From NCBI RefSeq assembly GCF_016615955.1, contig NZ_CP067113.1, positions 806,001-870,000 of the forward strand: a stretch of 64,000 bases of DNA, in the 5' to 3' direction. The notes beneath the pieces were generated by a model. That model had not been told where the DNA came from. It made no database searches and saw only the letters and a program-made list of their open reading frames with translations. Positions 1 through 64,000 of this stretch are shown here, one piece after another; within the stretch, counting starts at the first letter, position 1, and the number at the start of each line of letters is the position of its first letter. Source of the DNA: Luteimonas sp. MC1750 (GTDB taxonomy: Bacteria > Pseudomonadota > Gammaproteobacteria > Xanthomonadales > Xanthomonadaceae). The translations under genes were made by a program, and so were the position numbers.

Positions 1-2
1 CC

Positions 3-524
3 GACACGCTTCAGCGGATGGCCGATGCCGAACGCGACCTGCGACCGAACGAGCGTCATGTCCATGGCGGCCCGGCGTCCACACCCGAAGATGCCAAGCG
101 CGCCTTCGACGAAGCCATCCTCGAACGCCTCGTGGCTCTCAACGCCGAACGTGCCGCAGAGGAAGCCCGCGGCCACGTCCGCTGGCTGCGTCCGGAGTTC
201 CAGAATCCCGACCTCGCCCGCGAGCCCCAACCCGAGCAGGCCAGCTTGGCCACCGAGCGCGACCCGGAGCAGCAGCCCGATGCGGGTGAGGACGCCGCGA
301 CCGTTGCGTCGAGCAAACCCCAGCCCTGGCCCAAGGACACCGTCGACCAGGTACGCGCGGTAGCCGACCTGCTTGCCGCCAGCCCGGTACCGCTCTCGCT
401 CGATGAGATCGGAGCGCGGTTCACTGCGCGCGGCCCGTGGAAGAAGCGTCTGCCCAAGCTGGTGGAAATGCTGGTGGCACTAGGACGGGCGCACGAAGAA
501 AGTGGCCGGTTTGCGGCTCGATGA
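3..524 (+). CDS. DNA methyltransferase, C-terminal part (5' truncated by window edge)
   Basis: The frame is open from base 3 with no natural start, so only the last ~174 residues are visible. They contain ERLVALNAERAAEEARG followed by RWLRPEFQNP, then a charged linker, then a QPWPKDTVDQVRAV segment and a small terminal helical domain ending GRFAAR. From memory this tail is typical of large class I SAM-dependent DNA methyltransferases (YeeA / MmeI-like). The catalytic NPPY region lies outside the window, so the assignment rests on the tail only. The stop codon overlaps an ATG at 521, and the preferred start of the endonuclease gene is 15 bases past the stop, so the two are probably one transcript. 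Confidence 0.6.
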   Translation, partial: DTLQRMADAERDLRPNERHVHGGPASTPEDAKRAFDEAILERLVALNAERAAEEARGHVRWLRPEFQNPDLAREPQPEQASLATERDPEQQPDAGEDAATVASSKPQPWPKDTVDQVRAVADLLAASPVPLSLDEIGARFTARGPWKKRLPKLVEMLVALGRAHEESGRFAAR

Positions 525-538
525 ACAAGGAATTTGCG

Positions 539-1447
539 ATGGCGGTGCCCACCTACGACCGATTCATAGAGCCCATTCTCCGTTTCCTCGCTACGCGCCC
601 GGATGGGGTGCCTGCGCGTGAGGCTCACGAAGCGGCAGCAGACATCTTGCTGCTGACCGAATCGGATCGAGAGCTCGCCCTGCCGACAGGGCAGGCCACG
701 TACAAGAATCGCGCTGGATGGGCGCACGACCGGCTCAAGCGTGCGGGTTACTCGGCGAGTCCGAAGCATGGGATCTGGCGCCTGACCGAGGCCGGTCGCA
801 AGTTCATTGCCGACAACCCCGCACCGTTGTCTGCGCTGCAGGTGGAGGCGCTGGCGAGGAACTACCTGGACGTCAAGCTCAAGCCCAGCGCACACGGACC
901 ATCGGATCCTTTGGGAGGCGATGGTCCGGCCGAAGAAGTGCAGAGTCCTGACGATCGCTTACAGATGGCGCTGGGGGAGATCCGAGCGTCTGTCCGTTCC
1001 GAGCTGCTTGACCTGCTTCTCCAGATTTCTCCCAAGTACTTCGAAACCGTGGTGCTCGATCTTCTGCACAAGCTTGGATACGGCACGAGTCGCAGCGACC
1101 TCCAGCGGGTTGGCGGGAGTGGCGACGGAGGGATCGACGGGGTCATTTCCCTGGACCGCCTTGGCCTCGAGAAGGTGTATGTGCAGGCCAAGCGCTGGCA
1201 GAGCGTGGTGGGACGCCCGGAAATTCAAGGGTTCTACGGCGCCCTCGCGGGACAACGGGCGAACAAGGGTGTCTTCCTCACGACCTCCAGCTTCACCGCG
1301 CAGGCGGTTGACTTCGCCCGGTCGGTAGAGCGGATCGTGCTCGTGGATGGCGCCACACTCGCCAACCTGATGATGGACAACGAAGTCGGCGTTTCATCGC
1401 AGAGCATCCGCATTCCGAAGATCGACAGCGACTACTTCGACGAATGA
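539..1447 (+). CDS. mrr: Mrr-type restriction endonuclease
   Basis: 302 residues, close to the ~304 of E. coli Mrr. The N-terminal ~95 residues, beginning MAVPTYDRFIEPILRFL, form an Mrr_N winged-helix DNA-recognition domain. The C-terminal half is the Mrr catalytic PD-(D/E)XK fold, with GDGGIDG (Asp at about 200) and the paired QAK motif (Gln216, Lys218). Such enzymes cut DNA and are often type IV, acting on methylated DNA. I chose ATG 539 because AAGGAA lies 7 bases upstream and the protein then begins as family members do; ATG 521 in the same frame is an alternative. It directly follows a DNA methyltransferase tail, so it could be that enzyme's nuclease partner or an independent type IV enzyme. 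Confidence 0.85.
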   Translation: MAVPTYDRFIEPILRFLATRPDGVPAREAHEAAADILLLTESDRELALPTGQATYKNRAGWAHDRLKRAGYSASPKHGIWRLTEAGRKFIADNPAPLSALQVEALARNYLDVKLKPSAHGPSDPLGGDGPAEEVQSPDDRLQMALGEIRASVRSELLDLLLQISPKYFETVVLDLLHKLGYGTSRSDLQRVGGSGDGGIDGVISLDRLGLEKVYVQAKRWQSVVGRPEIQGFYGALAGQRANKGVFLTTSSFTAQAVDFARSVERIVLVDGATLANLMMDNEVGVSSQSIRIPKIDSDYFDE

Positions 1448-1521
1448 GGCGTGCGACTTCGAAACATGGAAAGTCGAAGAAAACTTCTGGGAAGCAACGT
1501 AAGACACTAAGGGGCGGGTTT

Positions 1522-1933
1522 ATGGCCAAGTATGATTTGGTTACTCAAGAGGACGAGTGGGGCTGCGGGGCGGCATGCGTGGCATCGCTGCTAGACATTT
1601 CGTATCCAAAAGCAAAGAGGCTGGTTGAGTCTGTTAAAGGGCGCTCTGTCAACGCACGTCCTCGCGGTCTCGAGCTTCATCACATCGCGCGTGCAGTCAA
1701 GAAGCACGTCAAGCTGGTGGCGGACTGGAACCCAGGCGAGCTACCTGACGGGTCGATCGTGTGCATCTCCGGTGACGCGCCGTACGATGGTGATCACTAC
1801 ATCCTGAAAAACCCCTCAGGGTTGGATGGATCCTTGGTACAACCTTGACGAAGACAAGATGGAAGCGAGGTATCGGAAGAGGCTTCCTAAAGGAACATCC
1901 TTTCTTGTTGCGCTAGTTCCAGTTAGTGCTTAG
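1522..1933 (+). pseudogene. C39-like cysteine peptidase, frameshifted
   Basis: From ATG 1522 (GGGGCGG ribosome site just upstream) the frame encodes Q9...GC15GAAC19, the oxyanion Gln and catalytic Cys pattern of C39-like peptidases, and a later GDHY with His at about 92. The frame closes at 1848 right after KNPSG. In the next frame, from 1823, the expected continuation runs WMDPWYNLDEDK to LPKGTSFLVALVPVSA and stops at 1933. Removing one base near 1820-1824 (one T gives GGG TGG) restores a ~136-residue protein. The gene is clearly less GC-rich than its neighbours, which suggests recent acquisition. It is either a one-base mutation or an assembly error. C39 domains trim leader peptides, but no substrate or exporter gene is adjacent. 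Confidence 0.7.
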
Positions 1934-2095
1934 CAAGTCATGCAATGGAATCAGGAGTGAATTGACGAACTTCACGCGTAGTGCGCCGAGATCAGGAGAT
2001 TGAGGAGCAGTGGTGACGGGGGCGCCGGTGAGGCTGCTGTAGGGTCTACAGAGATCGGGACGATTCATTTCAACCAACAGAAAAAGGGGGATTCA
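1934..2095 (+). other. Intergenic, lower-GC stretch before the RDD gene
   Basis: No gene is recognised in these 162 bases. The end of the stretch carries an AAGGGGG ribosome site at 2084-2090 for the RDD gene. A short hairpin, CTGTAG-N3-CTACAG, lies at 2037-2051. It resembles the foot of the REP elements elsewhere but lacks their body. Confidence 0.4.
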
Positions 2096-2566
2096 ATGCA
2101 GGATCAAGAACTGGAATACGTTGGCTTTTGGGCGCGCGTGGGAGCGACCATCGTGGATTCGCTCATCGTCGGAGTCATAACCCTCCCATTGCTGATCGCG
2201 GTCTACGGTTGGGCGGGCTACACCGCGATCGACAAGCCTTTGATCGCCGGCCCCGCCGATTTCCTCATCTCATGGGTCATGCCAGCCATCGCGGTGATCC
2301 TGTTCTGGCTGTACAAGCAGGCCACCCCTGGAAAGATGGTCGTGTCCGCCCGCGTGGTGGACGCGAAAACCGGACATCCGATGAGCGTGGGCCAGGCGAT
2401 CGGACGCTATCTCGCGTACTTCATTTCCATGATTCCGCTGTTCCTGGGGGTCATCTGGGTCGCATTCGATCCGAGGAAGCAGGGCTGGCACGACAAGCTG
2501 GCTGGCACGGTCGTGGTCCGCTCGCGGAACCGCGGCCCCGAGCCGGTGCGTTTCGATCGGTCGTGA
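2096..2566 (+). CDS. RDD family membrane protein
   Basis: 156 residues. The first predicted membrane helix carries the RDD signature: FWARVGATIVDSLIVG has the conserved Arg and Asp. Two further hydrophobic segments follow at about residues 58-78 and 104-125, and the tail WHDKLAGTVVV is typical of the family. RDD proteins are small inner-membrane proteins, some acting as Na+(Li+)/H+ antiporters; this one's role is unknown. ATG 2096 is chosen because AAGGGGG lies 5 bases upstream, although the frame is open further 5'. It stands alone between a broken peptidase gene and a broken fluoride channel gene. Confidence 0.8.
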   Translation: MQDQELEYVGFWARVGATIVDSLIVGVITLPLLIAVYGWAGYTAIDKPLIAGPADFLISWVMPAIAVILFWLYKQATPGKMVVSARVVDAKTGHPMSVGQAIGRYLAYFISMIPLFLGVIWVAFDPRKQGWHDKLAGTVVVRSRNRGPEPVRFDRS

Positions 2567-2605
2567 CGCAGCGCCCGCAAGGATTCGCTGAAGATCGGCG
2601 CTGAC

Positions 2606-2985
2606 ATGCATCCCATCCTGCTGGTCGGCCTTGGCGGTTTCCTCGGCGCGGTCGCGCGCTACAAGCTTGGCGGGCTGGTGCTGCACCTGACGGCGCAGGA
2701 GCGCTTTCCGTACAGCACCTTCGCGGTGAACGTGCTCCGCTGCCTGGTTGTCGGCATCCTCGCCGGGCTCGCCGAGCGCCATCACGCGGGCCGGACGCGC
2801 GACTGTTCCTGTTCACCGGGCTGCTCGGCGGCTTCACCACGTTTTCGGCCTTCGGCCTGGAGGCGGTCCACCTGCTGCGTCGCGGCGAGCTGGCCACTGC
2901 CGCGCTGTATGCGGGCGGCAGCGTGGTGCTCGGGATCGCAGCCGTGTGGCTGGGCCTGAAACTGGTGGGGCTGGCCGCGCGCTGA
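2606..2985 (+). pseudogene. crcB: CrcB/FluC fluoride channel, frameshifted
   Basis: The 5' part encodes MHPILLVGLGGFLGAVARY and FAVNVL, the opening of the CrcB/FluC fluoride exporter. Near 2786-2794 the frame is lost. The second half continues in another frame as PDARLFLFTGLLGGFTTFSA and ends GLKLVGLAAR at 2985. One missing base in the GCGGGCCGG run accounts for it. Two positions that are normally glycine are also altered: the usual GTF is STF, and the Gly after VNVL is Arg. Intact members are ~125 residues with four membrane helices and work as dual-topology dimers. The combination looks like real decay, although sequencing error in the homopolymer-rich run is possible. Confidence 0.75.
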
Positions 2986-3015
2986 GTCGCACGGCACGCA
3001 CCCCGCGCTTTATCC

Positions 3016-5541
3016 CTACTGGGCGAGCTCTGCGGCGAGGAACCGCGCCGTCCTGCTGCGTCGGTGGCCCGCCACCTTGGCCGGTTGGCCCACGACCACG
3101 ACCCGGCCACCGTCCTGCCCGGCCCCGGGTCCCATGTCGATGATCCAGTCACTGTCGGCGGCCACGCGCATGTCGTGCTCGACCATCAGCACCGTGTTGC
3201 CGGCGTCGACCAGCGACTGCAGCTGCTGCATCAACCGGTCGACATCGGCCGGGTGCAGCCCGGTGGTGGGCTCGTCGAGCACGTACACCGTGTCGCGGCG
3301 CTGGGCGCGCTGCAGCTCGGTGGCGAGCTTGATCCGCTGCGCCTCGCCGCCCGAAAGCTCGGTGGCGGGCTGGCCCAGGCGCAGGTAGCCCAGGCCCACT
3401 TCCTCCAGCACCTTTAGCGGACGCAGCACCGCCGCATCGTCGGCGAAGAACCGCGCGGCCTCGGCCACGGTCATGGCCAGCACCTCGGCGATGTTGCGGC
3501 CTTCCAGCGTGATTGCCAGCGTCGCCGCGTTGTAGCGGGCGCCGTGGCAGTCGGGGCAGGGGGCGTACACGCTCGGCATGAACAGCAGTTCCACGCACAC
3601 GGAGCCTTCGCCCTCGCAGGTCGCGCAGCGCCCCTTGGCGACGTTGAACGAGAAGCGGCCGGCGTCGTAGCGGCGCTTGCGTGCGGCCTGCGTGGCCGCG
3701 AAGCGCTTGCGCACGTGGTCGAACAGGCCGGTGTAGGTCGCCAGGTTGGAGCGCGGCGTGCGGCCGATGGGCTTCTGGTCCACCTGCACCAGGCGGCGCA
3801 CCTGCTCCAGGCCCTCGACGCGGCCCGTGGCGTCCTGCGCGTCGCGGCGTTCCAGCGGATCGACCTCCTCTTCCGTATCGCCCGGTGCGTGCCCGAGGTG
3901 GGCGGCAAGCAGTTCAACCAGGGCCTGGCTGACGAGCGAGGACTTGCCGGAGCCGGACACGCCGGTGACGGTGGCCAGCACGCCCAGCGGGATGTCGACG
4001 TCGACCTGGTCGAGGTTGTTGCGGGTGACCTCGCGCATGCGCAGCCAGCCCGTGGGCGTGCGTGGCGCGCGCGCCGGCCGCGGTGCGCCGTCGAACAGAT
4101 ACCGCCGCGTGCTCGACGCCTCGACCTGCTGGAGCCCGGCCGGCGGCCCGCTGTACAGCACGCGTCCACCGTGTTCGCCGGCACCCGGCCCGACGTCCAC
4201 GATCCAGTCGGCATGGCGGATCACGTCCATCTCGTGTTCGACGACGAACAGCGTGTTGCCGACCTCCTTCAGCGCGTGCAGCGCGCGCAGCAGCGACTCC
4301 GTATCGGCGGGATGCAGGCCGGCCGAAGGTTCGTCCAGCACGTACACCACGCCGAACAGGTGCGAGCGGATCTGGGTGGCCAGGCGCAGGCGCTGCAGTT
4401 CGCCCGGCGACAGCGTCGGCGTGGTGCGCTCCAGCGTCAGGTAGCCCAGCCCCAGCTGTTCGACGATGCGGATGCGGGCCAGCAGGTCGGCGGCGATGCG
4501 CTGCGCCGCCACCGCCTGCTCGGGATGCTGCTTCGTGGTGCCGGTCTTTCCATTCGCAGCGGGCTCGAGCAGCCTCGCCACCTCGGTCAGCGGCCGCTGC
4601 GACAGGGCGCCGATGTCGAGGCCGGCGAACGTGACCGACAGCGCCTCGCGGCGCAGGCGCTTGCCGTCGCAGGTGGGACACGCGGTGCTCAGCAGGTACA
4701 GCGACACGCGCCGCTTGATCAGCGGGCTCTGCGTGTTGGCGAAGGTGTGCAGCAGGTAGCGGCGCGCGCTGGTGAATGTGCCCATGTAGCTGGGCTCCAT
4801 CTTCCGCCGCAGCGCGCTTTGGGTCTCGGCCAGGGTGAAGCCCGCGTACACCGGCACCACGGGCTGCTCGTCGGTGAACAGGATCCAGTCGCGGGTCTTC
4901 TTCGGCAGCCGGTGCCAGGGCAGGTCAACGTCGTGGCCGAGCGTGGTCAGGATGTCGCGCAGGTTCTGCCCGTGCCAGGCCAGCGGCCACGCGGCCACGG
5001 CACGCTCGCGGATGCTGAGGTTGCGGTCGGGCACCATCGAGGCTTCGGTCGCGTCGTAGACCCGGCCCAGGCCATGGCATTCCGGACATGCGCCCGCCGG
5101 CGTGTTCGGCGAGAACCCGTCGGCATGGATGATGTCCTGGCCCGGCGGATACAGGCCGGCGCGCGAGTACAGCATGCGCAGCGAATTGGAGATGGTGGTG
5201 ACGCTGCCGACCGAGGAGCGCGTGCTGGGCGATCCCCGCTGCTGCTGCAGGGCGACGGCAGGCGGCAGGCCCTCGATGGAATCGACGTCGGGAACGCCGG
5301 CCTGGTCGATCAGGCGCCGCGCATAGGGCGAGATCGAATCGAGGTAGCGCCGCTGGGCCTCGGCGAAAAGGGTGCCGAAGGCCAGCGACGACTTGCCGGA
5401 GCCCGAGATGCCGGTGAACACGACCAGCGCGTCGCGCGGGATGTCGACGTCGACGTCGCGGAGGTTGTGCTCGCGCGCGCCGCGGACCTGCACGAAGGCG
5501 CTGGTGGGGGCGGATTCGCGGGGTCTGGTGGGGCGGGCCAT
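3016..5541 (-). CDS. UvrA-like ABC ATPase (UvrA2-type, excision-repair paralogue)
   Basis: 841 residues with two ABC ATPase halves. The first has Walker [10 protein letters not shown] (about 44-52), zinc-knuckle CPECHG and CPTCDG motifs, signature [12 protein letters not shown] and Walker [15 protein letters not shown]. The second has GVSGSGKSS, a CATCEGEG zinc motif, [12 protein letters not shown] and [16 protein letters not shown]. It is about 100 residues shorter than canonical UvrA (~940), and the region between the first Walker A and first zinc module is compact, as in UvrA2 proteins that lack the UvrB-binding insertion. Such paralogues are linked to tolerance of DNA-intercalating drugs or auxiliary repair. 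No uvrB or uvrC is nearby. Canonical UvrA is unlikely given the length. Confidence 0.85.
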
Positions 5542-5702
5542 GCGTGGGCTCCCGACGGCCCGTCACTATCGATGAAGTTGGAGGAACGCTCCGTCAAAGG
5601 GCTACCCCTGTTTCCCCGTGCGCGGTGGATCCCGCCATGTCGGCGGCTGTAGTGTCACCTGCTGATGCCGTGCATCAGCCAGCCCGTCGCCCGGAGACCA
5701 CC

Positions 5703-6302
5703 ATGACCAGCCATGACCCGCGCATCGACGCCTACATCGCCCGCCAGGCGGACTTCGCCCGGCCGATCCTGGAGGAGCTGCGCCGCCGCGTGCATGCGGC
5801 CTGTCCCGAGGCGGTGGAAACCATCAAGTGGGGCGCGCCGGCGTTCACGTATCGGGACAAGCTGCTGGGCGTGATGGCCGGCTTCAAGCAGCATGCGGCC
5901 TTCAACCTGTGGCACGGCAGGCAGATCGTGGGCGAGGACGCCGCGGCGCAGGCGGGCATGGGCCAGTACGGGCGCATCACGGCCCTGAAGGATCTCCCCG
6001 CGAAGCGCGAGACCACCGCCCACATCCGCGCCGCGATGGCGCTGGTCGAGGCGGGCACCACCGCCGCGACCCCGCGCTCGCGCAAGCCGCCGCCGTCGCT
6101 GCCGGACGACCTGGCGGCCGCGATGCGCGGCAACGCGGCGGCACGCGGACACTGGGATGCGTTCACCCCCGGCAAGCAGCGCGAGTACGCCGACTGGATC
6201 ACCGGGGCCAAGGGCGCGGACACGCGCGCCCGGCGCGTGGCGCAGGCGGTGGAGTGGATCGCGGAGGGGAAGTCGAAGAACTGGAAGTACGCGGGTTGTT
6301 GA
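5703..6302 (+). CDS. YdeI / DUF1801-domain protein
   Basis: 199 residues. The first ~115 form a DUF1801 (YdhG-like) fold with EAVETIKWGAPAFTYRDKLL and the downstream segment GRITALKDLP. The last ~60, LAAAMRGNAAARGHWDAFTP to ARRVAQAVEWIAEGK, are the helical YdeI tail (an OmdA-like module). Members are small cytoplasmic proteins of unknown biochemical role; some are linked to envelope stress or antimicrobial-peptide tolerance. ATG 5703 follows GGAGACCACC, and the upstream part of the open frame has no family similarity. It is divergent from the UvrA-like gene. Confidence 0.8.
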   Translation: MTSHDPRIDAYIARQADFARPILEELRRRVHAACPEAVETIKWGAPAFTYRDKLLGVMAGFKQHAAFNLWHGRQIVGEDAAAQAGMGQYGRITALKDLPAKRETTAHIRAAMALVEAGTTAATPRSRKPPPSLPDDLAAAMRGNAAARGHWDAFTPGKQREYADWITGAKGADTRARRVAQAVEWIAEGKSKNWKYAGC

Positions 6303-6339
6303 TCAGCCCGGGTGGCCTTGGTGAGGCCAAGACCAGCCC

Positions 6340-6487
6340 AAAGCTGCTCGGCGTCCAGTTCGGAAACCAGGGAATCGTAGCTGTAGTCGGCCCGCCCGCT
6401 GCGTTCACCTTCGCGTAGTGCCTGGCGAAGCACTTCCAGCCTGCTTTCCGCTGTTTCGTCCATGCTGATGCTCGTGTGCTTGGCCAT
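6340..6487 (-). pseudogene. ParD-like antitoxin remnant with internal deletion
   Basis: Reading the minus strand from ATG 6487 gives MAKHTSISMDETAESRLEVL, then RQALREGERSGRADYSYDSL and VSELDAE. The first 10 residues match the start of ParD-type ribbon-helix-helix antitoxins, and the rest matches their C-terminal toxin-binding tail. The ~30-residue middle (helix, GRY.SASEVVR-like segment, second helix) is absent and the two ends are fused in frame. There is no stop after the tail; the frame runs on antisense to the YdeI gene. No ParE-type toxin is adjacent. I read it as a degenerate antitoxin left by a deletion, next to the distal end of the Wadjet operon. Confidence 0.5.
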
Positions 6488-6546
6488 GGCTGTCATCCGG
6501 AGGCATGTACCGGAAAGTAACAAGGGGGCGAATGGCGGCGTTCGGA

Positions 6547-7764
6547 TCAATTCAGGGCAGCGCCGCCAGCCACCGGCAGCACGATCTCCAGCCGCTCCTG
6601 CTCCAGCTGCATCGGCTGGCGCGCCAGGTCCTCGGCCACCTCGTCCCAGCCGGCGCGCCGCGCCCAGTGCTGCATGGCGGCCAGGGTGGCGGGCGTGGGC
6701 TGGCGATTCATGCCCTCGTCCATGGCCTGGCGCAGCGAGGCCATCGACATCCGCCACGGCTGCAAGGTGCGTCCGGCGCCGCGGGCGACCTCGGCCAGCA
6801 CCGCGGCGATGCGGAAGCCGCCTTCGTCGATGTCGCCCCAGTGGTACAGCGTGGCCGTGGCCGGCAGGCCCGCGATGATCCGCGCGCAGGCGCGGCGCCA
6901 GGCGGGCGAGGGCATGCCGCCGGTGTAGAGCAGCAGGCCCTGCGCGGCGGCGGGGTCGCGGGCGGCGTCGTGGAAGCTGGCGAGGTTCTCGATCGTCAGC
7001 AGGTAGCGGGCTTCGGTGGCCAGGCTGCGCAGGGCGTCCATGGGCACGCCGAGGTAGGGACGCACCAGCGGCACTCCGGTGCCGCCCAGGTCCACGCGGC
7101 CGCTGCCGGCCAGCAGCAGCGGCTGCGGTTCGCGCCGCAGGCCGATGGCCGACCAGACCTCCTCGCGCGCCAGCCCCGAGGCGGCGGGCTCGCCGGTGGC
7201 CAGCAGTTCCAGCCACGGCGTCAGCCGCTCCAGCCGCTTGCTGTCGCCGAACAGGCGCACGCTCTCGCGGCGCAGGATGCGCTCGCCGCCGGGGGCCTCC
7301 TGCAGGGTGGCGACGGCGCGGGCGGCATCGGCCACGTCGGCGGCGGCCTCCGGGCCCTGGCCGCGGACCGTGCGGTCGCTGCGCCAGGCCTGCAGCACGG
7401 CGTCGAGGACCGGGAAGCGCGCCTGCCACGGGTGCAGGAGGGTTTCGGCGCGGGCGGCGCGGGCGTCCAGCAGCTCCACGCCCAGGTGCACGGCAAGCGC
7501 GTCGAGGTCGGCGACGGTGATCCGCAGCAGGCGCTCGCCGTCGCTGCGATGCCGGTCGCGTTCGACGTCGAGCGCCCCGGCGCGCTCGGCCATGGCGATG
7601 CCGGCATGGAAGGCCTCGCGCTCGGCCAGTGTCTGCAGCGCGAGGTAGTCGCCGGCGCTGGCGGCGGTGGTCATCGGCAGGCTCGCGGGCCCGTCGTCGC
7701 CGCGCAGGCGCGCGCGCTCGCCCTTGCGCAGCAGCCGTTCCAGCGTGCCGCGCGCCGGACTCAC
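6547..7764 (-). CDS. jetD: Wadjet nuclease subunit JetD
   Basis: 405 residues from GTG 7764, which overlaps the jetC stop by four bases (GTGA); upstream codons in this frame are antisense shadow. The N-terminal half is the DUF3322-type arm. The C-terminal half is the DUF2220 Toprim module: YLLTIENLASFHD supplies the Toprim glutamate and LYHWGDIDEGGFRI the D-x-D-x-GG metal site. In characterised Wadjet systems JetD cuts circular DNA after loop extrusion by JetABC, clearing plasmids. All visible metal-site residues are intact. It is the last gene of the jetABCD operon. Confidence 0.88.
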   Translation of the reverse strand: MSPARGTLERLLRKGERARLRGDDGPASLPMTTAASAGDYLALQTLAEREAFHAGIAMAERAGALDVERDRHRSDGERLLRITVADLDALAVHLGVELLDARAARAETLLHPWQARFPVLDAVLQAWRSDRTVRGQGPEAAADVADAARAVATLQEAPGGERILRRESVRLFGDSKRLERLTPWLELLATGEPAASGLAREEVWSAIGLRREPQPLLLAGSGRVDLGGTGVPLVRPYLGVPMDALRSLATEARYLLTIENLASFHDAARDPAAAQGLLLYTGGMPSPAWRRACARIIAGLPATATLYHWGDIDEGGFRIAAVLAEVARGAGRTLQPWRMSMASLRQAMDEGMNRQPTPATLAAMQHWARRAGWDEVAEDLARQPMQLEQERLEIVLPVAGGAALN

Positions 7765-10700
7765 GTCGGCGCCTGCTGGCCTGCGATGCGGGCCGTCTCT
7801 TCGGCCAGCAGCTCCGGATGCAGGTCGAACTGGTCGCTCAGCAGCAGTTCGCGCGCCTCCGGCCGGACCTCGATGCGTTCGGCCTGCAGCAGGTCCTCGT
7901 CGCGGAACAGTTCGATGTAGCTGTCGAGCACGCCGCTGAGCGTGCCTTGGGCGGTGTCGGGCGCGGCCAGCACCAGCTGCAGGCCGAGCGAGCGCAGATA
8001 GTTGGTGGTGGCGCGCGCGTTCTGGGCGTCGATCTTGTCGCCGAACTCGTCGAGCAGGATCAGGCCCAGGCCGCCGGGATGCGCTTCGCTCTTGCCGTAG
8101 GCCGCGGCCAGCGCGGCGCCGGCGATCACGTACAGCGGCGCGCGGTGCTCGCCGCCGGAGCCCGAGCGCATGCGCTCGCTGAGGGTGCCGATCACGTGTT
8201 CGTCCTGGCGGATCTGCACCCCGAACTGGAAGAAACGGCGGTAGTCGTCCAGCGGCGAGTCGATCGCGCGCGCACTGGCGCTTTCGTCCACCAGCTCGGC
8301 GAAGGCCGCGGGCACCTCGCCGGCGCTGCCGAACAGGTTGTCCTCGCCGCCGAGGTCGGCGATGCGGCCGATGAAGCGGTGCAGGTCGCGGTAGTCGGGC
8401 AGCACCTCGTAGTGGAAGCGGTAGCGCTCGTTGTTGGAGAACGCCGGGCTGTTGCGCAGGGTGCGGTTGAGCGCGTCGATCTGGGTCTTCAGGCGCACGA
8501 AGTTGTCGTGCAGGGTGTTGGCGACGTTGCTGCGGAAGGTCTCGACCGCGGTGTCGTAAGCCTGGCGGGCCTCGGCCTGATAGTTGACCAGCTCGGTGTC
8601 GCGCAGGCGGGTGAGTTCGCCCTGCAGCAGGCGGCGGGCCTCGCGCCACTGGCTGGCTTCGAACCCGATGTCCACGCCGTGCGTGCTGGCGTACTGCTGC
8701 AGCGCGCTCCAGGCTTCGGGCAGGAGCTTCTGCAACTGGTCGGCGTTGTCGCGGGCGCGCTTGTCGCACAGGGCGGCGCAGTCCTCCAGGCCCATTTGCT
8801 TCTGCTCGAGCTCCTCGCGGTGGCGTTCGACCAGGTTGGCGTCGACATCACCGTCGCGGAAGGCCTCGACCGCGCGCCGGGCGGCGATTTCCGCCTGGGC
8901 CTGCAGGGCAGCGAGCAGGGCCTGCTGCTGCGCCAGCGCGCTCTGCGCCAGCGCCTCGGCGCTGATCAGGCCCTCGACGCGGGATTCGCCGGCGTCCAGC
9001 GCCTGCTTCAGCGCGGCCACGCGCTCGCTCATGCGCAGCAGGTCGGGGTCGCGTGCGGCCTCGCGGCTGTCCTGGCCGCTGCGGTAGTGGCTTTCCACCT
9101 GCTCATGTTCCAGGACGCGCGCATGCAGGGCCTGCGCCAGCTCCTCCGGTTCGGCCAGGCGGGCCATGCCGCGCTGGCAGGCTTCGGCGCGCCTGAGCTC
9201 GGGTTCGATGCGGCGGAGGTCGGCCTCGGCGGCCTCGACGTCTTCGCGCAGTGCGCGCGCCCGTTCGCGGCTGCTGGAAGCGCCGATCCGGAGATCCGCC
9301 GCTGCCGGCAGGCGCAGGCGTTCGATGCTGCCGCCCTTGGCCAGCAGGCCGTCGCGCGCCAGCGCCTGGCGGCTGTGGACCAGTTCGGCTTCGGTCTCCA
9401 CGCAGCGCAGCTCGCCCAGCTGACGGCGCAGGAAGGCCAGCGCATCGGCGTTGTCGCCGACCAGCAGCGCGGCCACGCTGCCGGCGTCCGGGGTGGCGCC
9501 GCGTGCGCCGCGCGCCTGGCTGGCGAGGGCGAGCTTGACGCCGTATACCGCGCGCCCGTCGCGCAGCGAGCGGTACAGCTTCACCGCGCGCTCCTCGTCC
9601 TGCGCGGGGACCAGCAGCGCCTCGACGTTGCTGCGCAGATAGGCCTCGATGGCCGGCTGCCAGGCGGCGTCGACCACCCGCACCAGGTCGCAGACCGGCT
9701 GCGCGACGATGCCTTCGTCGCGCAGGTAGTTCATCAGCCGCACCGCGTCCGGGTGGAGTTCGGCCTGGCCCGCGGCGAGGCGCTTCAGGTTGTGGCGGGC
9801 GGATTCGAGGCGGTCGCGCGCCTGCTCGAACGCGGCGTGGCGGCCGCGCGCATGGCCGTCGACCGCGTCCACCAGCGGTGCCGCCGCGGCCAGGGCGGCC
9901 TTCGCTTGCGCATGCAGCTGCGCGGGCGTCCACGGCAGGGCGGCATCGCCCGGCAGTGCGACCAAGGCCTCGTGCCACGCCTCCCATGGCGCGCCCGCGT
10001 TGGCCAGCGCGGTGGCGTCGACGCCGGGCAGGCCAAGCCGGCCGGTGTCGCGGTAGCGCTCGCGCACCGCGGCGATCTCGCGCAGCAGGGCGGTCTTCAG
10101 CTGTTGCAGGCGGTCGCGGTCGCGCCCGGCGAGCTCGTCCAGCTGGGCCTGCTCGCCATAGCCTTCGCGGCCCTGCAGCAGCGCCAGGGCATGGGCATGT
10201 TCGTCGCGCAGCTGGCCGCGCCCGGCACGCGCCGCGGCCAGGTCCCGGCCCAGCGACGCCAGGGCTTCGGCGGCGCCGTCGCACGCATCCTGCGCGGTCT
10301 CCACCTGTTCGCCGAGCAGGTCGCGCTGGTACTCCGCGGCCAGCGCGCGGTACGACGCCGCGCGCACGGCCTGGGCGGAGATCCGGGCGTACTGGCCGTC
10401 GACCCTGTCCGCCGAATCGATGCGGTGCTGCAGCTGTTCGATCCGCTCCTTGATCTGGCGGAAGCTGTCGAGCAGGGCGCGGAAGCGGGCGACGTCGGTG
10501 GGCCGGTCCTCGGCCACCAGGGTGCGCACGAACAGGTCCACGTCCTCCACCCGCTGCAGGTTGAGCGCGTTCTGGAAGGCCTTGCGGAAGGCGTTGAAGT
10601 CCGGGTGCGCGCCGGGCGAGGCGCGCAGCCGGGTCAGCAGGTCGCGGACGAAGCGTTCGCCGCTGGCATGGAACTCGGGGCTGGTGCCGGCCTCGCGGCA

Positions 10701-11189
10701 GCGCTGCCCGGCCAGGGCGCGGAAACGGCTCCATTCCAGCGGCAGTTCGCGGCCATCGATCCGCTCGACGTGGTCCTCCAGGTCCAGCGCCACCCCCGGC
10801 AGCAGGTACAGCCCGTGCTGGCGGTGCTCGGGCTCGTCGGCCGACGCCCCCAGGGCGATGCCCGCGGTCAGCGGCAGGCCGCTGTCCTGGTCGCGGAACA
10901 CCAGGCTGATGTAGGTGGTGGCGGTGCGCCGCTTGCGGCCCTCGTCGCCGCTGCGGTACACGCCCAGGCAGTAGTCGCGGATGCTGCGCGAGCGCGCCTT
11001 GCCGCCGGCCTGGGCGTTGAAGTGGATGTAGCGGCGGTCGCCGCCGAGCAGGACGATCTGCAGCGCGTCCAGCAGCGCGCTCTTGCCGGCGCCGTTGGGC
11101 GCGATGATGGCGCTGGTGCGGTCGAAGTGCAGGGTCTGCGCTTCGAACAGGAAGAACTGCAGCAGGTGCATGCGCTCAAGCAGCTGCAT
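7761..11189 (-). CDS. jetC: Wadjet SMC-like ATPase JetC
   Basis: 1142 residues in the MukB/SMC mould. The N-terminal head begins MQLLERMHLLQFFLFEAQTL and has Walker A APNGAGKSALLDAL at about residues 30-43. Two long Ala/Glu/Arg/Leu-rich coiled-coil stretches flank a central hinge around residues 480-600. The C-terminal head has the signature region SGSGGEHRAPLYVIAGAALA and Walker B GLGLILLDEFGDKID. It is the motor that extrudes DNA loops with JetA and JetB. I chose ATG 11189 over 11222 because the protein then begins at the first head strand; this start overlaps the jetB end by 14 bases. All ATPase motifs look functional. Confidence 0.9.
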   Translation of the reverse strand: MQLLERMHLLQFFLFEAQTLHFDRTSAIIAPNGAGKSALLDALQIVLLGGDRRYIHFNAQAGGKARSRSIRDYCLGVYRSGDEGRKRRTATTYISLVFRDQDSGLPLTAGIALGASADEPEHRQHGLYLLPGVALDLEDHVERIDGRELPLEWSRFRALAGQRCREAGTSPEFHASGERFVRDLLTRLRASPGAHPDFNAFRKAFQNALNLQRVEDVDLFVRTLVAEDRPTDVARFRALLDSFRQIKERIEQLQHRIDSADRVDGQYARISAQAVRAASYRALAAEYQRDLLGEQVETAQDACDGAAEALASLGRDLAAARAGRGQLRDEHAHALALLQGREGYGEQAQLDELAGRDRDRLQQLKTALLREIAAVRERYRDTGRLGLPGVDATALANAGAPWEAWHEALVALPGDAALPWTPAQLHAQAKAALAAAAPLVDAVDGHARGRHAAFEQARDRLESARHNLKRLAAGQAELHPDAVRLMNYLRDEGIVAQPVCDLVRVVDAAWQPAIEAYLRSNVEALLVPAQDEERAVKLYRSLRDGRAVYGVKLALASQARGARGATPDAGSVAALLVGDNADALAFLRRQLGELRCVETEAELVHSRQALARDGLLAKGGSIERLRLPAAADLRIGASSSRERARALREDVEAAEADLRRIEPELRRAEACQRGMARLAEPEELAQALHARVLEHEQVESHYRSGQDSREAARDPDLLRMSERVAALKQALDAGESRVEGLISAEALAQSALAQQQALLAALQAQAEIAARRAVEAFRDGDVDANLVERHREELEQKQMGLEDCAALCDKRARDNADQLQKLLPEAWSALQQYASTHGVDIGFEASQWREARRLLQGELTRLRDTELVNYQAEARQAYDTAVETFRSNVANTLHDNFVRLKTQIDALNRTLRNSPAFSNNERYRFHYEVLPDYRDLHRFIGRIADLGGEDNLFGSAGEVPAAFAELVDESASARAIDSPLDDYRRFFQFGVQIRQDEHVIGTLSERMRSGSGGEHRAPLYVIAGAALAAAYGKSEAHPGGLGLILLDEFGDKIDAQNARATTNYLRSLGLQLVLAAPDTAQGTLSGVLDSYIELFRDEDLLQAERIEVRPEARELLLSDQFDLHPELLAEETARIAGQQAPT

Positions 11190-11847
11190 CGTCGCCCTCC
11201 GCGGCCGCGACGGCGCTGCCATCGGCGTTGCCGGTGTCGCCGTCGCCGTCGCCGTCGTCCTCGTCGTCGAGGCTGTGCTGGTCCAGGCGCTGCAGCCACT
11301 GCTCGCCGACGATGTCGACGATGGCCGGGCGCACCATCAGCTGGAAGGGCTGCAGCGCGTCGCCCTCGCCCTCGACCAGGCGGCAGCAGCCCCAGCGGCG
11401 GAGGGTGGCGGCCAGCATGCGCAGGCTGCCGATGTCGGGCATCGGCCGGCCGGTCAGCGCCGGCCAGGCTTCCTGCAGGTCGGGCAGTTCCACCACCACC
11501 TCGCCGTGCTCCTCCACCCGCCCCTGGCGGATGGCCTCGTCGTAGCGCTGGCGCAGCACCAGCAGGAACAGGGTCTCGTCCAGGCGCACCGGCGCGCCTT
11601 CGCCGTGGCGGGGCAGGGCGATGATGTAGCGGTGGGCGGGGTTGCGCTCCAGGCGGATGCCCAGCGGCGCGAGCGCGGCGGCGAAGTCGTCGAGGAACTC
11701 CTCGACCAGGTGGTAGGCCACGCGCGAACGGTGGTCGGCGGCGTACAGCACCTGCTCGGTCACCAGGCGCCAGGCGGCACGCTCGAAGTCCTGTTCGACG
11801 CAGGTGCCGTTGGTGAGTTGGCTGAGCGTGGTCCAGCTGCGTTTCAT
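11176..11847 (-). CDS. jetB: Wadjet MukE-like subunit JetB
   Basis: 223 residues, DUF4194 / MukE-like. It starts MKRSWTTLSQLTNG at ATG 11847, overlapping the jetA stop as ATGA, which suits translational coupling. The middle is built of winged-helix-like segments (YHLVEEFLDDFAAALAPLGI, LDETLFLLVLRQRYDEAIRQ, LRMLAATLRRWGCCRLV). The last ~30 residues are a low-complexity acidic tail (DDEDDGDGDGDTGNADG). JetB bridges the JetA kleisin and JetC heads. The family assignment rests on length, position and these segments. Confidence 0.85.
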   Translation of the reverse strand: MKRSWTTLSQLTNGTCVEQDFERAAWRLVTEQVLYAADHRSRVAYHLVEEFLDDFAAALAPLGIRLERNPAHRYIIALPRHGEGAPVRLDETLFLLVLRQRYDEAIRQGRVEEHGEVVVELPDLQEAWPALTGRPMPDIGSLRMLAATLRRWGCCRLVEGEGDALQPFQLMVRPAIVDIVGEQWLQRLDQHSLDDEDDGDGDGDTGNADGSAVAAAEGDDAAA

Positions 11848-13298
11848 GCGGTGTCCCGGTGCGGCGGCGCGAGGCGGTGGAGGGTGAAGCGCGGTGCGCG
11901 CAGGTAGCCGTTGTCGCCGGGGCCGTCGCCGGCGTCGGCCAGCTCGACGCGGAAGCCGCGCAGCAGGCGTCCGAGCGGGTCGTCGCGGCGCAGGCCGCCG
12001 CTGCGGCGGCTGCGCTGGGCCAGGGTCAGCAGCGTCTGGTAGGCGCGCAGGTCCTCGATCGAACGGATCTGCAGCATCTCGGAGTCGATGTGGCCCTCGG
12101 CCGTGAGGTGGCGCCCGACGTAGCGCGCCATGTCCTCGGCGGTGACCAGGCGCGCGCGCTTGATCCGCCGCAGCAGCGCCAGCCGGGCCAGTTGTTCCGG
12201 CGTGGGCCGCTGCATGGCGTTGGCGCTGCGCGGGATCGGCTTCGGCTTGCGCCGGGGCGGGCGCAGCTGCGCTTCGTCCATCAGCGCGCCCGGCGCGACC
12301 GGCATGCGCAGCGCGCCGTCCGGCGCCCGCTGGGCGCCGCGGATGGCGCGGCGCAGCAGCTCGTCCAGGCGGTCGGGCGCGCGCAGGCGGTAATCGAGGA
12401 AGGCCATCGCGCGGCGGTTGGCCTGGCGCATGTCCTCGTCGAGCCGGGCCAGGTACTCGTCGATGCGCTCGAGTTCGCGCAGGCGGCGCAGGCCGCGCTG
12501 CAGCCGCGCTTCGGCGCGCTCCGGGTCGCCGCCGGCGAGGTGCTCGGCATACCAGGCGAGCAGGCGGCCGCGCAGCGGGTCGGCCTCGAGCTGGCGCGCC
12601 ATCGCCAGGATCGCGCTGCGCCGGGCCAGCGGGTGGTCGGCCTTGTGCAGGTCGGCGTAGTCGCCGATGAAGAACTGGCCGACGTAGCGCTCGAACCACT
12701 GGCGCGCGAACTGCGCCGTGGTCTCCGAGCGGCTCAGCTCGGGCATCAGGTCGCGCACCTGCAGGCTCATCGAGGCCAGCGAGGCCAGCAGCCGGCGCGC
12801 CTGGTCGGCGGCCTCGTCCAGGGTGTCGCCGCCGGCGCGGCCTTCGACCACCTGCTGCAGCTGCAGTTCGATCGAGCGGATGCGGGCGGAGACGAAGGTC
12901 GGGCCGCGCTCGCTGAACTCGACCAGCAGCGACAGCAGCTGCGACACCGCCGGCGTCATCATGACCATCTCGCGCGCGCCGAACTTCTCCTGGCGCAGCC
13001 AGCCGGCCTGGCGGAAGCGCTCGTAGAGGGTGTTGGCGCGGACGGTGAGCGGGGTGCCGGGCGCCTGGCCGTCCTCGTCCTCCCAGGGATCGTCGCCCAG
13101 CAGGTAGCGCTCGATCGCGGCGGTGACCTCGCGCCGGGGATAGCCGTGGCTGGGCGGCACCGGGGCATCCGGGCCGCCGAAGAATTCATCGTGCAGGCGG
13201 CACAGCAGCAGCCAGTAGTGTTCGCGGTTGGCCGAGGCCAGCGGGCCGAACAGCCCCGGCGGGACCACCGTGAACAGGGTGGGTGGCGATGTGGTCAA
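11844..13298 (-). CDS. jetA: Wadjet kleisin-like subunit JetA
   Basis: 484 residues, MukF-like. It opens LFTVVPPGLFGPLASANREH, the winged-helix N-terminus of JetA proteins, followed by a helical bundle (LQQVVEGRAGGDTLDEAADQ) and a C-terminal region joining JetC. The start is TTG 13298 with GGGGAA about 5 bases upstream; no ATG is available before the conserved N-terminus. It is the first of four genes with overlaps of 4 (A/B), 14 (B/C) and 4 bases (C/D). Its promoter should lie in 13299-13398, which it shares divergently with the toxin-antitoxin pair. I cannot assign the Wadjet subtype without profile comparison. Confidence 0.83.
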   Translation of the reverse strand: MTTSPPTLFTVVPPGLFGPLASANREHYWLLLCRLHDEFFGGPDAPVPPSHGYPRREVTAAIERYLLGDDPWEDEDGQAPGTPLTVRANTLYERFRQAGWLRQEKFGAREMVMMTPAVSQLLSLLVEFSERGPTFVSARIRSIELQLQQVVEGRAGGDTLDEAADQARRLLASLASMSLQVRDLMPELSRSETTAQFARQWFERYVGQFFIGDYADLHKADHPLARRSAILAMARQLEADPLRGRLLAWYAEHLAGGDPERAEARLQRGLRRLRELERIDEYLARLDEDMRQANRRAMAFLDYRLRAPDRLDELLRRAIRGAQRAPDGALRMPVAPGALMDEAQLRPPRRKPKPIPRSANAMQRPTPEQLARLALLRRIKRARLVTAEDMARYVGRHLTAEGHIDSEMLQIRSIEDLRAYQTLLTLAQRSRRSGGLRRDDPLGRLLRGFRVELADAGDGPGDNGYLRAPRFTLHRLAPPHRDTA

Positions 13299-13386
13299 CA
13301 GCTTTCCCCGGCCGGGCCTGCGCCCGGAACAGCTCCTTGGACCGGCAGTATCGCCGGGCGCGTCGCGACAGGCGAGACAGGCGGTC

Positions 13387-13392
13387 TATACT
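13387..13392 (+). promoter_or_regulatory. Putative -10 box of the toxin-antitoxin operon
   Basis: TATACT stands out in a GC-rich 100-base divergent intergenic region. It lies 7 bases before ATG 13399, so a transcript from it would be nearly leaderless, or translation may start at the in-frame ATG 13423. No good -35 match is seen. Confidence 0.35.
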
Positions 13393-13398
13393 GCTTTC

Positions 13399-13617
13399 AT
13401 GGGTCAGCCCAGGCCAGATTTCATGAAGCTTTCCGTGTCCGAGCGGATCCAGCTCGCGGAGGACATCTGGGACAGTATCCCGGCGGAAAATCCCGATGCT
13501 GTCACGTTGACGCCTGTCCAACTGCAGGAAATCCGGACACGCTTGGATGAACACGAGCGCGATCCGTCTTCGGCGGTAGCCTGGGACGAAGTGCGTTCGG
13601 AGCTGTTCCAGCGCTGA
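13399..13617 (+). CDS. Addiction-module antitoxin (Unstab_antitox family)
   Basis: 72 residues: MGQPRPDF then MKLSVSERIQLAEDIWDSIP, matching the short all-helical antitoxins of PF09720 (xxDFxKLSVSERIQLVEDIWDSI), and a C-terminal part LDEHERDPSSAVAWDEVRSE with the WDEV motif that usually threads into the toxin. It would neutralise the toxin encoded next, its stop overlapping the toxin ATG (TGATG). ATG 13399 fits the family N-terminus; ATG 13423 is possible given the position of the TATACT box. The pair lies divergent to the Wadjet operon. Confidence 0.85.
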   Translation: MGQPRPDFMKLSVSERIQLAEDIWDSIPAENPDAVTLTPVQLQEIRTRLDEHERDPSSAVAWDEVRSELFQR

Positions 13618-13913
13618 TGCGCATCGTCTTCAGGCCTGAAGCGCGCGACGAGCTTCTTGAAGCACGGGCCTGGTACGAATCCAAAGCAACGGGTCTGGGG
13701 CTGGAGTTCGCCCGAGCAGTGGAGGCCGCAGTCGCCTTGGCGAGCAGGAATCCGGACGCTGCCAGTCAGGTTGCGTCGGATTGCCGCCGGCTCCTGCTTC
13801 GCCGGTTTCCGTTTTCCCTGGTGTATCGGGCGCGAGCTGACGAGTTGGTCGTGTTGGCGGTCTTTCACCATCGGCGCAGCCCGGCCAGGCTGGTTCGCCG
13901 GATAAAGGACTAG
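13617..13913 (+). CDS. ParE/RelE-family toxin
   Basis: 98 residues of the RelE/ParE fold: MRIVFRPEARDELLEARAWY at the start, an internal RRLLLRRFPFSLVYRA strand pair and the closing VLAVFHHRRSPARLVRR. The FPFxLVYR and VxAVxHxRR patterns mark ParE-like plasmid-stabilisation toxins that are usually paired with PF09720 antitoxins. These typically poison gyrase or translation; the target here is not known. Translation is coupled to the antitoxin through a one-base overlap. The frame is intact, so the module is probably active. Confidence 0.85.
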   Translation: MRIVFRPEARDELLEARAWYESKATGLGLEFARAVEAAVALASRNPDAASQVASDCRRLLLRRFPFSLVYRARADELVVLAVFHHRRSPARLVRRIKD

Positions 13914-14031
13914 GTCTGCGACCCCTTCAGATCGATCGCCCGCCAAGCTGTTGATCTGAAACCCCTCTCACTCCCTGAGACCGCCCGGTGCCGGAATCCG
14001 TCCGACGGCCGGGCTTGCCCTTTCCCGGCAA

Positions 14032-14049
14032 GGTAAATAGATTTTTACC
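14032..14049. promoter_or_regulatory. Candidate LexA operator before lexA
   Basis: A perfect inverted repeat, GGTAAA-N6-TTTACC, ends one base before the lexA ATG at 14051. The centre holds A/T-rich sequence that could also serve as a -10 box. No Shine-Dalgarno is visible between it and the ATG, so the message may be leaderless. The position suits autorepression of the lexA-imuA-imuB-dnaE2 operon. Xanthomonad LexA proteins are known to use operators unlike the E. coli SOS box, so sequence alone cannot prove it. Confidence 0.55.
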
Positions 14050-14050
14050 C

Positions 14051-14725
14051 ATGACCGACGACCTCACCCCCCGACAGCGCGACGTGCTCGATTTCATCCA
14101 GGCCCATGCCGGGGCCGAGGGCGCGCCGCCCACGCTGCAGCAGATCGCCGACGCCTTCGGCTTCCGCCAGGCCTGCGCGGCGCACAAGCACGTGCGCCGG
14201 CTGCAGCAGGCGGGTTACCTGGAGGTTCGACCCAACGAGGCGCGCGGGATCCGCGTGGTGGGCGGCCTGGCGCAGGGCGGCGCGTCGGGCCGGGCAGGGC
14301 GCGGGCGCCAGGTCCCCGGCACCCGGCTGAAGGTCCGCGACGACCGCCTGGAACTGCCCGTGCTCGGCCGCGTGGCCGCGGGTTCGCCGATCAGCGCCGA
14401 TGCCGGCATCGAGCGCCACGTGCTGCTCGACCGCGCGCTGTTTTCAAGCCGCCCCGACTACCTGCTGCGGGTGAAGGGCGATTCGATGCGCGACGACGGC
14501 ATCTTCGACGGCGACCTGGTGGCGGTGCAGCGCGCCAGCGACGCGCGCAACGGCCAGGTGGTGGTGGCGCGCATCGACGGCGAGATCACCATCAAGCGGC
14601 TGGAACGCACGCGCGCGCGGCTGCGGCTCTTGCCGCGCAATCCGGACTACGCGCCGATCGAGGTGCCGGCGGGCAGCGACTTCGCCATCGAAGGCATCTA
14701 CTGCGGACTGGTGCGCGCGGAATGA
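14051..14725 (+). CDS. lexA: LexA-type SOS repressor (LexA2, mutagenesis-cassette copy)
   Basis: 224 residues. An N-terminal winged helix (MTDDLTPRQRDVLDFIQAHA; TLQQIADAFGFRQACAAHKH) is joined by a basic Gly/Arg-rich linker to an S24 autoprotease domain. The cleavage site is Ala110-Gly111 in GRVAAGSP. The catalytic pair is Ser145 (GDSMRDDG) and Lys182 (GEITIKRLE), with the same 35- and 37-residue spacings as E. coli LexA. It should self-cleave on RecA filaments and derepress this operon. The linker is longer than in E. coli LexA (202 aa), and the recognition helix differs (FRQACAAHKHVRRL), in line with a different operator. imuA follows with an ATGA overlap. Confidence 0.92.
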   Translation: MTDDLTPRQRDVLDFIQAHAGAEGAPPTLQQIADAFGFRQACAAHKHVRRLQQAGYLEVRPNEARGIRVVGGLAQGGASGRAGRGRQVPGTRLKVRDDRLELPVLGRVAAGSPISADAGIERHVLLDRALFSSRPDYLLRVKGDSMRDDGIFDGDLVAVQRASDARNGQVVVARIDGEITIKRLERTRARLRLLPRNPDYAPIEVPAGSDFAIEGIYCGLVRAE

Positions 14726-15369
14726 ACGCGATGCCGGCCCCTGCGATGCCCGCTCCCGCGGCGCCCCCCGACCTCGACGCGATGCTGTCGGCGCGCACGG
14801 TGTGGCGCGCGGCGCGGGCGCCGGTGGTGGCCGACGACGGCGAGCCGACGGGGCACGCCGCGCTCGATGCGCTGCTGCCGCAGGGCGGCTGGCCGCGCGC
14901 GGCGCTGACCGAGCTGCTGCTGCCGGCCGACGGCGTGGGCGAGCTGTCGCTGCTGCTGCCGACGCTGGCGCGGCTGACCCGGGCCGGCGGCGTCGTGGCG
15001 CTGGTGGCGCCGCCCTACCTGCCATATGCGCCGGCGTGGCAGGCGGCAGGGGTGGACCTGCGGCAGCTCGAGATCATCGAGGCCGACGCGCGCGGCGCGC
15101 TGTGGGCCTTCGAGCAGTGCCTGCGCAGCGCCGCCTGCGCGGCGGTGCTGGGCTGGCCGCTGCAGGCCGATGCGCAGGCGCTGCGGCGGCTGCAGGTGGC
15201 CGCCGACAGCGGCGACTGCCTGGGCTTCGCCTTCCGCGATGCCAAGCACGCGGCCAATCCCTCGCCGGCGGCGCTGCGGATGGAGTATTCGGCGGCGGGC
15301 GAGGGCGGCTGGCACGTGCGCAAATGCCGCGGCGCCAACCCGCCCACCCGCGCCGTCCAGCTGTCCTGA
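14722..15369 (+). CDS. imuA: Translesion synthesis accessory protein ImuA
   Basis: 215 residues, RecA/SulA-like ImuA. After an Ala/Pro-rich start it contains VWRA, TGHAALDALLPQGGWPRAAL and TELLLPADGVGELSLLLPTL, the degenerate P-loop region of the family, then VALVAPPYLPYAPAWQAAGV. No true Walker A lysine is visible, as usual for ImuA. It works with ImuB and DnaE2 in damage-induced mutagenesis. It overlaps lexA by four bases and is followed seven bases later by imuB. Confidence 0.88.
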   Translation: MNAMPAPAMPAPAAPPDLDAMLSARTVWRAARAPVVADDGEPTGHAALDALLPQGGWPRAALTELLLPADGVGELSLLLPTLARLTRAGGVVALVAPPYLPYAPAWQAAGVDLRQLEIIEADARGALWAFEQCLRSAACAAVLGWPLQADAQALRRLQVAADSGDCLGFAFRDAKHAANPSPAALRMEYSAAGEGGWHVRKCRGANPPTRAVQLS

Positions 15370-15376
15370 GGCCGCC

Positions 15377-16858
15377 GTGCTCTGGGCCTGCATCGCGCTG
15401 CCGCGGCTGGCGCTGGACGCCGTCCTCCGCCGGGTGCCGGATCCGTCGCGGCCGCTGGCCCTGGTCTCCGGCCCCGCGCAGCTGCGCCACCTGCACGCGG
15501 TCAACGCCGCCGCCGCCGAGGCCGGGCTGAAGGCCGGCATGCGCCTGTCCGCCGCGCACGCGCTGCTGGCGGACGTGTCGATGGTCGACCACGATCCCGC
15601 GGCCGACGCGCGCTGGCAGCGCTTCCTCGCCGCCTGGGCCTATCGCCACAGCTCGCAGGTGAGCGCGCAGTGGCCGGGCGCGATCGTGCTGGAGGTACGC
15701 GCCAGCTTCCGCCTGTTCGGGCCTTGGCCGCGCTTCGAGGCGCGCCTGCGCGAGGAGCTCGATGGCCTCGGCTTCAGCCACCGCATCGCGCTGGCGCCGA
15801 CGCCGCGCGCGGCGCGGGTCTTCGCCGGCCTGCGCGACGGCTTCGCGGTCACCAGCGGAAGCGCCATGCGCGAGGCGCTGGCGCGGGTGCCGGTGCGCCG
15901 CGCCGCGCTGCCCGGCAACGCCGGCGAGCGCCTGCAGCGCATGGGCCTGCGCACGCTGGGCGACCTGCGCGCGCTGCCGCGCGACGGGCTGCGCCGGCGC
16001 TTCGGCATCGAGCTGCTGCAGCACCTCGACCGCCTGCACGGCGATGCCGACGATCCGCTCGCGCTCTATGCGCCGGCGGACCACTTCGACGGCCGCATCG
16101 AGCTCGGCTTCGAGGTCGAAAGCCACCAGGCGCTGCTGTTCCCGCTGCGCCGGCTGGTCACCGACCTCGCCACGTATCTCTCCGCGCGCGACGGCGGGGT
16201 GCAGCGCTTCAGCCTGCGCCTGGAGCACGAGGCGCGGCACGCCCTGCCTTCGCACGAGGCCGACCAGGTGCAGCACGACGCCGTGCGCTTCACCGAGGTG
16301 CCGGTCGGGCTGCTCGCCGCCGAGCGCGACGCGGGGCTGCTGTTCGAACTCACCCGCAACCGCCTGGAGCAGGTGGCGCTGCCGGCGCCGGTGATCGGCC
16401 TGCGCCTGCTGGCGCGCGAGCTGCCGCCCTTCGTCCCGGCCGAGCGCGACCTGTTCGATACCCGTCCGGCGCAGGCGGTGCCCTGGCCGCAGCTGCGCGA
16501 GCGCCTGCGCGCGCGCCTCGGCGACGAGGCCGTGCATCGCGTGGCACCTGCCGGTGATCCACGTCCCGAACGCGCCTGGCGGCGCGCCGACGCGGGCGAG
16601 GGCGGCGACGCGGCCTGCGCCACGCCCGCGCCAGCGCGCCCGCCGCGGCCGGCCTGGCTGCTGCCACGCCCGGTGCCGCTGCGCGATGCCCAACTGCGCA
16701 TCGTGTCCGGCCCGGAGCGGCTGGAGAGCGGCTGGTGGGACGGCGAGGACGCGCGCCGCGACTACTACGTGCTGGAGACCTCGCGCGGCCAGCGGGCCTG
16801 GGCGTTCGCGCCGCCGGGCGAGCTCGGCGGCTGGATGCTGCACGGGTGGTTCGCATGA
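15377..16858 (+). CDS. imuB: Inactive Y-family polymerase homologue ImuB
   Basis: 493 residues from GTG 15377; this start removes ~117 upstream shadow codons and gives the typical opening [20 protein letters not shown]. It has Y-family palm, fingers and thumb segments ([52 protein letters not shown]). The palm lacks the metal-binding acids of active Pol IV/V, where ALPRL stands in place of the D-x-D strand, as in other ImuB proteins. It acts as a hub linking the beta clamp, ImuA and DnaE2. The tail [20 protein letters not shown] is the usual end of the family. Confidence 0.9.
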
Positions 16859-16886
16859 GCGGCCCCGAGGCAGGCGGCGGCCCGCC

Positions 16887-19800
16887 ATGAGCCGCGACGA
16901 CGACCACGACGACCTGCCTCCGGGCGTGGCGCCGGACACGCCAGGCGCGCGTCCGCCGCGCATCGTGCGCATGCAGCGCCAGCTGCAGATGCAGTTGCGC
17001 TTCGAGGCCGCCAACGATCCCGGCGGTGGGCCCGCCGCGGAGCTGCCGGCCTATGCCGAACTGCACTGCCTGTCCGACTTCAGCTTCCTGCGCGGCGCGG
17101 CCAGCGCGGAAGAGCTGTTCACCCGCGCCGCACAGTGCGGCTACGAGGCGCTGGCGATCACCGACGAATGCTCGCTGGCCGGCATCGTGCGCGCGCACGA
17201 GGCGGCGAAGATCACCGGGGTGAAGCTGGTGGTGGGCGCGGAGTTCCGGCTCGACGACGGCCTGCGCCTGGTGCTGCTGGTCGAGGACGCCGCGGGCTAT
17301 GCGCGACTGTGCCGGCTGATCACCACCGCGCGCCGCGCGGCGACCAAGGGCGAGTACCGCCTGTCGCGCGCCGATATCGAAGCCCTGTTTCTTTCGCACG
17401 GGAATGGCCGGGAAATCGACTGTGGGAGCGGCTATAGCCGCGATGTGGACATGGCTGTGCCGTCGCATCAGGCAATCGCGGCTGTAGCCGCTCCTACAGA
17501 AGCGGGGGGCGGGTTGTTTGCGCTGTGGCTGCCTGGCCGGGGGGCGGATGCGGGGGAGGGTGCGTGGCTGAAGCGCGTCTTCGCCGACCGCGCCCACCTC
17601 GCCGTCGAATTGCACCGCGAGGACGACGATGCCGCGCGCCTGGCGCGCCTGCTCGCGCTGGCCGACCAGCTCGGCCTCACGCCGCTGGCCGCCGGCGACG
17701 TGCACATGGCCACGCGCCGCCAGCGCGTGCTGCAGGACACGATGGTCGCGATCCGCCACGGGCTGCCGCTGGCCGATGCCGGCGCCCACCTGTTCCGCAA
17801 CGGCGAGCGCCACCTGCGGCACCGCTACACGCTGGGCAACATCCATCCGCGCGCGCTGCTGGACAACGCCGCCGCGCTCGCGCGCCGCTGCCGGTTCTCG
17901 ATGTCCGAGGTCAGCTACACCTATCCGGCCGAGCTGGTGCCGGCAGGCGAGACGCCGGCCAGCCACCTGCGCAAGCTGACCGAGGCCGGCATGCGCCGGC
18001 GCTGGCCCAATGGCCCCACGCCGAAGGTCGCCGCGCAGATCGAAGGCGAACTCGCGCTGATCGCCGAGCTCCAGTACGAAGCCTTCTTCCTCACCGTCGA
18101 GGACATCGTCCGCTTCGCGCGCGGGCAGGGGATCCTCTGCCAGGGCCGTGGTTCGGCGGCCAACTCGGCGGTGTGCTTCGCGCTGGGCATCACCTCGGTC
18201 GATCCCGCCGAGAGCCGGCTGCTGATGGCGCGTTTCCTGTCGAAGGCGCGCAACGAGCCGCCCGACATCGACGTCGACTTCGAGCACGAACGGCGCGAGG
18301 AGGTGATGCAGTACGTCTACCGCAAGTACGGCCGCGAACGCGCGGCGCTGGCCGCGACCGTGATCCGCTACCGCGGCAAGAGCGCGGTGCGCGACGTGGC
18401 CAAGGCCTTCGGCCTGCCGCCCGACCAGGTCACGCTGCTGGCCGGGTGCTTCGGCTGGGGCAATGGCGAGACGCCGATGGACCGGCGCCTGGCCGATGTC
18501 GGCTTCGACATCGACAACCCGCTCATCGCGCGCATCCTCGGCGTCACCACGCTGCTGCGCGGCAAGCCGCGGCATCTCTCGCAGCACGTCGGTGGTTTCG
18601 TGATCTCGGACGCGCCGCTGTGGAACCTGGTGCCGGTGGAGAACGCCGCCATGGCCGAGCGCACCATCATCCAGTGGGAGAAGGACGACCTGGAGGCGCT
18701 GGGCCTGCTCAAGGTCGATTGCCTGGCGCTCGGCATGCTGACCTGCATCCGCAAGGCGCTGGACCTGGTGCGCAAGCACCACGGCCGCGACCTGGAGCTG
18801 GCCACCATCCCGAACGAGGACCCGCCGACCTACGCGATGATCCAGCGCGCCGACACCGTGGGCGTGTTCCAGATCGAGTCGCGCGCGCAGATGGCGATGC
18901 TGCCGCGGCTGAAGCCCCGGACCTTCTACGACCTGGTGGTGGAAGTGGCGATCGTGCGCCCGGGCCCGATCCAGGGCGACATGGTGCATCCCTACCTGCG
19001 CCGGCGCATGGGCCAGGAGCGGGTGACGTATCCCTCGCCGGGCATCGAGGAAATCCTCGGCCCCACGCTGGGCGTGCCGCTGTTCCAGGAGCAGGTGATG
19101 GAGCTGGTGATCCACGCCGGCTACACGCCCGAGGAGGCCGACCACCTGCGTCGTTCGATGGCCGCCTGGCGCCATGGCGGCGACATGGAACCGCACCGCC
19201 TGCGCATCCGCGAGCTGATGGAAGACAAGGGCTATGCGTCGGCGTTCATCGACCAGATCTTCGAGCAGATCAAGGGTTTCGGCTCCTACGGCTTCCCGCA
19301 GAGCCATGCGGCCTCGTTCGCCAAGCTGGTGTACGCGAGCTGCTGGCTGAAGCGCCATGCACCGGCGGCGTTCGCCTGCGCGCTCTTGAACTCGCAGCCG
19401 ATGGGCTTCTACTCACCCAGCCAGATCGTGCAGGACGCGCGCCGTGGCAAGGACGCGCGCCAGGGCGTGGATGTGCGGCCGGTGGAGATCGCCTGCAGCG
19501 AATGGGACTGCACCCTTGAATCCGTCCCACGCTCGCGCACGGATGCGCACCGGCACCCCCCGCTGGCCATCCGCCTTGGCCTGCGCATGGTCTCGGGACT
19601 GTCCGAAGCCACCGCACGCGCCATCGTCGCCGCGCGCGCGGAGCGTCCGTTCCGCGACGTCGCCGACCTCTGCCGCCGCGCCGGCCTCGACGAGCGCGCG
19701 CGCAGCCTGCTGGCCGAGGCCGGTGCATTGCAGTCCATCGCCGGGCACCGGCACGACGCGCGCTGGCAGGTCGCGGGCATCGAACGCCAGCGTCCGCTGC

Positions 19801-20264
19801 TGCCCGGCAGCCCGGAGGAAATCGACGTGGCGCTGCCGGCGCCCACCACCGGCGAGGACGTGCTGTCCGACTACCGCACCCTCGGCCTCAGCCTGCGCGC
19901 GCATCCGCTCGCCCTGCTGCGCGACCAGCTGCGCGCGCGCCGGCTGCTGGGTTCGGCCGACCTGCACGGCCGGCGCCACGGCAGCCACGTCGCCACCGCC
20001 GGCATCGTCACCCAGCGGCAGAAGCCGCAGACCGCCAGCGGCACCATCTTCGTCACCCTGGAGGACGAGGCCGGCATGGTGAACGTGGTGGTCTGGCCGC
20101 GCGTGGCCGAGCGCTGGCGCAAGGCGCTGCTGGGCGCCACGCTGCTCGGCGTGCGCGGGCGCTGGGAACGCGTGGACGGCGTGGAGCACCTGATCGCCGG
20201 CGGGCTCGAGGACCTGTCCGGCCTGCTCGGCGGGCTGCCCGCCGAATCGCGCGACTTCCGCTGA
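16887..20264 (+). CDS. dnaE2: Error-prone DNA polymerase III alpha DnaE2
   Basis: 1125 residues, C-family polymerase. The N-terminal PHP domain starts at about residue 52 ([18 protein letters not shown]). The polymerase acids lie in [15 protein letters not shown] near residue 460. Helix-hairpin-helix and OB domains follow, and the C-terminus ends [10 protein letters not shown]. Residues ~179-205 (CGSGYSRD...VAAPT) are encoded by a REP element inserted in frame within the PHP domain, which lengthens the protein over the ~1080 of relatives. DnaE2 performs the mutagenic synthesis of the ImuA-ImuB-DnaE2 mutasome. ATG 16887, 28 bases after imuB, is chosen; no strong ribosome site is visible there. 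Confidence 0.9.
17421..17500. repeat. GTAG-type REP pair inside dnaE2
   Basis: An 80-bp imperfect palindrome with the two REP halves facing each other: TGTGGGAGCGGCTATAGCCG at the left and the matching GCGGCTGTAGCCGCTCCTAC at the right. It is the same family as the elements at 21540, 34009, 54722 and 60184, but the left foot GTAG has become GTGG. It is read in frame through dnaE2. Confidence 0.85.
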
Positions 20265-20347
20265 ACGGGTCGCGCAGGCCCCGGCTGTCCGCGGGGTTCA
20301 TCCCGCGTTGAGACCCGCGCCCCGGGCAGGCCATAGACTGGGCCGAC

Positions 20348-21514
20348 ATGTCCCCACCGCGCCCGCCCATGTCGTCCATCCTCCGCGTCCTTGCCCTCTG
20401 TGCCCTGATGGCCGGCTGCAGCGCGCAGCCGCAGCCGCCGCCGCAGCCCGAGGTGGAGACGATCAGCGAGGCCAACGGCGCCGGCGAGTTCATCTCCGCG
20501 CCGGTCGAGACCGCCCCGAAGCCCTATGACGTGCGGACCGGGACCGACTGGCCCGAGGCCACGCTGGCCGACGGCAGCGCCGCGGTCAGCTGCGAACTCG
20601 ACTACGCCACCGCCGGCGACGGCGAACCGCTCGCCGACCTGTCGTTCGCGAGCGTCAACGACGCGCTCGCGCCCTGCCAGGAGGTCGGCCTGCTGCGCCT
20701 GCGTTACCAGGGCAAGATCAACGCCGGCTTCCATGCCCTGGTCGAACGCGTGGCCGCGGTCGCCGACCGCATGGCCATCGGCAAGCGCGTGCTCGACATC
20801 GATTCCACCGGCGGACAGGTGGAGGACGCGGTCAAGGCCGGCGACGCCATCGGCGCCTCGGGCTGGACCATCTGGGTGCGCGAGGGCGCCAGCTGCCACA
20901 GCGCCTGCGTGCTGATCCTGGGCGCCGGCGACGTGCGCATGATCTCCGGCCCGGTCGGCATCCACCGCATCATCCGCATGAGTTCCACCGCGACCTCGCG
21001 CGGACAGCTCAACGAGGAGCTGCAGGCGGTCTACGGCCGGGTCAAGGAATACCTGGCGCGCAACGGCGTGGCCGTGGCCGTGGCCGACATGATGATGGCC
21101 GTGCCCAACCGCAACCTGCGCCTGCTCACCGCCGAGGAGCTGCTGGAATACGGCCTGGACGGCACCAATCCGGCGCAGGACGACCTCGACCGGCTGCAGC
21201 TGATGCGCAAGTGCGGCGAGGACTTCGTGCGCCGCCGCGACGCCTTCCAGCGCAACTTCGACCGCCAGTGCAAGATGCCCGAGCGCGAGCTCGAGGAACT
21301 CAACGAGTGCGGGCTGACCCTGCGCGAGGAGTTCGGCTTCCCCGACGCGACCTGCCCGGACGACAGTCCGATGAGCGAATTCGACGTCGTCCGCAGCGCC
21401 TTCTTCCAGCGCCGCGAACCCGCCCCCGAAGTGTCGGTGGACGAGCGGGGCAGCGGGGAGACCGGATCCCTGGCCGACGCCACCAGCGCATCCGGCACCA
21501 GCGGCTCCCCCTAG
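20348..21514 (+). CDS. ClpP-fold lipoprotein (COG3904-like periplasmic protein)
   Basis: 388 residues. A lipoprotein signal peptide ends at the lipobox LMAGCS (Cys at about 24). Residues ~110-260 resemble the ClpP/crotonase fold of COG3904 proteins: KRVLDIDSTGGQVEDAVKAG, then GASCHSACVLILGAGDVRMI with a Ser in the nucleophile position, and GPVGIHRI with a His. The C-terminal ~140 residues are charged, Cys-containing and end in a Ser/Gly-rich tail. Enzyme activity is unproven. ATG 20369 (MSSILRV) is a credible alternative start. TTGAGA (20308) and TAGACT (20334) could be a promoter, though with a 20-base spacer. A REP follows the gene. Confidence 0.65.
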   Translation: MSPPRPPMSSILRVLALCALMAGCSAQPQPPPQPEVETISEANGAGEFISAPVETAPKPYDVRTGTDWPEATLADGSAAVSCELDYATAGDGEPLADLSFASVNDALAPCQEVGLLRLRYQGKINAGFHALVERVAAVADRMAIGKRVLDIDSTGGQVEDAVKAGDAIGASGWTIWVREGASCHSACVLILGAGDVRMISGPVGIHRIIRMSSTATSRGQLNEELQAVYGRVKEYLARNGVAVAVADMMMAVPNRNLRLLTAEELLEYGLDGTNPAQDDLDRLQLMRKCGEDFVRRRDAFQRNFDRQCKMPERELEELNECGLTLREEFGFPDATCPDDSPMSEFDVVRSAFFQRREPAPEVSVDERGSGETGSLADATSASGTSGSP

Positions 21515-21539
21515 GCCAGACCTGCGACAGTCTGCTTTC

Positions 21540-21608
21540 TGTAGGAGCAGCTACAGCTGCGATCCGGGTGCCTGGCGGCTGGCAATCGCAGCTGTAGCTG
21601 CTCCTACA
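21540..21608. repeat. GTAG-type REP pair
   Basis: A 69-bp element in the 3' space between two convergent genes. The left half is TGTAGGAGCAGCTACAGCTG and the right half GCAGCTGTAGCTGCTCCTAC. The arms form a long hairpin with a ~20-base loop, which could also act as a bidirectional transcription barrier. Confidence 0.88.
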
Positions 21609-21643
21609 AGAGGCAGCGGAGCGGCGCCGGAATCGATCTGTGC

Positions 21644-23509
21644 CTACTCGTCCGCCTCCGCCAGGAAGCCGCCGGACTGGCGCTGCCAGAGCTGCGCGTA
21701 GATGCCGCCGCCCGCCACCAGCTCCTCGTGCGTCCCCTGTTCGACGATCGCGCCGCGGTCCATCACCACCAGGCGGTCCATGGCCGCGATGGTCGACAGC
21801 CGGTGCGCGATCGCGATCACCGTCTTGCCTTCCATCAGCCGGTACAGGTTGCCCTGGATCGCGGCCTCGACCTCGGAGTCCAGCGCCGACGTCGCCTCGT
21901 CCAGCACCAGGATCGGTGCGTCCTTCAGCAGCACGCGGGCGATCGCCACGCGCTGGCGCTGGCCGCCCGACAGTTTCACCCCGCGCTCGCCGACGTGGGC
22001 GTCGTAGCCGCGGCGGCCTGCGGAATCGGAGAGCTCGAGGATGAAGTCATGCGCCTCGGCCTGGCGCGCGGCTTCGATCATCTCGGCCTCGGTCGCGTCC
22101 GGGCGGCCGTAGAGGATGTTGTCGCGCACCGAGCGGTGCAGCAGCGACGTGTCCTGGGTCACCACGCCGACGTTGGCGCGGAGGCTGTCCTGCTGCACGC
22201 GGGCGATGTCGGCGCCGTCGACCAGGATCCGGCCACCCTCGACGTCGTGGAAGCGCAGCAGCAGGTTGACCAGGGTCGACTTGCCCGCGCCCGAACGTCC
22301 GATCACGCCGATCCGCTCGCCCGGGCGCACGTGCAGGTCCAGGCGTTCGATCACGCCCGAGCCCTTGCCGTAGTGGAAGCCGACGCCTTCGAAGCGGATG
22401 TCGCCGCCGACGTCGCACAGCTCGGGCGCGCCGGGGGCATCGTCGACCGTCGGCGGCAGCGAGATCGAGTTGATGCCGTCCTGCACGGTGCCGATGTTCT
22501 CGAACAGCGCCGACAGCTCCCACATGATCCACTGGCTCATGCCCACCAGGCGCAGCGCGAGCGCGATGCCCACGGCCACCGCGCCGGCGCTGACCGCGTC
22601 GTCGAGCCACAGCCACAGGCCGGTGCCGGTCACCGCGAACACCAGCGCCATGTTGAGCGCGTAGTTGCCGGCGCTGACCCCGGACCCGAGACGCATCTGC
22701 CGGTAGACGGTGCCGAGGAAGCCGTCCATCGCCTCGCGCGCATAGGCCTGCTCGCGCCGCGAGTGCGAGAACAGCTTGACCGTGGCGATGTTGGTGTAGC
22801 TGTCGACGATGCGCCCGGTCATGTCCGAGCGCGCGTCGGCCTGTTCGCGCGAGACGCGCTCCATGCGCGGCACGAAGTACAGCATCAGCAGGGCGTAGCC
22901 GGTGAGCCAGCCGAGGAAGGGCAGCATCAGCCGCCAGTCGGTGGCCGCCATCGCGACCATCGCGCCGACCACGTAGACGCTGACGTAGACGCCGACGTCG
23001 AGCAGCTTCACCACCGTCTCGCGCACCGCCAGCGAGGTCTGCATCAGCTTGGTGGCGATGCGCCCGGCGAACTCGTCCTGGAAGTAGCCCATCGACTGCC
23101 GCAGCAGGTAACGGTGCACGTTCCAGCGGATGCGCATGGGGAAGTTGCCCAGCAGCACCTGCAGCTGGACCAGGTTGTCCAGCCAGACCACCAGCGGCAG
23201 GCCCACTGCCACCAGCAGCGCCATCCACGCCAGGCGCGTGCCCTCGGCTTCCAGGAAGCTCGTCGGGGTGTGCTGCCCCAGGCGGTCGACCAGGGCGCCG
23301 AGGTAGACGTAGAGGCCGAGCTCGGCGACCGCGATCAGCGCGCCGGTCAGCGCCATCAGCGCCAGCCAGCCGCCGGCGCCGCGGGTGTAGTGCAGGCAGA
23401 ACGCGACCAGGCCGCGCGGCGGCTGCCGCGGCGGCGCCTCGGGGAAGGGGTCCAGGCGCGATTCGAACCAGCCGAAGATGCCGCGCCGGCGCGGATGCTC
23501 AGCGCCCAC
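21644..23509 (-). CDS. ABC exporter, fused permease-ATPase
   Basis: 621 residues: six membrane helices (residues ~40-340) followed by one ATPase domain with Walker A GRSGAGKSTLVNLLLRF, Q-loop VVTQDTSLLH, signature LSGGQRQRVAIAR, Walker B ILVLDEATSALD and switch His in AIAHRLSTI. It should work as a homodimer; the substrate is unknown and could be lipid, peptide or drug. GTG 23509 is taken as start because it overlaps the upstream gene's end by 11 bases and the residues after it (FGWFESRLDPFPEAPP) resemble family N-termini. It is the last gene of an overlapping chain with the S4, LemA and DUF2207 genes. Codons upstream of GTG are shadow. Confidence 0.85.
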   Translation of the reverse strand: MGAEHPRRRGIFGWFESRLDPFPEAPPRQPPRGLVAFCLHYTRGAGGWLALMALTGALIAVAELGLYVYLGALVDRLGQHTPTSFLEAEGTRLAWMALLVAVGLPLVVWLDNLVQLQVLLGNFPMRIRWNVHRYLLRQSMGYFQDEFAGRIATKLMQTSLAVRETVVKLLDVGVYVSVYVVGAMVAMAATDWRLMLPFLGWLTGYALLMLYFVPRMERVSREQADARSDMTGRIVDSYTNIATVKLFSHSRREQAYAREAMDGFLGTVYRQMRLGSGVSAGNYALNMALVFAVTGTGLWLWLDDAVSAGAVAVGIALALRLVGMSQWIMWELSALFENIGTVQDGINSISLPPTVDDAPGAPELCDVGGDIRFEGVGFHYGKGSGVIERLDLHVRPGERIGVIGRSGAGKSTLVNLLLRFHDVEGGRILVDGADIARVQQDSLRANVGVVTQDTSLLHRSVRDNILYGRPDATEAEMIEAARQAEAHDFILELSDSAGRRGYDAHVGERGVKLSGGQRQRVAIARVLLKDAPILVLDEATSALDSEVEAAIQGNLYRLMEGKTVIAIAHRLSTIAAMDRLVVMDRGAIVEQGTHEELVAGGGIYAQLWQRQSGGFLAEADE

Positions 23510-25271
23510 CGCCACCTCCACCACCGCCGCCGCCGCCGGAGAAGCCGCCGCCCCCACCGCCGGAACTGCTGCCCGGCGGGCTCGACGACGCAGCGATCTG
23601 CGCGCCCAGCGCGCTGCCGATGCTGCTGGTGAAGCGGCCGATGTCGGCGCTGCCGCTGCCGTGGTACCAGGCGATGCCGGATACCGCGGCGGCGGCCGCG
23701 GCGGCACCCACGGCGGCGGTGAACTTCGCGGTCCAGGCCTTCTCCACGCCCAGCGCCACCGCGTAGGGCAGCAGCGCCTCGAAGCGGGGGGCGTCCAGCG
23801 GTGGTGGTGCGCCCGTGCCCGGGCCCTGGAGGCGTGCGAGGTCGTCCTGCTCGGCCACCGACAGGTAGCGCTTGAAGCCCTCGATCTCGTCCAGCAGCCG
23901 GCGTCCCTCGGGCGTCGGCGCGCCCACCAGCACGGCGAAGGCGATGGCCACCGCCAGCCCAAGGGCCAGCGGCAGCAGCAGCCAGGGCATGCCGCCGCCG
24001 TTGTTGGTGGCGGCCAGCACCATGCTGGCCAGCACCATCGCGCCAAGGATCAGGAACGCGATCGCGATGCTGCCGCCGTTGTGGCGGAACATCGCCGGCT
24101 GGAAGCGCTGCTCCAGGCCCTTGCCGTGCGCGGCGATCGCGGCCTGCAGGTGGCTGGCGTTGCCCTTCTCCAGATCCAGCCGCGGCCGCGACGGCGGCAG
24201 CAGGGCCTCCAGCAGCCGGCGTTCGTCGCCGTTGGCGATCGCCTCCGCCGGCAGGTCGCGGCGCTGCAGCGTCCAGCGGTCGCCCGGCAGGCGGTCGTCC
24301 TGTTCGATGGCCACCGCGCCCTGGACCGCGCAGGCCAGCAGGTCGGCCGACAGGCAGGTGTTGTCGTAATGGCGGCGCACCATGTAGCGCAGGGCGGCCG
24401 GGGACTCGTCGCGCGGGGGGTCATAACGGGCGATGACCACGCCCGGCCGCGGATCGCGTCCGACCCGGTGCCACCGCTTCAGGCAGAAGGCCAGCAGCGC
24501 GGCGAGGCCCGCCAGCGCCGCCAGCAGCGACAGGTTGTCGCGCAGCAGCCAGCCGAGCCGGTCGGCGCGCGAGGGCGCGGCGACGACGCCCTTGGGGAAC
24601 GCCAGCACGATGGTCAGGCCTTCGCGCGGCCCGAGCGGCTGCCCGAGCGTCCAGCGCGCCACGCCCGGCCCGGTCACGCCGGCGGCGAAGCCCTGTTCGC
24701 GCGCGCCCTGCGCGCCCGACCAGCCGTCCAGCTCCATCGAAGCCGCCGGCACCGCCGAGGGCAGGCGCACTTCGACGCTGGCGGTTTCGACGGGGAAGTC
24801 CCAGCCGTGGCCGATCGCGTTCCAGTACAGCTCGTCGCGCGCGTCGAAGAAGCCGAGCTGCCGCGTGGTGCGGTAGCGCAGGGTGTAGGTGGTGTCGAGC
24901 GGCACCGGCAACAGGGTGTCGTTGCCGGTGTTGACGCGCACGCCATTGGACGCGCGTTCGGTGAACCACGGTTCGGCGCGTCCGTCGCGCTCCACGCCGA
25001 CGACGTCGAAGCCGACCACCACGTTGTTGCCGTGGCGGTCCTTGTAGCGCGTGGGGAAGTCGCGGTAGATGCCGCGGCGGATGGCCTCGCCTTCGGCACG
25101 GACGCGGATGCGTTCGGTGACGTCCATCGAGCCGTCGGCGCGGACCTCGACCACGCTGTCGTAGGCGAGGATGCGCTCGGCGGCGACGGCCTGGACCGCC
25201 GACAGCGCCAGCACCACGGCCAGCAGCCAGGCCGTGCGCCTGCCGCGCGACGGCGCGCGCGGCAGGCTCAT
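23499..25271 (-). CDS. DUF2207 membrane protein with glycine-rich tail
   Basis: 590 residues. A signal peptide (LLAVVLALSAVQAVAA) is followed by the extracytoplasmic DUF2207 domain (RILAYDSVVEVRADGSMDVT; IRRGIYRDFPTRYKD). Membrane helices lie near residues 235-255 and 405-445, then a cytoplasmic segment and a C-terminal run of Gly with few Ser/Phe, as is typical of the family. Function is unknown, but DUF2207 proteins are very often next to LemA, as here: the ATG overlaps the lemA stop. The glycine tail is encoded by repetitive GCC/CCG-rich DNA, where polymerase slippage is likely. Confidence 0.85.
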   Translation of the reverse strand: MSLPRAPSRGRRTAWLLAVVLALSAVQAVAAERILAYDSVVEVRADGSMDVTERIRVRAEGEAIRRGIYRDFPTRYKDRHGNNVVVGFDVVGVERDGRAEPWFTERASNGVRVNTGNDTLLPVPLDTTYTLRYRTTRQLGFFDARDELYWNAIGHGWDFPVETASVEVRLPSAVPAASMELDGWSGAQGAREQGFAAGVTGPGVARWTLGQPLGPREGLTIVLAFPKGVVAAPSRADRLGWLLRDNLSLLAALAGLAALLAFCLKRWHRVGRDPRPGVVIARYDPPRDESPAALRYMVRRHYDNTCLSADLLACAVQGAVAIEQDDRLPGDRWTLQRRDLPAEAIANGDERRLLEALLPPSRPRLDLEKGNASHLQAAIAAHGKGLEQRFQPAMFRHNGGSIAIAFLILGAMVLASMVLAATNNGGGMPWLLLPLALGLAVAIAFAVLVGAPTPEGRRLLDEIEGFKRYLSVAEQDDLARLQGPGTGAPPPLDAPRFEALLPYAVALGVEKAWTAKFTAAVGAAAAAAAVSGIAWYHGSGSADIGRFTSSIGSALGAQIAASSSPPGSSSGGGGGGFSGGGGGGGGGGGR

Positions 25272-25825
25272 CGCGACAGGTCCACCGGCGGCGCCTCGCG
25301 GCTGTCCGCGCCGGCCTGGAAGAAGGCCGCCTCGCCGAAGCCGAAGGTGCGCGCGACCAGCACGTCGGGAATGCGCTGCACGCCGTCGTTGAGATCGCGC
25401 ACCGCGCCGTTGTAGAAGCGCCGCGCGTACTGCAGCTGCGCTTCCACCTCGACGAGGTCGCGCTGCAGGGCGGCGAAGTTGTCGCTGGCCCTGAGCTCGG
25501 GATAGGCCTCGCGCAGCAGCACCAGGCGGCCGAGCGCCTGCTCCAGCTCGGCCTCGACCTGGCCCAGCTCGGCCGGGTCACGCAGCCCGAGCGCACGTGC
25601 GCGCAGCGCGGTGACCGCTTCCAGCACCGCGCCCTCGTGGCTGGCGTAGCCCCGCACCGCGGCCACCAGCTGCGGCACCAGGTCATGCCGGCGCTGCAGC
25701 TGCACGTCGATGTCGGACCATGCCGTCGCCACCTGGTTGCGCAGGCGTACCAGGCGGTTGTAGGCCGCGATCGCCCAGGCCGCCAGCGCGGCCACCAGCA
25801 CGGCCGCGACCAGCAGCGCGGTCAC
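25268..25825 (-). CDS. lemA: LemA family protein
   Basis: 185 residues from GTG 25825, which overlaps the S4-gene stop by four bases. It has one N-terminal membrane helix (LLVAAVLVAALAAWAIAAYN), then the LemA helical domain: NRLVRLRNQVATAWSDIDVQ, LQRRHDLVPQLVAAVRGYAS, and ELRASDNFAALQRDLVEVE. LemA proteins sit in the membrane with the helical part outside and commonly accompany DUF2207 proteins. Physiological role is unknown. Codons upstream of the GTG in this frame are shadow of the S4 gene. Confidence 0.88.
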   Translation of the reverse strand: MTALLVAAVLVAALAAWAIAAYNRLVRLRNQVATAWSDIDVQLQRRHDLVPQLVAAVRGYASHEGAVLEAVTALRARALGLRDPAELGQVEAELEQALGRLVLLREAYPELRASDNFAALQRDLVEVEAQLQYARRFYNGAVRDLNDGVQRIPDVLVARTFGFGEAAFFQAGADSREAPPVDLSR

Positions 25826-26049
25826 GGGCTGGGCCCTGCCTGGACGCGCACCTCGACGTCGCCCAGCGCCACCATCTGGCCCGCACGGATCTTCGCGGTC
25901 TTGCGCGACTCCACGGCGCCGTCCACGCGCACCGCGCCGGACGCGACCAACGCCTTGCCGGCACCGCCGCTGTCGCAGAGGCCGCAGAGCTTGAGGAGCT
26001 GGTTGAGCTCGACGTAGTCGCCCTCGAGTTCGAAATCGATGTGCTGCAT
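25822..26049 (-). CDS. Small S4-domain RNA-binding protein (YbcJ-like)
   Basis: 75 residues from ATG 26049: FELEGDYVELNQLLKLCGL, then GGAGKALVASGAVRVDGAVE and SRKTAKIRAGQMVALGDVEV. This is a free-standing S4 module like E. coli YbcJ, thought to bind structured RNA. It starts the overlapping chain S4-lemA-DUF2207-ABC exporter and is divergent from the MAPEG gene. Whether its RNA-binding role relates to the membrane genes is unknown; coupling may reflect only shared transcription. Confidence 0.85.
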   Translation of the reverse strand: MQHIDFELEGDYVELNQLLKLCGLCDSGGAGKALVASGAVRVDGAVESRKTAKIRAGQMVALGDVEVRVQAGPSP

Positions 26050-26151
26050 GGGGCTCGCCGCCTGGATCCGGACGGCGAGCGTAACGCAAGCCGCACGCCC
26101 GGCGGGGTTACCCTCGACACGCACGCCCCGCCGGGGCGAAGGAGCGACGCG

Positions 26152-26541
26152 ATGGGAACCGAACTGCAGATGCTGGCGTGGGCGATCGTGCTGGGCCTGG
26201 TCCACCTGATGCTCGACGCCGGCATTAAGACCTCCGAGCGCGGCCTGGCGTGGAATGCGAGCGCCCGCGATGGCGAGGCGAAGCCTCTGGGGCCCGTGGC
26301 AGGCCGGGTCAACCGCAGCTGGTCGAATTTCCTCGAGACCTTCCCGATGTTCGCCGCCGCGGTGCTGGCGGTGGTGGTGGCCGGCCGCACCGACGGCAAC
26401 ACCGCGCTCGGCGCCCAGCTCTACTTCTGGGCGCGCCTGGCCTATATCCCGCTCTATGCCGCCGGCATCCCGTATGTGCGCAGCCTGGTCTGGGCCGTGT
26501 CGCTGGCCGGCATCGTGCTCGTGCTGAGCGGGCTGTTCTGA
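26152..26541 (+). CDS. MAPEG family membrane protein
   Basis: 129 residues, four predicted helices: MLAWAIVLGLVHLMLDAG, FPMFAAAVLAVVVAG, ALGAQLYFWARLAYIPLYAA and VWAVSLAGIVLVLSGLF. The RVNRSWSNFLETFPMFAAAV and WARLAYIPLYAAGIPYVRS segments are characteristic of bacterial MAPEG proteins (eicosanoid/glutathione-metabolism superfamily). The substrate is unknown. Start ATG 26152 has AAGGAG 7 bases upstream. It converges on the membrane protein gene at 26543 with one base between stops. Confidence 0.83.
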   Translation: MGTELQMLAWAIVLGLVHLMLDAGIKTSERGLAWNASARDGEAKPLGPVAGRVNRSWSNFLETFPMFAAAVLAVVVAGRTDGNTALGAQLYFWARLAYIPLYAAGIPYVRSLVWAVSLAGIVLVLSGLF

Positions 26542-26542
26542 G

Positions 26543-27190
26543 TCAGTCGCGTTCGAATTCCGCGAGATCGGCGAGGATGCGCTGGCTGCGGCGGATGCCG
26601 TCGCCACCGTCGCAGCGCGGCGCATCGGGTTCGACCGCGGCGGGCCGGCGCAGCCAGGCGTACAGGCCGGTCGCGAGCAGGCCCAGGATGCCGACGCCGA
26701 GCGACAGCGTGATCCAGCCCGGCGTGCCGGCCCCGGCGGGGAGGCCCTGCAGCCCGGCCACGGCGAGCACCACCAGCACCCACATGATCCACCACGGCAG
26801 GCCGCAGGCCCTGGCATTGATGCCGTGGAGGCGCAGCAGGCGCGCCAGGCGCCGCTGGATGTCGAGCACCGGCGCGCCATAGTCGACGGTGGCCGCCAGT
26901 CCGATGGTGGCGGCGGCCAGCACGATGTTGAGCAGGCCGAAGGCGTGCAGGATCAGGCCGGTCGCCAGCAGCGCCGGGACGTCGACGTTGCGCGTCCAGC
27001 ACGCCAGCCCCAGCAGCAGCAGGCCCAGGCCGAACGCGACCTGCAGCGCCTGGCCCCAGACCAGCGGACGCAGGGCGCGGCGGGCCGCGTCCGCGCGGTC
27101 GCTGCGGTACAGGCGCAGCTGCAGCGCATCGTGGCGTTCGAGCTGGCGGCCGAGGACCTGCCAGGCGGAGCGGAGTTCGTCGAGTTCCAT
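26543..27190 (-). CDS. Membrane protein co-encoded with ECF sigma factor
   Basis: 215 residues from ATG 27190, 8 bases after the sigma-factor stop. The cytoplasmic N-terminus MELDELRSAWQVLGRQLERH resembles short N-terminal helices of anti-sigma-like membrane proteins. Four hydrophobic helices follow (about 57-78, 80-105, 140-160, 167-188), then a charged tail. No zinc-binding HxxxCxxC motif is present. By position it may restrain or assist the sigma factor; this is inference. I do not recognise a named family. Confidence 0.6.
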   Translation of the reverse strand: MELDELRSAWQVLGRQLERHDALQLRLYRSDRADAARRALRPLVWGQALQVAFGLGLLLLGLACWTRNVDVPALLATGLILHAFGLLNIVLAAATIGLAATVDYGAPVLDIQRRLARLLRLHGINARACGLPWWIMWVLVVLAVAGLQGLPAGAGTPGWITLSLGVGILGLLATGLYAWLRRPAAVEPDAPRCDGGDGIRRSQRILADLAEFERD

Positions 27191-27198
27191 GGGAGTCC

Positions 27199-27732
27199 TC
27201 ACGCGGTCGTTGGAGGCGCGACGTGGTCGCGGATGCGTTGCCGCAGGCGGCTGACGCGGGTGGTGACGCTGCTTTCGGACATGCCCAGCACTTCGCCGAT
27301 CTCGCGCGCGCCCCGGTCCTCGAGGTAGAGCAGGAGCAAGGCGCGGTTGAGCGGGTCGAGGGTGGCGATGAAGCCGTGCAGCAGGCGCAGGTGCTGGTCG
27401 CGCTCGTGGTCGTCGCCGGTGGCTTCGGCTGCGTCGTGCAGCGCCGCATCGAACGGCACGAGGTGCTGGCGGCGGCGCCCGTCGCCGCGCAGGTGCGAGA
27501 TGCCGACGTTCAGCGCCACCCGGTACATCCAGGTGGAGAAGCTGCGTTGGGGGTCGTAGCGCGGCCAGGCGTGCCACAGCTCGGTGGCGATGTCCTGGGC
27601 GAGGTCCTCGCGATCGTCGATGCCGCGGGCGTAGGTGCCGGCGACCTTGTAGACGATGCCGCGGTGGCGCTGCAGCAGCGCGGCGAACCCTTCGGCATCC
27701 TCGCGCTGGCGGTGGCTGGCGATGGCGTCCAT
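27199..27732 (-). CDS. ECF-type RNA polymerase sigma factor
   Basis: 177 residues. The sigma2 region holds GIVYKVAGTYARGIDDREDL, AQDIATELWHAW and FSTWMYRVALNVGISHLRG. The sigma4 region holds LDPLNRALLLLYLEDRGARE and IGEVLGMSESSVTTRVSRLR, a helix-turn-helix for -35 recognition. Region 3 is absent, as in all ECF factors. A membrane protein gene follows 8 bases later in the same operon. The 75-base upstream space has a GCGTGACA/TGTCACGC inverted repeat (27756-27763 and 27792-27799). Confidence 0.88.
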   Translation of the reverse strand: MDAIASHRQREDAEGFAALLQRHRGIVYKVAGTYARGIDDREDLAQDIATELWHAWPRYDPQRSFSTWMYRVALNVGISHLRGDGRRRQHLVPFDAALHDAAEATGDDHERDQHLRLLHGFIATLDPLNRALLLLYLEDRGAREIGEVLGMSESSVTTRVSRLRQRIRDHVAPPTTA

Positions 27733-27807
27733 CCCGGTGGCCGATCCCTGAGTGTGCGTGACAGGACCGTGGTTCGCGCCGCCGCGCGGTTTGTCACGCC
27801 GTCCGGA

Positions 27808-28590
27808 TCAGGGCAGCGGCACGCGGACCGCCTCGCCATCCAGGTCGAGCAGGACGCCGTCGCGGTCGATGGCGGTGATGGTGGCGTCGCCCAGCCGGTC
27901 GCCCTCGACCCGGCGCTGGCCGTCGATCACCGCGAAGCGGCGGGCGGGATCGTCGTTCCACATGTGCAGGCTGAGCCTGAGTGCGGGCAGGCGCTCGCGC
28001 TGGCTGCTGGACAGGCCGGTGATGCGGAGGGCATCGCCGGTGACGGCGGTGGCCGGCGCGGCTGGCCGAGGGGACAGGGGGGCCTCGGCGTCGCGGGGCG
28101 CGGCCGCGGTCTCCGCGCCGCTGCGGTCCGCCGCGGCCGCCGCTTCTTCCGCGGCGCGGACGGCCATTGGAGGGGGCGCGAGCGGACGGTCCGCCGCGGG
28201 CTCGGGCGCCGGCGCCGCGCCGGCGGCCTGGATGCGTTCGACCCGCGGAAACCCGCCCGCGGGCGGGGCGGTCCGCGGCCTGCCCGCGGCGGCGTCCCTG
28301 GACACCATGGCATCACGCGACGCGGAATCCGGCCCGGTGGAGGGCGGTTCCGATGTCCGTGTCGCGGCGCGGTCCGGGTCCTGCGTCGAGCCGGCATCGC
28401 GCGCGTCGCCGCGCGGCCACAGCGCCACCAGGACCAGCGCCGCCAGCAACGCGCCGACGGCGGCCCAGGCCGCCGGCGCAAGGCGCGACTTCGGCGGGGC
28501 AGGTGGCGGCAGCTCCACGCGCAGGTCAGGTGCCTCGCCGCGGCGGCGTTCGGCTTCGGACTTGCGCAGGGCTTCGAGGATCAGGGACAT
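27808..28590 (-). CDS. gspB: General secretion protein GspB (T2SSB)
   Basis: 260 residues from ATG 28590. It starts MSLILEALRKSEAERRRGEA, the conserved cytoplasmic opening of GspB/ExeB-type proteins. One membrane helix follows (AAWAAVGALLAALVLVALWP), then a long Ala/Pro/Arg-rich periplasmic linker and the C-terminal T2SSB domain (LPALRLSLHMWNDDPARRFA, VIDGQRRVEGDRLG). It partners the ExeA-type ATPase encoded 8 bases upstream, which helps place the type II secretin in the wall. No other secretion genes lie in the window. Confidence 0.85.
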   Translation of the reverse strand: MSLILEALRKSEAERRRGEAPDLRVELPPPAPPKSRLAPAAWAAVGALLAALVLVALWPRGDARDAGSTQDPDRAATRTSEPPSTGPDSASRDAMVSRDAAAGRPRTAPPAGGFPRVERIQAAGAAPAPEPAADRPLAPPPMAVRAAEEAAAAADRSGAETAAAPRDAEAPLSPRPAAPATAVTGDALRITGLSSSQRERLPALRLSLHMWNDDPARRFAVIDGQRRVEGDRLGDATITAIDRDGVLLDLDGEAVRVPLP

Positions 28591-28598
28591 GCGCGGCC

Positions 28599-30311
28599 TC
28601 AGTCGAGGGTGCGTTCGAGGCGCGGGCCGGGATCGCCGGCGGCCAGCGCGAACAGGGTTTCGGAGCCGACCACGCCGTCCACGGCAAGTCCACGCGCGCG
28701 CTGGAAGCGGCGCACGCCGTCGGCCAGGGACTCGTCGAACGCGGTGCCCGGCGGGGCTTCGCCCGCCACGCCTTCGCGCGCCAGGCGTTCGCGCAGCCAG
28801 TCGACCGCGGCGCCGGACGCGCCGCGCGCGGGCGCTGGCGCCAGCGTCGCCGCCGAACGCCACACCGCGGCGTAGCGCCCGGGCCATGCGCGCTGCAGGG
28901 TGGCGCGGTCGACCTCGACCACGTCGTCGCCGAGGCGCAGGCGCGCGCGATGGCCGTCGGTGGCCTGCAGCAGCGCCCAGGTGCCGTCGCGTCCGGATTC
29001 GAGCTGCAGCAGCACCGGCCGGCCCAGCGCGGCCAGCCGGTCGAGGTGCGCCGTCCCGCGCGTGCAGTACGTGCCCGGCGCGAGCAGCGCGGCGCAGCTG
29101 GCCGCGGCGCGGACATCCTCGGCGGTGTGCGGCAGGGACCAGGCCTCGAGCATGGCGCGCCACGCGGCTTGCTGCGCGGCCGGGTTGGATGCGCCGGCGA
29201 TACGGGCCGACAGCGCTTCGCCGTCGAGCGCCTGCGCTTCGCCCGTGGCGCCAGCGCCGGGTCCGGTGGCGCCACCGCTGCGGGCTCGCGCGGGGGCCGC
29301 AGCGCCGTCCGCCGGCGTGCGTGCCGCGACGGCGGCAGCGCCGACGTCGGCGTCCACGTCCACGGATCCAGTCCCGCTCGCGGCGTGCCGACCGGGCATC
29401 GGCCACAGCGCCGCAATGACGATCGCCACCCCCGCCGCGGCACCCAGCCCCGCGGCCACGGCCAGCCAGCGTGCCCGCGGACCATCCGCGCGGCGCGCCG
29501 GCGGCAGCGCCTCGCGGGCCGCCTCCTCGACCAGCGCGGCGTCGATGCTGCCGCGGTCCCGCGCGTAGCCCGCCAGCAGCGCGCGCTCGGCGATCACGTT
29601 GACCAGCCGCGGGATGCCGCCGCTGCGCAGGTGCACGCGCTGCACCGCGCCCTCGTCGAAGGGGAAATGCTGTCCGCCGGCCACGCGGAAGCGGTGGCGC
29701 AGGTAGGCCGCGGTTCCGGCGCCGTCGAGCGGGGTGAGGTGGAAGCGCGCGGTGATGCGCTGCGCCAGCTGGCGCAGGCCGGGCTCGGCCAGCATGTCGC
29801 GCAGTTCGGGCTGGCCGACGAGGATGATCTGCAGCAGCTTCTGGGTGTCGGTCTCGAGGTTGGTCAGCAGCCTCACCTGCTCCAGCGTCTCCACCGGCAG
29901 CGCCTGCGCCTCGTCGATGACCAGCACCACGCGCAGGCCCTGCGCATAGGCCGCAAGCAGGTGGGCGTTGAGCGCGTCGACCAGGGCCTTGGCGTTGCCG
30001 CGGCGGCCGTCGAGGTCGATGCGCAGCTCCTCGCACACCGTCTCCAGGAGCTGCACCGGGTCCTGGCGCGGATTGAGCACCAGGGCGACGCGCACGTTCT
30101 CCGGCAGCTGGCCCAGCAGCAGGCGGCTGAGCGTGGTCTTGCCGGTGCCGACCTCGCCGGTGAGCTGGACGAAGCCGCCGCCGCCGCCCTGGGTGATGCC
30201 GAACAGCAGGTGTGCGAGGGCATCGCGGTGGCGCTCGCCGAGGAAGACGAAACGCGGGTCCGGCGTGATCGAGAACGGCGGCTCGGAGAGCCCGTAGTGC
30301 GCCAGGTACAT
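28599..30311 (-). CDS. gspA: ExeA/GspA-type AAA ATPase with peptidoglycan-binding tail
   Basis: 570 residues. The cytoplasmic AAA domain begins MYLAHYGLSEPPFSITPDPR, the usual ExeA opening, with Walker A TGEVGTGKTTLSRLL (about 50-64) and Walker B LRVVLVIDEAQALP. A membrane helix lies at about 273-295. The periplasmic part ends in a PG_binding_1-like repeat (DESLADGVRRFQRARGLAVD, GVVGSETLFALAAG). In Aeromonas ExeA/ExeB uses ATP to insert the secretin ExeD through peptidoglycan. It forms a two-gene operon with gspB. Confidence 0.88.
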   Translation of the reverse strand: MYLAHYGLSEPPFSITPDPRFVFLGERHRDALAHLLFGITQGGGGGFVQLTGEVGTGKTTLSRLLLGQLPENVRVALVLNPRQDPVQLLETVCEELRIDLDGRRGNAKALVDALNAHLLAAYAQGLRVVLVIDEAQALPVETLEQVRLLTNLETDTQKLLQIILVGQPELRDMLAEPGLRQLAQRITARFHLTPLDGAGTAAYLRHRFRVAGGQHFPFDEGAVQRVHLRSGGIPRLVNVIAERALLAGYARDRGSIDAALVEEAAREALPPARRADGPRARWLAVAAGLGAAAGVAIVIAALWPMPGRHAASGTGSVDVDADVGAAAVAARTPADGAAAPARARSGGATGPGAGATGEAQALDGEALSARIAGASNPAAQQAAWRAMLEAWSLPHTAEDVRAAASCAALLAPGTYCTRGTAHLDRLAALGRPVLLQLESGRDGTWALLQATDGHRARLRLGDDVVEVDRATLQRAWPGRYAAVWRSAATLAPAPARGASGAAVDWLRERLAREGVAGEAPPGTAFDESLADGVRRFQRARGLAVDGVVGSETLFALAAGDPGPRLERTLD

Positions 30312-30315
30312 GGAT

Positions 30316-31257
30316 TCAGTCTGTCACGTCGCGGGACTCGCCCACGGCCAGGGCTTCGGCGTGGGTGATCCGGTGCGGACGCGCCAGCAGCGGGTGCACC
30401 AGCACCGCCGCGAGGATGATCACCACGCCCAGGTAGAACGGCAGGCTCAGCTCCTGCTGCTCGGACAGCAGCAGGATCGCCAGGATGATCGCGTAGACCG
30501 GCTCCAGGTTCACCGCCAGCTGCGCCGAAAACGCGCTCATGTGGCGCAGGGCCACCAGCGACAGTGCGAACGGGAACAGGGTGCAGGCGAAGGCGAGCAG
30601 CAGCAGCCAGGCGGCGTCCTGCCCGCCGGGCAGGACGAAGAGCGGGCCGGCGAAGGCCGGGAACAGCCTCGGCATCACCGGCGCCAGCAGGGTCAGCGCG
30701 ACCGCGCCGGCGCCCAGCTCGACGGCGGTCACCACCAGCGGGTCGGCGTGTTCGACCAGGCGCTTGTTGAGCGAGCCGAACAGCGCCACGAACAGCGCCG
30801 ACAGCGCGCCCACCGCGACGCCGATGCGCATGCCGTCGGGGATGCCGCCGACCACCAGCGCGACGCCCGGCAGCACGGCGACGCCGAGCGCGAGCTCCGC
30901 GCGCGAGAAGCGCCGGCCGGCGAGCTTCGGTTCCACCATCGCCACGAAGACCGTGGCCAGCGCCATGCAGGTCGCCGCCACCGAGGCGTTGGCCAGCTTC
31001 ACCGCGCCGTAGAAGGTCAGCCAGTGCAGCGCCACCAGCACGCCGATGCCGGCATACGACAGCAGCAGCCGGCGCGGCAGGCCGCGCACGCCGAGCCACA
31101 CGCGCGGCACCAGGGCCAGCGCGGCCGCCACCAGCAGCATCCGCCACCACACCAGCGGCAGCGCCGGCAGGGTGATCAGCTTGCCGAGGATGGCGGTGAA
31201 GCCCCAGAGCAGGACGCAGAGATGGATCTGCAGCTGGGCACGGGCGGCGGGGGTCAT
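30316..31257 (-). CDS. EamA/DMT-superfamily transporter
   Basis: 313 residues with ten predicted helices in two EamA repeats (first LCVLLWGFTAILGKLI onward; second from VGALSALFVALFGSLNKRLV). The NLEPVYAIILAILLL segment before the last helices is the conserved EamA signature. Members export amino acids or other metabolites; the substrate here is unknown. It ends four bases before the gspA start region on the same strand, so it may be the first gene of that operon. Confidence 0.85.
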   Translation of the reverse strand: MTPAARAQLQIHLCVLLWGFTAILGKLITLPALPLVWWRMLLVAAALALVPRVWLGVRGLPRRLLLSYAGIGVLVALHWLTFYGAVKLANASVAATCMALATVFVAMVEPKLAGRRFSRAELALGVAVLPGVALVVGGIPDGMRIGVAVGALSALFVALFGSLNKRLVEHADPLVVTAVELGAGAVALTLLAPVMPRLFPAFAGPLFVLPGGQDAAWLLLLAFACTLFPFALSLVALRHMSAFSAQLAVNLEPVYAIILAILLLSEQQELSLPFYLGVVIILAAVLVHPLLARPHRITHAEALAVGESRDVTD

Positions 31258-31330
31258 GGCGGGCGTCGCGGTCGGGGCCGGCGATTATCGCGGATGCGTC
31301 GCCGTGGTCGCCGCCGCCGGCGAGCCTGTG

Positions 31331-31378
31331 GCCGCTCGGCCGCTCGGCCGCTCGGCCGCTCAGCCGCTCAGCCGCCCG
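31331..31378. repeat. Six tandem copies of an 8-bp unit
   Basis: GCCGCTCG (three exact copies), GCCGCTCA (two) and GCCGCCCG run head to tail between the EamA gene and the 3' end of the DUF72 gene, whose stop codon lies inside the last units. It is a simple-sequence tract likely to vary in copy number. Confidence 0.85.
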
Positions 31379-32243
31379 CGGTCCGGACGAGCCGGGCGTG
31401 CAGGGCCATCGCCGCCGCGGGGTTGCGCTCCTTGGCCGCGGAAATGAAGAACACGAAGACGTCGCGCGGCTTGCGCTTGCCCGCGGGCGCGGCGGCTGGC
31501 GTGATGCGCGGCAGGTCGTCCGGCTCGCCGCCGGCGGCCCATGCGCGTGCGCGCTTCGCCCAGCGCGCGAGTGCGGGGCCCGTGTAGCCGGTCGCAATGT
31601 CGCTGCGCGCCCGCATCAGCCGCGCATAGACGAAGCCGGCGGTGGCGTCGGCGAACGAAGGGTGCTCGTCGGAGTCGGTGAAGACCGTGGCCATGCCGTG
31701 CCGGCGCGCCAGCGCGACGTAGTCCGCGTCGACGAAACCGGGATCGCGCACGTCGAGCACGTGCCGCAGCGGGCGCCCGCCCACATCGCGCGGGAGCAGT
31801 TCGAGGAAGGCGGCGAAGCGGTCGCGGTCCGGCCGGGGGCCGCGATCGAACTGCCAGACCAGCGGACCCAGCCGGTCGCCGAGCCCGGCGATGCCGCCGA
31901 TGAAATCCGCCACCTGGCCACCGGTCTGGTCCAACGCGCGCGACTGCGTGATGCGCATGGGCGCCTTGGCCGAGAACACGAATCCGGGCGGGGTCTCGTC
32001 GCGCCATTTGGCATAGGTTGCCGGCGTCTGCGCCCGGTAGAAGGTGCCATTGATCTCGATCGCCGACAGCCGGCGGCTGGCGTACTGCAGCTCGCGCCGC
32101 TGCACGAGTCCCTTGGGGTAGAAGTTGTCGCGCCACGGCGGGTAGACCCAGCCGCCGACGCCGGTGCGGATGCCGTCGACCGGGGGCACGCCGGTGGCGG
32201 GCGCGTCGCCGGTCGCGGGGGTGTCGGCGGGTCGTGCGGCCAT
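31368..32243 (-). CDS. DUF72 family protein (YecE-like)
   Basis: 291 residues from ATG 32243. The TIM-barrel-like DUF72 core includes RTGVGGWVYPPWRDNFYPKG, AIEINGTFYRAQTPATYAKW, FVFSAKAPMRITQSRAL, LGPLVWQFDRGP and the late KRKPRDVFVFFISAAKERNP. The biochemical function of the family is unknown. The first ~25 residues are low-complexity (Ala/Thr/Pro/Gly) and might be absent if a later start is used. Upstream frame codons are shadow of the serine hydrolase gene, which is divergent. Confidence 0.85.
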   Translation of the reverse strand: MAARPADTPATGDAPATGVPPVDGIRTGVGGWVYPPWRDNFYPKGLVQRRELQYASRRLSAIEINGTFYRAQTPATYAKWRDETPPGFVFSAKAPMRITQSRALDQTGGQVADFIGGIAGLGDRLGPLVWQFDRGPRPDRDRFAAFLELLPRDVGGRPLRHVLDVRDPGFVDADYVALARRHGMATVFTDSDEHPSFADATAGFVYARLMRARSDIATGYTGPALARWAKRARAWAAGGEPDDLPRITPAAAPAGKRKPRDVFVFFISAAKERNPAAAMALHARLVRTAGG

Positions 32244-32370
32244 GGCGCGGCTCCTGCTCGATCGAAAACGGCTGCGCTGCAGGTTAGGGCAAGCCGCGCA
32301 CCCGCGCACGCTTGGCGGGGCGTGCGCCGGCACTCGATACTGGCGGCCAGTCCATCCGGGGAATCCATCC

Positions 32371-33981
32371 ATGTCGAAGCCGCTCGTGGCCGCCGTTTCA
32401 CTGCTGCTGCTGTCCCTCGCGCCGCGCGCGGCCGCGCAGGCACCACGTCCGCCCGAACTGGCGGGCCTGGACGCGCAGGTCGAATCGGTCCGCGACACGT
32501 TCAAGGTGCCCGGCATCGCCGTGGCCGTGGTCAAGGACGGCGAGCTGGTCTTCGCCGACGGCTGGGGCGAGCGCGAGGTCGGCAAGCCCGGCAAGGTCGA
32601 CGGCGACACCCTGTTCTCCATCGCCTCCATCACCAAGGCCTTTACCTCCGCCTCGCTGTCGATCCTCGCCGACGAGGGCAAGCTCGACATGGACGACCGC
32701 GTCATCGACCACCTGCCGTGGTTCCGCATGTCCGACGCGTACATCACGCGCGAGATGCGCATCCGCGACCTGCTGGTGCACCGCAGCGGCCTCGGCCTTG
32801 GTGCCGGCGACCTGCTGTTCTGGCCGCCCAGCGACTACGACACGCGCGAGGTGGTGGAGCGACTGGCGCAGGTGCCGATCGAAGGCGGCTTCCGCGAGCG
32901 CTACGCCTACGACAACGTGCTGTACGCCGTGGCGCAGCTGGTGATCGAGCGGGTCTCCGGGCAGCCCTATGCCGACTTCGTGCGCACGCGCCTGTTCGAA
33001 CCGGTGGGCATGGCGTCCACGCGCATCGACAGCAAGGCCCTGCGGCCAACCGACACCAATGTCGCCATGGGCCATGCGCGGCCCGGCTTCACCGGCGACC
33101 CGGAACCCGTGCCGGCCATGTCGTGGTCGAACAACACTGCCGCGGGCGGCATCTACTCCAGCGTCAAGGACATGGCGAAGTGGATGCGCGTGCAGCTGGA
33201 CGGCGGCGTGCTTCATGGCAGGGCGCCGGAGGGTGAGGGCGAAGACGCGAAGCGCCTGTTCAGCGCCAAGCGCCACGAGGCGATGTGGACCCTGGTCACG
33301 CCGATCCCGATCCGCGAGCCGGCCGTGCCGGAACTCGCGGCTACGAAGCCGAACTTCGCCGGCTACGGCGAGGCCTGGAGCCTCAGTGACTACCGCGGCC
33401 GCCGCCTGGTGTGGCACACCGGCGGCTGGCCGGGCATGGTCTCGCGCCTGACCCTGGTGCCGGAGCTCGACCTGGGCGTGGTGGTGCTGACCAACCAGGA
33501 AGCCGGTGCGGCCTTCAATGCCGTGACCATGCACGTGCTGGATGCCTACATGGACGCGCCGGCCACGGATTGGGTCGCGGCCTACGCCGCCGCCGTCGGC
33601 AAGGGTGGCGACAAGGCCGACGAGGACTGGGCCAAACACGTGGCCGCGCGTGACGCCGGCTCGAAGCCCTCGCTGCCGCTGCGCGGCTACGCGGCGACCT
33701 ATGCCGACCCCTGGTACGGCGACGTGGTGGTGGAGCCGGCCGGCAAGGGCCTGCGGATGCGCTTCAGCCGCACGCCGCAGCTGGTCGGATCACTGGAGCA
33801 CTGGCAGCACGACAGCTTCATCGTGCGCTGGGACGACCGCACGCTGAACGCCGATGCCTTCGTCAACTTCAGCCTCGACCAGGACGGCAAGGTGCTGGGC
33901 GCGCGGATGGAAGCGGTCTCCCCGCTGACCGACTTCAGCTTCGACTTCCACGACCTGCGGCTGGTGCCGCTGGCGGACTGA
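32371..33981 (+). CDS. Secreted serine hydrolase, beta-lactamase/PBP4* family
   Basis: 536 residues. A signal peptide (MSKPLVAAVSLLLLSLAPRA, cleaved near AAAQA) is followed by a class C beta-lactamase-type domain: nucleophile motif SITK, Tyr motif YAYDN, and HTGGWPG in place of KTG. The last ~150 residues form a separate beta-rich DUF3471-type domain (PLRGYAATYADPWYGDVVVE). Such proteins are usually esterases or peptidases acting on D-amino acid or ester bonds, not true beta-lactamases. ATG 32371 matches the signal peptide. A REP element follows 27 bases downstream. Confidence 0.87.
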   Translation: MSKPLVAAVSLLLLSLAPRAAAQAPRPPELAGLDAQVESVRDTFKVPGIAVAVVKDGELVFADGWGEREVGKPGKVDGDTLFSIASITKAFTSASLSILADEGKLDMDDRVIDHLPWFRMSDAYITREMRIRDLLVHRSGLGLGAGDLLFWPPSDYDTREVVERLAQVPIEGGFRERYAYDNVLYAVAQLVIERVSGQPYADFVRTRLFEPVGMASTRIDSKALRPTDTNVAMGHARPGFTGDPEPVPAMSWSNNTAAGGIYSSVKDMAKWMRVQLDGGVLHGRAPEGEGEDAKRLFSAKRHEAMWTLVTPIPIREPAVPELAATKPNFAGYGEAWSLSDYRGRRLVWHTGGWPGMVSRLTLVPELDLGVVVLTNQEAGAAFNAVTMHVLDAYMDAPATDWVAAYAAAVGKGGDKADEDWAKHVAARDAGSKPSLPLRGYAATYADPWYGDVVVEPAGKGLRMRFSRTPQLVGSLEHWQHDSFIVRWDDRTLNADAFVNFSLDQDGKVLGARMEAVSPLTDFSFDFHDLRLVPLAD

Positions 33982-34008
33982 TGGCCGCGCGCTCCCTCTG
34001 GCCAGGAC

Positions 34009-34086
34009 TGTAGGAGCGGCTATAGCCGCGATCCCCAGTACCGATTGTCCCGGCAAAAGCCTATCGCGGCTGTAGCCGCTCCTACA
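34009..34086. repeat. GTAG-type REP pair
   Basis: A 78-bp element between convergent genes. Left half TGTAGGAGCGGCTATAGCCG, right half CGCGGCTGTAGCCGCTCCTA, separated by an unrelated ~35-base middle. Both terminal GTAG/CTAC feet are intact. Confidence 0.88.
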
Positions 34087-34125
34087 GTGGAGGACGGCCA
34101 CCCCCGAGAGGGTGGCCGCGGCGGC

Positions 34126-35934
34126 TCACTGGATCGGTTCGTCCAGCAGCAGCTGCCGGGCGAAGCGCACCGGCGGGGCGCCCTGGGCGAGCACGCTGTC
34201 GTGGTACCGCTTCATGTCGAACGCCTCGCCGGCCTTGGCCTCGGCCGCGCGGCGCATGTCGAAGTGCTCCTGCGCGCCGACGAAATAGGTCGCCAGCTGG
34301 GTCGACGACAGCTGCGCGCGGATCCACTTGCCCTCCGCCTCGCTCTGCTGCTGGAAGGTCTGGCGGACCATCAGGTCCATCGCCTGCTCCTTCGTCCAGT
34401 TGTCGACGTGGATGCCCTGGTCGAGGATCGCGTTGCCGACCGAGCGCGCATAGAACTTCAGCTGCATCAGGCGGAACAGCGGGTCCTTGTCGAGGTAGCC
34501 GGCGTCGGCCAGCACGCGCTCGGTGTACACCGCCCAGCCCTCGGCGAACGGTCCCGAGCGCAGCGCCGCGCGCAGCGTCGAAGGATGCTTGGCCGAATGA
34601 GCACCTTCGAGGTAATGCCCGGGCATCGCCTCGTGGATGGTGAGCACGTGGATCATGCGCCGGTTGTATTCGCGCAGGAACGAGGTGACCTGGGCGTCGC
34701 TCCAGTCATCCGGGATCGGCGAGATCGCGTAGTAGGTGTCCAGGCCCTTGTCGAGCGGCCCCGGCGAGTCGCAGTACGCCACCGAGAAGCCGCGCTGGAA
34801 CTCCGGCATCAGGATGATCTTCACCGGGTCGTCGGGCACGGTCACGATGTCGTGGCGGCGCACGAAGTCCGTCGCGACTTCCAGGGTGTGCCGGGCGAAC
34901 TCCACCACCTCCTCGCGACCGGGTCGGTCCTCGTTGGCCAGCTCCATCGCCGCCTCGATCGCGGCCTGGCGCTGCGCCCCGGTCGGCTGGTCCGGCGTGT
35001 CCGGCGCGCCTTCCCGGTCCTTCAGCACCACCTTCGCGACGTCGTACATCTCGTCCCGCACACGGGCAAGTTCCGCCTCGGCGCGGCGGCGGATTTCCTG
35101 GCGGCTGAGCGACGAATTGAGCGACAGGCGCAGCTTCCGGTCGTAGCGCTCGGCGCCGATGCGGAACTCGCCCCTGGCATCCGGCACCAGGGTGCCGTCG
35201 AGCCAGGCCTGGTGCTCCTCCACCGCCGGGCGCAGCGCGGCGATGGCGGCGTCCAGGCGCGCGCGGTCGGCGCCCTGCAGCTGGTCGGCATTGGGGGTGA
35301 TGAAGGTCTCGATCAGGGTGAAGATGCCGCGGTTCTGCCGCGCCACGGTCTCGGCATGCGTCTTCGGCACGCGCGCCGGGTCGAGGTTGGCGCGCGCCTG
35401 CGCGAGCAGGGCCGGGATCTTCTCCATGCGCGCGGCGGCCGACTTCAGCCGCTCGGGCATCGGCGCGAATTCGCGCGCCATCAGGCCGTAGATCGCGCCG
35501 CCGGCCAATCCGCTGTACACCTGCGGGTCCCAGGCCCAGGACTGCATGGTCTCCAGGTCCCAGAGCGTGCTGTCCAGCTGGTTGCGCAGGATCAGCGCGT
35601 CGACCTGGTGCTCGCGCGACAGCGTGGCCGCATCGATGCCGTCGAGTGCGGCGAGCATGCCGCGGGTCCAGTCCGCCGATTTGCGCCGGCCCTCGGCGCT
35701 CAGGTCATCGAGTTCGGCATCGAAGCGGTGGTCGCCGATCTGCGTGGCCGCCACCGGCGAGAGGGCGAGGCCCTCGTCGAGGAAGCGGGCCGCGAGCGCG
35801 GCGAACGCCTGGTCCTGGGCGGTCTCCGAGGGGGCGGCGGCACCGGCCGCGGGCGTTGGTGGCGTGGTGGCCTGGCCCTGGCAGGCGGCCAACGACAGCG
35901 CGAGCAGGGAGGCGGCAAACAGCGATCGGGACAT
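34126..35934 (-). CDS. DUF885 lipoprotein, probable zinc metallopeptidase
   Basis: 602 residues from ATG 35934. A lipoprotein signal with lipobox LAACQ (Cys at about 18) precedes a Thr/Pro/Ala-rich linker and a large helical DUF885 domain. The HEAMPGHYLEGAH segment carries the HExxxxH zinc motif of the family, with GPFAEGWAVYTERVL supplying the downstream Glu. Members are periplasmic peptidases, some acting on dipeptides. It is likely anchored at the outer membrane. An upstream ATG at 35967 would bury the signal sequence and is less likely. Confidence 0.85.
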   Translation of the reverse strand: MSRSLFAASLLALSLAACQGQATTPPTPAAGAAAPSETAQDQAFAALAARFLDEGLALSPVAATQIGDHRFDAELDDLSAEGRRKSADWTRGMLAALDGIDAATLSREHQVDALILRNQLDSTLWDLETMQSWAWDPQVYSGLAGGAIYGLMAREFAPMPERLKSAAARMEKIPALLAQARANLDPARVPKTHAETVARQNRGIFTLIETFITPNADQLQGADRARLDAAIAALRPAVEEHQAWLDGTLVPDARGEFRIGAERYDRKLRLSLNSSLSRQEIRRRAEAELARVRDEMYDVAKVVLKDREGAPDTPDQPTGAQRQAAIEAAMELANEDRPGREEVVEFARHTLEVATDFVRRHDIVTVPDDPVKIILMPEFQRGFSVAYCDSPGPLDKGLDTYYAISPIPDDWSDAQVTSFLREYNRRMIHVLTIHEAMPGHYLEGAHSAKHPSTLRAALRSGPFAEGWAVYTERVLADAGYLDKDPLFRLMQLKFYARSVGNAILDQGIHVDNWTKEQAMDLMVRQTFQQQSEAEGKWIRAQLSSTQLATYFVGAQEHFDMRRAAEAKAGEAFDMKRYHDSVLAQGAPPVRFARQLLLDEPIQ

Positions 35935-36018
35935 GCGGGTTCCGGATGGGATGGCAGCGCGCAGCATAGTGCCGCCGCGGCCGACGCGCCCGGGCCGATC
36001 GTGCGCCGCCGGGAGCGC

Positions 36019-36315
36019 CTACTCCTGCTCGTCGTCCTCGAACTCGACCAGGGCGTCCAGGTCGAAGGCGAGCGCCTCGACTGCTTCGCGCACCCGGCGC
36101 GCGGTCGACGGGTTGGGTGCGTCGATCTCGATCGTGTGGCCCTGCGGGCCGCCCACGTCGCTGAGTCCGGCGGAGCTGGAATCGGCGTCATCGAGCTGCG
36201 GCATCAGGTCGTCGATCTCCTCGACGTGCTCGATGCCCTCCAGGCTCTGCAGCAGGTTCATGACGGCGCGCGTGGTGTCGTCGCTGCCGGTAAGGCGGAT
36301 GCGGAGCAGGGCCAT
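36019..36315 (-). CDS. Small acidic protein of unknown function
   Basis: 98 residues from ATG 36315: an alpha/beta opening LLRIRLTGSDDTTRAVMNLL, then LEGIEHVEEIDDLMPQLDDA, a Ser/Gly-rich loop, TIEIDAPNPSTARRVREAVE and a very acidic end FEDDEQE. The pattern suggests two beta-alpha-beta units, perhaps an ACT/ferredoxin-like fold, but I do not recognise a family. It stands between the DUF885 and cyclophilin genes on the same strand. Confidence 0.6.
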   Translation of the reverse strand: MALLRIRLTGSDDTTRAVMNLLQSLEGIEHVEEIDDLMPQLDDADSSSAGLSDVGGPQGHTIEIDAPNPSTARRVREAVEALAFDLDALVEFEDDEQE

Positions 36316-36409
36316 GGGGGGTCCTCGGAAGTGTGGTCGGGAGGGGGAAGGAAACGCTGTGCCGCAGGCTAGGAAGGCGACGGCCAAGGCGGCGTGACGA
36401 CCCCGCTGC

Positions 36410-37387
36410 TCATTTCGCGGCGCGCACCGGCACGCTGATGTTGCACAGGTCGATGTGCCCGGCGGGCTGCAGGTACCAGCCGTCGCGACGGTTGCGGCGC
36501 GATTCGACCACCGCGTCGAACAGCGGCGTGTCGGTGCGCAGGACTTCGAGTTCGCTGCGTTCGGACGCGGGCACCTCCGACGCCAGGCGCACCGCGCGGA
36601 TCGGTGTGCGCAGCGCGGCGTCCTCGTGGAAGCCGAGCGGTCCGCTGCCCCGGGGCAGCGCGCTCAGCAGTTCCATCCCCTGCAGCACGCGCCCGACCTG
36701 GGTGATGTTGCGGTCGAGCTGGCGCGGCGCCTGGCCGATCACGACGTAGAGCTCGGTGCCCGTGCTGGAGTCGGGCGCCGTGTCGCGCCCCGCGCCCAGC
36801 GTGCCGTAGCAGTGGGTCAACCAGGCCAGGCCGGATTCGGGATCGCGCGCGGCGGGGAAGCCGGCGGCGAAACCGGTCTCGGGCGCCCAGCCGTCGCGGT
36901 CCGGCAGGGCGTGGAAGGCCAGGCCTTCGGCGGGACGCGCGAACTCGGCCGGAAGGGTGGTCTTCGCCGCGCCGGTTGGCTTGGGCGTGCCGCCCTCGTC
37001 GACGAGGTCGCCGAACTGGACCACGAAGTTGTCCTGCGCCCGGTAGATCGTCAGGCCATCCCAGAAGCCCTGCTTCGCGAGGGTGCGGATATTGGCCACG
37101 TGTTCCGGCGCGAAATCGGGCGCCAGTTCGATCACCACACGGCCGCCTTCGAGCTCCATGTAGAGCGTGTTCGCGGGGTCGGGGCGGCGCCAGTCGGCCG
37201 GCCGGGACGCCTCGAGCAGTTCCTGCGTGGTCGGTGCCCGTGCTGCGCTGCCGGCGGTCTCGGCCGCGGGCGTCGTGGCTGCGGCGGTCGCCGCGTCGGG
37301 CGGGGCCGCGGAGGCGGTCATCGCCGCGCAGGCCACGAGCAGGGCGGCGGTCAGGGGCAGGCGGCGGACGACGTGGCTTGGGTTCAT
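36410..37387 (-). CDS. Secreted cyclophilin-type peptidyl-prolyl isomerase
   Basis: 325 residues from ATG 37387. A signal peptide ([20 protein letters not shown]) is followed by an Ala/Thr-rich linker and a cyclophilin domain: [48 protein letters not shown] and [20 protein letters not shown]. The catalytic Arg equivalent lies in IYRAQ. The domain carries insertions and a ~100-residue C-terminal extension, so it is longer than PpiA (~190). It is probably a periplasmic folding helper. It is divergent from the padR gene. Confidence 0.85.
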
Positions 37388-37451
37388 GGGCGGACTCCGA
37401 AGGAATGCCGCGATTGTTGCCCAGGCGAAGGGCGTCCTGACTATCGGCACA

Positions 37452-37475
37452 TTCGCTATATGGAAGTTCGCAATA
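37452..37475. promoter_or_regulatory. Direct repeat before padR, possible operator
   Basis: TTCGCTATA (37452-37460) and TTCGCAATA (37467-37475) repeat with a 15-base period, in an A/T-richer patch 11 bases before the padR ATG. It could be a PadR autoregulatory site; no direct evidence. Confidence 0.3.
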
Positions 37476-37485
37476 GCATCTGGCC

Positions 37486-37866
37486 ATGGTTGAACAGCTG
37501 CCACCTCCGGACATCGACGCCGCCCTGCGCAAGTTCCAGCGCGAGCTGAGCTCGGGCGTGGTGGCACTGGCCCTGCTGGCGGTGCTGTCGCGCGCGGCCG
37601 AGCCGATGTACGGCTACCAGATCGCCAAGACCCTGGAGCGCTTCGGCGAGGGCGTGCTGAGCGGCAAGCAGAGCGCGCTGTACCCGGTCCTGCGCAACCT
37701 GGAAGGCGCCGGCTTTCTGGCCAGCCACGTCGGCCCGTCCGACGCCGGCCCGCCACGGCGCTACTACGCCATCACCGCCGCCGGGCAGGCCGCCCTGCGC
37801 GAATGGGCCGCCGCCTGGCGCGCGACCCGCGACTCCGTCGATACCGTCCTGGAGGGGACCCCATGA
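37486..37866 (+). CDS. PadR-family transcriptional regulator
   Basis: 126 residues: winged helix with [33 protein letters not shown] and [20 protein letters not shown], and a wing ending [20 protein letters not shown]. PadR proteins are dimeric repressors that often control the adjacent membrane-protein gene. The stop overlaps the ATG of the DUF1700-type gene, a common PadR pairing. The likely signal is envelope stress. Confidence 0.9.
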
Positions 37867-38783
37867 ACAGCCTGCCGCGCACCATTCCCGAATACCTCGA
37901 GCAGCTGCGGCGTGCCCTGGCCGGGGCCGACCTGGCGATGATCCAGGACGCGCTCTACGACGCCGAGGAATACCTGCGCTCGGAGCTGGCGGAACACCCC
38001 GGCAGGTCCGAGGCCGAGGTGATCGCCGCGGTGGCGTCGAGCTACGGCGCGCCCGACGAGGTGGCCGACATCTACCGCGACACCGAAGCCACGGTGCAGA
38101 CCGCGCTGCGCTCGCCGGCTCCGCGGCCGCGCAGGTCGCTGGCGGGCCGATTCTTCGGCGTGGCCGCCGACCCGCGCAGCTATGCCTCGCTGTTCTACAT
38201 GGTGCTGGCGCTGGCCACCGGCATCTTCTACTTCACCTGGGTGGTGGCCGGCTTCTCCATCTCGGCCGGGCTGTCGGTGACGATCGTCGGCATCCCGCTG
38301 CTGATCCTGTTCTTCGGCTCGGTGCGCGTGCTGTCGCTGGTCGAGGGGCGGATCGTCGAGGTGATGCTGGGCGAGCGCATGCCGCGCCGGCCGCTGTACT
38401 CCGCGCGTGGGCGCAGCATCTGGCAGCGGATCGTCGACATGTTCACCGATCCGCGCACCTGGAGCACGCTGCTCTACATGCTGCTGATGCTGCCGCTGGG
38501 CGTGGTCTATTTCACCCTCGCGGTGAGCCTGCTGGCGGTGGGCGTGAGCTTCGTGCTGGCCCCGCTCGCGGTCTGGACCGGCCTGGCGGAGGAGTGGGCC
38601 GAGCACAGCGACGTCGTCCTGGTCGGGATCAACGGCGTCGGGCTCCAGGCCTGGGAGCTGGTGCTGATGCTGCTGGCCGGCGTGGTCCTGCTGTTCGCCA
38701 CCCTGCACCTGGCGCGCGCGATCGGACGCGGCCACGGGCTGCTGGCCAAGCACCTGCTGGTCAAGACCGCCCAGTATTCCTGA
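37863..38783 (+). CDS. DUF1700-type membrane sensor protein
   Basis: 306 residues from ATG 37863 (ATGA overlap with padR). A cytoplasmic helical domain (IPEYLEQLRRALAGADLAMI; AAVASSYGAPDEVADIYRDT) of the DUF1700/HAAS kind precedes a 'sensor' membrane domain with four to six helices (ASLFYMVLALATGIFYFTWV; WSTLLYMLLMLPLGVVYFTL). PadR and HAAS-domain pairs commonly control envelope functions. The 3' end overlaps the convergent PHB depolymerase gene by 23 bases. Confidence 0.8.
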   Translation: MNSLPRTIPEYLEQLRRALAGADLAMIQDALYDAEEYLRSELAEHPGRSEAEVIAAVASSYGAPDEVADIYRDTEATVQTALRSPAPRPRRSLAGRFFGVAADPRSYASLFYMVLALATGIFYFTWVVAGFSISAGLSVTIVGIPLLILFFGSVRVLSLVEGRIVEVMLGERMPRRPLYSARGRSIWQRIVDMFTDPRTWSTLLYMLLMLPLGVVYFTLAVSLLAVGVSFVLAPLAVWTGLAEEWAEHSDVVLVGINGVGLQAWELVLMLLAGVVLLFATLHLARAIGRGHGLLAKHLLVKTAQYS

Positions 38784-40047
38784 GCGGCCGGGCGGCACCC
38801 GCCGGGGTGTCGTGGCCGGCGATGAAGTCGCGCACCTGCGGGTAGACCTGGGTGCGCCAGCGGCGGCCGCTGAAGATGCCGTAGTGTCCGGCGCCCTCCA
38901 CCGTCAGGTGCCTGCGGTCGGCCTCGGCGATGCCGGTGCACAGCGCATGCGCCGCGCGGGTCTGGCCCAGGCCGGAGATGTCGTCGAGCTCGCCCTCGAT
39001 GGTCATCAGCGCGCAGCCGCGGATCGCCGCGGGATCCACGCGCTCGCCCGCCACGTCCCAGGCGCCCTGCGGCAGCAGCTGCTGCTGGAACACCACGCGG
39101 ATGGTGTCGAGGTAGTACTCGGCGGGCATGTCGAGCACCGCGTTGTACTCGTCGTAGAAGCGGCGATGCGACTGCGCGTCGTCGAGGTCGCCCTTGACCA
39201 GGTCCTGGTAGAAATCCCAGTGCGACATGAAGTGGCGCTCGGGATTCATGGCCACGAAGCCGGTGTGCTGCAGGAAGCCCGGGTACACCCGGCGTCCGCG
39301 GCCGGGATAGTTCTGCGGCACCACGTGGATCACGTTCTGCTCGAACCACGACAGCGGGCGGGTGGCCGCCAGGTTGTTGACCGCGGTGGGCGAGCTGCGG
39401 GTGTCGATCGGGCCGCCCATCATCACCATCGAGCGCGGCATGTCCTCGCCGCGCGACGCCATCAGCGAGATCGCAGCCAGCACCGGCACGGTCGGCTGGC
39501 AGACGCTCACCACGTGCAGCCGCGACGCGCCGATGTGACGGATGAATTCCTGGATGTAGCCGACGTAGTCGTCGAGCGTGAACGCGCCGGCCTCCTTCGG
39601 CACCATGCGCGCGTCGACCCAGTCGGTGATGTAGACCTTGTGGTCGGGCAGCAGGGTGCGCACCGTGTCGCGCAGCAGCGTGGCGTGGTGGCCGGACAGG
39701 GGCGCCACCACCAGCACCGTGGGCTGGTCCTTCATGCCGAGGATGTTCTCGGCGTCGTCGGTGTAGCGCTTGAAGCGCAGCAGGCGGCAGAACGGCTTGT
39801 CGAGCGCCACTTTCTCCACCACCGGCACGTCATGGCCATCCTTGACCACCTGGTGGATGGCGAAGGGCGGCTTCTCGTAATCCTTGCCGATGCGGTGCAG
39901 CAGCTCGTTGCCGGCGGCCAGCCGGGTGGCGCCGGGGAGCGAGGACAGCCAGGTCCCGTCCGCGCCGAAGATCCTCGCGTTCGCCTGCGCGAGTTCGGTG
40001 AACGGCGCGAGCAGCTGGCGGTTGAATTCGTGGAGCTGGTAGATCAT
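38761..40047 (-). CDS. phaZ: Intracellular polyhydroxybutyrate depolymerase (PhaZ)
   Basis: 428 residues from ATG 40047, near the usual ~420 of PhaZ. It begins MIYQLHEFNRQLLAPFTELA, typical of the family. The nucleophile is Cys183 in VSVCQPTVPV, the position used by Ralstonia PhaZa1, with a late Asp/His pair in the IEGELDDISG and EGAGHYGIFSG segments. It degrades stored PHB granules in the cytoplasm. No polymerase or phasin gene lies nearby. The 3' end overlaps the convergent DUF1700-type gene. Confidence 0.88.
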   Translation of the reverse strand: MIYQLHEFNRQLLAPFTELAQANARIFGADGTWLSSLPGATRLAAGNELLHRIGKDYEKPPFAIHQVVKDGHDVPVVEKVALDKPFCRLLRFKRYTDDAENILGMKDQPTVLVVAPLSGHHATLLRDTVRTLLPDHKVYITDWVDARMVPKEAGAFTLDDYVGYIQEFIRHIGASRLHVVSVCQPTVPVLAAISLMASRGEDMPRSMVMMGGPIDTRSSPTAVNNLAATRPLSWFEQNVIHVVPQNYPGRGRRVYPGFLQHTGFVAMNPERHFMSHWDFYQDLVKGDLDDAQSHRRFYDEYNAVLDMPAEYYLDTIRVVFQQQLLPQGAWDVAGERVDPAAIRGCALMTIEGELDDISGLGQTRAAHALCTGIAEADRRHLTVEGAGHYGIFSGRRWRTQVYPQVRDFIAGHDTPAGAARPLRNTGRS

Positions 40048-40135
40048 CGGTCGGCCCTGTTCCTGGTGCGGCGCAGCATAACGCAGCGCCGCTGGCCGCA
40101 AAGTGAGTGCGGACCGGCTCCCGGCCCGGCCCCGT

Positions 40136-40726
40136 TCAGGACACCTCGAGCGCGGTCGCCCCGGCCGCGAGCGCGGGCGACAGCCAGCAGTGCGAACCCA
40201 GGGCGCGAAACCCCGCGGCTTCGAAGCGGCGGCGGTAGAACGCGCCGGGGCGGGCGATGAAGCCGTCCTCGTCGCCCTCGGCGGCGTCCTCGCGGGCAAA
40301 GGCCTCGAGGAAGGCGACGCCGGCGCAGAGTTCGGCCAGTCCCGGCAGGCCGCGGTCAATCTCCCGCGCCGGCAGGTAGTGCAGGACGTCGCTGCAGACC
40401 ACCAGGTCGGCCGGCGCGCAGGGGCGCAGCTGCGCGAAGTCGGCGAAGCGCGCGGCGTGCAGGTTGCGGCGCGCGCCGTGGAGGGCAATCGCGTACTCGC
40501 TGCTGTCGAAGCCCATGTAGCTCGCCCGGGGTCGCAGCTTCAGCAGTGGCGCGCGCCACGCGCCCTCGCCGCAGCCGATGTCGAGCACGCTCTTCAGCGG
40601 ACGCTCCAGGTGGTACTCGGCAGTCGCCACCGCCAGCGCGACCTTGCGCGCCAGCCGCTGGCGGCCGCCGATGCCGCCGTCGCGGTACCAGCGGTCGAAA
40701 TAGGCCTGGTCATAGGTCTTGTCCAT
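40136..40726 (-). CDS. SAM-dependent methyltransferase
   Basis: 196 residues from ATG 40726. It has the class I Rossmann motifs: SVLDIGCGEGAWRAPLL (motif I), YMGFDSSEYAIALH (motif II acidic Asp), ADLVVCSDVLHYLP (motif IV). The N-terminus YDQAYFDRWYRDGGIGGRQR resembles small-molecule methyltransferases of the Methyltransf_12/25 kind. The substrate is unknown. It is divergent from the HemJ/CopD-like gene. Confidence 0.8.
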   Translation of the reverse strand: MDKTYDQAYFDRWYRDGGIGGRQRLARKVALAVATAEYHLERPLKSVLDIGCGEGAWRAPLLKLRPRASYMGFDSSEYAIALHGARRNLHAARFADFAQLRPCAPADLVVCSDVLHYLPAREIDRGLPGLAELCAGVAFLEAFAREDAAEGDEDGFIARPGAFYRRRFEAAGFRALGSHCWLSPALAAGATALEVS

Positions 40727-40804
40727 GGGGCGGCACGATACCGGCTGACGCGCGGCCCGTGCGATCCTGTGTGCATTCCATTCCATACCGGGTGCCCGAA
40801 CACC

Positions 40805-41257
40805 ATGCAGAGCTATTTCTGGATCAAGTCCGCCCATATCGTCCTGGTGATGGCCTGGGTGGCCGCGGCGTTCTACCTGCCGCGCATCCTGATCAACATC
40901 GTCGAGGACGGCGCGCCGGGCGCGGTGCGCGAGCGCCTGCTGCTGATGGGCCGCCGGCTGTACCGCTTCGGGCACGTGATGTTCGGGCTGGCGGTGGTTG
41001 CCGGACTCGTGCTGTGGCTGGGCTACCGGGTGCTGCCGGAGTTCCCGACCATGGTCGGCACGGGCACCGGCTGGCTGCACGCGAAGCTGCTGCTGGTGGC
41101 GGTGATGTACGCGCTGTACATCGTCGACGGCCGCCAGCTCAAGGGCGTGGCGGCCGGTGGCGCACTGCCGTCGACGAAGGCGCTGCGCATCCGCAACGAG
41201 CTGCCGGTGCTGATCCTGCTGGTGATCGTCTGGCTGGTGCTTGCGAAGCCGTTCTGA
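40805..41257 (+). CDS. HemJ/CopD-like membrane protein
   Basis: 150 residues, four helices: FWIKSAHIVLVMAWVAAAFY, GHVMFGLAVVAGLVLWLGYR, GWLHAKLLLVAVMYALYIVD and LPVLILLVIVWLVLAKPF. The SAHIVLVMAWVAAAFYLPRI segment closely resembles UPF0093/HemJ proteins, the membrane protoporphyrinogen IX oxidases, and also CopD-family proteins. The conserved early His is at 11. If HemJ, it would supply the haem pathway step otherwise done by HemG or HemY, but the assignment between HemJ and CopD is not certain. Confidence 0.65.
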   Translation: MQSYFWIKSAHIVLVMAWVAAAFYLPRILINIVEDGAPGAVRERLLLMGRRLYRFGHVMFGLAVVAGLVLWLGYRVLPEFPTMVGTGTGWLHAKLLLVAVMYALYIVDGRQLKGVAAGGALPSTKALRIRNELPVLILLVIVWLVLAKPF

Positions 41258-41292
41258 GGCGTTCGCCGGGTCCATGAGGCCCCGGCGCGGTC

Positions 41293-42987
41293 TCAGCGGC
41301 CGGCGCGGACCTTTGGCAGCTCGACCGGCACGCCGGACGCATCGCAGGTGCCGGCCATGCACAGCTGCGCGCGCAGTTGCGGCGTGGCCTGCACGATCAC
41401 GTGGTAGATCACGTTCTGCTCGAGCGTGCCGCGGAAGGCATGGCTGCCGGGACCGCGCGCCCAGATGCCGACGTCCTCGCCGCCGTGGGTCTCCGAGCCC
41501 AGCGGCAGCATCGCTTCCTGCAGGTAGTCGGGGCCGGTGGTGTCGACCCGCGTCAGGTCGGGGCGGCCGGCGGCGGGTTCGACCCCGCGCGTGGCATGCG
41601 GGAACCGCTTGGGGCCCTCCGGCTGCGAGGCGCTGCGGCCGACGTAGCCCGGGCCATTGGCGTAGCTGAGGGTGGTGTAGGGCAGGCCGAGCGCATCGCG
41701 CGAATCGTCGTCATCGCCCACCCCGCGCACCTTGCCCAGGATCGGGTTGCCGCGGCGCGGGTAGCCGACGAAGTTGAGCACGTGCGAATGGTCGGCGGTG
41801 ACCACGATGAGCGTGTCCTCGTCCGAGGTCAGCTCGGCCGCGGCCTGCACCGCGCGCGACATCGCGGTGGTCTCGTCCAGCGCGCGGTAGGCATTGCCGT
41901 CGTGGTTGGCGTGGTCGATGCGGCCGCTCTCCACCAGCAGCACATAGCCCTGGTCGCTGCGTGACAGCGACTCGATCGCGAAGCGGGTCATGGCCTCCAG
42001 GTCGGGTTCGCCTTCCGGGGCGCGGTCGCGGTCGTGCTCGTACTGCATGTGGCCCAGCTCGAACAGGCCGAGCACGGCCGGAGCGCCGCGCGCGGCCTCG
42101 AACTGCGCGGTGGTGTGTACGAAGCGGCCTTCGGGATTGAGCGCCTGCCACTCGGCGATGAGGTTGCGACCGTCGCGGCGCTTGCCGCGCACGCCCGGCA
42201 TCACCTCTTCATCGGGCAGGAACTGGGCGGCACCGCCGGCCAGCACCACCTGCGGGCCGCCGTGCACGCGCGCGAAGTCGATGAACTGGCTGGCGATGTC
42301 GCGGCAGCCCGCCTGGTGCGCGGCGGCCGGCATCGACGCGTCCGCTTCCCAGTTGCGGTTGGGGACGTGGGCATAGGTCGCCGCCGGCGTGGCATGGGTC
42401 AGGCGCGCGGTGGTGACGATGCCCGTGCCCATGCCCGCGGCGCCGGCCAGGTCGAGCCAGCTCTGCAGCGCCCGGTCCAGCGACTGCGCGCAGTCGTCGA
42501 CGCCGCCCGCGCCGACGCCGATCGCGCCCATGTGGGTCTTCACGCCGGACGCGATCGCGGTCATGGTTCCGGCCGAATCGGGGGTCTGGGCGTCGGTGTT
42601 GTAGGTCTTGGAGAACGCGGTGGCCGGGAAGTGCTCCCAGGACAGCAGGTGCTCCTCGCCAGGGTTGCCGGCGCGCTGGCCCTCGAGGATGCGCGCGGCG
42701 GCCACCGTGGTCAGGCTCATGCCGTCGCCGAGGAACACGATCACGTTCTTCGCGCGCCCGGACATCGCGCCGTTGGCGGCCGCGTGGGCGGCGCCGCTGC
42801 GGTACCACCAGGCGGGGGTCTCGCCGGCGGGACGGGCGATGGCGGGCACGTCGACCGCGATCGCGGCGGCGGCGTGCACGGCGGGGGCGCGGCGGGCGGC
42901 ATCGGCCGTCGGGGCGGAAGGCGTGGCGCAGCCGGCGGCGAGGCCGGCGCAGAGGGCAGGCAGGAACAGGCGCAGCGTGGAGGTCAT
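41293..42987 (-). CDS. Alkaline phosphatase lipoprotein (PhoA family)
   Basis: 564 residues from ATG 42987. A lipoprotein signal has lipobox LAAGC (Cys at about 20). All alkaline phosphatase site motifs are present: NVIVFLGDGMSLTT (metal Asp), TPDSAGTMTAI (nucleophile Ser), LLVESGRIDHANHDG (metal Glu/Asp/His), VVTADHSHVL (Asp-His) and SETHGGEDVGIWARG (metal His). It should release phosphate from esters in the periplasm. GGAGG lies just before the ATG; an upstream ATG (43008) would add seven residues. Confidence 0.9.
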   Translation of the reverse strand: MTSTLRLFLPALCAGLAAGCATPSAPTADAARRAPAVHAAAAIAVDVPAIARPAGETPAWWYRSGAAHAAANGAMSGRAKNVIVFLGDGMSLTTVAAARILEGQRAGNPGEEHLLSWEHFPATAFSKTYNTDAQTPDSAGTMTAIASGVKTHMGAIGVGAGGVDDCAQSLDRALQSWLDLAGAAGMGTGIVTTARLTHATPAATYAHVPNRNWEADASMPAAAHQAGCRDIASQFIDFARVHGGPQVVLAGGAAQFLPDEEVMPGVRGKRRDGRNLIAEWQALNPEGRFVHTTAQFEAARGAPAVLGLFELGHMQYEHDRDRAPEGEPDLEAMTRFAIESLSRSDQGYVLLVESGRIDHANHDGNAYRALDETTAMSRAVQAAAELTSDEDTLIVVTADHSHVLNFVGYPRRGNPILGKVRGVGDDDDSRDALGLPYTTLSYANGPGYVGRSASQPEGPKRFPHATRGVEPAAGRPDLTRVDTTGPDYLQEAMLPLGSETHGGEDVGIWARGPGSHAFRGTLEQNVIYHVIVQATPQLRAQLCMAGTCDASGVPVELPKVRAGR

Positions 42988-43129
42988 GAATTCAGCGGGG
43001 TCGGGCACGGGCCCCGGATTATGACCGGCGGATGGCGTCCCGCCGATGACACCCCGGTGTTCCGTGACCGCTGTCGCCGCTGACCGGGCCTTGGGCTAAG
43101 GTTCCCTATTGCCGCTGTCGTGGACTCCG

Positions 43130-44434
43130 ATGAAGCTCGTCACCGCCTGGTTGAGGATCCCGTTCTGGCAGCGCGTGGCCGCCGGCTTCGTGCTCGGCGC
43201 GCTCGCCGGCTGGGCCTTCGGGCCGGCGGCCGGCGTCTGGTTCAAGCCGCTGGGCGATGTCTACGTCAACCTGATCCGGATGATCGCAACGCCATTGGTG
43301 TTCTTCGCCGTGGCCAGCGCGATCTCGAGCCTGCACGGGCAGAAGTCGATGGTCTCGCTGGGTGGGCGCACCTTCGCCTGGTTCGCGATCACCGCGGTGC
43401 TGGCGGTGGGCGTCGGGCTGGCGGTGGGCCTGGTGATGAAGCCCGGCGCCGGGGTCAGCGGACTGGTGGCCGCGCCGGACTACGTGGTGCGCGAGGTGCC
43501 CGGCCCGGTGCAGGTGCTGGTGGACGTGGTGCCGACCAATCCGTTCCGCGCGCTGGCCGAGGGCCGGATCCTGCAGGTGATCTTCTTCGCCGCGCTGCTG
43601 GGCTTCGCGCTGGTCAAGCTGGGCGAGCGTACCCGGCGCCTGCGCGCGCTGATGGCCGAAGGCAGCGAGGCGATGATCCAGGTGACGCGCTTCGTGCTCG
43701 AGTTCACGCCGATCGGCACCTTCGGCCTGATCGCGGCCCTGGTGGGCACCTACGGCTTCGAGAAGCTTCTTCCGCTCGGCAACTACATCGGCGCGCTGTA
43801 CCTGGCCTGCGCGATCCACATCGTCGTGGTGTACAGCAGCCTGCTGCTGGCGCACGGGCTGAATCCGCTGAAGTTCTTCCGCGGCGCCGCGCCGGCGATG
43901 CAGGTGGCGTTCGCGGCCTCGTCGAGCTTCGCCGCGCTGCCCGCCAGCCTGCGCAGCGCGACCCACAACCTGGGTGTGGACAAGGACTACGCGGCCTTTG
44001 CCGTGCCGCTGGGCGCCAGCGTCAAGATGGACGGCTGCGGCGCGATCTATCCGGCGCTGACCGCGGTGTTCGTGGCCCAGTACTTCGGCATCGACCTCAG
44101 CCTGCCGCAGTACTTCGTGATCATGCTGGCCTCGGTGCTGGGCAGCTTCGGCACCGCCGGCGTGCCCGGCACCGCGATCGTGATGGTGACCCTGGTGCTG
44201 AGTGCCGCGGGCCTGCCGCTGGAAGGCATCGGCTACCTGGTGGCGATCGACCGCATCCTCGACATGATGCGCACGATGACCAACGTCACCGGCCAGGTGC
44301 TGGTGCCGGTGCTGGTGTCGAAGCAGACCGGGATCCTCGATCGGGAGGTCTATGACCGGGCGTCGAGCAACGTCGGCATCGATGACGGCGACGAGGGCGC
44401 TGCCGGCGAGCGCGTGCGGGAGCCGGTCGCCTAG
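43130..44434 (+). CDS. Dicarboxylate/amino-acid:cation symporter (DAACS)
   Basis: 434 residues from ATG 43130. It has the GltP/DctA fold: DVYVNLIRMIATPLVFFAVA (helix 3 region), AFAASSSFAALPASLRSATH (the serine-rich hairpin), VPLGASVKMDGCGAIYPALT and LGSFGTAGVPGTAIVMVTLV (hairpin 2). The PLGASVKMDGCG segment corresponds to the conserved PxGATxNxDG, with Ser/Val/Lys replacing usual residues. The substrate (C4-dicarboxylate, glutamate, or serine/threonine) is not fixed by the sequence. Confidence 0.85.
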   Translation: MKLVTAWLRIPFWQRVAAGFVLGALAGWAFGPAAGVWFKPLGDVYVNLIRMIATPLVFFAVASAISSLHGQKSMVSLGGRTFAWFAITAVLAVGVGLAVGLVMKPGAGVSGLVAAPDYVVREVPGPVQVLVDVVPTNPFRALAEGRILQVIFFAALLGFALVKLGERTRRLRALMAEGSEAMIQVTRFVLEFTPIGTFGLIAALVGTYGFEKLLPLGNYIGALYLACAIHIVVVYSSLLLAHGLNPLKFFRGAAPAMQVAFAASSSFAALPASLRSATHNLGVDKDYAAFAVPLGASVKMDGCGAIYPALTAVFVAQYFGIDLSLPQYFVIMLASVLGSFGTAGVPGTAIVMVTLVLSAAGLPLEGIGYLVAIDRILDMMRTMTNVTGQVLVPVLVSKQTGILDREVYDRASSNVGIDDGDEGAAGERVREPVA

Positions 44435-44463
44435 GCCGCCCGCGCCCGCCGCCGGGCCCACGC

Positions 44464-46894
<2,431 letters not shown>

Positions 46895-46904
46895 GGAGAC
46901 GACC

Positions 46905-48326
46905 ATGACCCGCTTCTTCCAGCATTCGCTGCTCGCCTTGGCCGTCTCCGCGCTGGCCTGCGGCGCCGCCGTCGCCGGCCCCGCCGCCGCGCTGCCCAAG
47001 GACCTGCCGGCCTACGCCGCCGACAAACCGCTGCCGGTGCCCGACATCGCCCGCAAGACCCTGGCCAACGGCCTCGAGGTCTGGGTGGTGCCGCGCGACG
47101 GCATCCCCCGCGTGGACTACGTGCTGGCGGTGCGCAACGCCGGCTACGTGGCCGATGCCCCTGACGCCCCCGGCTTCGCCGCGCTGCTGGCCGGACTGCT
47201 GGCCGAAGGCACGGCGCAGCGCGATTCCCGCCAGATCGCGGAATTCGCCCAGGCGCAGGGCGGCGCCGTCGGCGCGTCCGTCACCAGCGACGGCGCCCTC
47301 GTCTATGGCAACGCCCTGGCCGCCAACGCCGGTCCGATGCTCTCCCTGCTGGCCGAGGTGGCGCGTACGCCGGCCTTCCCGGAAGGGGAGGTGCGCCTGG
47401 CCCAGGCCAATGCGCTGCAGGCGCTGAAGGCGGCCGAGGCCCAGCCGGGCTTCCGCGCCAACCGCGCGCTGCTGTCGGCCGTCTACGGCGAGCACCCCTA
47501 TGCCCGCACCCAGCAGACCGAGGCCTCGATCACCGCGGTGACGCCCGAGGTCCTGCGGCGGGAGCACCAGCGCCGCTTCCATCCCGACCGCAGCCTGCTG
47601 GTCGTGGCCGGCCGTATCGACGCCGACACCGCCTTCGCCCTGGCCGAGCAGGCCTTCGGCGACTGGGCCGCGTCGGGCGCCGAGGTTGCGCCGACCGCCG
47701 CCGCGCCGCGCGACGCCCGTCCGCAGCGCCTGCTGCTGCAGCGCGACGGCAGCGTGCAGTCGACGCTCCGCCTGGCCAGCCCGGCCGTGGCGGCCACCGA
47801 TCCGGACGCGATCCCGCTGCAGCTCGCCGGCACCGTGCTGGGGGGCAGCTTCTCCAGCCGGGTGATGCAGAACCTGCGCGAGGAGAAGGGCTACACCTAC
47901 GGCGCGCGCGCCGGTGCCAGCACCTCGGCGCAGGGTGGCCACGTCAGCGGCGCCGCCGACGTCCGCAACGAGGTCACCGGGGCGGCGCTGACGGAGTTCT
48001 TCAAGGAGTACGCGCGGATCGGCAGCGAGCCGGTGCCGGCCACCGAGCTCGACGACACCAAGCGCTACGTCGCCGGCGGGTACCTGATCGGCAACCAGAT
48101 GCAGGCGGCGGTGGCGGCGACCCTGGCCGGCAACTGGCTGGTGGGCCTGCCGCCGGAATACCTGGGCGAGTTCGTGCCCCGGGTGCGCGCCGTCGATGCC
48201 GCCCAGGTGCAGGCCATGGCGGCCAAGTACTTCGCCCCGGAGCGCCAGAGCATCATCGTCGTCGGTGACGGCGGCTCGGTCGCGGACCAGCTGGCCGACT
48301 GGGGCGAGTTCACCACCCTCAAGTAG
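46905..48326 (+). CDS. M16 peptidase, non-catalytic partner
   Basis: 473 residues with signal peptide (LALAVSALACGAAVAG). At the site of HxxEH it has AALLAGLLAEGTAQ, so there is no zinc motif. The C-terminal half retains the R/Y substrate-binding pair in LREEKGYTYGARAG. Together with the upstream gene, 10 bases away, it gives the active/inactive M16B pair common in gammaproteobacteria. The stop overlaps the convergent bile-acid-symporter-family gene by eight bases. Confidence 0.9.
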   Translation: MTRFFQHSLLALAVSALACGAAVAGPAAALPKDLPAYAADKPLPVPDIARKTLANGLEVWVVPRDGIPRVDYVLAVRNAGYVADAPDAPGFAALLAGLLAEGTAQRDSRQIAEFAQAQGGAVGASVTSDGALVYGNALAANAGPMLSLLAEVARTPAFPEGEVRLAQANALQALKAAEAQPGFRANRALLSAVYGEHPYARTQQTEASITAVTPEVLRREHQRRFHPDRSLLVVAGRIDADTAFALAEQAFGDWAASGAEVAPTAAAPRDARPQRLLLQRDGSVQSTLRLASPAVAATDPDAIPLQLAGTVLGGSFSSRVMQNLREEKGYTYGARAGASTSAQGGHVSGAADVRNEVTGAALTEFFKEYARIGSEPVPATELDDTKRYVAGGYLIGNQMQAAVAATLAGNWLVGLPPEYLGEFVPRVRAVDAAQVQAMAAKYFAPERQSIIVVGDGGSVADQLADWGEFTTLK

Positions 48327-49203
48327 GCGCCCGCGCGGGCGCCGGGTGGGCGCGTTCGCGGTTGAGCCAGACCGCGAACGCGCCGGCGGTGAAGAACATC
48401 AGCAGGCTGTACACCGCCGCGGGGATCGCCATCGCGGCGCTGCCGAGCACGTTGAGCGCGATGAAGATCGCCAGCGTGCCGTTGTGGATGCCGATCTCCA
48501 TCGAGATGGCGATCGCCTGCGGGCGCGGCAGCCGCAGCGCGAGCGGCGTGGCGTAGCCGGCACCCAGGCTGGCCAGGTTGAACAGCAGGCAGGCCAGTCC
48601 GACCACGGCCACCGAGGACAGCAGGACCTGCCAGGACTGCGCCACCGCCACCGCGACCAGCAGCGCCAGCACCAGCACCGACAGCAGCCGCAGCGGCCGG
48701 ACGGAGGCCACGGCGAAGCCCGGCGCGAAATGCCGCACCGCCATGCCGGCGGCCACCGGCAGCAGGATGATCACCGCGACTTCGACGACCTTGGCCACCG
48801 GCGGAGGCACGTAGCGCCCGGCACCGAGGAAATGTTCCAGCGCGAGGTCGAGGATCACCGGCAGGGTCAGCAGGCAGAGCAGGCTGTTGATCGCGGTCAG
48901 GGTGATGTTGAGCGCCACGTCGCCGCGCGCCAGGTGGCTGTAGATGTTGGCGGTCGCCCCGCCCGGCGATGCGGCCAGCAGCATCAGGCCGACCGCGAGC
49001 TCGGGCTCAAGCCCGAAGCCCAGCGCCAGCCCGAAGGCCACCCAGGGCAGGAGCAGGGTCTGCAGCGCCAGTCCCACCAGCACCGCCCTGGGGTAGCGCG
49101 CCACCCGGCGGAAATCGTCCAGCGCCAGGCCCATCCCCAGCCCGAGCATGATTACGCCCAGGGCCAGCGGCAGCAGGAGGTTGGTCAGCAGCGAGGCCTG
49201 CAT
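48319..49203 (-). CDS. Bile acid:sodium symporter family (BASS) protein
   Basis: 294 residues with nine to ten hydrophobic helices. LMLLAASPGGATANIYSHLA is the conserved BASS helix crossing, and AISMEIGIHNGTLAIFIALN is the second conserved element. In bacteria BASS proteins may carry pantoate, pyruvate or other organic anions with sodium. Start ATG 49203 is preferred over 49209 because GGAAAGG ends 6 bases before it. Confidence 0.85.
   Translation of the reverse strand: MQASLLTNLLLPLALGVIMLGLGMGLALDDFRRVARYPRAVLVGLALQTLLLPWVAFGLALGFGLEPELAVGLMLLAASPGGATANIYSHLARGDVALNITLTAINSLLCLLTLPVILDLALEHFLGAGRYVPPPVAKVVEVAVIILLPVAAGMAVRHFAPGFAVASVRPLRLLSVLVLALLVAVAVAQSWQVLLSSVAVVGLACLLFNLASLGAGYATPLALRLPRPQAIAISMEIGIHNGTLAIFIALNVLGSAAMAIPAAVYSLLMFFTAGAFAVWLNRERAHPAPARAPT
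48326..48343. terminator. GC palindrome between convergent genes
   Basis: GGCGCCCGCGCGGGCGCC is a perfect 18-bp palindrome at the meeting point of the M16 partner gene and the BASS gene. There is no T-run on either side, so it is at best a weak structural barrier. Confidence 0.3.
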
Positions 49204-49303
49204 CGGCATCCTTTCCGGCGGGGATCAGCCGAGCTTAGGGCCGCTGCGGGCGCCTGTGCACGCCGCGCCGCAGCGCGGAGGCGGCGCGGTGCCGCAGATG
49301 CGC

Positions 49304-49327
49304 GAAGGCCGCCCGGAGGCGGCCTTC
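49304..49327 (-). terminator. Hairpin after NlpC/P60 gene
   Basis: GAAGGCCGCC and GGCGGCCTTC are a perfect 10-bp stem around a 4-base loop, 35 bases past the stop of the minus-strand hydrolase gene. The T-run is absent, so it is called from stem strength only. Confidence 0.5.
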
Positions 49328-49361
49328 ACTCGGTGCTGGAGGACAGAGGCCGGGGACGGTC

Positions 49362-50018
49362 TCAGCTGCCCAGGCCCTCGACGCGGCGCGCCTGCAGGAA
49401 GCGGTTGGCCCAGTAGCCGGTATCCAGGCTCGAGACGGTCACGTCGCGGCCGGTGCGCGGGGCGTGCACGAACTGGCCGTCGCCGACATAGATGCCGACG
49501 TGGTCGACGCGGGTGCCGCGGCGGCCGAAGAACACCAGGTCGCCCGCGCTCAGGGCGGCGCGCTCGACCTTCTCGCCGTTGCTGGCCATTTCGCGCGAGA
49601 CGCGCGGCAGCTCGATGCCGAGGGTGGTGCGGAAGACGTAGTTGACCAGGCCCGAGCAGTCGAAGCCGGAGTCGGGCGAGGTGCCACCCCAGCGATAGGG
49701 CGTGCCCAGCAGGCCCATGGCGCGCTGGAGCAGGGCCTGGATGCGGCCGGTCGGCTCCTTGTCGCCCGCGGCCAGCGACTGGCTGGCTTCGATCAGCTGG
49801 TTCACGTCCGCGGCGCTCAGCATGTTGCGCTCGGGAGCGAAGGCACTGCCCACCAGCGTCTGGCTGGCGGAGCCGCCCATCAGCTGGTCGGCGGAATCGG
49901 CACCCATGAAGGGCGCCGCGATGGCGGGAGAACCCGCAAGCAGAAGAACGGCAGCGATGACGAGGGAGCGGGCCCGGAGGGGCGCACGGCGGCGTTCTGT
50001 CTGGTGGGAATCGATCAC
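49362..50018 (-). CDS. NlpC/P60 (C40) cell-wall hydrolase
   Basis: 218 residues from GTG 50018. A signal peptide (LVIAAVLLLAGSPAIAA) is followed by a ~60-residue helical linker and the C40 domain: TPYRWGGTSPDSGFDCSGLV (catalytic Cys), RVDHVGIYVGDGQFVHAP (catalytic His). It should cut stem peptides (D-Glu-gamma-mDap) in peptidoglycan. A second paralogue sits directly upstream on the same strand. A putative CRP/Clp-type site (50110-50125) lies in the ~110 bases between them. Confidence 0.9.
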   Translation of the reverse strand: MIDSHQTERRRAPLRARSLVIAAVLLLAGSPAIAAPFMGADSADQLMGGSASQTLVGSAFAPERNMLSAADVNQLIEASQSLAAGDKEPTGRIQALLQRAMGLLGTPYRWGGTSPDSGFDCSGLVNYVFRTTLGIELPRVSREMASNGEKVERAALSAGDLVFFGRRGTRVDHVGIYVGDGQFVHAPRTGRDVTVSSLDTGYWANRFLQARRVEGLGS

Positions 50019-50109
50019 GCGCTCTTCACTGTTTTCGAAGCAGGCGTGATGGTGACGTAGAGAGACGGGCCGTTTGTTAACTTTTCATCAGCGTAGCGTG
50101 AAGAAAAGA

Positions 50110-50125
50110 GTGATCCAAGTCACTG
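50110..50125. promoter_or_regulatory. Candidate CRP/Clp-type site
   Basis: AGTGA-N6-TCACT is a perfect inverted repeat in the unusually AT-rich space upstream of the GTG-start hydrolase gene. CRP and the xanthomonad Clp protein recognise TGTGA-N6-TCACA, so this matches four of five positions in each half-site. Confidence 0.4.
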
Positions 50126-50127
50126 AT

Positions 50128-50679
50128 TCAGCGAAGAACGCGTTTCGAGCCGCTGTAGTTGCGCCGCCAGTAAGGTCCGTCGAGATGGTCGAGCCGCACC
50201 GTGCCGCCCGTGCTGGGGGCGTGCACGAAGCGGCCCTCGCCGACATAGATGCCGACGTGGGTGACGCTGCCGCCGCTGCCGAAGAACACCAGGTCGGCGG
50301 TGGCGAGCTGCTGCGGTTCGATCCTCGGGCCCTGCCAGGCGGCCAGGTCGCGCGAGGTGCGCGGCAGCCGCAGGTCGAGCATGTCGCGGTAAACGTAGTT
50401 CACCAAGCCCGAGCAGTCGAAGCCGCCCTCGGGAGTGTTGCCGCCATACCGGTAGGGGGTGCCGACCAGGCTGATGGCGCGCATCAGCACCGAGTTGGCG
50501 GAGGCCGGGTCCGCCGGGGTGACCTGGGGCCAGTCGCGCTGGCCGACCGGCTCGCTGCGCGGCGGGGCGGGGCGGACGTCGTCGCGTCCACAGCCGGCGG
50601 CCAGCAGGAGGACAACGAGGCCGGACACGGCGATTGGCGCGCGAAGGCCGCTGTCTGGATAATGCGAGGTCTTGCCCAT
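50128..50679 (-). CDS. NlpC/P60 (C40) lipoprotein hydrolase
   Basis: 183 residues from ATG 50679. A lipoprotein signal (AVSGLVVLLLAAGCGRD, Cys at about 30) precedes the C40 domain: TPYRYGGNTPEGGFDCSGLV with the catalytic Cys, and VTHVGIYVGEGRFVHAP with the His. It lacks the long linker of the neighbouring paralogue. Membrane anchoring suggests work at the inner face of the outer membrane. Divergent from slyD. Confidence 0.88.
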   Translation of the reverse strand: MGKTSHYPDSGLRAPIAVSGLVVLLLAAGCGRDDVRPAPPRSEPVGQRDWPQVTPADPASANSVLMRAISLVGTPYRYGGNTPEGGFDCSGLVNYVYRDMLDLRLPRTSRDLAAWQGPRIEPQQLATADLVFFGSGGSVTHVGIYVGEGRFVHAPSTGGTVRLDHLDGPYWRRNYSGSKRVLR

Positions 50680-50749
50680 CGGCCGGCATCTTGGCCGAGC
50701 CGGCGACCTCCTTACAAGCGGCCGCGTGCCGCGCCACCGGATTCCTGCC

Positions 50750-51274
50750 ATGAAGATCGAGAAAGACCGCGTCGTCCGCTTCCACTACACCGTGTCCGAA
50801 GACGGCCAGCCGGTGGAGACCTCGAAGGACCGCGGCGAGCCGCTGGCGATCCTGATGGGCCACGGCAACATCATCCCGGGCCTGGAGAAGGCGATGGAAG
50901 GCCGCGAGGCGGGCGAGAGCTTTTCCGCCGACGTGGCTTCGGCCGACGCCTATGGCGAGCGCCGCGACGGCATGACCCAGCGCGTGCCGAAGAAGCACTT
51001 CGGCGGCCAGAAGCTCGCGGTCGGCGACCAGGTCGTGCTGCAGACCAACTTCGGTCCGCGCGCGGTCACCGTCGAGAAGGTCGGCATGAGCGTGGTCGAC
51101 GTCGACCTCAACCACCCGATGGCCGGCAAGGACCTGCATTTCGACATCGAGATCGTCGAGGTGCGCGAGGCGCAGCAGGTCGAGATCGACCACGGCCACG
51201 TGCACGGCGACGGCGGCCATGACCACGGCCACGACGGCGACGACGCGGGCGACGACGCGGGCAAGGCCGGCTGA
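50750..51274 (+). CDS. slyD: SlyD-type FKBP peptidyl-prolyl isomerase and metallochaperone
   Basis: 174 residues from ATG 50750. The FKBP domain starts DRVVRFHYTVSEDGQPVETS and includes MGHGNIIPGLEKAMEGREAG; the chaperone IF insert lies at about residues 70-125. The C-terminal tail is rich in His (EIDHGHVHGDGGHDHGHD) and binds nickel and other metals in SlyD proteins. It folds proline-containing proteins and helps hydrogenase-type metal delivery. No start-side ribosome site is strong. Confidence 0.9.
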   Translation: MKIEKDRVVRFHYTVSEDGQPVETSKDRGEPLAILMGHGNIIPGLEKAMEGREAGESFSADVASADAYGERRDGMTQRVPKKHFGGQKLAVGDQVVLQTNFGPRAVTVEKVGMSVVDVDLNHPMAGKDLHFDIEIVEVREAQQVEIDHGHVHGDGGHDHGHDGDDAGDDAGKAG

Positions 51275-51302
51275 CCCGCCCCCGGGCGCCGGAAGCTCCG
51301 CG

Positions 51303-52553
51303 ATGGATGAACGTATCGATGTGGTCGTGGTGGGCGGCGGCGTCATCGGCCTGTGCACCGCGCTGTCGCTGGTCGAGGCCGGGCGCAGCGTGCGCCTGCT
51401 GGAAGCCCGGACGCTCGGCAGCGGCAGCTCGCACGGCAACTGCGGCACGCTGACGCCCAGCCATGCCTTCCCGCTGGCGGCGCCGGGCACGATCGGCCGC
51501 GCGCTGCGCTGGATGCTGACGCCCGACGCGCCGTTCTACGTCGCGCCGCGGCTGGATCCGCGCCTCTGGCAGTGGCTGCTGGGTTTCGCCAGCCGCTGCA
51601 ACGCGCGCGACTGGCAGACGGCGATGACCGCCAAGGCCGGCCTGCTCAACGATTCGATCCAGGTGTTTCCCGACTGGGTCGCACGCCACGCGCCCGGCTC
51701 GGAGTTCAGCCAGGAAGGCACCGACTACGTGTTCCGGGACGCCCGCGAGCTCGAGATCGCCGCGCGCGACCTCCCGCACCTCGCCGAACTGGGTGTCCAT
51801 GGACGGCTCATCGACGGCGCCGAGTACGAACGCCAGGACCCGGCGTTCAAGCCGGGCCTGAAGGGCGCGCTGCACTTCCCCGGCGACGCCCACCTGCGCC
51901 CCGACCGTTACGTCAGCGGCATGGCCGACGCGTTGCGCGCGCTGGGCGGCGTGATCGACGAAGGCTGGGACGTCACCGCCATCGACGAGGACGCCGACGG
52001 CGTGGTGGTCCACGGCAGCCGCGGCACCGTGCGCGCGCGCGAAGTGGTGCTGGCCACCGGTGCCTGGTCGACCACGCTGATGCGCTCGGCGGGCCTCCGC
52101 GCCGTGCCGGTGCAGCCCGGCAAGGGCTATTCGATCACCTACGACCGCCCGGCCCTGGTGCCGAAGCGGCCGGTGATCCTGCACGAGCCCAGCGTCTGCG
52201 TGACCGTGTGGGACAGCGGCTATCGCCTGGGCAGCACGATGGAGATGTCGGGCTACAGCACCGACCTCAACCCCCGCCGGCTGCGGGCGCTGGAGCGTGG
52301 CGCGGCCGAGTTCCTGCACGATCCCGTCGGGCCGGTGAAGCGCGAGGAGTGGTACGGCTGGCGTCCGCTGAGCGTGGACGACGTGCCGATCATCGGCCGC
52401 GTGCCCGGACGCCGCCGCACCTGGGTCGCGACCGGCCACGGCATGATGGGCGTCAGCATGAGTCCCGCCACCGGCCAGCTGCTGGCCGACCTGATCACCG
52501 GGACCGCGCCGCGGATCGATCCCGCCGCGTATTCGCCGGAGCGCTTCCGGTGA
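51303..52553 (+). CDS. FAD-dependent D-amino-acid-dehydrogenase-like oxidase
   Basis: 416 residues from ATG 51303. The dinucleotide motif IDVVVVGGGVIGLCTALSLV opens the DAO fold. GSGSSHGNCGTLTPSHAFPL, PVQPGKGYSITYDRPA and PIIGRVPGRRRTWVATGHGM (FAD-contacting end) match DadA-type proteins. DadA oxidises D-amino acids and passes electrons to the respiratory chain. Whether alanine or proline derivatives are the substrate is unknown. It overlaps the next gene by four bases (GTGA). Confidence 0.8.
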   Translation: MDERIDVVVVGGGVIGLCTALSLVEAGRSVRLLEARTLGSGSSHGNCGTLTPSHAFPLAAPGTIGRALRWMLTPDAPFYVAPRLDPRLWQWLLGFASRCNARDWQTAMTAKAGLLNDSIQVFPDWVARHAPGSEFSQEGTDYVFRDARELEIAARDLPHLAELGVHGRLIDGAEYERQDPAFKPGLKGALHFPGDAHLRPDRYVSGMADALRALGGVIDEGWDVTAIDEDADGVVVHGSRGTVRAREVVLATGAWSTTLMRSAGLRAVPVQPGKGYSITYDRPALVPKRPVILHEPSVCVTVWDSGYRLGSTMEMSGYSTDLNPRRLRALERGAAEFLHDPVGPVKREEWYGWRPLSVDDVPIIGRVPGRRRTWVATGHGMMGVSMSPATGQLLADLITGTAPRIDPAAYSPERFR

Positions 52554-53926
52554 GCACCGCCCGTCGCCTCCACGTCGACCTCGCCGTGGTGGGTGGCGGG
52601 TCCGGCGGCCTGGCCGCCGCCTTCCGCGCCGCGCAGCACGGCGCGCGGGTCGCGCTGCTGGAGCCGGGCGAACTCGGCGGCACCTGCGTCAACGTCGGCT
52701 GCGTGCCGAAGAAGGCGATGTGGCTGGCGGCCGAGCTCGGCGCGCGCATCGGCCATGCGAAGGCCCTGGGCTTCCCGGTCGAGCCGGGCTACCCCGACTG
52801 GGCGCAGCTGGTGGCCAGCCGGCAGGGCTACATCGCCAACATCCATGGCAGCTACCGCCGCCGCCTGGACGAGGCCGGCATCGTGCTGCTGCCCGCGCGC
52901 GGACGGCTGGCCGGCAACGGCCGGGTCGACTGCGACGACGGCACCGAGGTCCAGGCGGAGCACATCCTGCTCGCCACCGGCGGGCGTCCGGTGCGTCCCG
53001 ACATCCCCGGCGCCGGGCTGGGCCTCGATTCCGACGGCTTCTTCGCGCTGGCCGCCGCGCCGGCGCGGGTGGCGATCATCGGCGGCGGCTATATCGGCGT
53101 CGAACTCGCGGGCGTGCTGCAGGGCCTGGGCAGCCAGGTGGAACTGTTCGTGCGCGGCGACGCACTGCTCAAGGGCTTCGATCCGGACGTGGTCGAGCGC
53201 CTGCAGGGCAATATGCGCCAGTCGGGCATCGTGCTGCACTTCGGCTATCCGCTGGCGGCGCTGGCGGCGCTGGAGGCGGGCGAGGGCGGCGGCGTGCGCC
53301 TGCGCGAGCGCGACGGCGATGCCGGCACGCCCTTCGACAGCGTGATCTTCGCCACCGGCCGCCGGCCCAACAGCGACGGGCTGGGCCTGGACGCCGCCGG
53401 CGTGCGCACCGCGGCTGACGGCCACATCGAGGTCGATGCCTTCCAGTCGACCAGTGCCGAGCGGATCCATGCCGTCGGCGACGTGACCGGCCGCCTGGCG
53501 CTGACGCCGGTGGCGATCGCCGAAGGCCGGCGCCTGATGGACCGGGTGTTCGGCGGCGATGCCGGGGCCTGCGTCGACCACCGCCAGGTGCCGACCGTGG
53601 TGTTCTCGCATCCGCCGCTGGGCAAGGTCGGCCTGACCGAAGCCGAGGCGCGCGAGCGCTTCGGCGCCGACGCGGTCAGCTGCCACCGCACCACCTTCCG
53701 CCCGATGCTGCACGCGCTCGCCGACGTGCAGCAGCACAGCATGTTCAAGGCGGTGTGCGTCGGCGAGGAGCAGCGCGTGGTCGGCCTGCACCTGGTGGGC
53801 GAGGCCGCCGACGAGATCCTGCAGGGCTTCGCGGTGGCGGTGAAGATGGGCGCCACGCTTGCCGACTTCCACGCCACCGTCGCCATCCATCCAACCAGCG
53901 CCGAAGAGATCGTGCTGCTGCGCTGA
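52550..53926 (+). CDS. gor: Glutathione-disulfide reductase (class I flavin disulfide reductase)
   Basis: 458 residues from GTG 52550. FAD motif GGGSGGLAAAFRAA, redox pair Cys46/Cys51 in GTCVNVGCVPKKAMWLA, NADPH site VAIIGGGYIGVELAGVLQGL, and the C-terminal HPTSAEEIVLL with the active-site His of the partner subunit. The RHHA-type NADPH-binding arginines are less clear, so the cofactor is not read from sequence. It should recycle GSSG, keeping the cytosol reduced. It is cotranscribed with the DadA-like gene. Confidence 0.85.
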   Translation: MSTARRLHVDLAVVGGGSGGLAAAFRAAQHGARVALLEPGELGGTCVNVGCVPKKAMWLAAELGARIGHAKALGFPVEPGYPDWAQLVASRQGYIANIHGSYRRRLDEAGIVLLPARGRLAGNGRVDCDDGTEVQAEHILLATGGRPVRPDIPGAGLGLDSDGFFALAAAPARVAIIGGGYIGVELAGVLQGLGSQVELFVRGDALLKGFDPDVVERLQGNMRQSGIVLHFGYPLAALAALEAGEGGGVRLRERDGDAGTPFDSVIFATGRRPNSDGLGLDAAGVRTAADGHIEVDAFQSTSAERIHAVGDVTGRLALTPVAIAEGRRLMDRVFGGDAGACVDHRQVPTVVFSHPPLGKVGLTEAEARERFGADAVSCHRTTFRPMLHALADVQQHSMFKAVCVGEEQRVVGLHLVGEAADEILQGFAVAVKMGATLADFHATVAIHPTSAEEIVLLR

Positions 53927-53943
53927 GCGGTTAGGATCGGGGA

Positions 53944-54726
53944 ATGGACCTGTTCACCCTCCACCACGGCTCCCGGCCCCTGCTGGTCAGCCTGCCGCAC
54001 GACGGCACCCACGTGCCGGACGCGATCGCCGCGCGCCTGACCGCCAGCGCGCGTCGCGTTCCCGATACCGACTGGCATGTGTCGCGGCTGTACGACTTCG
54101 CGCGCGCCATGGGTGCTTCGGTGCTGGTGCCGACGCATTCGCGCTACGTGGTCGACCTCAACCGCAGCGAGGACGACACCTCGCTGTACCCGGGGCAGAA
54201 CACCACCGGCCTGTGCCCGGTGCGGCAGTTCGACGGCAGCGCCGTGTATGCCGACGGACAGGAGCCGTCGCCGGACGAAATAGGCGCACGCGTCGAGGCG
54301 TACTGGCGTCCCTACCACGTGGCCCTGGCCGGCGAACTCGCGCGCCTGCGCGACGCGCACGGCGGCGTGGTGCTGTGGGAGGCGCATTCGATCCGCGGCG
54401 AACTGCCGTGGCTGTTCCCTGGCCGGCTGCCCGACCTCAATCTCGGCACCGCGGGCGGCGTCAGCTGCTCGCCCGAGCTGGCCGGACGCCTGGCGGTGGC
54501 CCTGGCGAAGCAGGACGGCTACGACTGGGTCGCCAACGGCCGTTTCAAAGGCGGCTACATCACCCGCCACTACGGCCGCCCGGAACTGGGCGTGGAAGCG
54601 GTGCAGCTGGAGATCGCCCAGCGCTGCTACATGGACGAGGCGAGCTTCGCCTGGGACGTGGCCAAGGCGGCGTCGCTGCAGGACGTACTGCGCGCGCTGC
54701 TGGAGGCCGCGCTGGGCGAGCTGTAG
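53944..54726 (+). CDS. hutG: N-formylglutamate deformylase/amidohydrolase
   Basis: 260 residues: PLLVSLPHDGTHVPDAIAAR, DTDWHVSRLYDFARAMGASV, THSRYVVDLNRSEDDTSLYP and GRFKGGYITRHYGRPELGVE, the conserved segments of the N-formylglutamate amidohydrolase family. The enzyme releases formate and glutamate in histidine breakdown, yet no hutU/H/I genes are near. The stop codon TAG is the GTAG foot of the following REP element, so the gene's end is set by the repeat. Confidence 0.87.
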   Translation: MDLFTLHHGSRPLLVSLPHDGTHVPDAIAARLTASARRVPDTDWHVSRLYDFARAMGASVLVPTHSRYVVDLNRSEDDTSLYPGQNTTGLCPVRQFDGSAVYADGQEPSPDEIGARVEAYWRPYHVALAGELARLRDAHGGVVLWEAHSIRGELPWLFPGRLPDLNLGTAGGVSCSPELAGRLAVALAKQDGYDWVANGRFKGGYITRHYGRPELGVEAVQLEIAQRCYMDEASFAWDVAKAASLQDVLRALLEAALGEL

Positions 54727-54796
54727 GAAGCGGCTACAGCCGCGATCGTGATCGCGACGGCGTCGCAGGGCGATCGCGGCTTTAGCCGCTCCTACA
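54722..54796. repeat. GTAG-type REP pair overlapping the hutG stop
   Basis: A 75-bp element. The left half TGTAGGAAGCGGCTACAGCC has one extra A; the right half is GCGGCTTTAGCCGCTCCTAC. The left GTAG supplies the TAG stop of hutG. It separates hutG from the convergent parE gene. Confidence 0.88.
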
Positions 54797-54831
54797 AGGG
54801 GATGGCGTGGCGGGAGTGGACGCCGGCGCGA

Positions 54832-56721
54832 TCAGACCTCCAGCGTGGCCAGGTCGCCCTTTTCCTCCAGCCAGGACTTGCGGTCGGAGGCGCGCTTCTT
54901 CGCCAGCAGCATGTCCATCAGCAGCCGGGTCTCTTCGGGCTCGTCGACGGTCAGCTGTACCAGGCGGCGGGTGTCGGGATGGATGGTCGACTCGCGCAGC
55001 TGCGGTGGGTTCATCTCGCCCAGGCCCTTGAAGCGGGTGACGTTGACCTGGCCCTTCAGCTTGTCGCGCGCGATCTTCTCCAGCAGCAGGCGCTTCTCCT
55101 CCTCGTCGAGCGCGTAGAACACCTGCTTGCCCACGTCGACGCGGTACAGCGGCGGCATCGCCACGAACACGTGCCCGGCGCGCACCAGCGCCGGGAAGTG
55201 GCGCAGGAACAGCGCCGCCAGGAGGGTCGCGATGTGCAGGCCGTCGGAATCGGCGTCGGCCAGGATCACCACCTTGCCGTAGCGCAGGCCCGAGATGTCG
55301 TCCTTGCCCGGGTCGCAGCCGATGGCGATGGCAAGGTTGTGCACTTCCTCGCTGGCCAGCACGCTGGTCGACGCGACCTCCCAGGTGTTCAGGATCTTGC
55401 CGCGCAGCGGCAGGATGGCCTGGAAGTCCTTGTCGCGGGCCTGCTTGGCGCTGCCGCCGGCCGAGTCGCCCTCGACCAGGAACAGCTCGGTGCGCGACAG
55501 GTCCTGGCTGATGCAGTCCGCCAACTTGCCGGGCAGCGCCGGGCCCTGGGTCACCTTCTTGCGGACGATCTGCTTCTCGGTCTTCAGCCGCGCGCTGGCG
55601 CGGTCGATGGCGAGCTGGGCGATCTTTTCGCCCAGATCGACATGGCTGTTGAGCCACAGGGTGAAGGCGTCCTCGGCCGCGCCCTCGATGAACCCGGCAG
55701 CCTGGCGCGAGCTCAAGCGTTCCTTGGTCTGGCCGCTGAACTGCGGGTCGCTCATCTTCAGGCTGAGCACGAAGCTGACCCGGTCCCAGACGTCTTCCGG
55801 CGCCAGCTTCACGCCGCGCGGCAGCAGGCTGCGGAACTCGCAGAACTTGCGCAGCGCGTCGGTGAAGCCGGAGCGCAGGCCGTTGACGTGGGTGCCGTGC
55901 TGGGCGGTCGGGATCAGGTTGACGTAGCTCTCCTGCACCAGCTCGCCCTCCGGGATCCACGCGGCCGCCCAGTCCACCATCTCGGTGTCCTTCTTCAGGC
56001 TGCCCAGGAACAGCTGCGGCGGCACGGGCTCGCGGCCCAGCAGCTCGCCCGCCAGGTAGTCGCGCAGGCCGTCGGCGTAGTGCCACTCGTCGCGCTCGCC
56101 GCTGGCCTCGTCGAACAGGGTGACGGTGAGGCCGGGTGCCAGCACGGCCTTGGCGCGCAGCAGGTGGCGCAGCGCGCGCAGGTTGAACTTCGGCGTGTCG
56201 AAGTACTTCGGGTCCGGCCAGAAGCGCAGGCGGGTGCCGGTGTTGCGCTTGCCCACGGCGCCGACGACGTCGAGGCCGCTGGACACGTTGCCGTCCTGGA
56301 AGGCCATCCGGTATTCGTTGCCGTCGCGCTTGATGTGCACTTCGACCAGGGTCGACAGCGCGTTGACCACGCTGACGCCGACGCCATGCAGGCCGCCCGA
56401 GAAGGCGTAGTTGCGGTTGCTGAATTTTCCGCCGGCGTGCAGCCGGGTCATGATCAGCTCGATGCCCGGGACCTTTTCCTCGGGGTGGATGTCGACCGGC
56501 ATGCCGCGGCCGTCATCCGAGACTTCGCAGCTGCCGTCCCGGTACAGCGTCACCGAGATCGCGCGCGCGTGCCCGGCGAGGGCCTCGTCGACGGCATTGT
56601 CGATGACTTCCTGTGCCAGATGGTTCGGCCGCGCGGTGTCGGTGTACATGCCCGGACGGCGCTTGACGGGGTCCAGGCCGGACAGGACTTCGATATCGGC
56701 GGCGTCGTAGCGTGCGCTCAT
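54832..56721 (-). CDS. parE: DNA topoisomerase IV subunit B
   Basis: 629 residues. The GHKL ATPase region has VIDNAVDEALAGH, VSDDGRGMPVDIHPEEK and FSGGLHGVGVSVVNALS; the transducer and Toprim domains include LFLVEGDSAGGSAKQARDKD and ILADADSDGLHIATLL. ParE (~630 aa) is shorter than GyrB (~800), which supports topoisomerase IV. It decatenates chromosomes with ParC, encoded elsewhere. It is the target family for aminocoumarins and fluoroquinolones. Divergent from the globin gene. Confidence 0.93.
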   Translation of the reverse strand: MSARYDAADIEVLSGLDPVKRRPGMYTDTARPNHLAQEVIDNAVDEALAGHARAISVTLYRDGSCEVSDDGRGMPVDIHPEEKVPGIELIMTRLHAGGKFSNRNYAFSGGLHGVGVSVVNALSTLVEVHIKRDGNEYRMAFQDGNVSSGLDVVGAVGKRNTGTRLRFWPDPKYFDTPKFNLRALRHLLRAKAVLAPGLTVTLFDEASGERDEWHYADGLRDYLAGELLGREPVPPQLFLGSLKKDTEMVDWAAAWIPEGELVQESYVNLIPTAQHGTHVNGLRSGFTDALRKFCEFRSLLPRGVKLAPEDVWDRVSFVLSLKMSDPQFSGQTKERLSSRQAAGFIEGAAEDAFTLWLNSHVDLGEKIAQLAIDRASARLKTEKQIVRKKVTQGPALPGKLADCISQDLSRTELFLVEGDSAGGSAKQARDKDFQAILPLRGKILNTWEVASTSVLASEEVHNLAIAIGCDPGKDDISGLRYGKVVILADADSDGLHIATLLAALFLRHFPALVRAGHVFVAMPPLYRVDVGKQVFYALDEEEKRLLLEKIARDKLKGQVNVTRFKGLGEMNPPQLRESTIHPDTRRLVQLTVDEPEETRLLMDMLLAKKRASDRKSWLEEKGDLATLEV

Positions 56722-56782
56722 CAGCGGGGTCTGGGGGTGTCTGGCGGGGTGAGCCGCCCAGAATGGCGGGGTGGGGGTAGCG

Positions 56783-56810
56783 GGTCAAGGCGCACCTTGA
56801 CCGCGGTCAA
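56783..56810. promoter_or_regulatory. Triple half-site, possible CRP/FNR-family operator before globin
   Basis: GGTCAA (56783-56788), TTGACC (56797-56802) and GGTCAA (56805-56810) lie in tandem. The last two form the perfect palindrome TTGACCGCGGTCAA, i.e. TTGAC-N4-GTCAA, like FNR/DNR-type boxes. The first two form a longer hairpin (GGTCAAGG-CGCA-CCTTGACC). Centre 56803.5 would place a class II start near 56845, just before the ribosome site used by the TTG start. Confidence 0.45.
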
Positions 56811-56863
56811 ACCGCCTTCGGCCCGCCCCGGCGACCATGCCCGGCCCCCTCCAGGAGCCTGCC

Positions 56864-57367
56864 TTGAACGCGACCACCGATCCCTATGCCGACCTCCACC
56901 AGAGCTATGGCCGCTGCCTGCGCGACAAGGCGTTCATCGGCCGCTTCTACGAGGTCTTCCTGGCCAGCAACCCCGACGTTCCGGCGATGTTCGCGCACAC
57001 CGATTTCAGCCGGCAGCGCATGGCGCTCCGCCGCGGCATCACCATGGCGATCTTCCACGCGGGCGGCAGCCGGGTGGTCGAGCGCGGGATCAACGAGATG
57101 GGCGGGGTGCACGCTCGGGACGGCCGCTGCCCGGTGCCGCATGCGCTGTACCGCGACTGGGTCGAGAGCCTGCTGACGGTGGTGCGCGAGGCGGATCCCG
57201 AGGCCGACGAGGCGCTGATGGCGCGCTGGAGCGAGGCCATGGGCGTGGTGGTCGACACGTTCAAGGCCCGCGACGGGGCCGCCGCGGTGCGTCCCGGGCC
57301 CGCGCAGGACGGCGCGCGCGGGCTGTTTTCACGGGTGGTGCAGGGCCTGCGGCCGCGGCAGGGCTGA
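56864..57367 (+). CDS. Globin-family haem protein
   Basis: 167 residues from TTG 56864, chosen because AGGAG lies 6 bases upstream; ATG 56837 in the same frame lacks one. The globin domain covers residues ~5-135: FIGRFYEVFLASNPDVPAMF, FSRQRMALRRGITMAIFHAG, and MGGVHARDGRCPVPHALYRD with the probable proximal His in GGVHARD, then WVESLLTVVREADPEADEAL. The C-terminal ~35 residues are a low-complexity tail. Bacterial globins handle NO or oxygen. The upstream FNR-like palindrome hints at control by NO or low oxygen. Confidence 0.75.
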   Translation: MNATTDPYADLHQSYGRCLRDKAFIGRFYEVFLASNPDVPAMFAHTDFSRQRMALRRGITMAIFHAGGSRVVERGINEMGGVHARDGRCPVPHALYRDWVESLLTVVREADPEADEALMARWSEAMGVVVDTFKARDGAAAVRPGPAQDGARGLFSRVVQGLRPRQG

Positions 57368-59107
<1,740 letters not shown>

Positions 59108-59110
59108 AAG

Positions 59111-59274
59111 GCTTTGCCACGGATTTGCGCGGATGTTCACGGATCTGCACGGATCAAGCAGAGCCGGAGTGGTCCGTGGTTGACGTGGACGTACCCGCCT
59201 TTTCCATGGCATCCGCTTTTGTCCCATCCGTGAAAATCCGCTCCTATCCGCGTCAATCCGTGGCAAAAAAAGGC
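59111..59274. repeat. Palindromic CACGGAT-type element between pyrG and kdsA
   Basis: Left side: GCCACGGATTTGCGCGGAT, then TTCACGGAT and TGCACGGAT. Right side: ATCCGTGAAAATCCG, CTATCCGCGTCAATCCGTGG, then CAAAAAAAGG. Left and right are imperfect inverted copies around ~90 bases. It repeats the outer arms of the element at 60124-60321. Its right end supplies the AAAAAAAGG ribosome site 7 bases before the kdsA ATG. Confidence 0.75.
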
Positions 59275-59280
59275 TTCTGA

Positions 59281-60114
59281 ATGAAACTCTGTGGATTCGA
59301 CGTTGGCCTCGACCAGCCGTTCTTTCTCATCGCCGGCCCCTGCGTGGTCGAAAGCGAGCAGCTGCAGCTGGACGTGGCCGGGCGGCTGAAGGAGATCACC
59401 GCGGCGCTGGGGATCAACTTCATCTTCAAGTCGAGCTTCGACAAGGCCAACCGCACCTCGGGCACCGCGTTCCGCGGGCCGGGCATGGAGGAAGGCCTGA
59501 GGGTGCTCGGCGAGGTGAAGCGGCAGATCGGCGTGCCGGTGCTGACGGACGTGCACGAGTACACGCCGATGGACGAGGTCGCGAGCGTCGTCGACGTGCT
59601 GCAGACCCCGGCCTTCCTGGTGCGCCAGACCGACTTCATCCGCAAGGTCTGCGCCGCCGGCAAGCCGGTGAACATCAAGAAAGGCCAGTTCCTGTCGCCG
59701 TGGGACATGAAGCCCGTGGTCGAGAAGGCAAAGGCCACCGGCAACCCGGACATCATGGTCTGCGAGCGCGGCGCCAGCTTCGGCTACAACAACCTGGTCA
59801 GCGACATGCGCAGCCTCGCGGTGATGCGCGACACCGGCTGCCCGGTCGTGTTCGATGCCACCCATTCGGTGCAGCTGCCGGGCGGGCAGGGCACCTCCAG
59901 CGGCGGCCAGCGCGAGTTCGTGCCCGTGCTGGCGCGCGCGGCCATTGCCGTCGGCGTCGCCGGCGTCTTCATGGAAACCCACCCGGACCCCGCCAAGGCG
60001 CTGAGCGACGGCCCGAACGCCTGGCCGCTGGACAGGATGCGCGCGCTGCTTGAAACCATGCTCGAACTGGATGCCGTCACCAAGCGTGCCGGTTTCCTGG
60101 AAAGCCAGATTTAA
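59281..60114 (+). CDS. kdsA: 3-deoxy-D-manno-octulosonate 8-phosphate synthase
   Basis: 277 residues. It begins [20 protein letters not shown] with [39 protein letters not shown] and the conserved [19 protein letters not shown] and [14 protein letters not shown] segments. It condenses phosphoenolpyruvate with arabinose 5-phosphate for lipopolysaccharide Kdo. The usual Asn of metal-free KdsA is in SSFDKANRT. The ribosome site comes from the end of the upstream palindrome. Confidence 0.95.
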
Positions 60115-60123
60115 GAAGAAGGA

Positions 60124-60321
60124 TTTGCCACGGATTGACGCGGACAAGGGCGGATTCACACGGATAGAGCGAAGACCTTCCAGTGTAGGAGCAGCTATAG
60201 CTGCGACCGCACTTCGGTCGCGATGTCGGGATCGCAGCTATAGCTGCTCCTACATCAGAAATGATCCTGCTTTTGCTTTATCCGTGTGAATCCGCCCTTG
60301 TCCGCGTCAATCCGTGGCAAA
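60124..60321. repeat. Perfect 43-bp inverted repeat around a nested REP
   Basis: Left arm 60124-60166 starts TTTGCCACGGATTGACG and ends CACACGGATA. Right arm 60279-60321 is its exact reverse complement (starts TATCCGTGTGAATCCG, ends CCGTGGCAAA). The 112-base interior holds a GTAG-type REP (60184-60254). The arms consist of spaced (A)CGGAT units. It fills most of the kdsA-eno gap. Confidence 0.9.
60184..60254. repeat. GTAG-type REP pair nested in the 43-bp palindrome
   Basis: A 71-bp element. Left half TGTAGGAGCAGCTATAGCTG, right half CGCAGCTATAGCTGCTCCTA, with a ~30-base middle that itself contains a small ACCGCACTTCGGT-type hairpin. Confidence 0.88.
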
Positions 60322-60337
60322 AAATGCTCTCCCGTAA

Positions 60338-61651
<1,314 letters not shown>

Positions 61652-61662
61652 CGCCACCCGCC

Positions 61663-62004
61663 ATGCGCACGCTGCGGATCGTGCTGGTCGTGCTGGTCGC
61701 GCTGCTGGCGTGGCTGCAGTACCGGCTGTGGTTCGGCAGCGGCGGCACGCAGGAGGTCGCCGGGCTGCAGGCCCAGGTCGAGCAGCAGGCACGGCAGAAC
61801 GATGGCCTGCGCGACCGCAATGCGGCGCTGGCGGCCGAGGTCGCCGACCTGAAATCAGGCGAGGCGGCGATCGAGGAGCGCGCACGCGCCGAGCTGGGCA
61901 TGATCCGGCCCGGGGAAACGTTTTACCGGGTGGTCGAGCGCACGCCGCCCGCGCCCGCTGCGGACGCCTCCCCGTCGGACGCGGACGAAGGAGAGACGCG
62001 ATGA
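61663..62004 (+). CDS. ftsB: Cell division protein FtsB
   Basis: 113 residues. A short cytoplasmic start (MRTLR), one membrane helix ([20 protein letters not shown]), a coiled coil ([35 protein letters not shown]) and the typical end [20 protein letters not shown]. FtsB forms the FtsQLB complex at the septum. The last ~20 residues are an Ala/Pro/Asp-rich extension beyond the E. coli protein (103 aa). ispD follows with an ATGA overlap. Confidence 0.93.
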
Positions 62005-62690
62005 CCTGGGCCGTGGTCCCGGCCGCCGGGCGCGGCACGCGCTTCGGGGGCGAGGTGCCCAAGCAGTACCTGCAGGCCGGCGGTGAGCCGCTGCTCGTGC
62101 ACAGCCTGCGCGCGCTGTTCGCGCATCCGTCGGTGCAGGGCGTGGTGGTGGCGTTGGCCGACGGCGACGCGCACTGGCAGGGCTGGAGCGACGGCAGCGG
62201 CCGCCCGGTGATCGCCTGCACCGGCGGCGGGAGCCGCGCCGAATCGGTGCTGGCAGGCCTGGCCGCGCTGCCCGGCGACGTGCGCGAGGACGCTTTCGTG
62301 CTGGTGCACGACGCGGCGCGCCCGAACCTGCAGCTGGCCGACCTTGCCGCGTTGCTCGAGCGCGGCCGCGAGGATCCGGTGGGCGCGATCCTGGCCACGC
62401 CCGTGCGCGACACGCTCAAGCGCGCCGGCGACGACGGCGGCATCGACGCCACCGAGCCGCGCGAGCGCCTGTGGCGCGCGCAGACGCCGCAGTTGTTCCG
62501 CCGCCTGCAGCTGCGCCGGGCGCTGGACGCCGCGGCCGCCGACGGCATCGAGGTCACCGACGAGGCCATGGCCATGGAGCGCCAGGGCCTGCGGCCGCTG
62601 CTGGTCGAGGGCGCCGAGGACAACATCAAGGTGACCACGCCGGCCGACCTGGCCTATTTCGAATTCCTGCTGGAAAGGAGGGGCCCGTGA
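62001..62690 (+). CDS. ispD: 2-C-methyl-D-erythritol 4-phosphate cytidylyltransferase
   Basis: 229 residues from ATG 62001, overlapping ftsB. CTP site [40 protein letters not shown]; late [19 protein letters not shown] and ALEG-type end [17 protein letters not shown]. It attaches CMP to MEP in the non-mevalonate isoprenoid pathway. The next enzyme, IspF, is encoded immediately downstream with a four-base overlap. Confidence 0.93.
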
Positions 62691-63166
62691 CCATCCGCAT
62701 CGGCCACGGCTACGACGTGCATGCTTTCGGCGAGGGCGACCATGTGATGCTCGGCGGGGTGCGCGTGCCGCATGACCGTGGGCTCGTCGCGCACAGCGAC
62801 GGCGACGTGATCCTGCATGCACTGTGCGATGCGATCCTCGGTGCGCTGGCGCTGGGCGACATCGGCCTGCACTTCCCGCCGTCCGAAGCGCGCTGGAAGG
62901 GCGCCGACAGCCGCGCGCTCCTGCGCCACTGCGTGGCGCTCGCCGCCGGGCGCGGCTGGAAGGCCGGCAACATCGACGCCACGGTGATCTGCGAGCGACC
63001 CAGGGTCGGCCCGCACGCGCAGGCCATGCGCGAGGCGATCGCGGCCGACCTCGGCATTGCGCTCGACGCGGTCAGCGTCAAGGCCACCACCAGCGAGCGC
63101 CTGGGCTTCATCGGTCGCGAGGAGGGCATCGCCGCGCAGGCGGTCTGCCTGCTGGTCGAGGCCTGA
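62687..63166 (+). CDS. ispF: 2-C-methyl-D-erythritol 2,4-cyclodiphosphate synthase
   Basis: 159 residues from GTG 62687 (GTGA overlap with ispD; AAGGAGGGGC is the ribosome site). Zinc ligands lie in [11 protein letters not shown] and [20 protein letters not shown]; the CMP loop ends with [20 protein letters not shown]. It cyclises CDP-ME 2-phosphate in isoprenoid synthesis. A 66-base gap with a 14-base triplication separates it from truD. Confidence 0.93.
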
Positions 63167-63204
63167 GCGATGCCGGCGATGAGCGCTTCCCTGCGCGCAC
63201 GCGC

Positions 63205-63242
63205 GTGAGCACGGCCGCATGAGCACGGCCGCATGAGCACGG
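63205..63242. repeat. 14-bp tandem triplication at the truD start
   Basis: GTGAGCACGGCCGC, ATGAGCACGGCCGC and ATGAGCACGGACC follow each other at 14-base steps (63205, 63219, 63233). Each carries a start-like codon. Since 14 is not a multiple of three, only the third is in frame with TruD; the first two encode five-codon dead ends. Confidence 0.8.
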
Positions 63243-64000
63243 ACCTGCCGCGCGCCCACGGCGCGCCGGTGCTGGCCGCGCGCATCCGCGTCACGCCCGA
63301 GGATTTCGATGTCACCGAACTCGATGGCTTCGAGGCCAGCGGCGTCGGCGAGCACCTGCTGCTGACCATCGAGAAGCGCGGCATGAACACTGCCTTCGTC
63401 GCACGGCTGCTGGCCGAATGGGCCGGCGTCGACGAGCGCGCGATCGGCTATGCCGGCCTCAAGGACCGGCACGCGGTCACCCGCCAGCGCTTCAGCGTGC
63501 AGCTTCCGGGACGCACCGCGCCCGACAACGCCGCGCTGGAACGCGACGATCAGGCCACGGGGCAGCGGCTGCGGGTGCTTGGCCAGGCCCGGCATTCGCG
63601 CAAGCTCCCGCGTGGCGCGCTGGACGGGAACCGCTTCGTGCTCGTGCTGCGCGGGGTCGCCGGCGGGCACGAGGCGATCGACGAGCGGCTGCAGGCGATC
63701 GCCGCGCGGGGCGTGCCCAACTACTTCGGCGAACAGCGCTTCGGCCACGGCGGCGGCAACGTCGACAAGGCCGGGCGCATGTTCGCCGGCCTGCGCGTGC
63801 GCCGCGAGGAGCGCACGCTGCTGCTGTCGGCGGCGCGCTCGGAGCTGTTCAACCGGGTGCTGGCGGCCCGCGTCGCCGGTGGCAGCTGGGACCAGGGCCT
63901 GGACGGCGAGGCCTGGATGCTCGACGGCAGCCGCAGCGTGTTCGGGCCCGAGCCCTGGAGCGACGCGCTCGCCGCGCGCCTGGCGGCGTTCGACATCCAT
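63233..64000 (+). CDS. truD: tRNA pseudouridine(13) synthase TruD (3' truncated by window edge)
   Basis: 256 residues are visible from ATG 63233 to the window end; full-length TruD is ~340-350. Catalytic Asp lies in [20 protein letters not shown] (GLKDRHA motif), and [20 protein letters not shown] is the second conserved block. It isomerises U13 of tRNA-Glu. In xanthomonads it follows ispF, as here. ATG 63233 is the third of three repeated start-like units. Confidence 0.9.

Follow-up and report, generated by a model that had tools for sequence, protein, structure and literature searches.

The window analysed here, a stretch of 64,000 nucleotides of the Luteimonas sp. MC1750 genome (G000), contains an intact dnaE2 (imuC) gene and its cassette, in the order lexA-like gene, imuA, imuB, dnaE2. 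The DnaE2/ImuC assignment is based on the sequence family and on the place of the gene after imuA. The gene in between is presumably imuB, judging by this gene order. A repetitive extragenic palindrome (REP) pair lies inside dnaE2. The features are as follows.

13988..14725, + strand: second lexA-like gene of the cassette
14722..15369, + strand: imuA (NCBIfam NF033429, 215 bits, cut-off 150), in the cassette of dnaE2
15377..16858, + strand: presumed imuB, start inferred from relatives
16887..20264, + strand: dnaE2 (imuC), intact, error-prone DNA polymerase of 1125 aa (NCBIfam NF004225, 1430 bits, cut-off 939)
17388..17510, + strand: whole extra loop, about residues 168-208, from the alignment of 30 DnaE2 proteins against relatives without REPs
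17421..17443, + strand: left arm of the REP pair, its foot mutated (TGTGGGAGCGGCTATAGCCGCGA); translated as C-G-S-G-Y-S-R-(D)
17444..17475, + strand: spacer between the arms, 32 nt, equal in length at the PHP-loop site in 6/6 genomes
17476..17498, - strand: right arm of the REP pair, in inverted orientation, its GTAG foot intact; the + strand reads (I)-A-A-V-A-A-P-T

The element at 17421-17498 is a head-to-head GTAG-type REP pair of 78 nt, or 26 codons, that encodes DnaE2 residues 179-204. Both arm cores (GGAGCGGCTATAGCCGCGA, 17425-17443, + strand; GGAGCGGCTACAGCCGCGA, 17476-17494, - strand) match the REP family pattern exactly, and the two inverted arms form a single hairpin. The feet are GTGG on the left and GTAG on the right. 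The first-pass annotation had described a REP of 80 bp at 17421-17500, adding about 27 residues without a stop or frame change. The in-frame reading is borne out by the uninterrupted, stop-free translation of 1125 aa and the start is correct, while the end has to be moved to 17498 and the count reduced to 26 residues. The element lies wholly within a conserved gene and is absent from the orthologues of REP-less genomes; the extra loop makes the protein about 35 residues longer in this region than, for example, the DnaE2 of G022 (L030). With up to three mismatches, the REP pattern has 12 matches in the window, compared with a mean of 2.0 and a maximum of 6 in shuffled sequences. Four more REP pairs, covering both subtypes, are found at 21544-21604, 34013-34082, 54727-54792 and 60188-60250.

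DnaE2 contains the Pfam domains PHP, DNA_pol3_alpha, finger, HHH_6 and OB. A model of the entire protein was of low quality (mean pLDDT 54.5), and we therefore used one of the PHP domain, built from 74 sequences (mean pLDDT 82.7, pTM 0.83), which aligns with the E. coli DNA polymerase III alpha subunit at a TM score of 0.72 by query length. Residues 180-204 are modelled as coil with pLDDT < 50, between a helix (161-173) and a strand (210-214), so that the loop position suggested initially agrees with the predicted disorder. The metal-site motifs HQH and DHG of chain 2hpi, which we take to be the Thermus enzyme, align with HCL and DEC in DnaE2. Leu and Glu thus occupy the places of two His residues that are presumably metal ligands, and an effect of the insert on PHP activity, proposed earlier, is not supported by a site that appears degenerate already. 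The dnaE2 core has dN/dS values of 0.18-0.30 in 15 pairs, indicating purifying selection. Given the disordered loop, the already degenerate PHP domain and the purifying selection, the best reading of sequence and model is that the insert is most likely tolerated by DnaE2.

REP family, transposase and distribution of the insert

REP arms with at most one mismatch number 153 + 144 = 297 genome-wide, compared with 1 + 2 = 3 for the reversed control. The family is a multi-copy palindrome with a GTAG foot, of which the dnaE2 copy has one foot changed to GTGG; membership of the GTAG REPs suffices to explain the dnaE2 element. The genome contains one REP-associated tyrosine transposase (RAYT), recognised by NF047646 (111 bits, cut-off 80) and borderline by Pfam Y1_Tnp (21.9-23.4 against a cut-off of 23). 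REP pairs lie on both sides of it, as for a cognate RAYT. The transposases of G019 and G003 have REPs of the other subtype on their flanks, and searches of G013 and G016 found no RAYT. By analogy with the known RAYT-REP link, the insertion into dnaE2 may have been carried out by the RAYT.

The best named DnaE2 matches are Luteimonas terricola (G013; 80% in the best segment) and L. granuli (G016; 81%). In an alignment of 30 DnaE2 proteins, including that of the window, REP-coded residues occur at the PHP loop in 6 and are absent from 24. With 80 further named loci, REP-coded motifs are present in 8 of 110 rows, all from the six genomes already found. Exact REP arms, scanned in 12 genomes, number 9-224 in the five other insert-bearing genomes and 0 in seven sister genomes, which also lack the insert (six judged from the 30-protein alignment, G030 separately). 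In a tree of 23 DnaE2 proteins, from which the insert columns were left out for locus rows, the ten REP-tagged sequences form one clade with support 100/100. As far as sequence comparison goes, the insert is restricted to close relatives having the REP family. The first-pass annotation had expected such a limit, and it had named REP-less homologues with the same residues, or a gene broken elsewhere, as evidence against its reading; the arm-less sister genomes have no insert and the gene is intact.

Three REP sites in DnaE2 and their history

The six genomes share the REP pair in the PHP loop (site 2). Further pairs are present near residue 44 (site 1) in G007, G016, G019 and G003, with a possible remnant in G013, and near residue 882 (site 3) in G016, G019 and G003; in G016 the right arm of site 3 is degenerate and escapes the arm pattern. 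The species of the window has only the PHP-loop copy. It branches inside the group that carries all three sites (supports 88/94 and 89/95, neither reaching the starred level), and has therefore probably lost the other two.

The spacer of site 2 is 32 nt long in 6/6 genomes, where the value for G007, which has extra tandem arms, is taken from its last left arm. G016, G019 and G003 likewise agree on 17 nt at site 1 and 24 nt at site 3, the exception being a 59-nt spacer at site 1 of G007. Elsewhere in these genomes, facing arms are separated by 10 to 89 nt, and the chance that two random frame-compatible dimers have equal spacer length is 5-14%. Equal length was seen in 1/12 orthologous dimer pairs outside dnaE2 and imuA, a set whose intergenic status was not checked singly (L256 may lie in a gene tail), in which three pairs share loci (L083, L272, L230) and L092 has an inner arm. 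Three L101 rows with flanks matching several places in both orientations were removed from this count, and the imuA pair (18/21 nt), being coding, was likewise left uncounted.

The arms themselves differ in subtype. In G019 and G003, 5/6 DnaE2 arms are of the GGAGCAGCT type and the sixth (site 1, right) is still GGAGCGGCT, a switch that in the left arm exchanges Gly for Ser and Arg for Cys in the polymerase. In the stretches examined, the arm subtypes are 168 G, 15 A and 3 C in G000, 95 A and 11 G in G019, and 28 G, 29 A and 6 C in G016. These counts indicate that in G000 and G019 the translated DnaE2 arms follow the REP family that dominates the genome, with G016 mixed. The spacer sequences of G019 and G016 are identical at 9/32 positions at site 2 (chance 8.7) and 6/24 at site 3 (chance 6.8), with a weak similarity at site 1 (9/17, p 0.02). 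The site-2 spacers of G007 and G016 are similar (23/32).

We consider it probable that a REPIN mobilised by a RAYT entered dnaE2 in the ancestor of the clade, survived there and has been inherited in place with changing arms. In detail, a REP pair (REPIN) of the GTAG superfamily would have entered the gene in the ancestor of the REP-bearing Luteimonas clade. It would have survived because its length is divisible by three, each arm can be read through in two of the three frames and the insertion point is a loop on the surface of a PHP domain that is degenerate. The frame would since have been kept by selection on the polymerase, with an insert that is itself neutral for the enzyme, and the arms would keep changing along with the REP family of the genome. 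The sequences at these sites suggest a single inherited insertion with arms overwritten in place. The 59-nt spacer and the extra tandem arms of G007, and the failure to find a RAYT in G013 and G016, speak against this history. As an alternative to overwriting, a different dimer with the same length may have taken the place of the first, because the spacers have changed more than the synonymous divergence of the gene predicts. A further candidate, spacer inversion by template switching (an idea taken from a passage of PMC8604942), found no support in a reverse-complement test.

Several independent insertions into a hot spot, as opposed to a single inherited event, would explain why spacer sequences and arm subtypes differ between species. 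Non-REP inserts at the same DnaE2 loops, and two apparently independent LexA insertions within a few residues of each other, also speak for this reading. We regard it as unlikely in view of the identical spacer lengths at three sites, the single clade in the tree and the similar G007 and G016 spacers.

Inherited copies that are immobilised or decaying agree with the distribution of GTGG feet, which are found in 8/29 DnaE2 arms and in 12/360 arms elsewhere in stretches of three genomes (Fisher p = 2.4e-5). The proportion is 8/27 without the two site-1 arms of G007, and 7/21 when G003, a near copy of G019, is left out as well. The first-pass annotation had noted the change of the left foot from GTAG to GTGG, which is correct, and had suggested that it fixed the copy. 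The over-representation supports this part in some measure; in the right foot, GTGG is a synonymous change of a Pro codon.

Conservation specific to the inserts was considered for G019 and G003, whose inserts at first seemed much better conserved than the rest of dnaE2, and rejected. Third positions changed at 3/124 sites in the inserts and at 24/352 in the neighbouring core; since the adjoining core codons are low too, the low insert divergence is read as a regional tract. A comparison of the two genomes (L051 vs L052) shows far lower divergence at both ends of dnaE2 than in the middle, a pattern resembling that left by recombination.

Turnover at fixed places is also seen outside dnaE2. Orthologous places in G000 and G019 hold REP pairs of different subtype and spacer (L010/L247, L011/L262, L083/L230, L098/L240, L099/L240), where sites persist while the element turns over.

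In-frame REPs in other genes

Coding-like frames run through 4/96 REP clusters in G000 (dnaE2, lexA and a J-domain-like protein twice), 3/73 in G019 (dnaE2 once, a J-domain-like protein twice) and 6/42 in G016 (dnaE2 thrice, an ABC ATPase and a methylmalonyl-CoA mutase fusion twice). The census covers sampled stretches around REPs, those of G019 and G016 including the dnaE2 locus on purpose, and its codon score overlooks inserts near gene ends, recovering 1/3 dnaE2 sites in G019 and no imuA in G016 or G019. Pfam backs the ABC ATPase and mutase identities. The G019 J-domain-like protein scores 27.7 with DnaJ against a cut-off of 27.8, and the G000 protein, which also has two REP sites, is named by its likeness to that of G019. 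The loci of the REPs in the J-domain-like proteins, the ABC ATPase and the mutase fusion are L090, L269, L296 and L303, the ABC ATPase and the mutase fusion both being from L. granuli.

LexA of G000 (L188:1501-2205; G000:C1:1137746-1138450; TIGR00498, 179 bits, cut-off 111) carries a G-type REP pair with a decayed right arm in the hinge between the DNA-binding and peptidase domains. The pair precedes the AAG motif, which we take to be the cleavage site. G003 LexA (L189:1501-2190) has an A-type pair in the hinge only a few residues from that of G000. No hinge REP is present in LexA of G016, G007 or G019, the genome nearest to G003. The two insertions therefore appear, from their sequences, to be independent; in G013 LexA a short GCGGCTGCAGCC stretch could be what is left of such a pair, and the case for independence would then be weaker. 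The C-terminus of ImuA is a REP-coded tail in G016, G019 and G003 (L276 ~7861, L306 ~6175, L307) and lacks one in the genome of the window, in a comparison without G007; G013 has a possible remnant. No REP insert was found in ImuB (six genomes, G007 in part) or in the second LexA (six genomes). Other C-termini also run into REP pairs, as seen in a scan that kept the last match per cluster and serves solely for this statement.

The REP peptides in DnaE2, LexA and ImuA could be adaptive, altering SOS mutagenesis through a mutator or tuning effect. The in-frame REPs in DnaE2 of six genomes, LexA of G000 and G003 and the ImuA tail of three genomes invite this reading, and PMC3733652 speculates in one passage that REP-tagged repair genes foster hypermutability. 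We give it little credence. The other tagged genes are functionally unrelated, the inserts sit in linkers and a disordered loop, and other C-termini are reached by REP pairs in the same way. A preference of REPs for SOS genes is suggestive only, because dnaE2 was ascertained by the finding itself and has to be excluded, and imuA lies in its cassette. It is equally doubtful that the REP/RAYT family repeatedly colonises SOS mutagenesis genes and rewrites its translated copies, so that the SOS repressor and the mutagenic polymerase owe some of their sequence to it and the mutation rate is possibly tuned to the benefit of the element.

A role of the hairpin at the RNA level, in an SOS-induced message, seems still less probable. 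Its energy of -60.2 kcal/mol (z = -7.0) is in keeping with such a role, but a strong hairpin is expected from any inverted pair of this kind, and 16800-20400 has no Rfam match up to E = 1. An artefact or a decaying gene can be dismissed, as the genome is a single contig of 2,990,802 bases and 99.99% complete, the site is filled in six assemblies, the frame is intact and dN/dS is low.

The left arm is read as C[RG]SGYSR[DE] or CRSSYSCD in the DnaE2 sites (window 17421-17498; L050, L051, L052) and as VGAA in the tagged LexA, ImuA, J-domain-like, ABC and mutase genes, which may reflect a frame bias or a target preference. A protein-database search with the REP-coded region of L050 DnaE2 returned 5 proteins up to E = 10 among 1333 candidates. 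All of them have the DnaE domain set, so the search gave no wider list of tagged proteins.

Relation to known palindromic elements

As a GTAG REP in frame within a gene, the Luteimonas dnaE2 element resembles the intragenic GTAG/CGTC REPs of PMC3733652 (2013). In the passages concerned, more than half of these are pairs or groups coding for 20-30 aa, the tagged proteins named include DnaE2, UvrABC, RecBCD and Pol I, and the recB REPs of X. campestris and X. oryzae lie at about one site. Harmless linker insertion and a mutator role are both weighed there. Since REP-tagged DnaE2 is named, an in-frame REP in this protein belongs to a kind already known. Luteimonas is not mentioned in that text, and LexA, ImuA and the cross-species history of a single element do not appear in those passages.

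The Rickettsia palindromic elements (RPE) are similarly mobile palindromes translated in frame inside conserved genes, according to a part of PMC2229807, where an RPE-tagged guanylate kinase is active with changed substrate affinity. They differ in being longer (105-146 bp), and that part mentions no RAYT. REPINs, as introduced in a portion of PMC3116915, share the inverted REP pair with a spacer and the tie to a RAYT, but are described there as extragenic, only 14 of the commonest 16-mers overlapping genes in P. fluorescens SBW25.

Among the open-access papers listed, we came across neither a description of REP-coded segments in LexA or ImuA nor one of REPs in Luteimonas. New here are the presence of up to three REP sites per DnaE2, their cross-species history with spacer lengths conserved despite the arm-subtype switch, the enrichment of GTGG feet in DnaE2 copies, and the in-frame REPs in the LexA hinge and the ImuA tail. 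Translated REPs can act as natural tags of one insertion across species, in which spacer length marks the event and arm subtype the ruling REP family, and make the in-place turnover of a REP family readable. The proposal of 2013 that mutability is affected when REPs insert into repair genes becomes testable in this genus, which is not known to include pathogens of concern here.

Other inserts occur at two of the DnaE2 sites. The DnaE2 of Xanthomonas sp. XNM01 (L133, ~4445-4840) carries an insertion of 133 aa at the PHP loop that lacks REP motifs. At the third site (~residue 882), other in-frame inserts are present in L143 (~6356) and in protein P0005, the former opening with a CCCTCTCCC-type inverted repeat.
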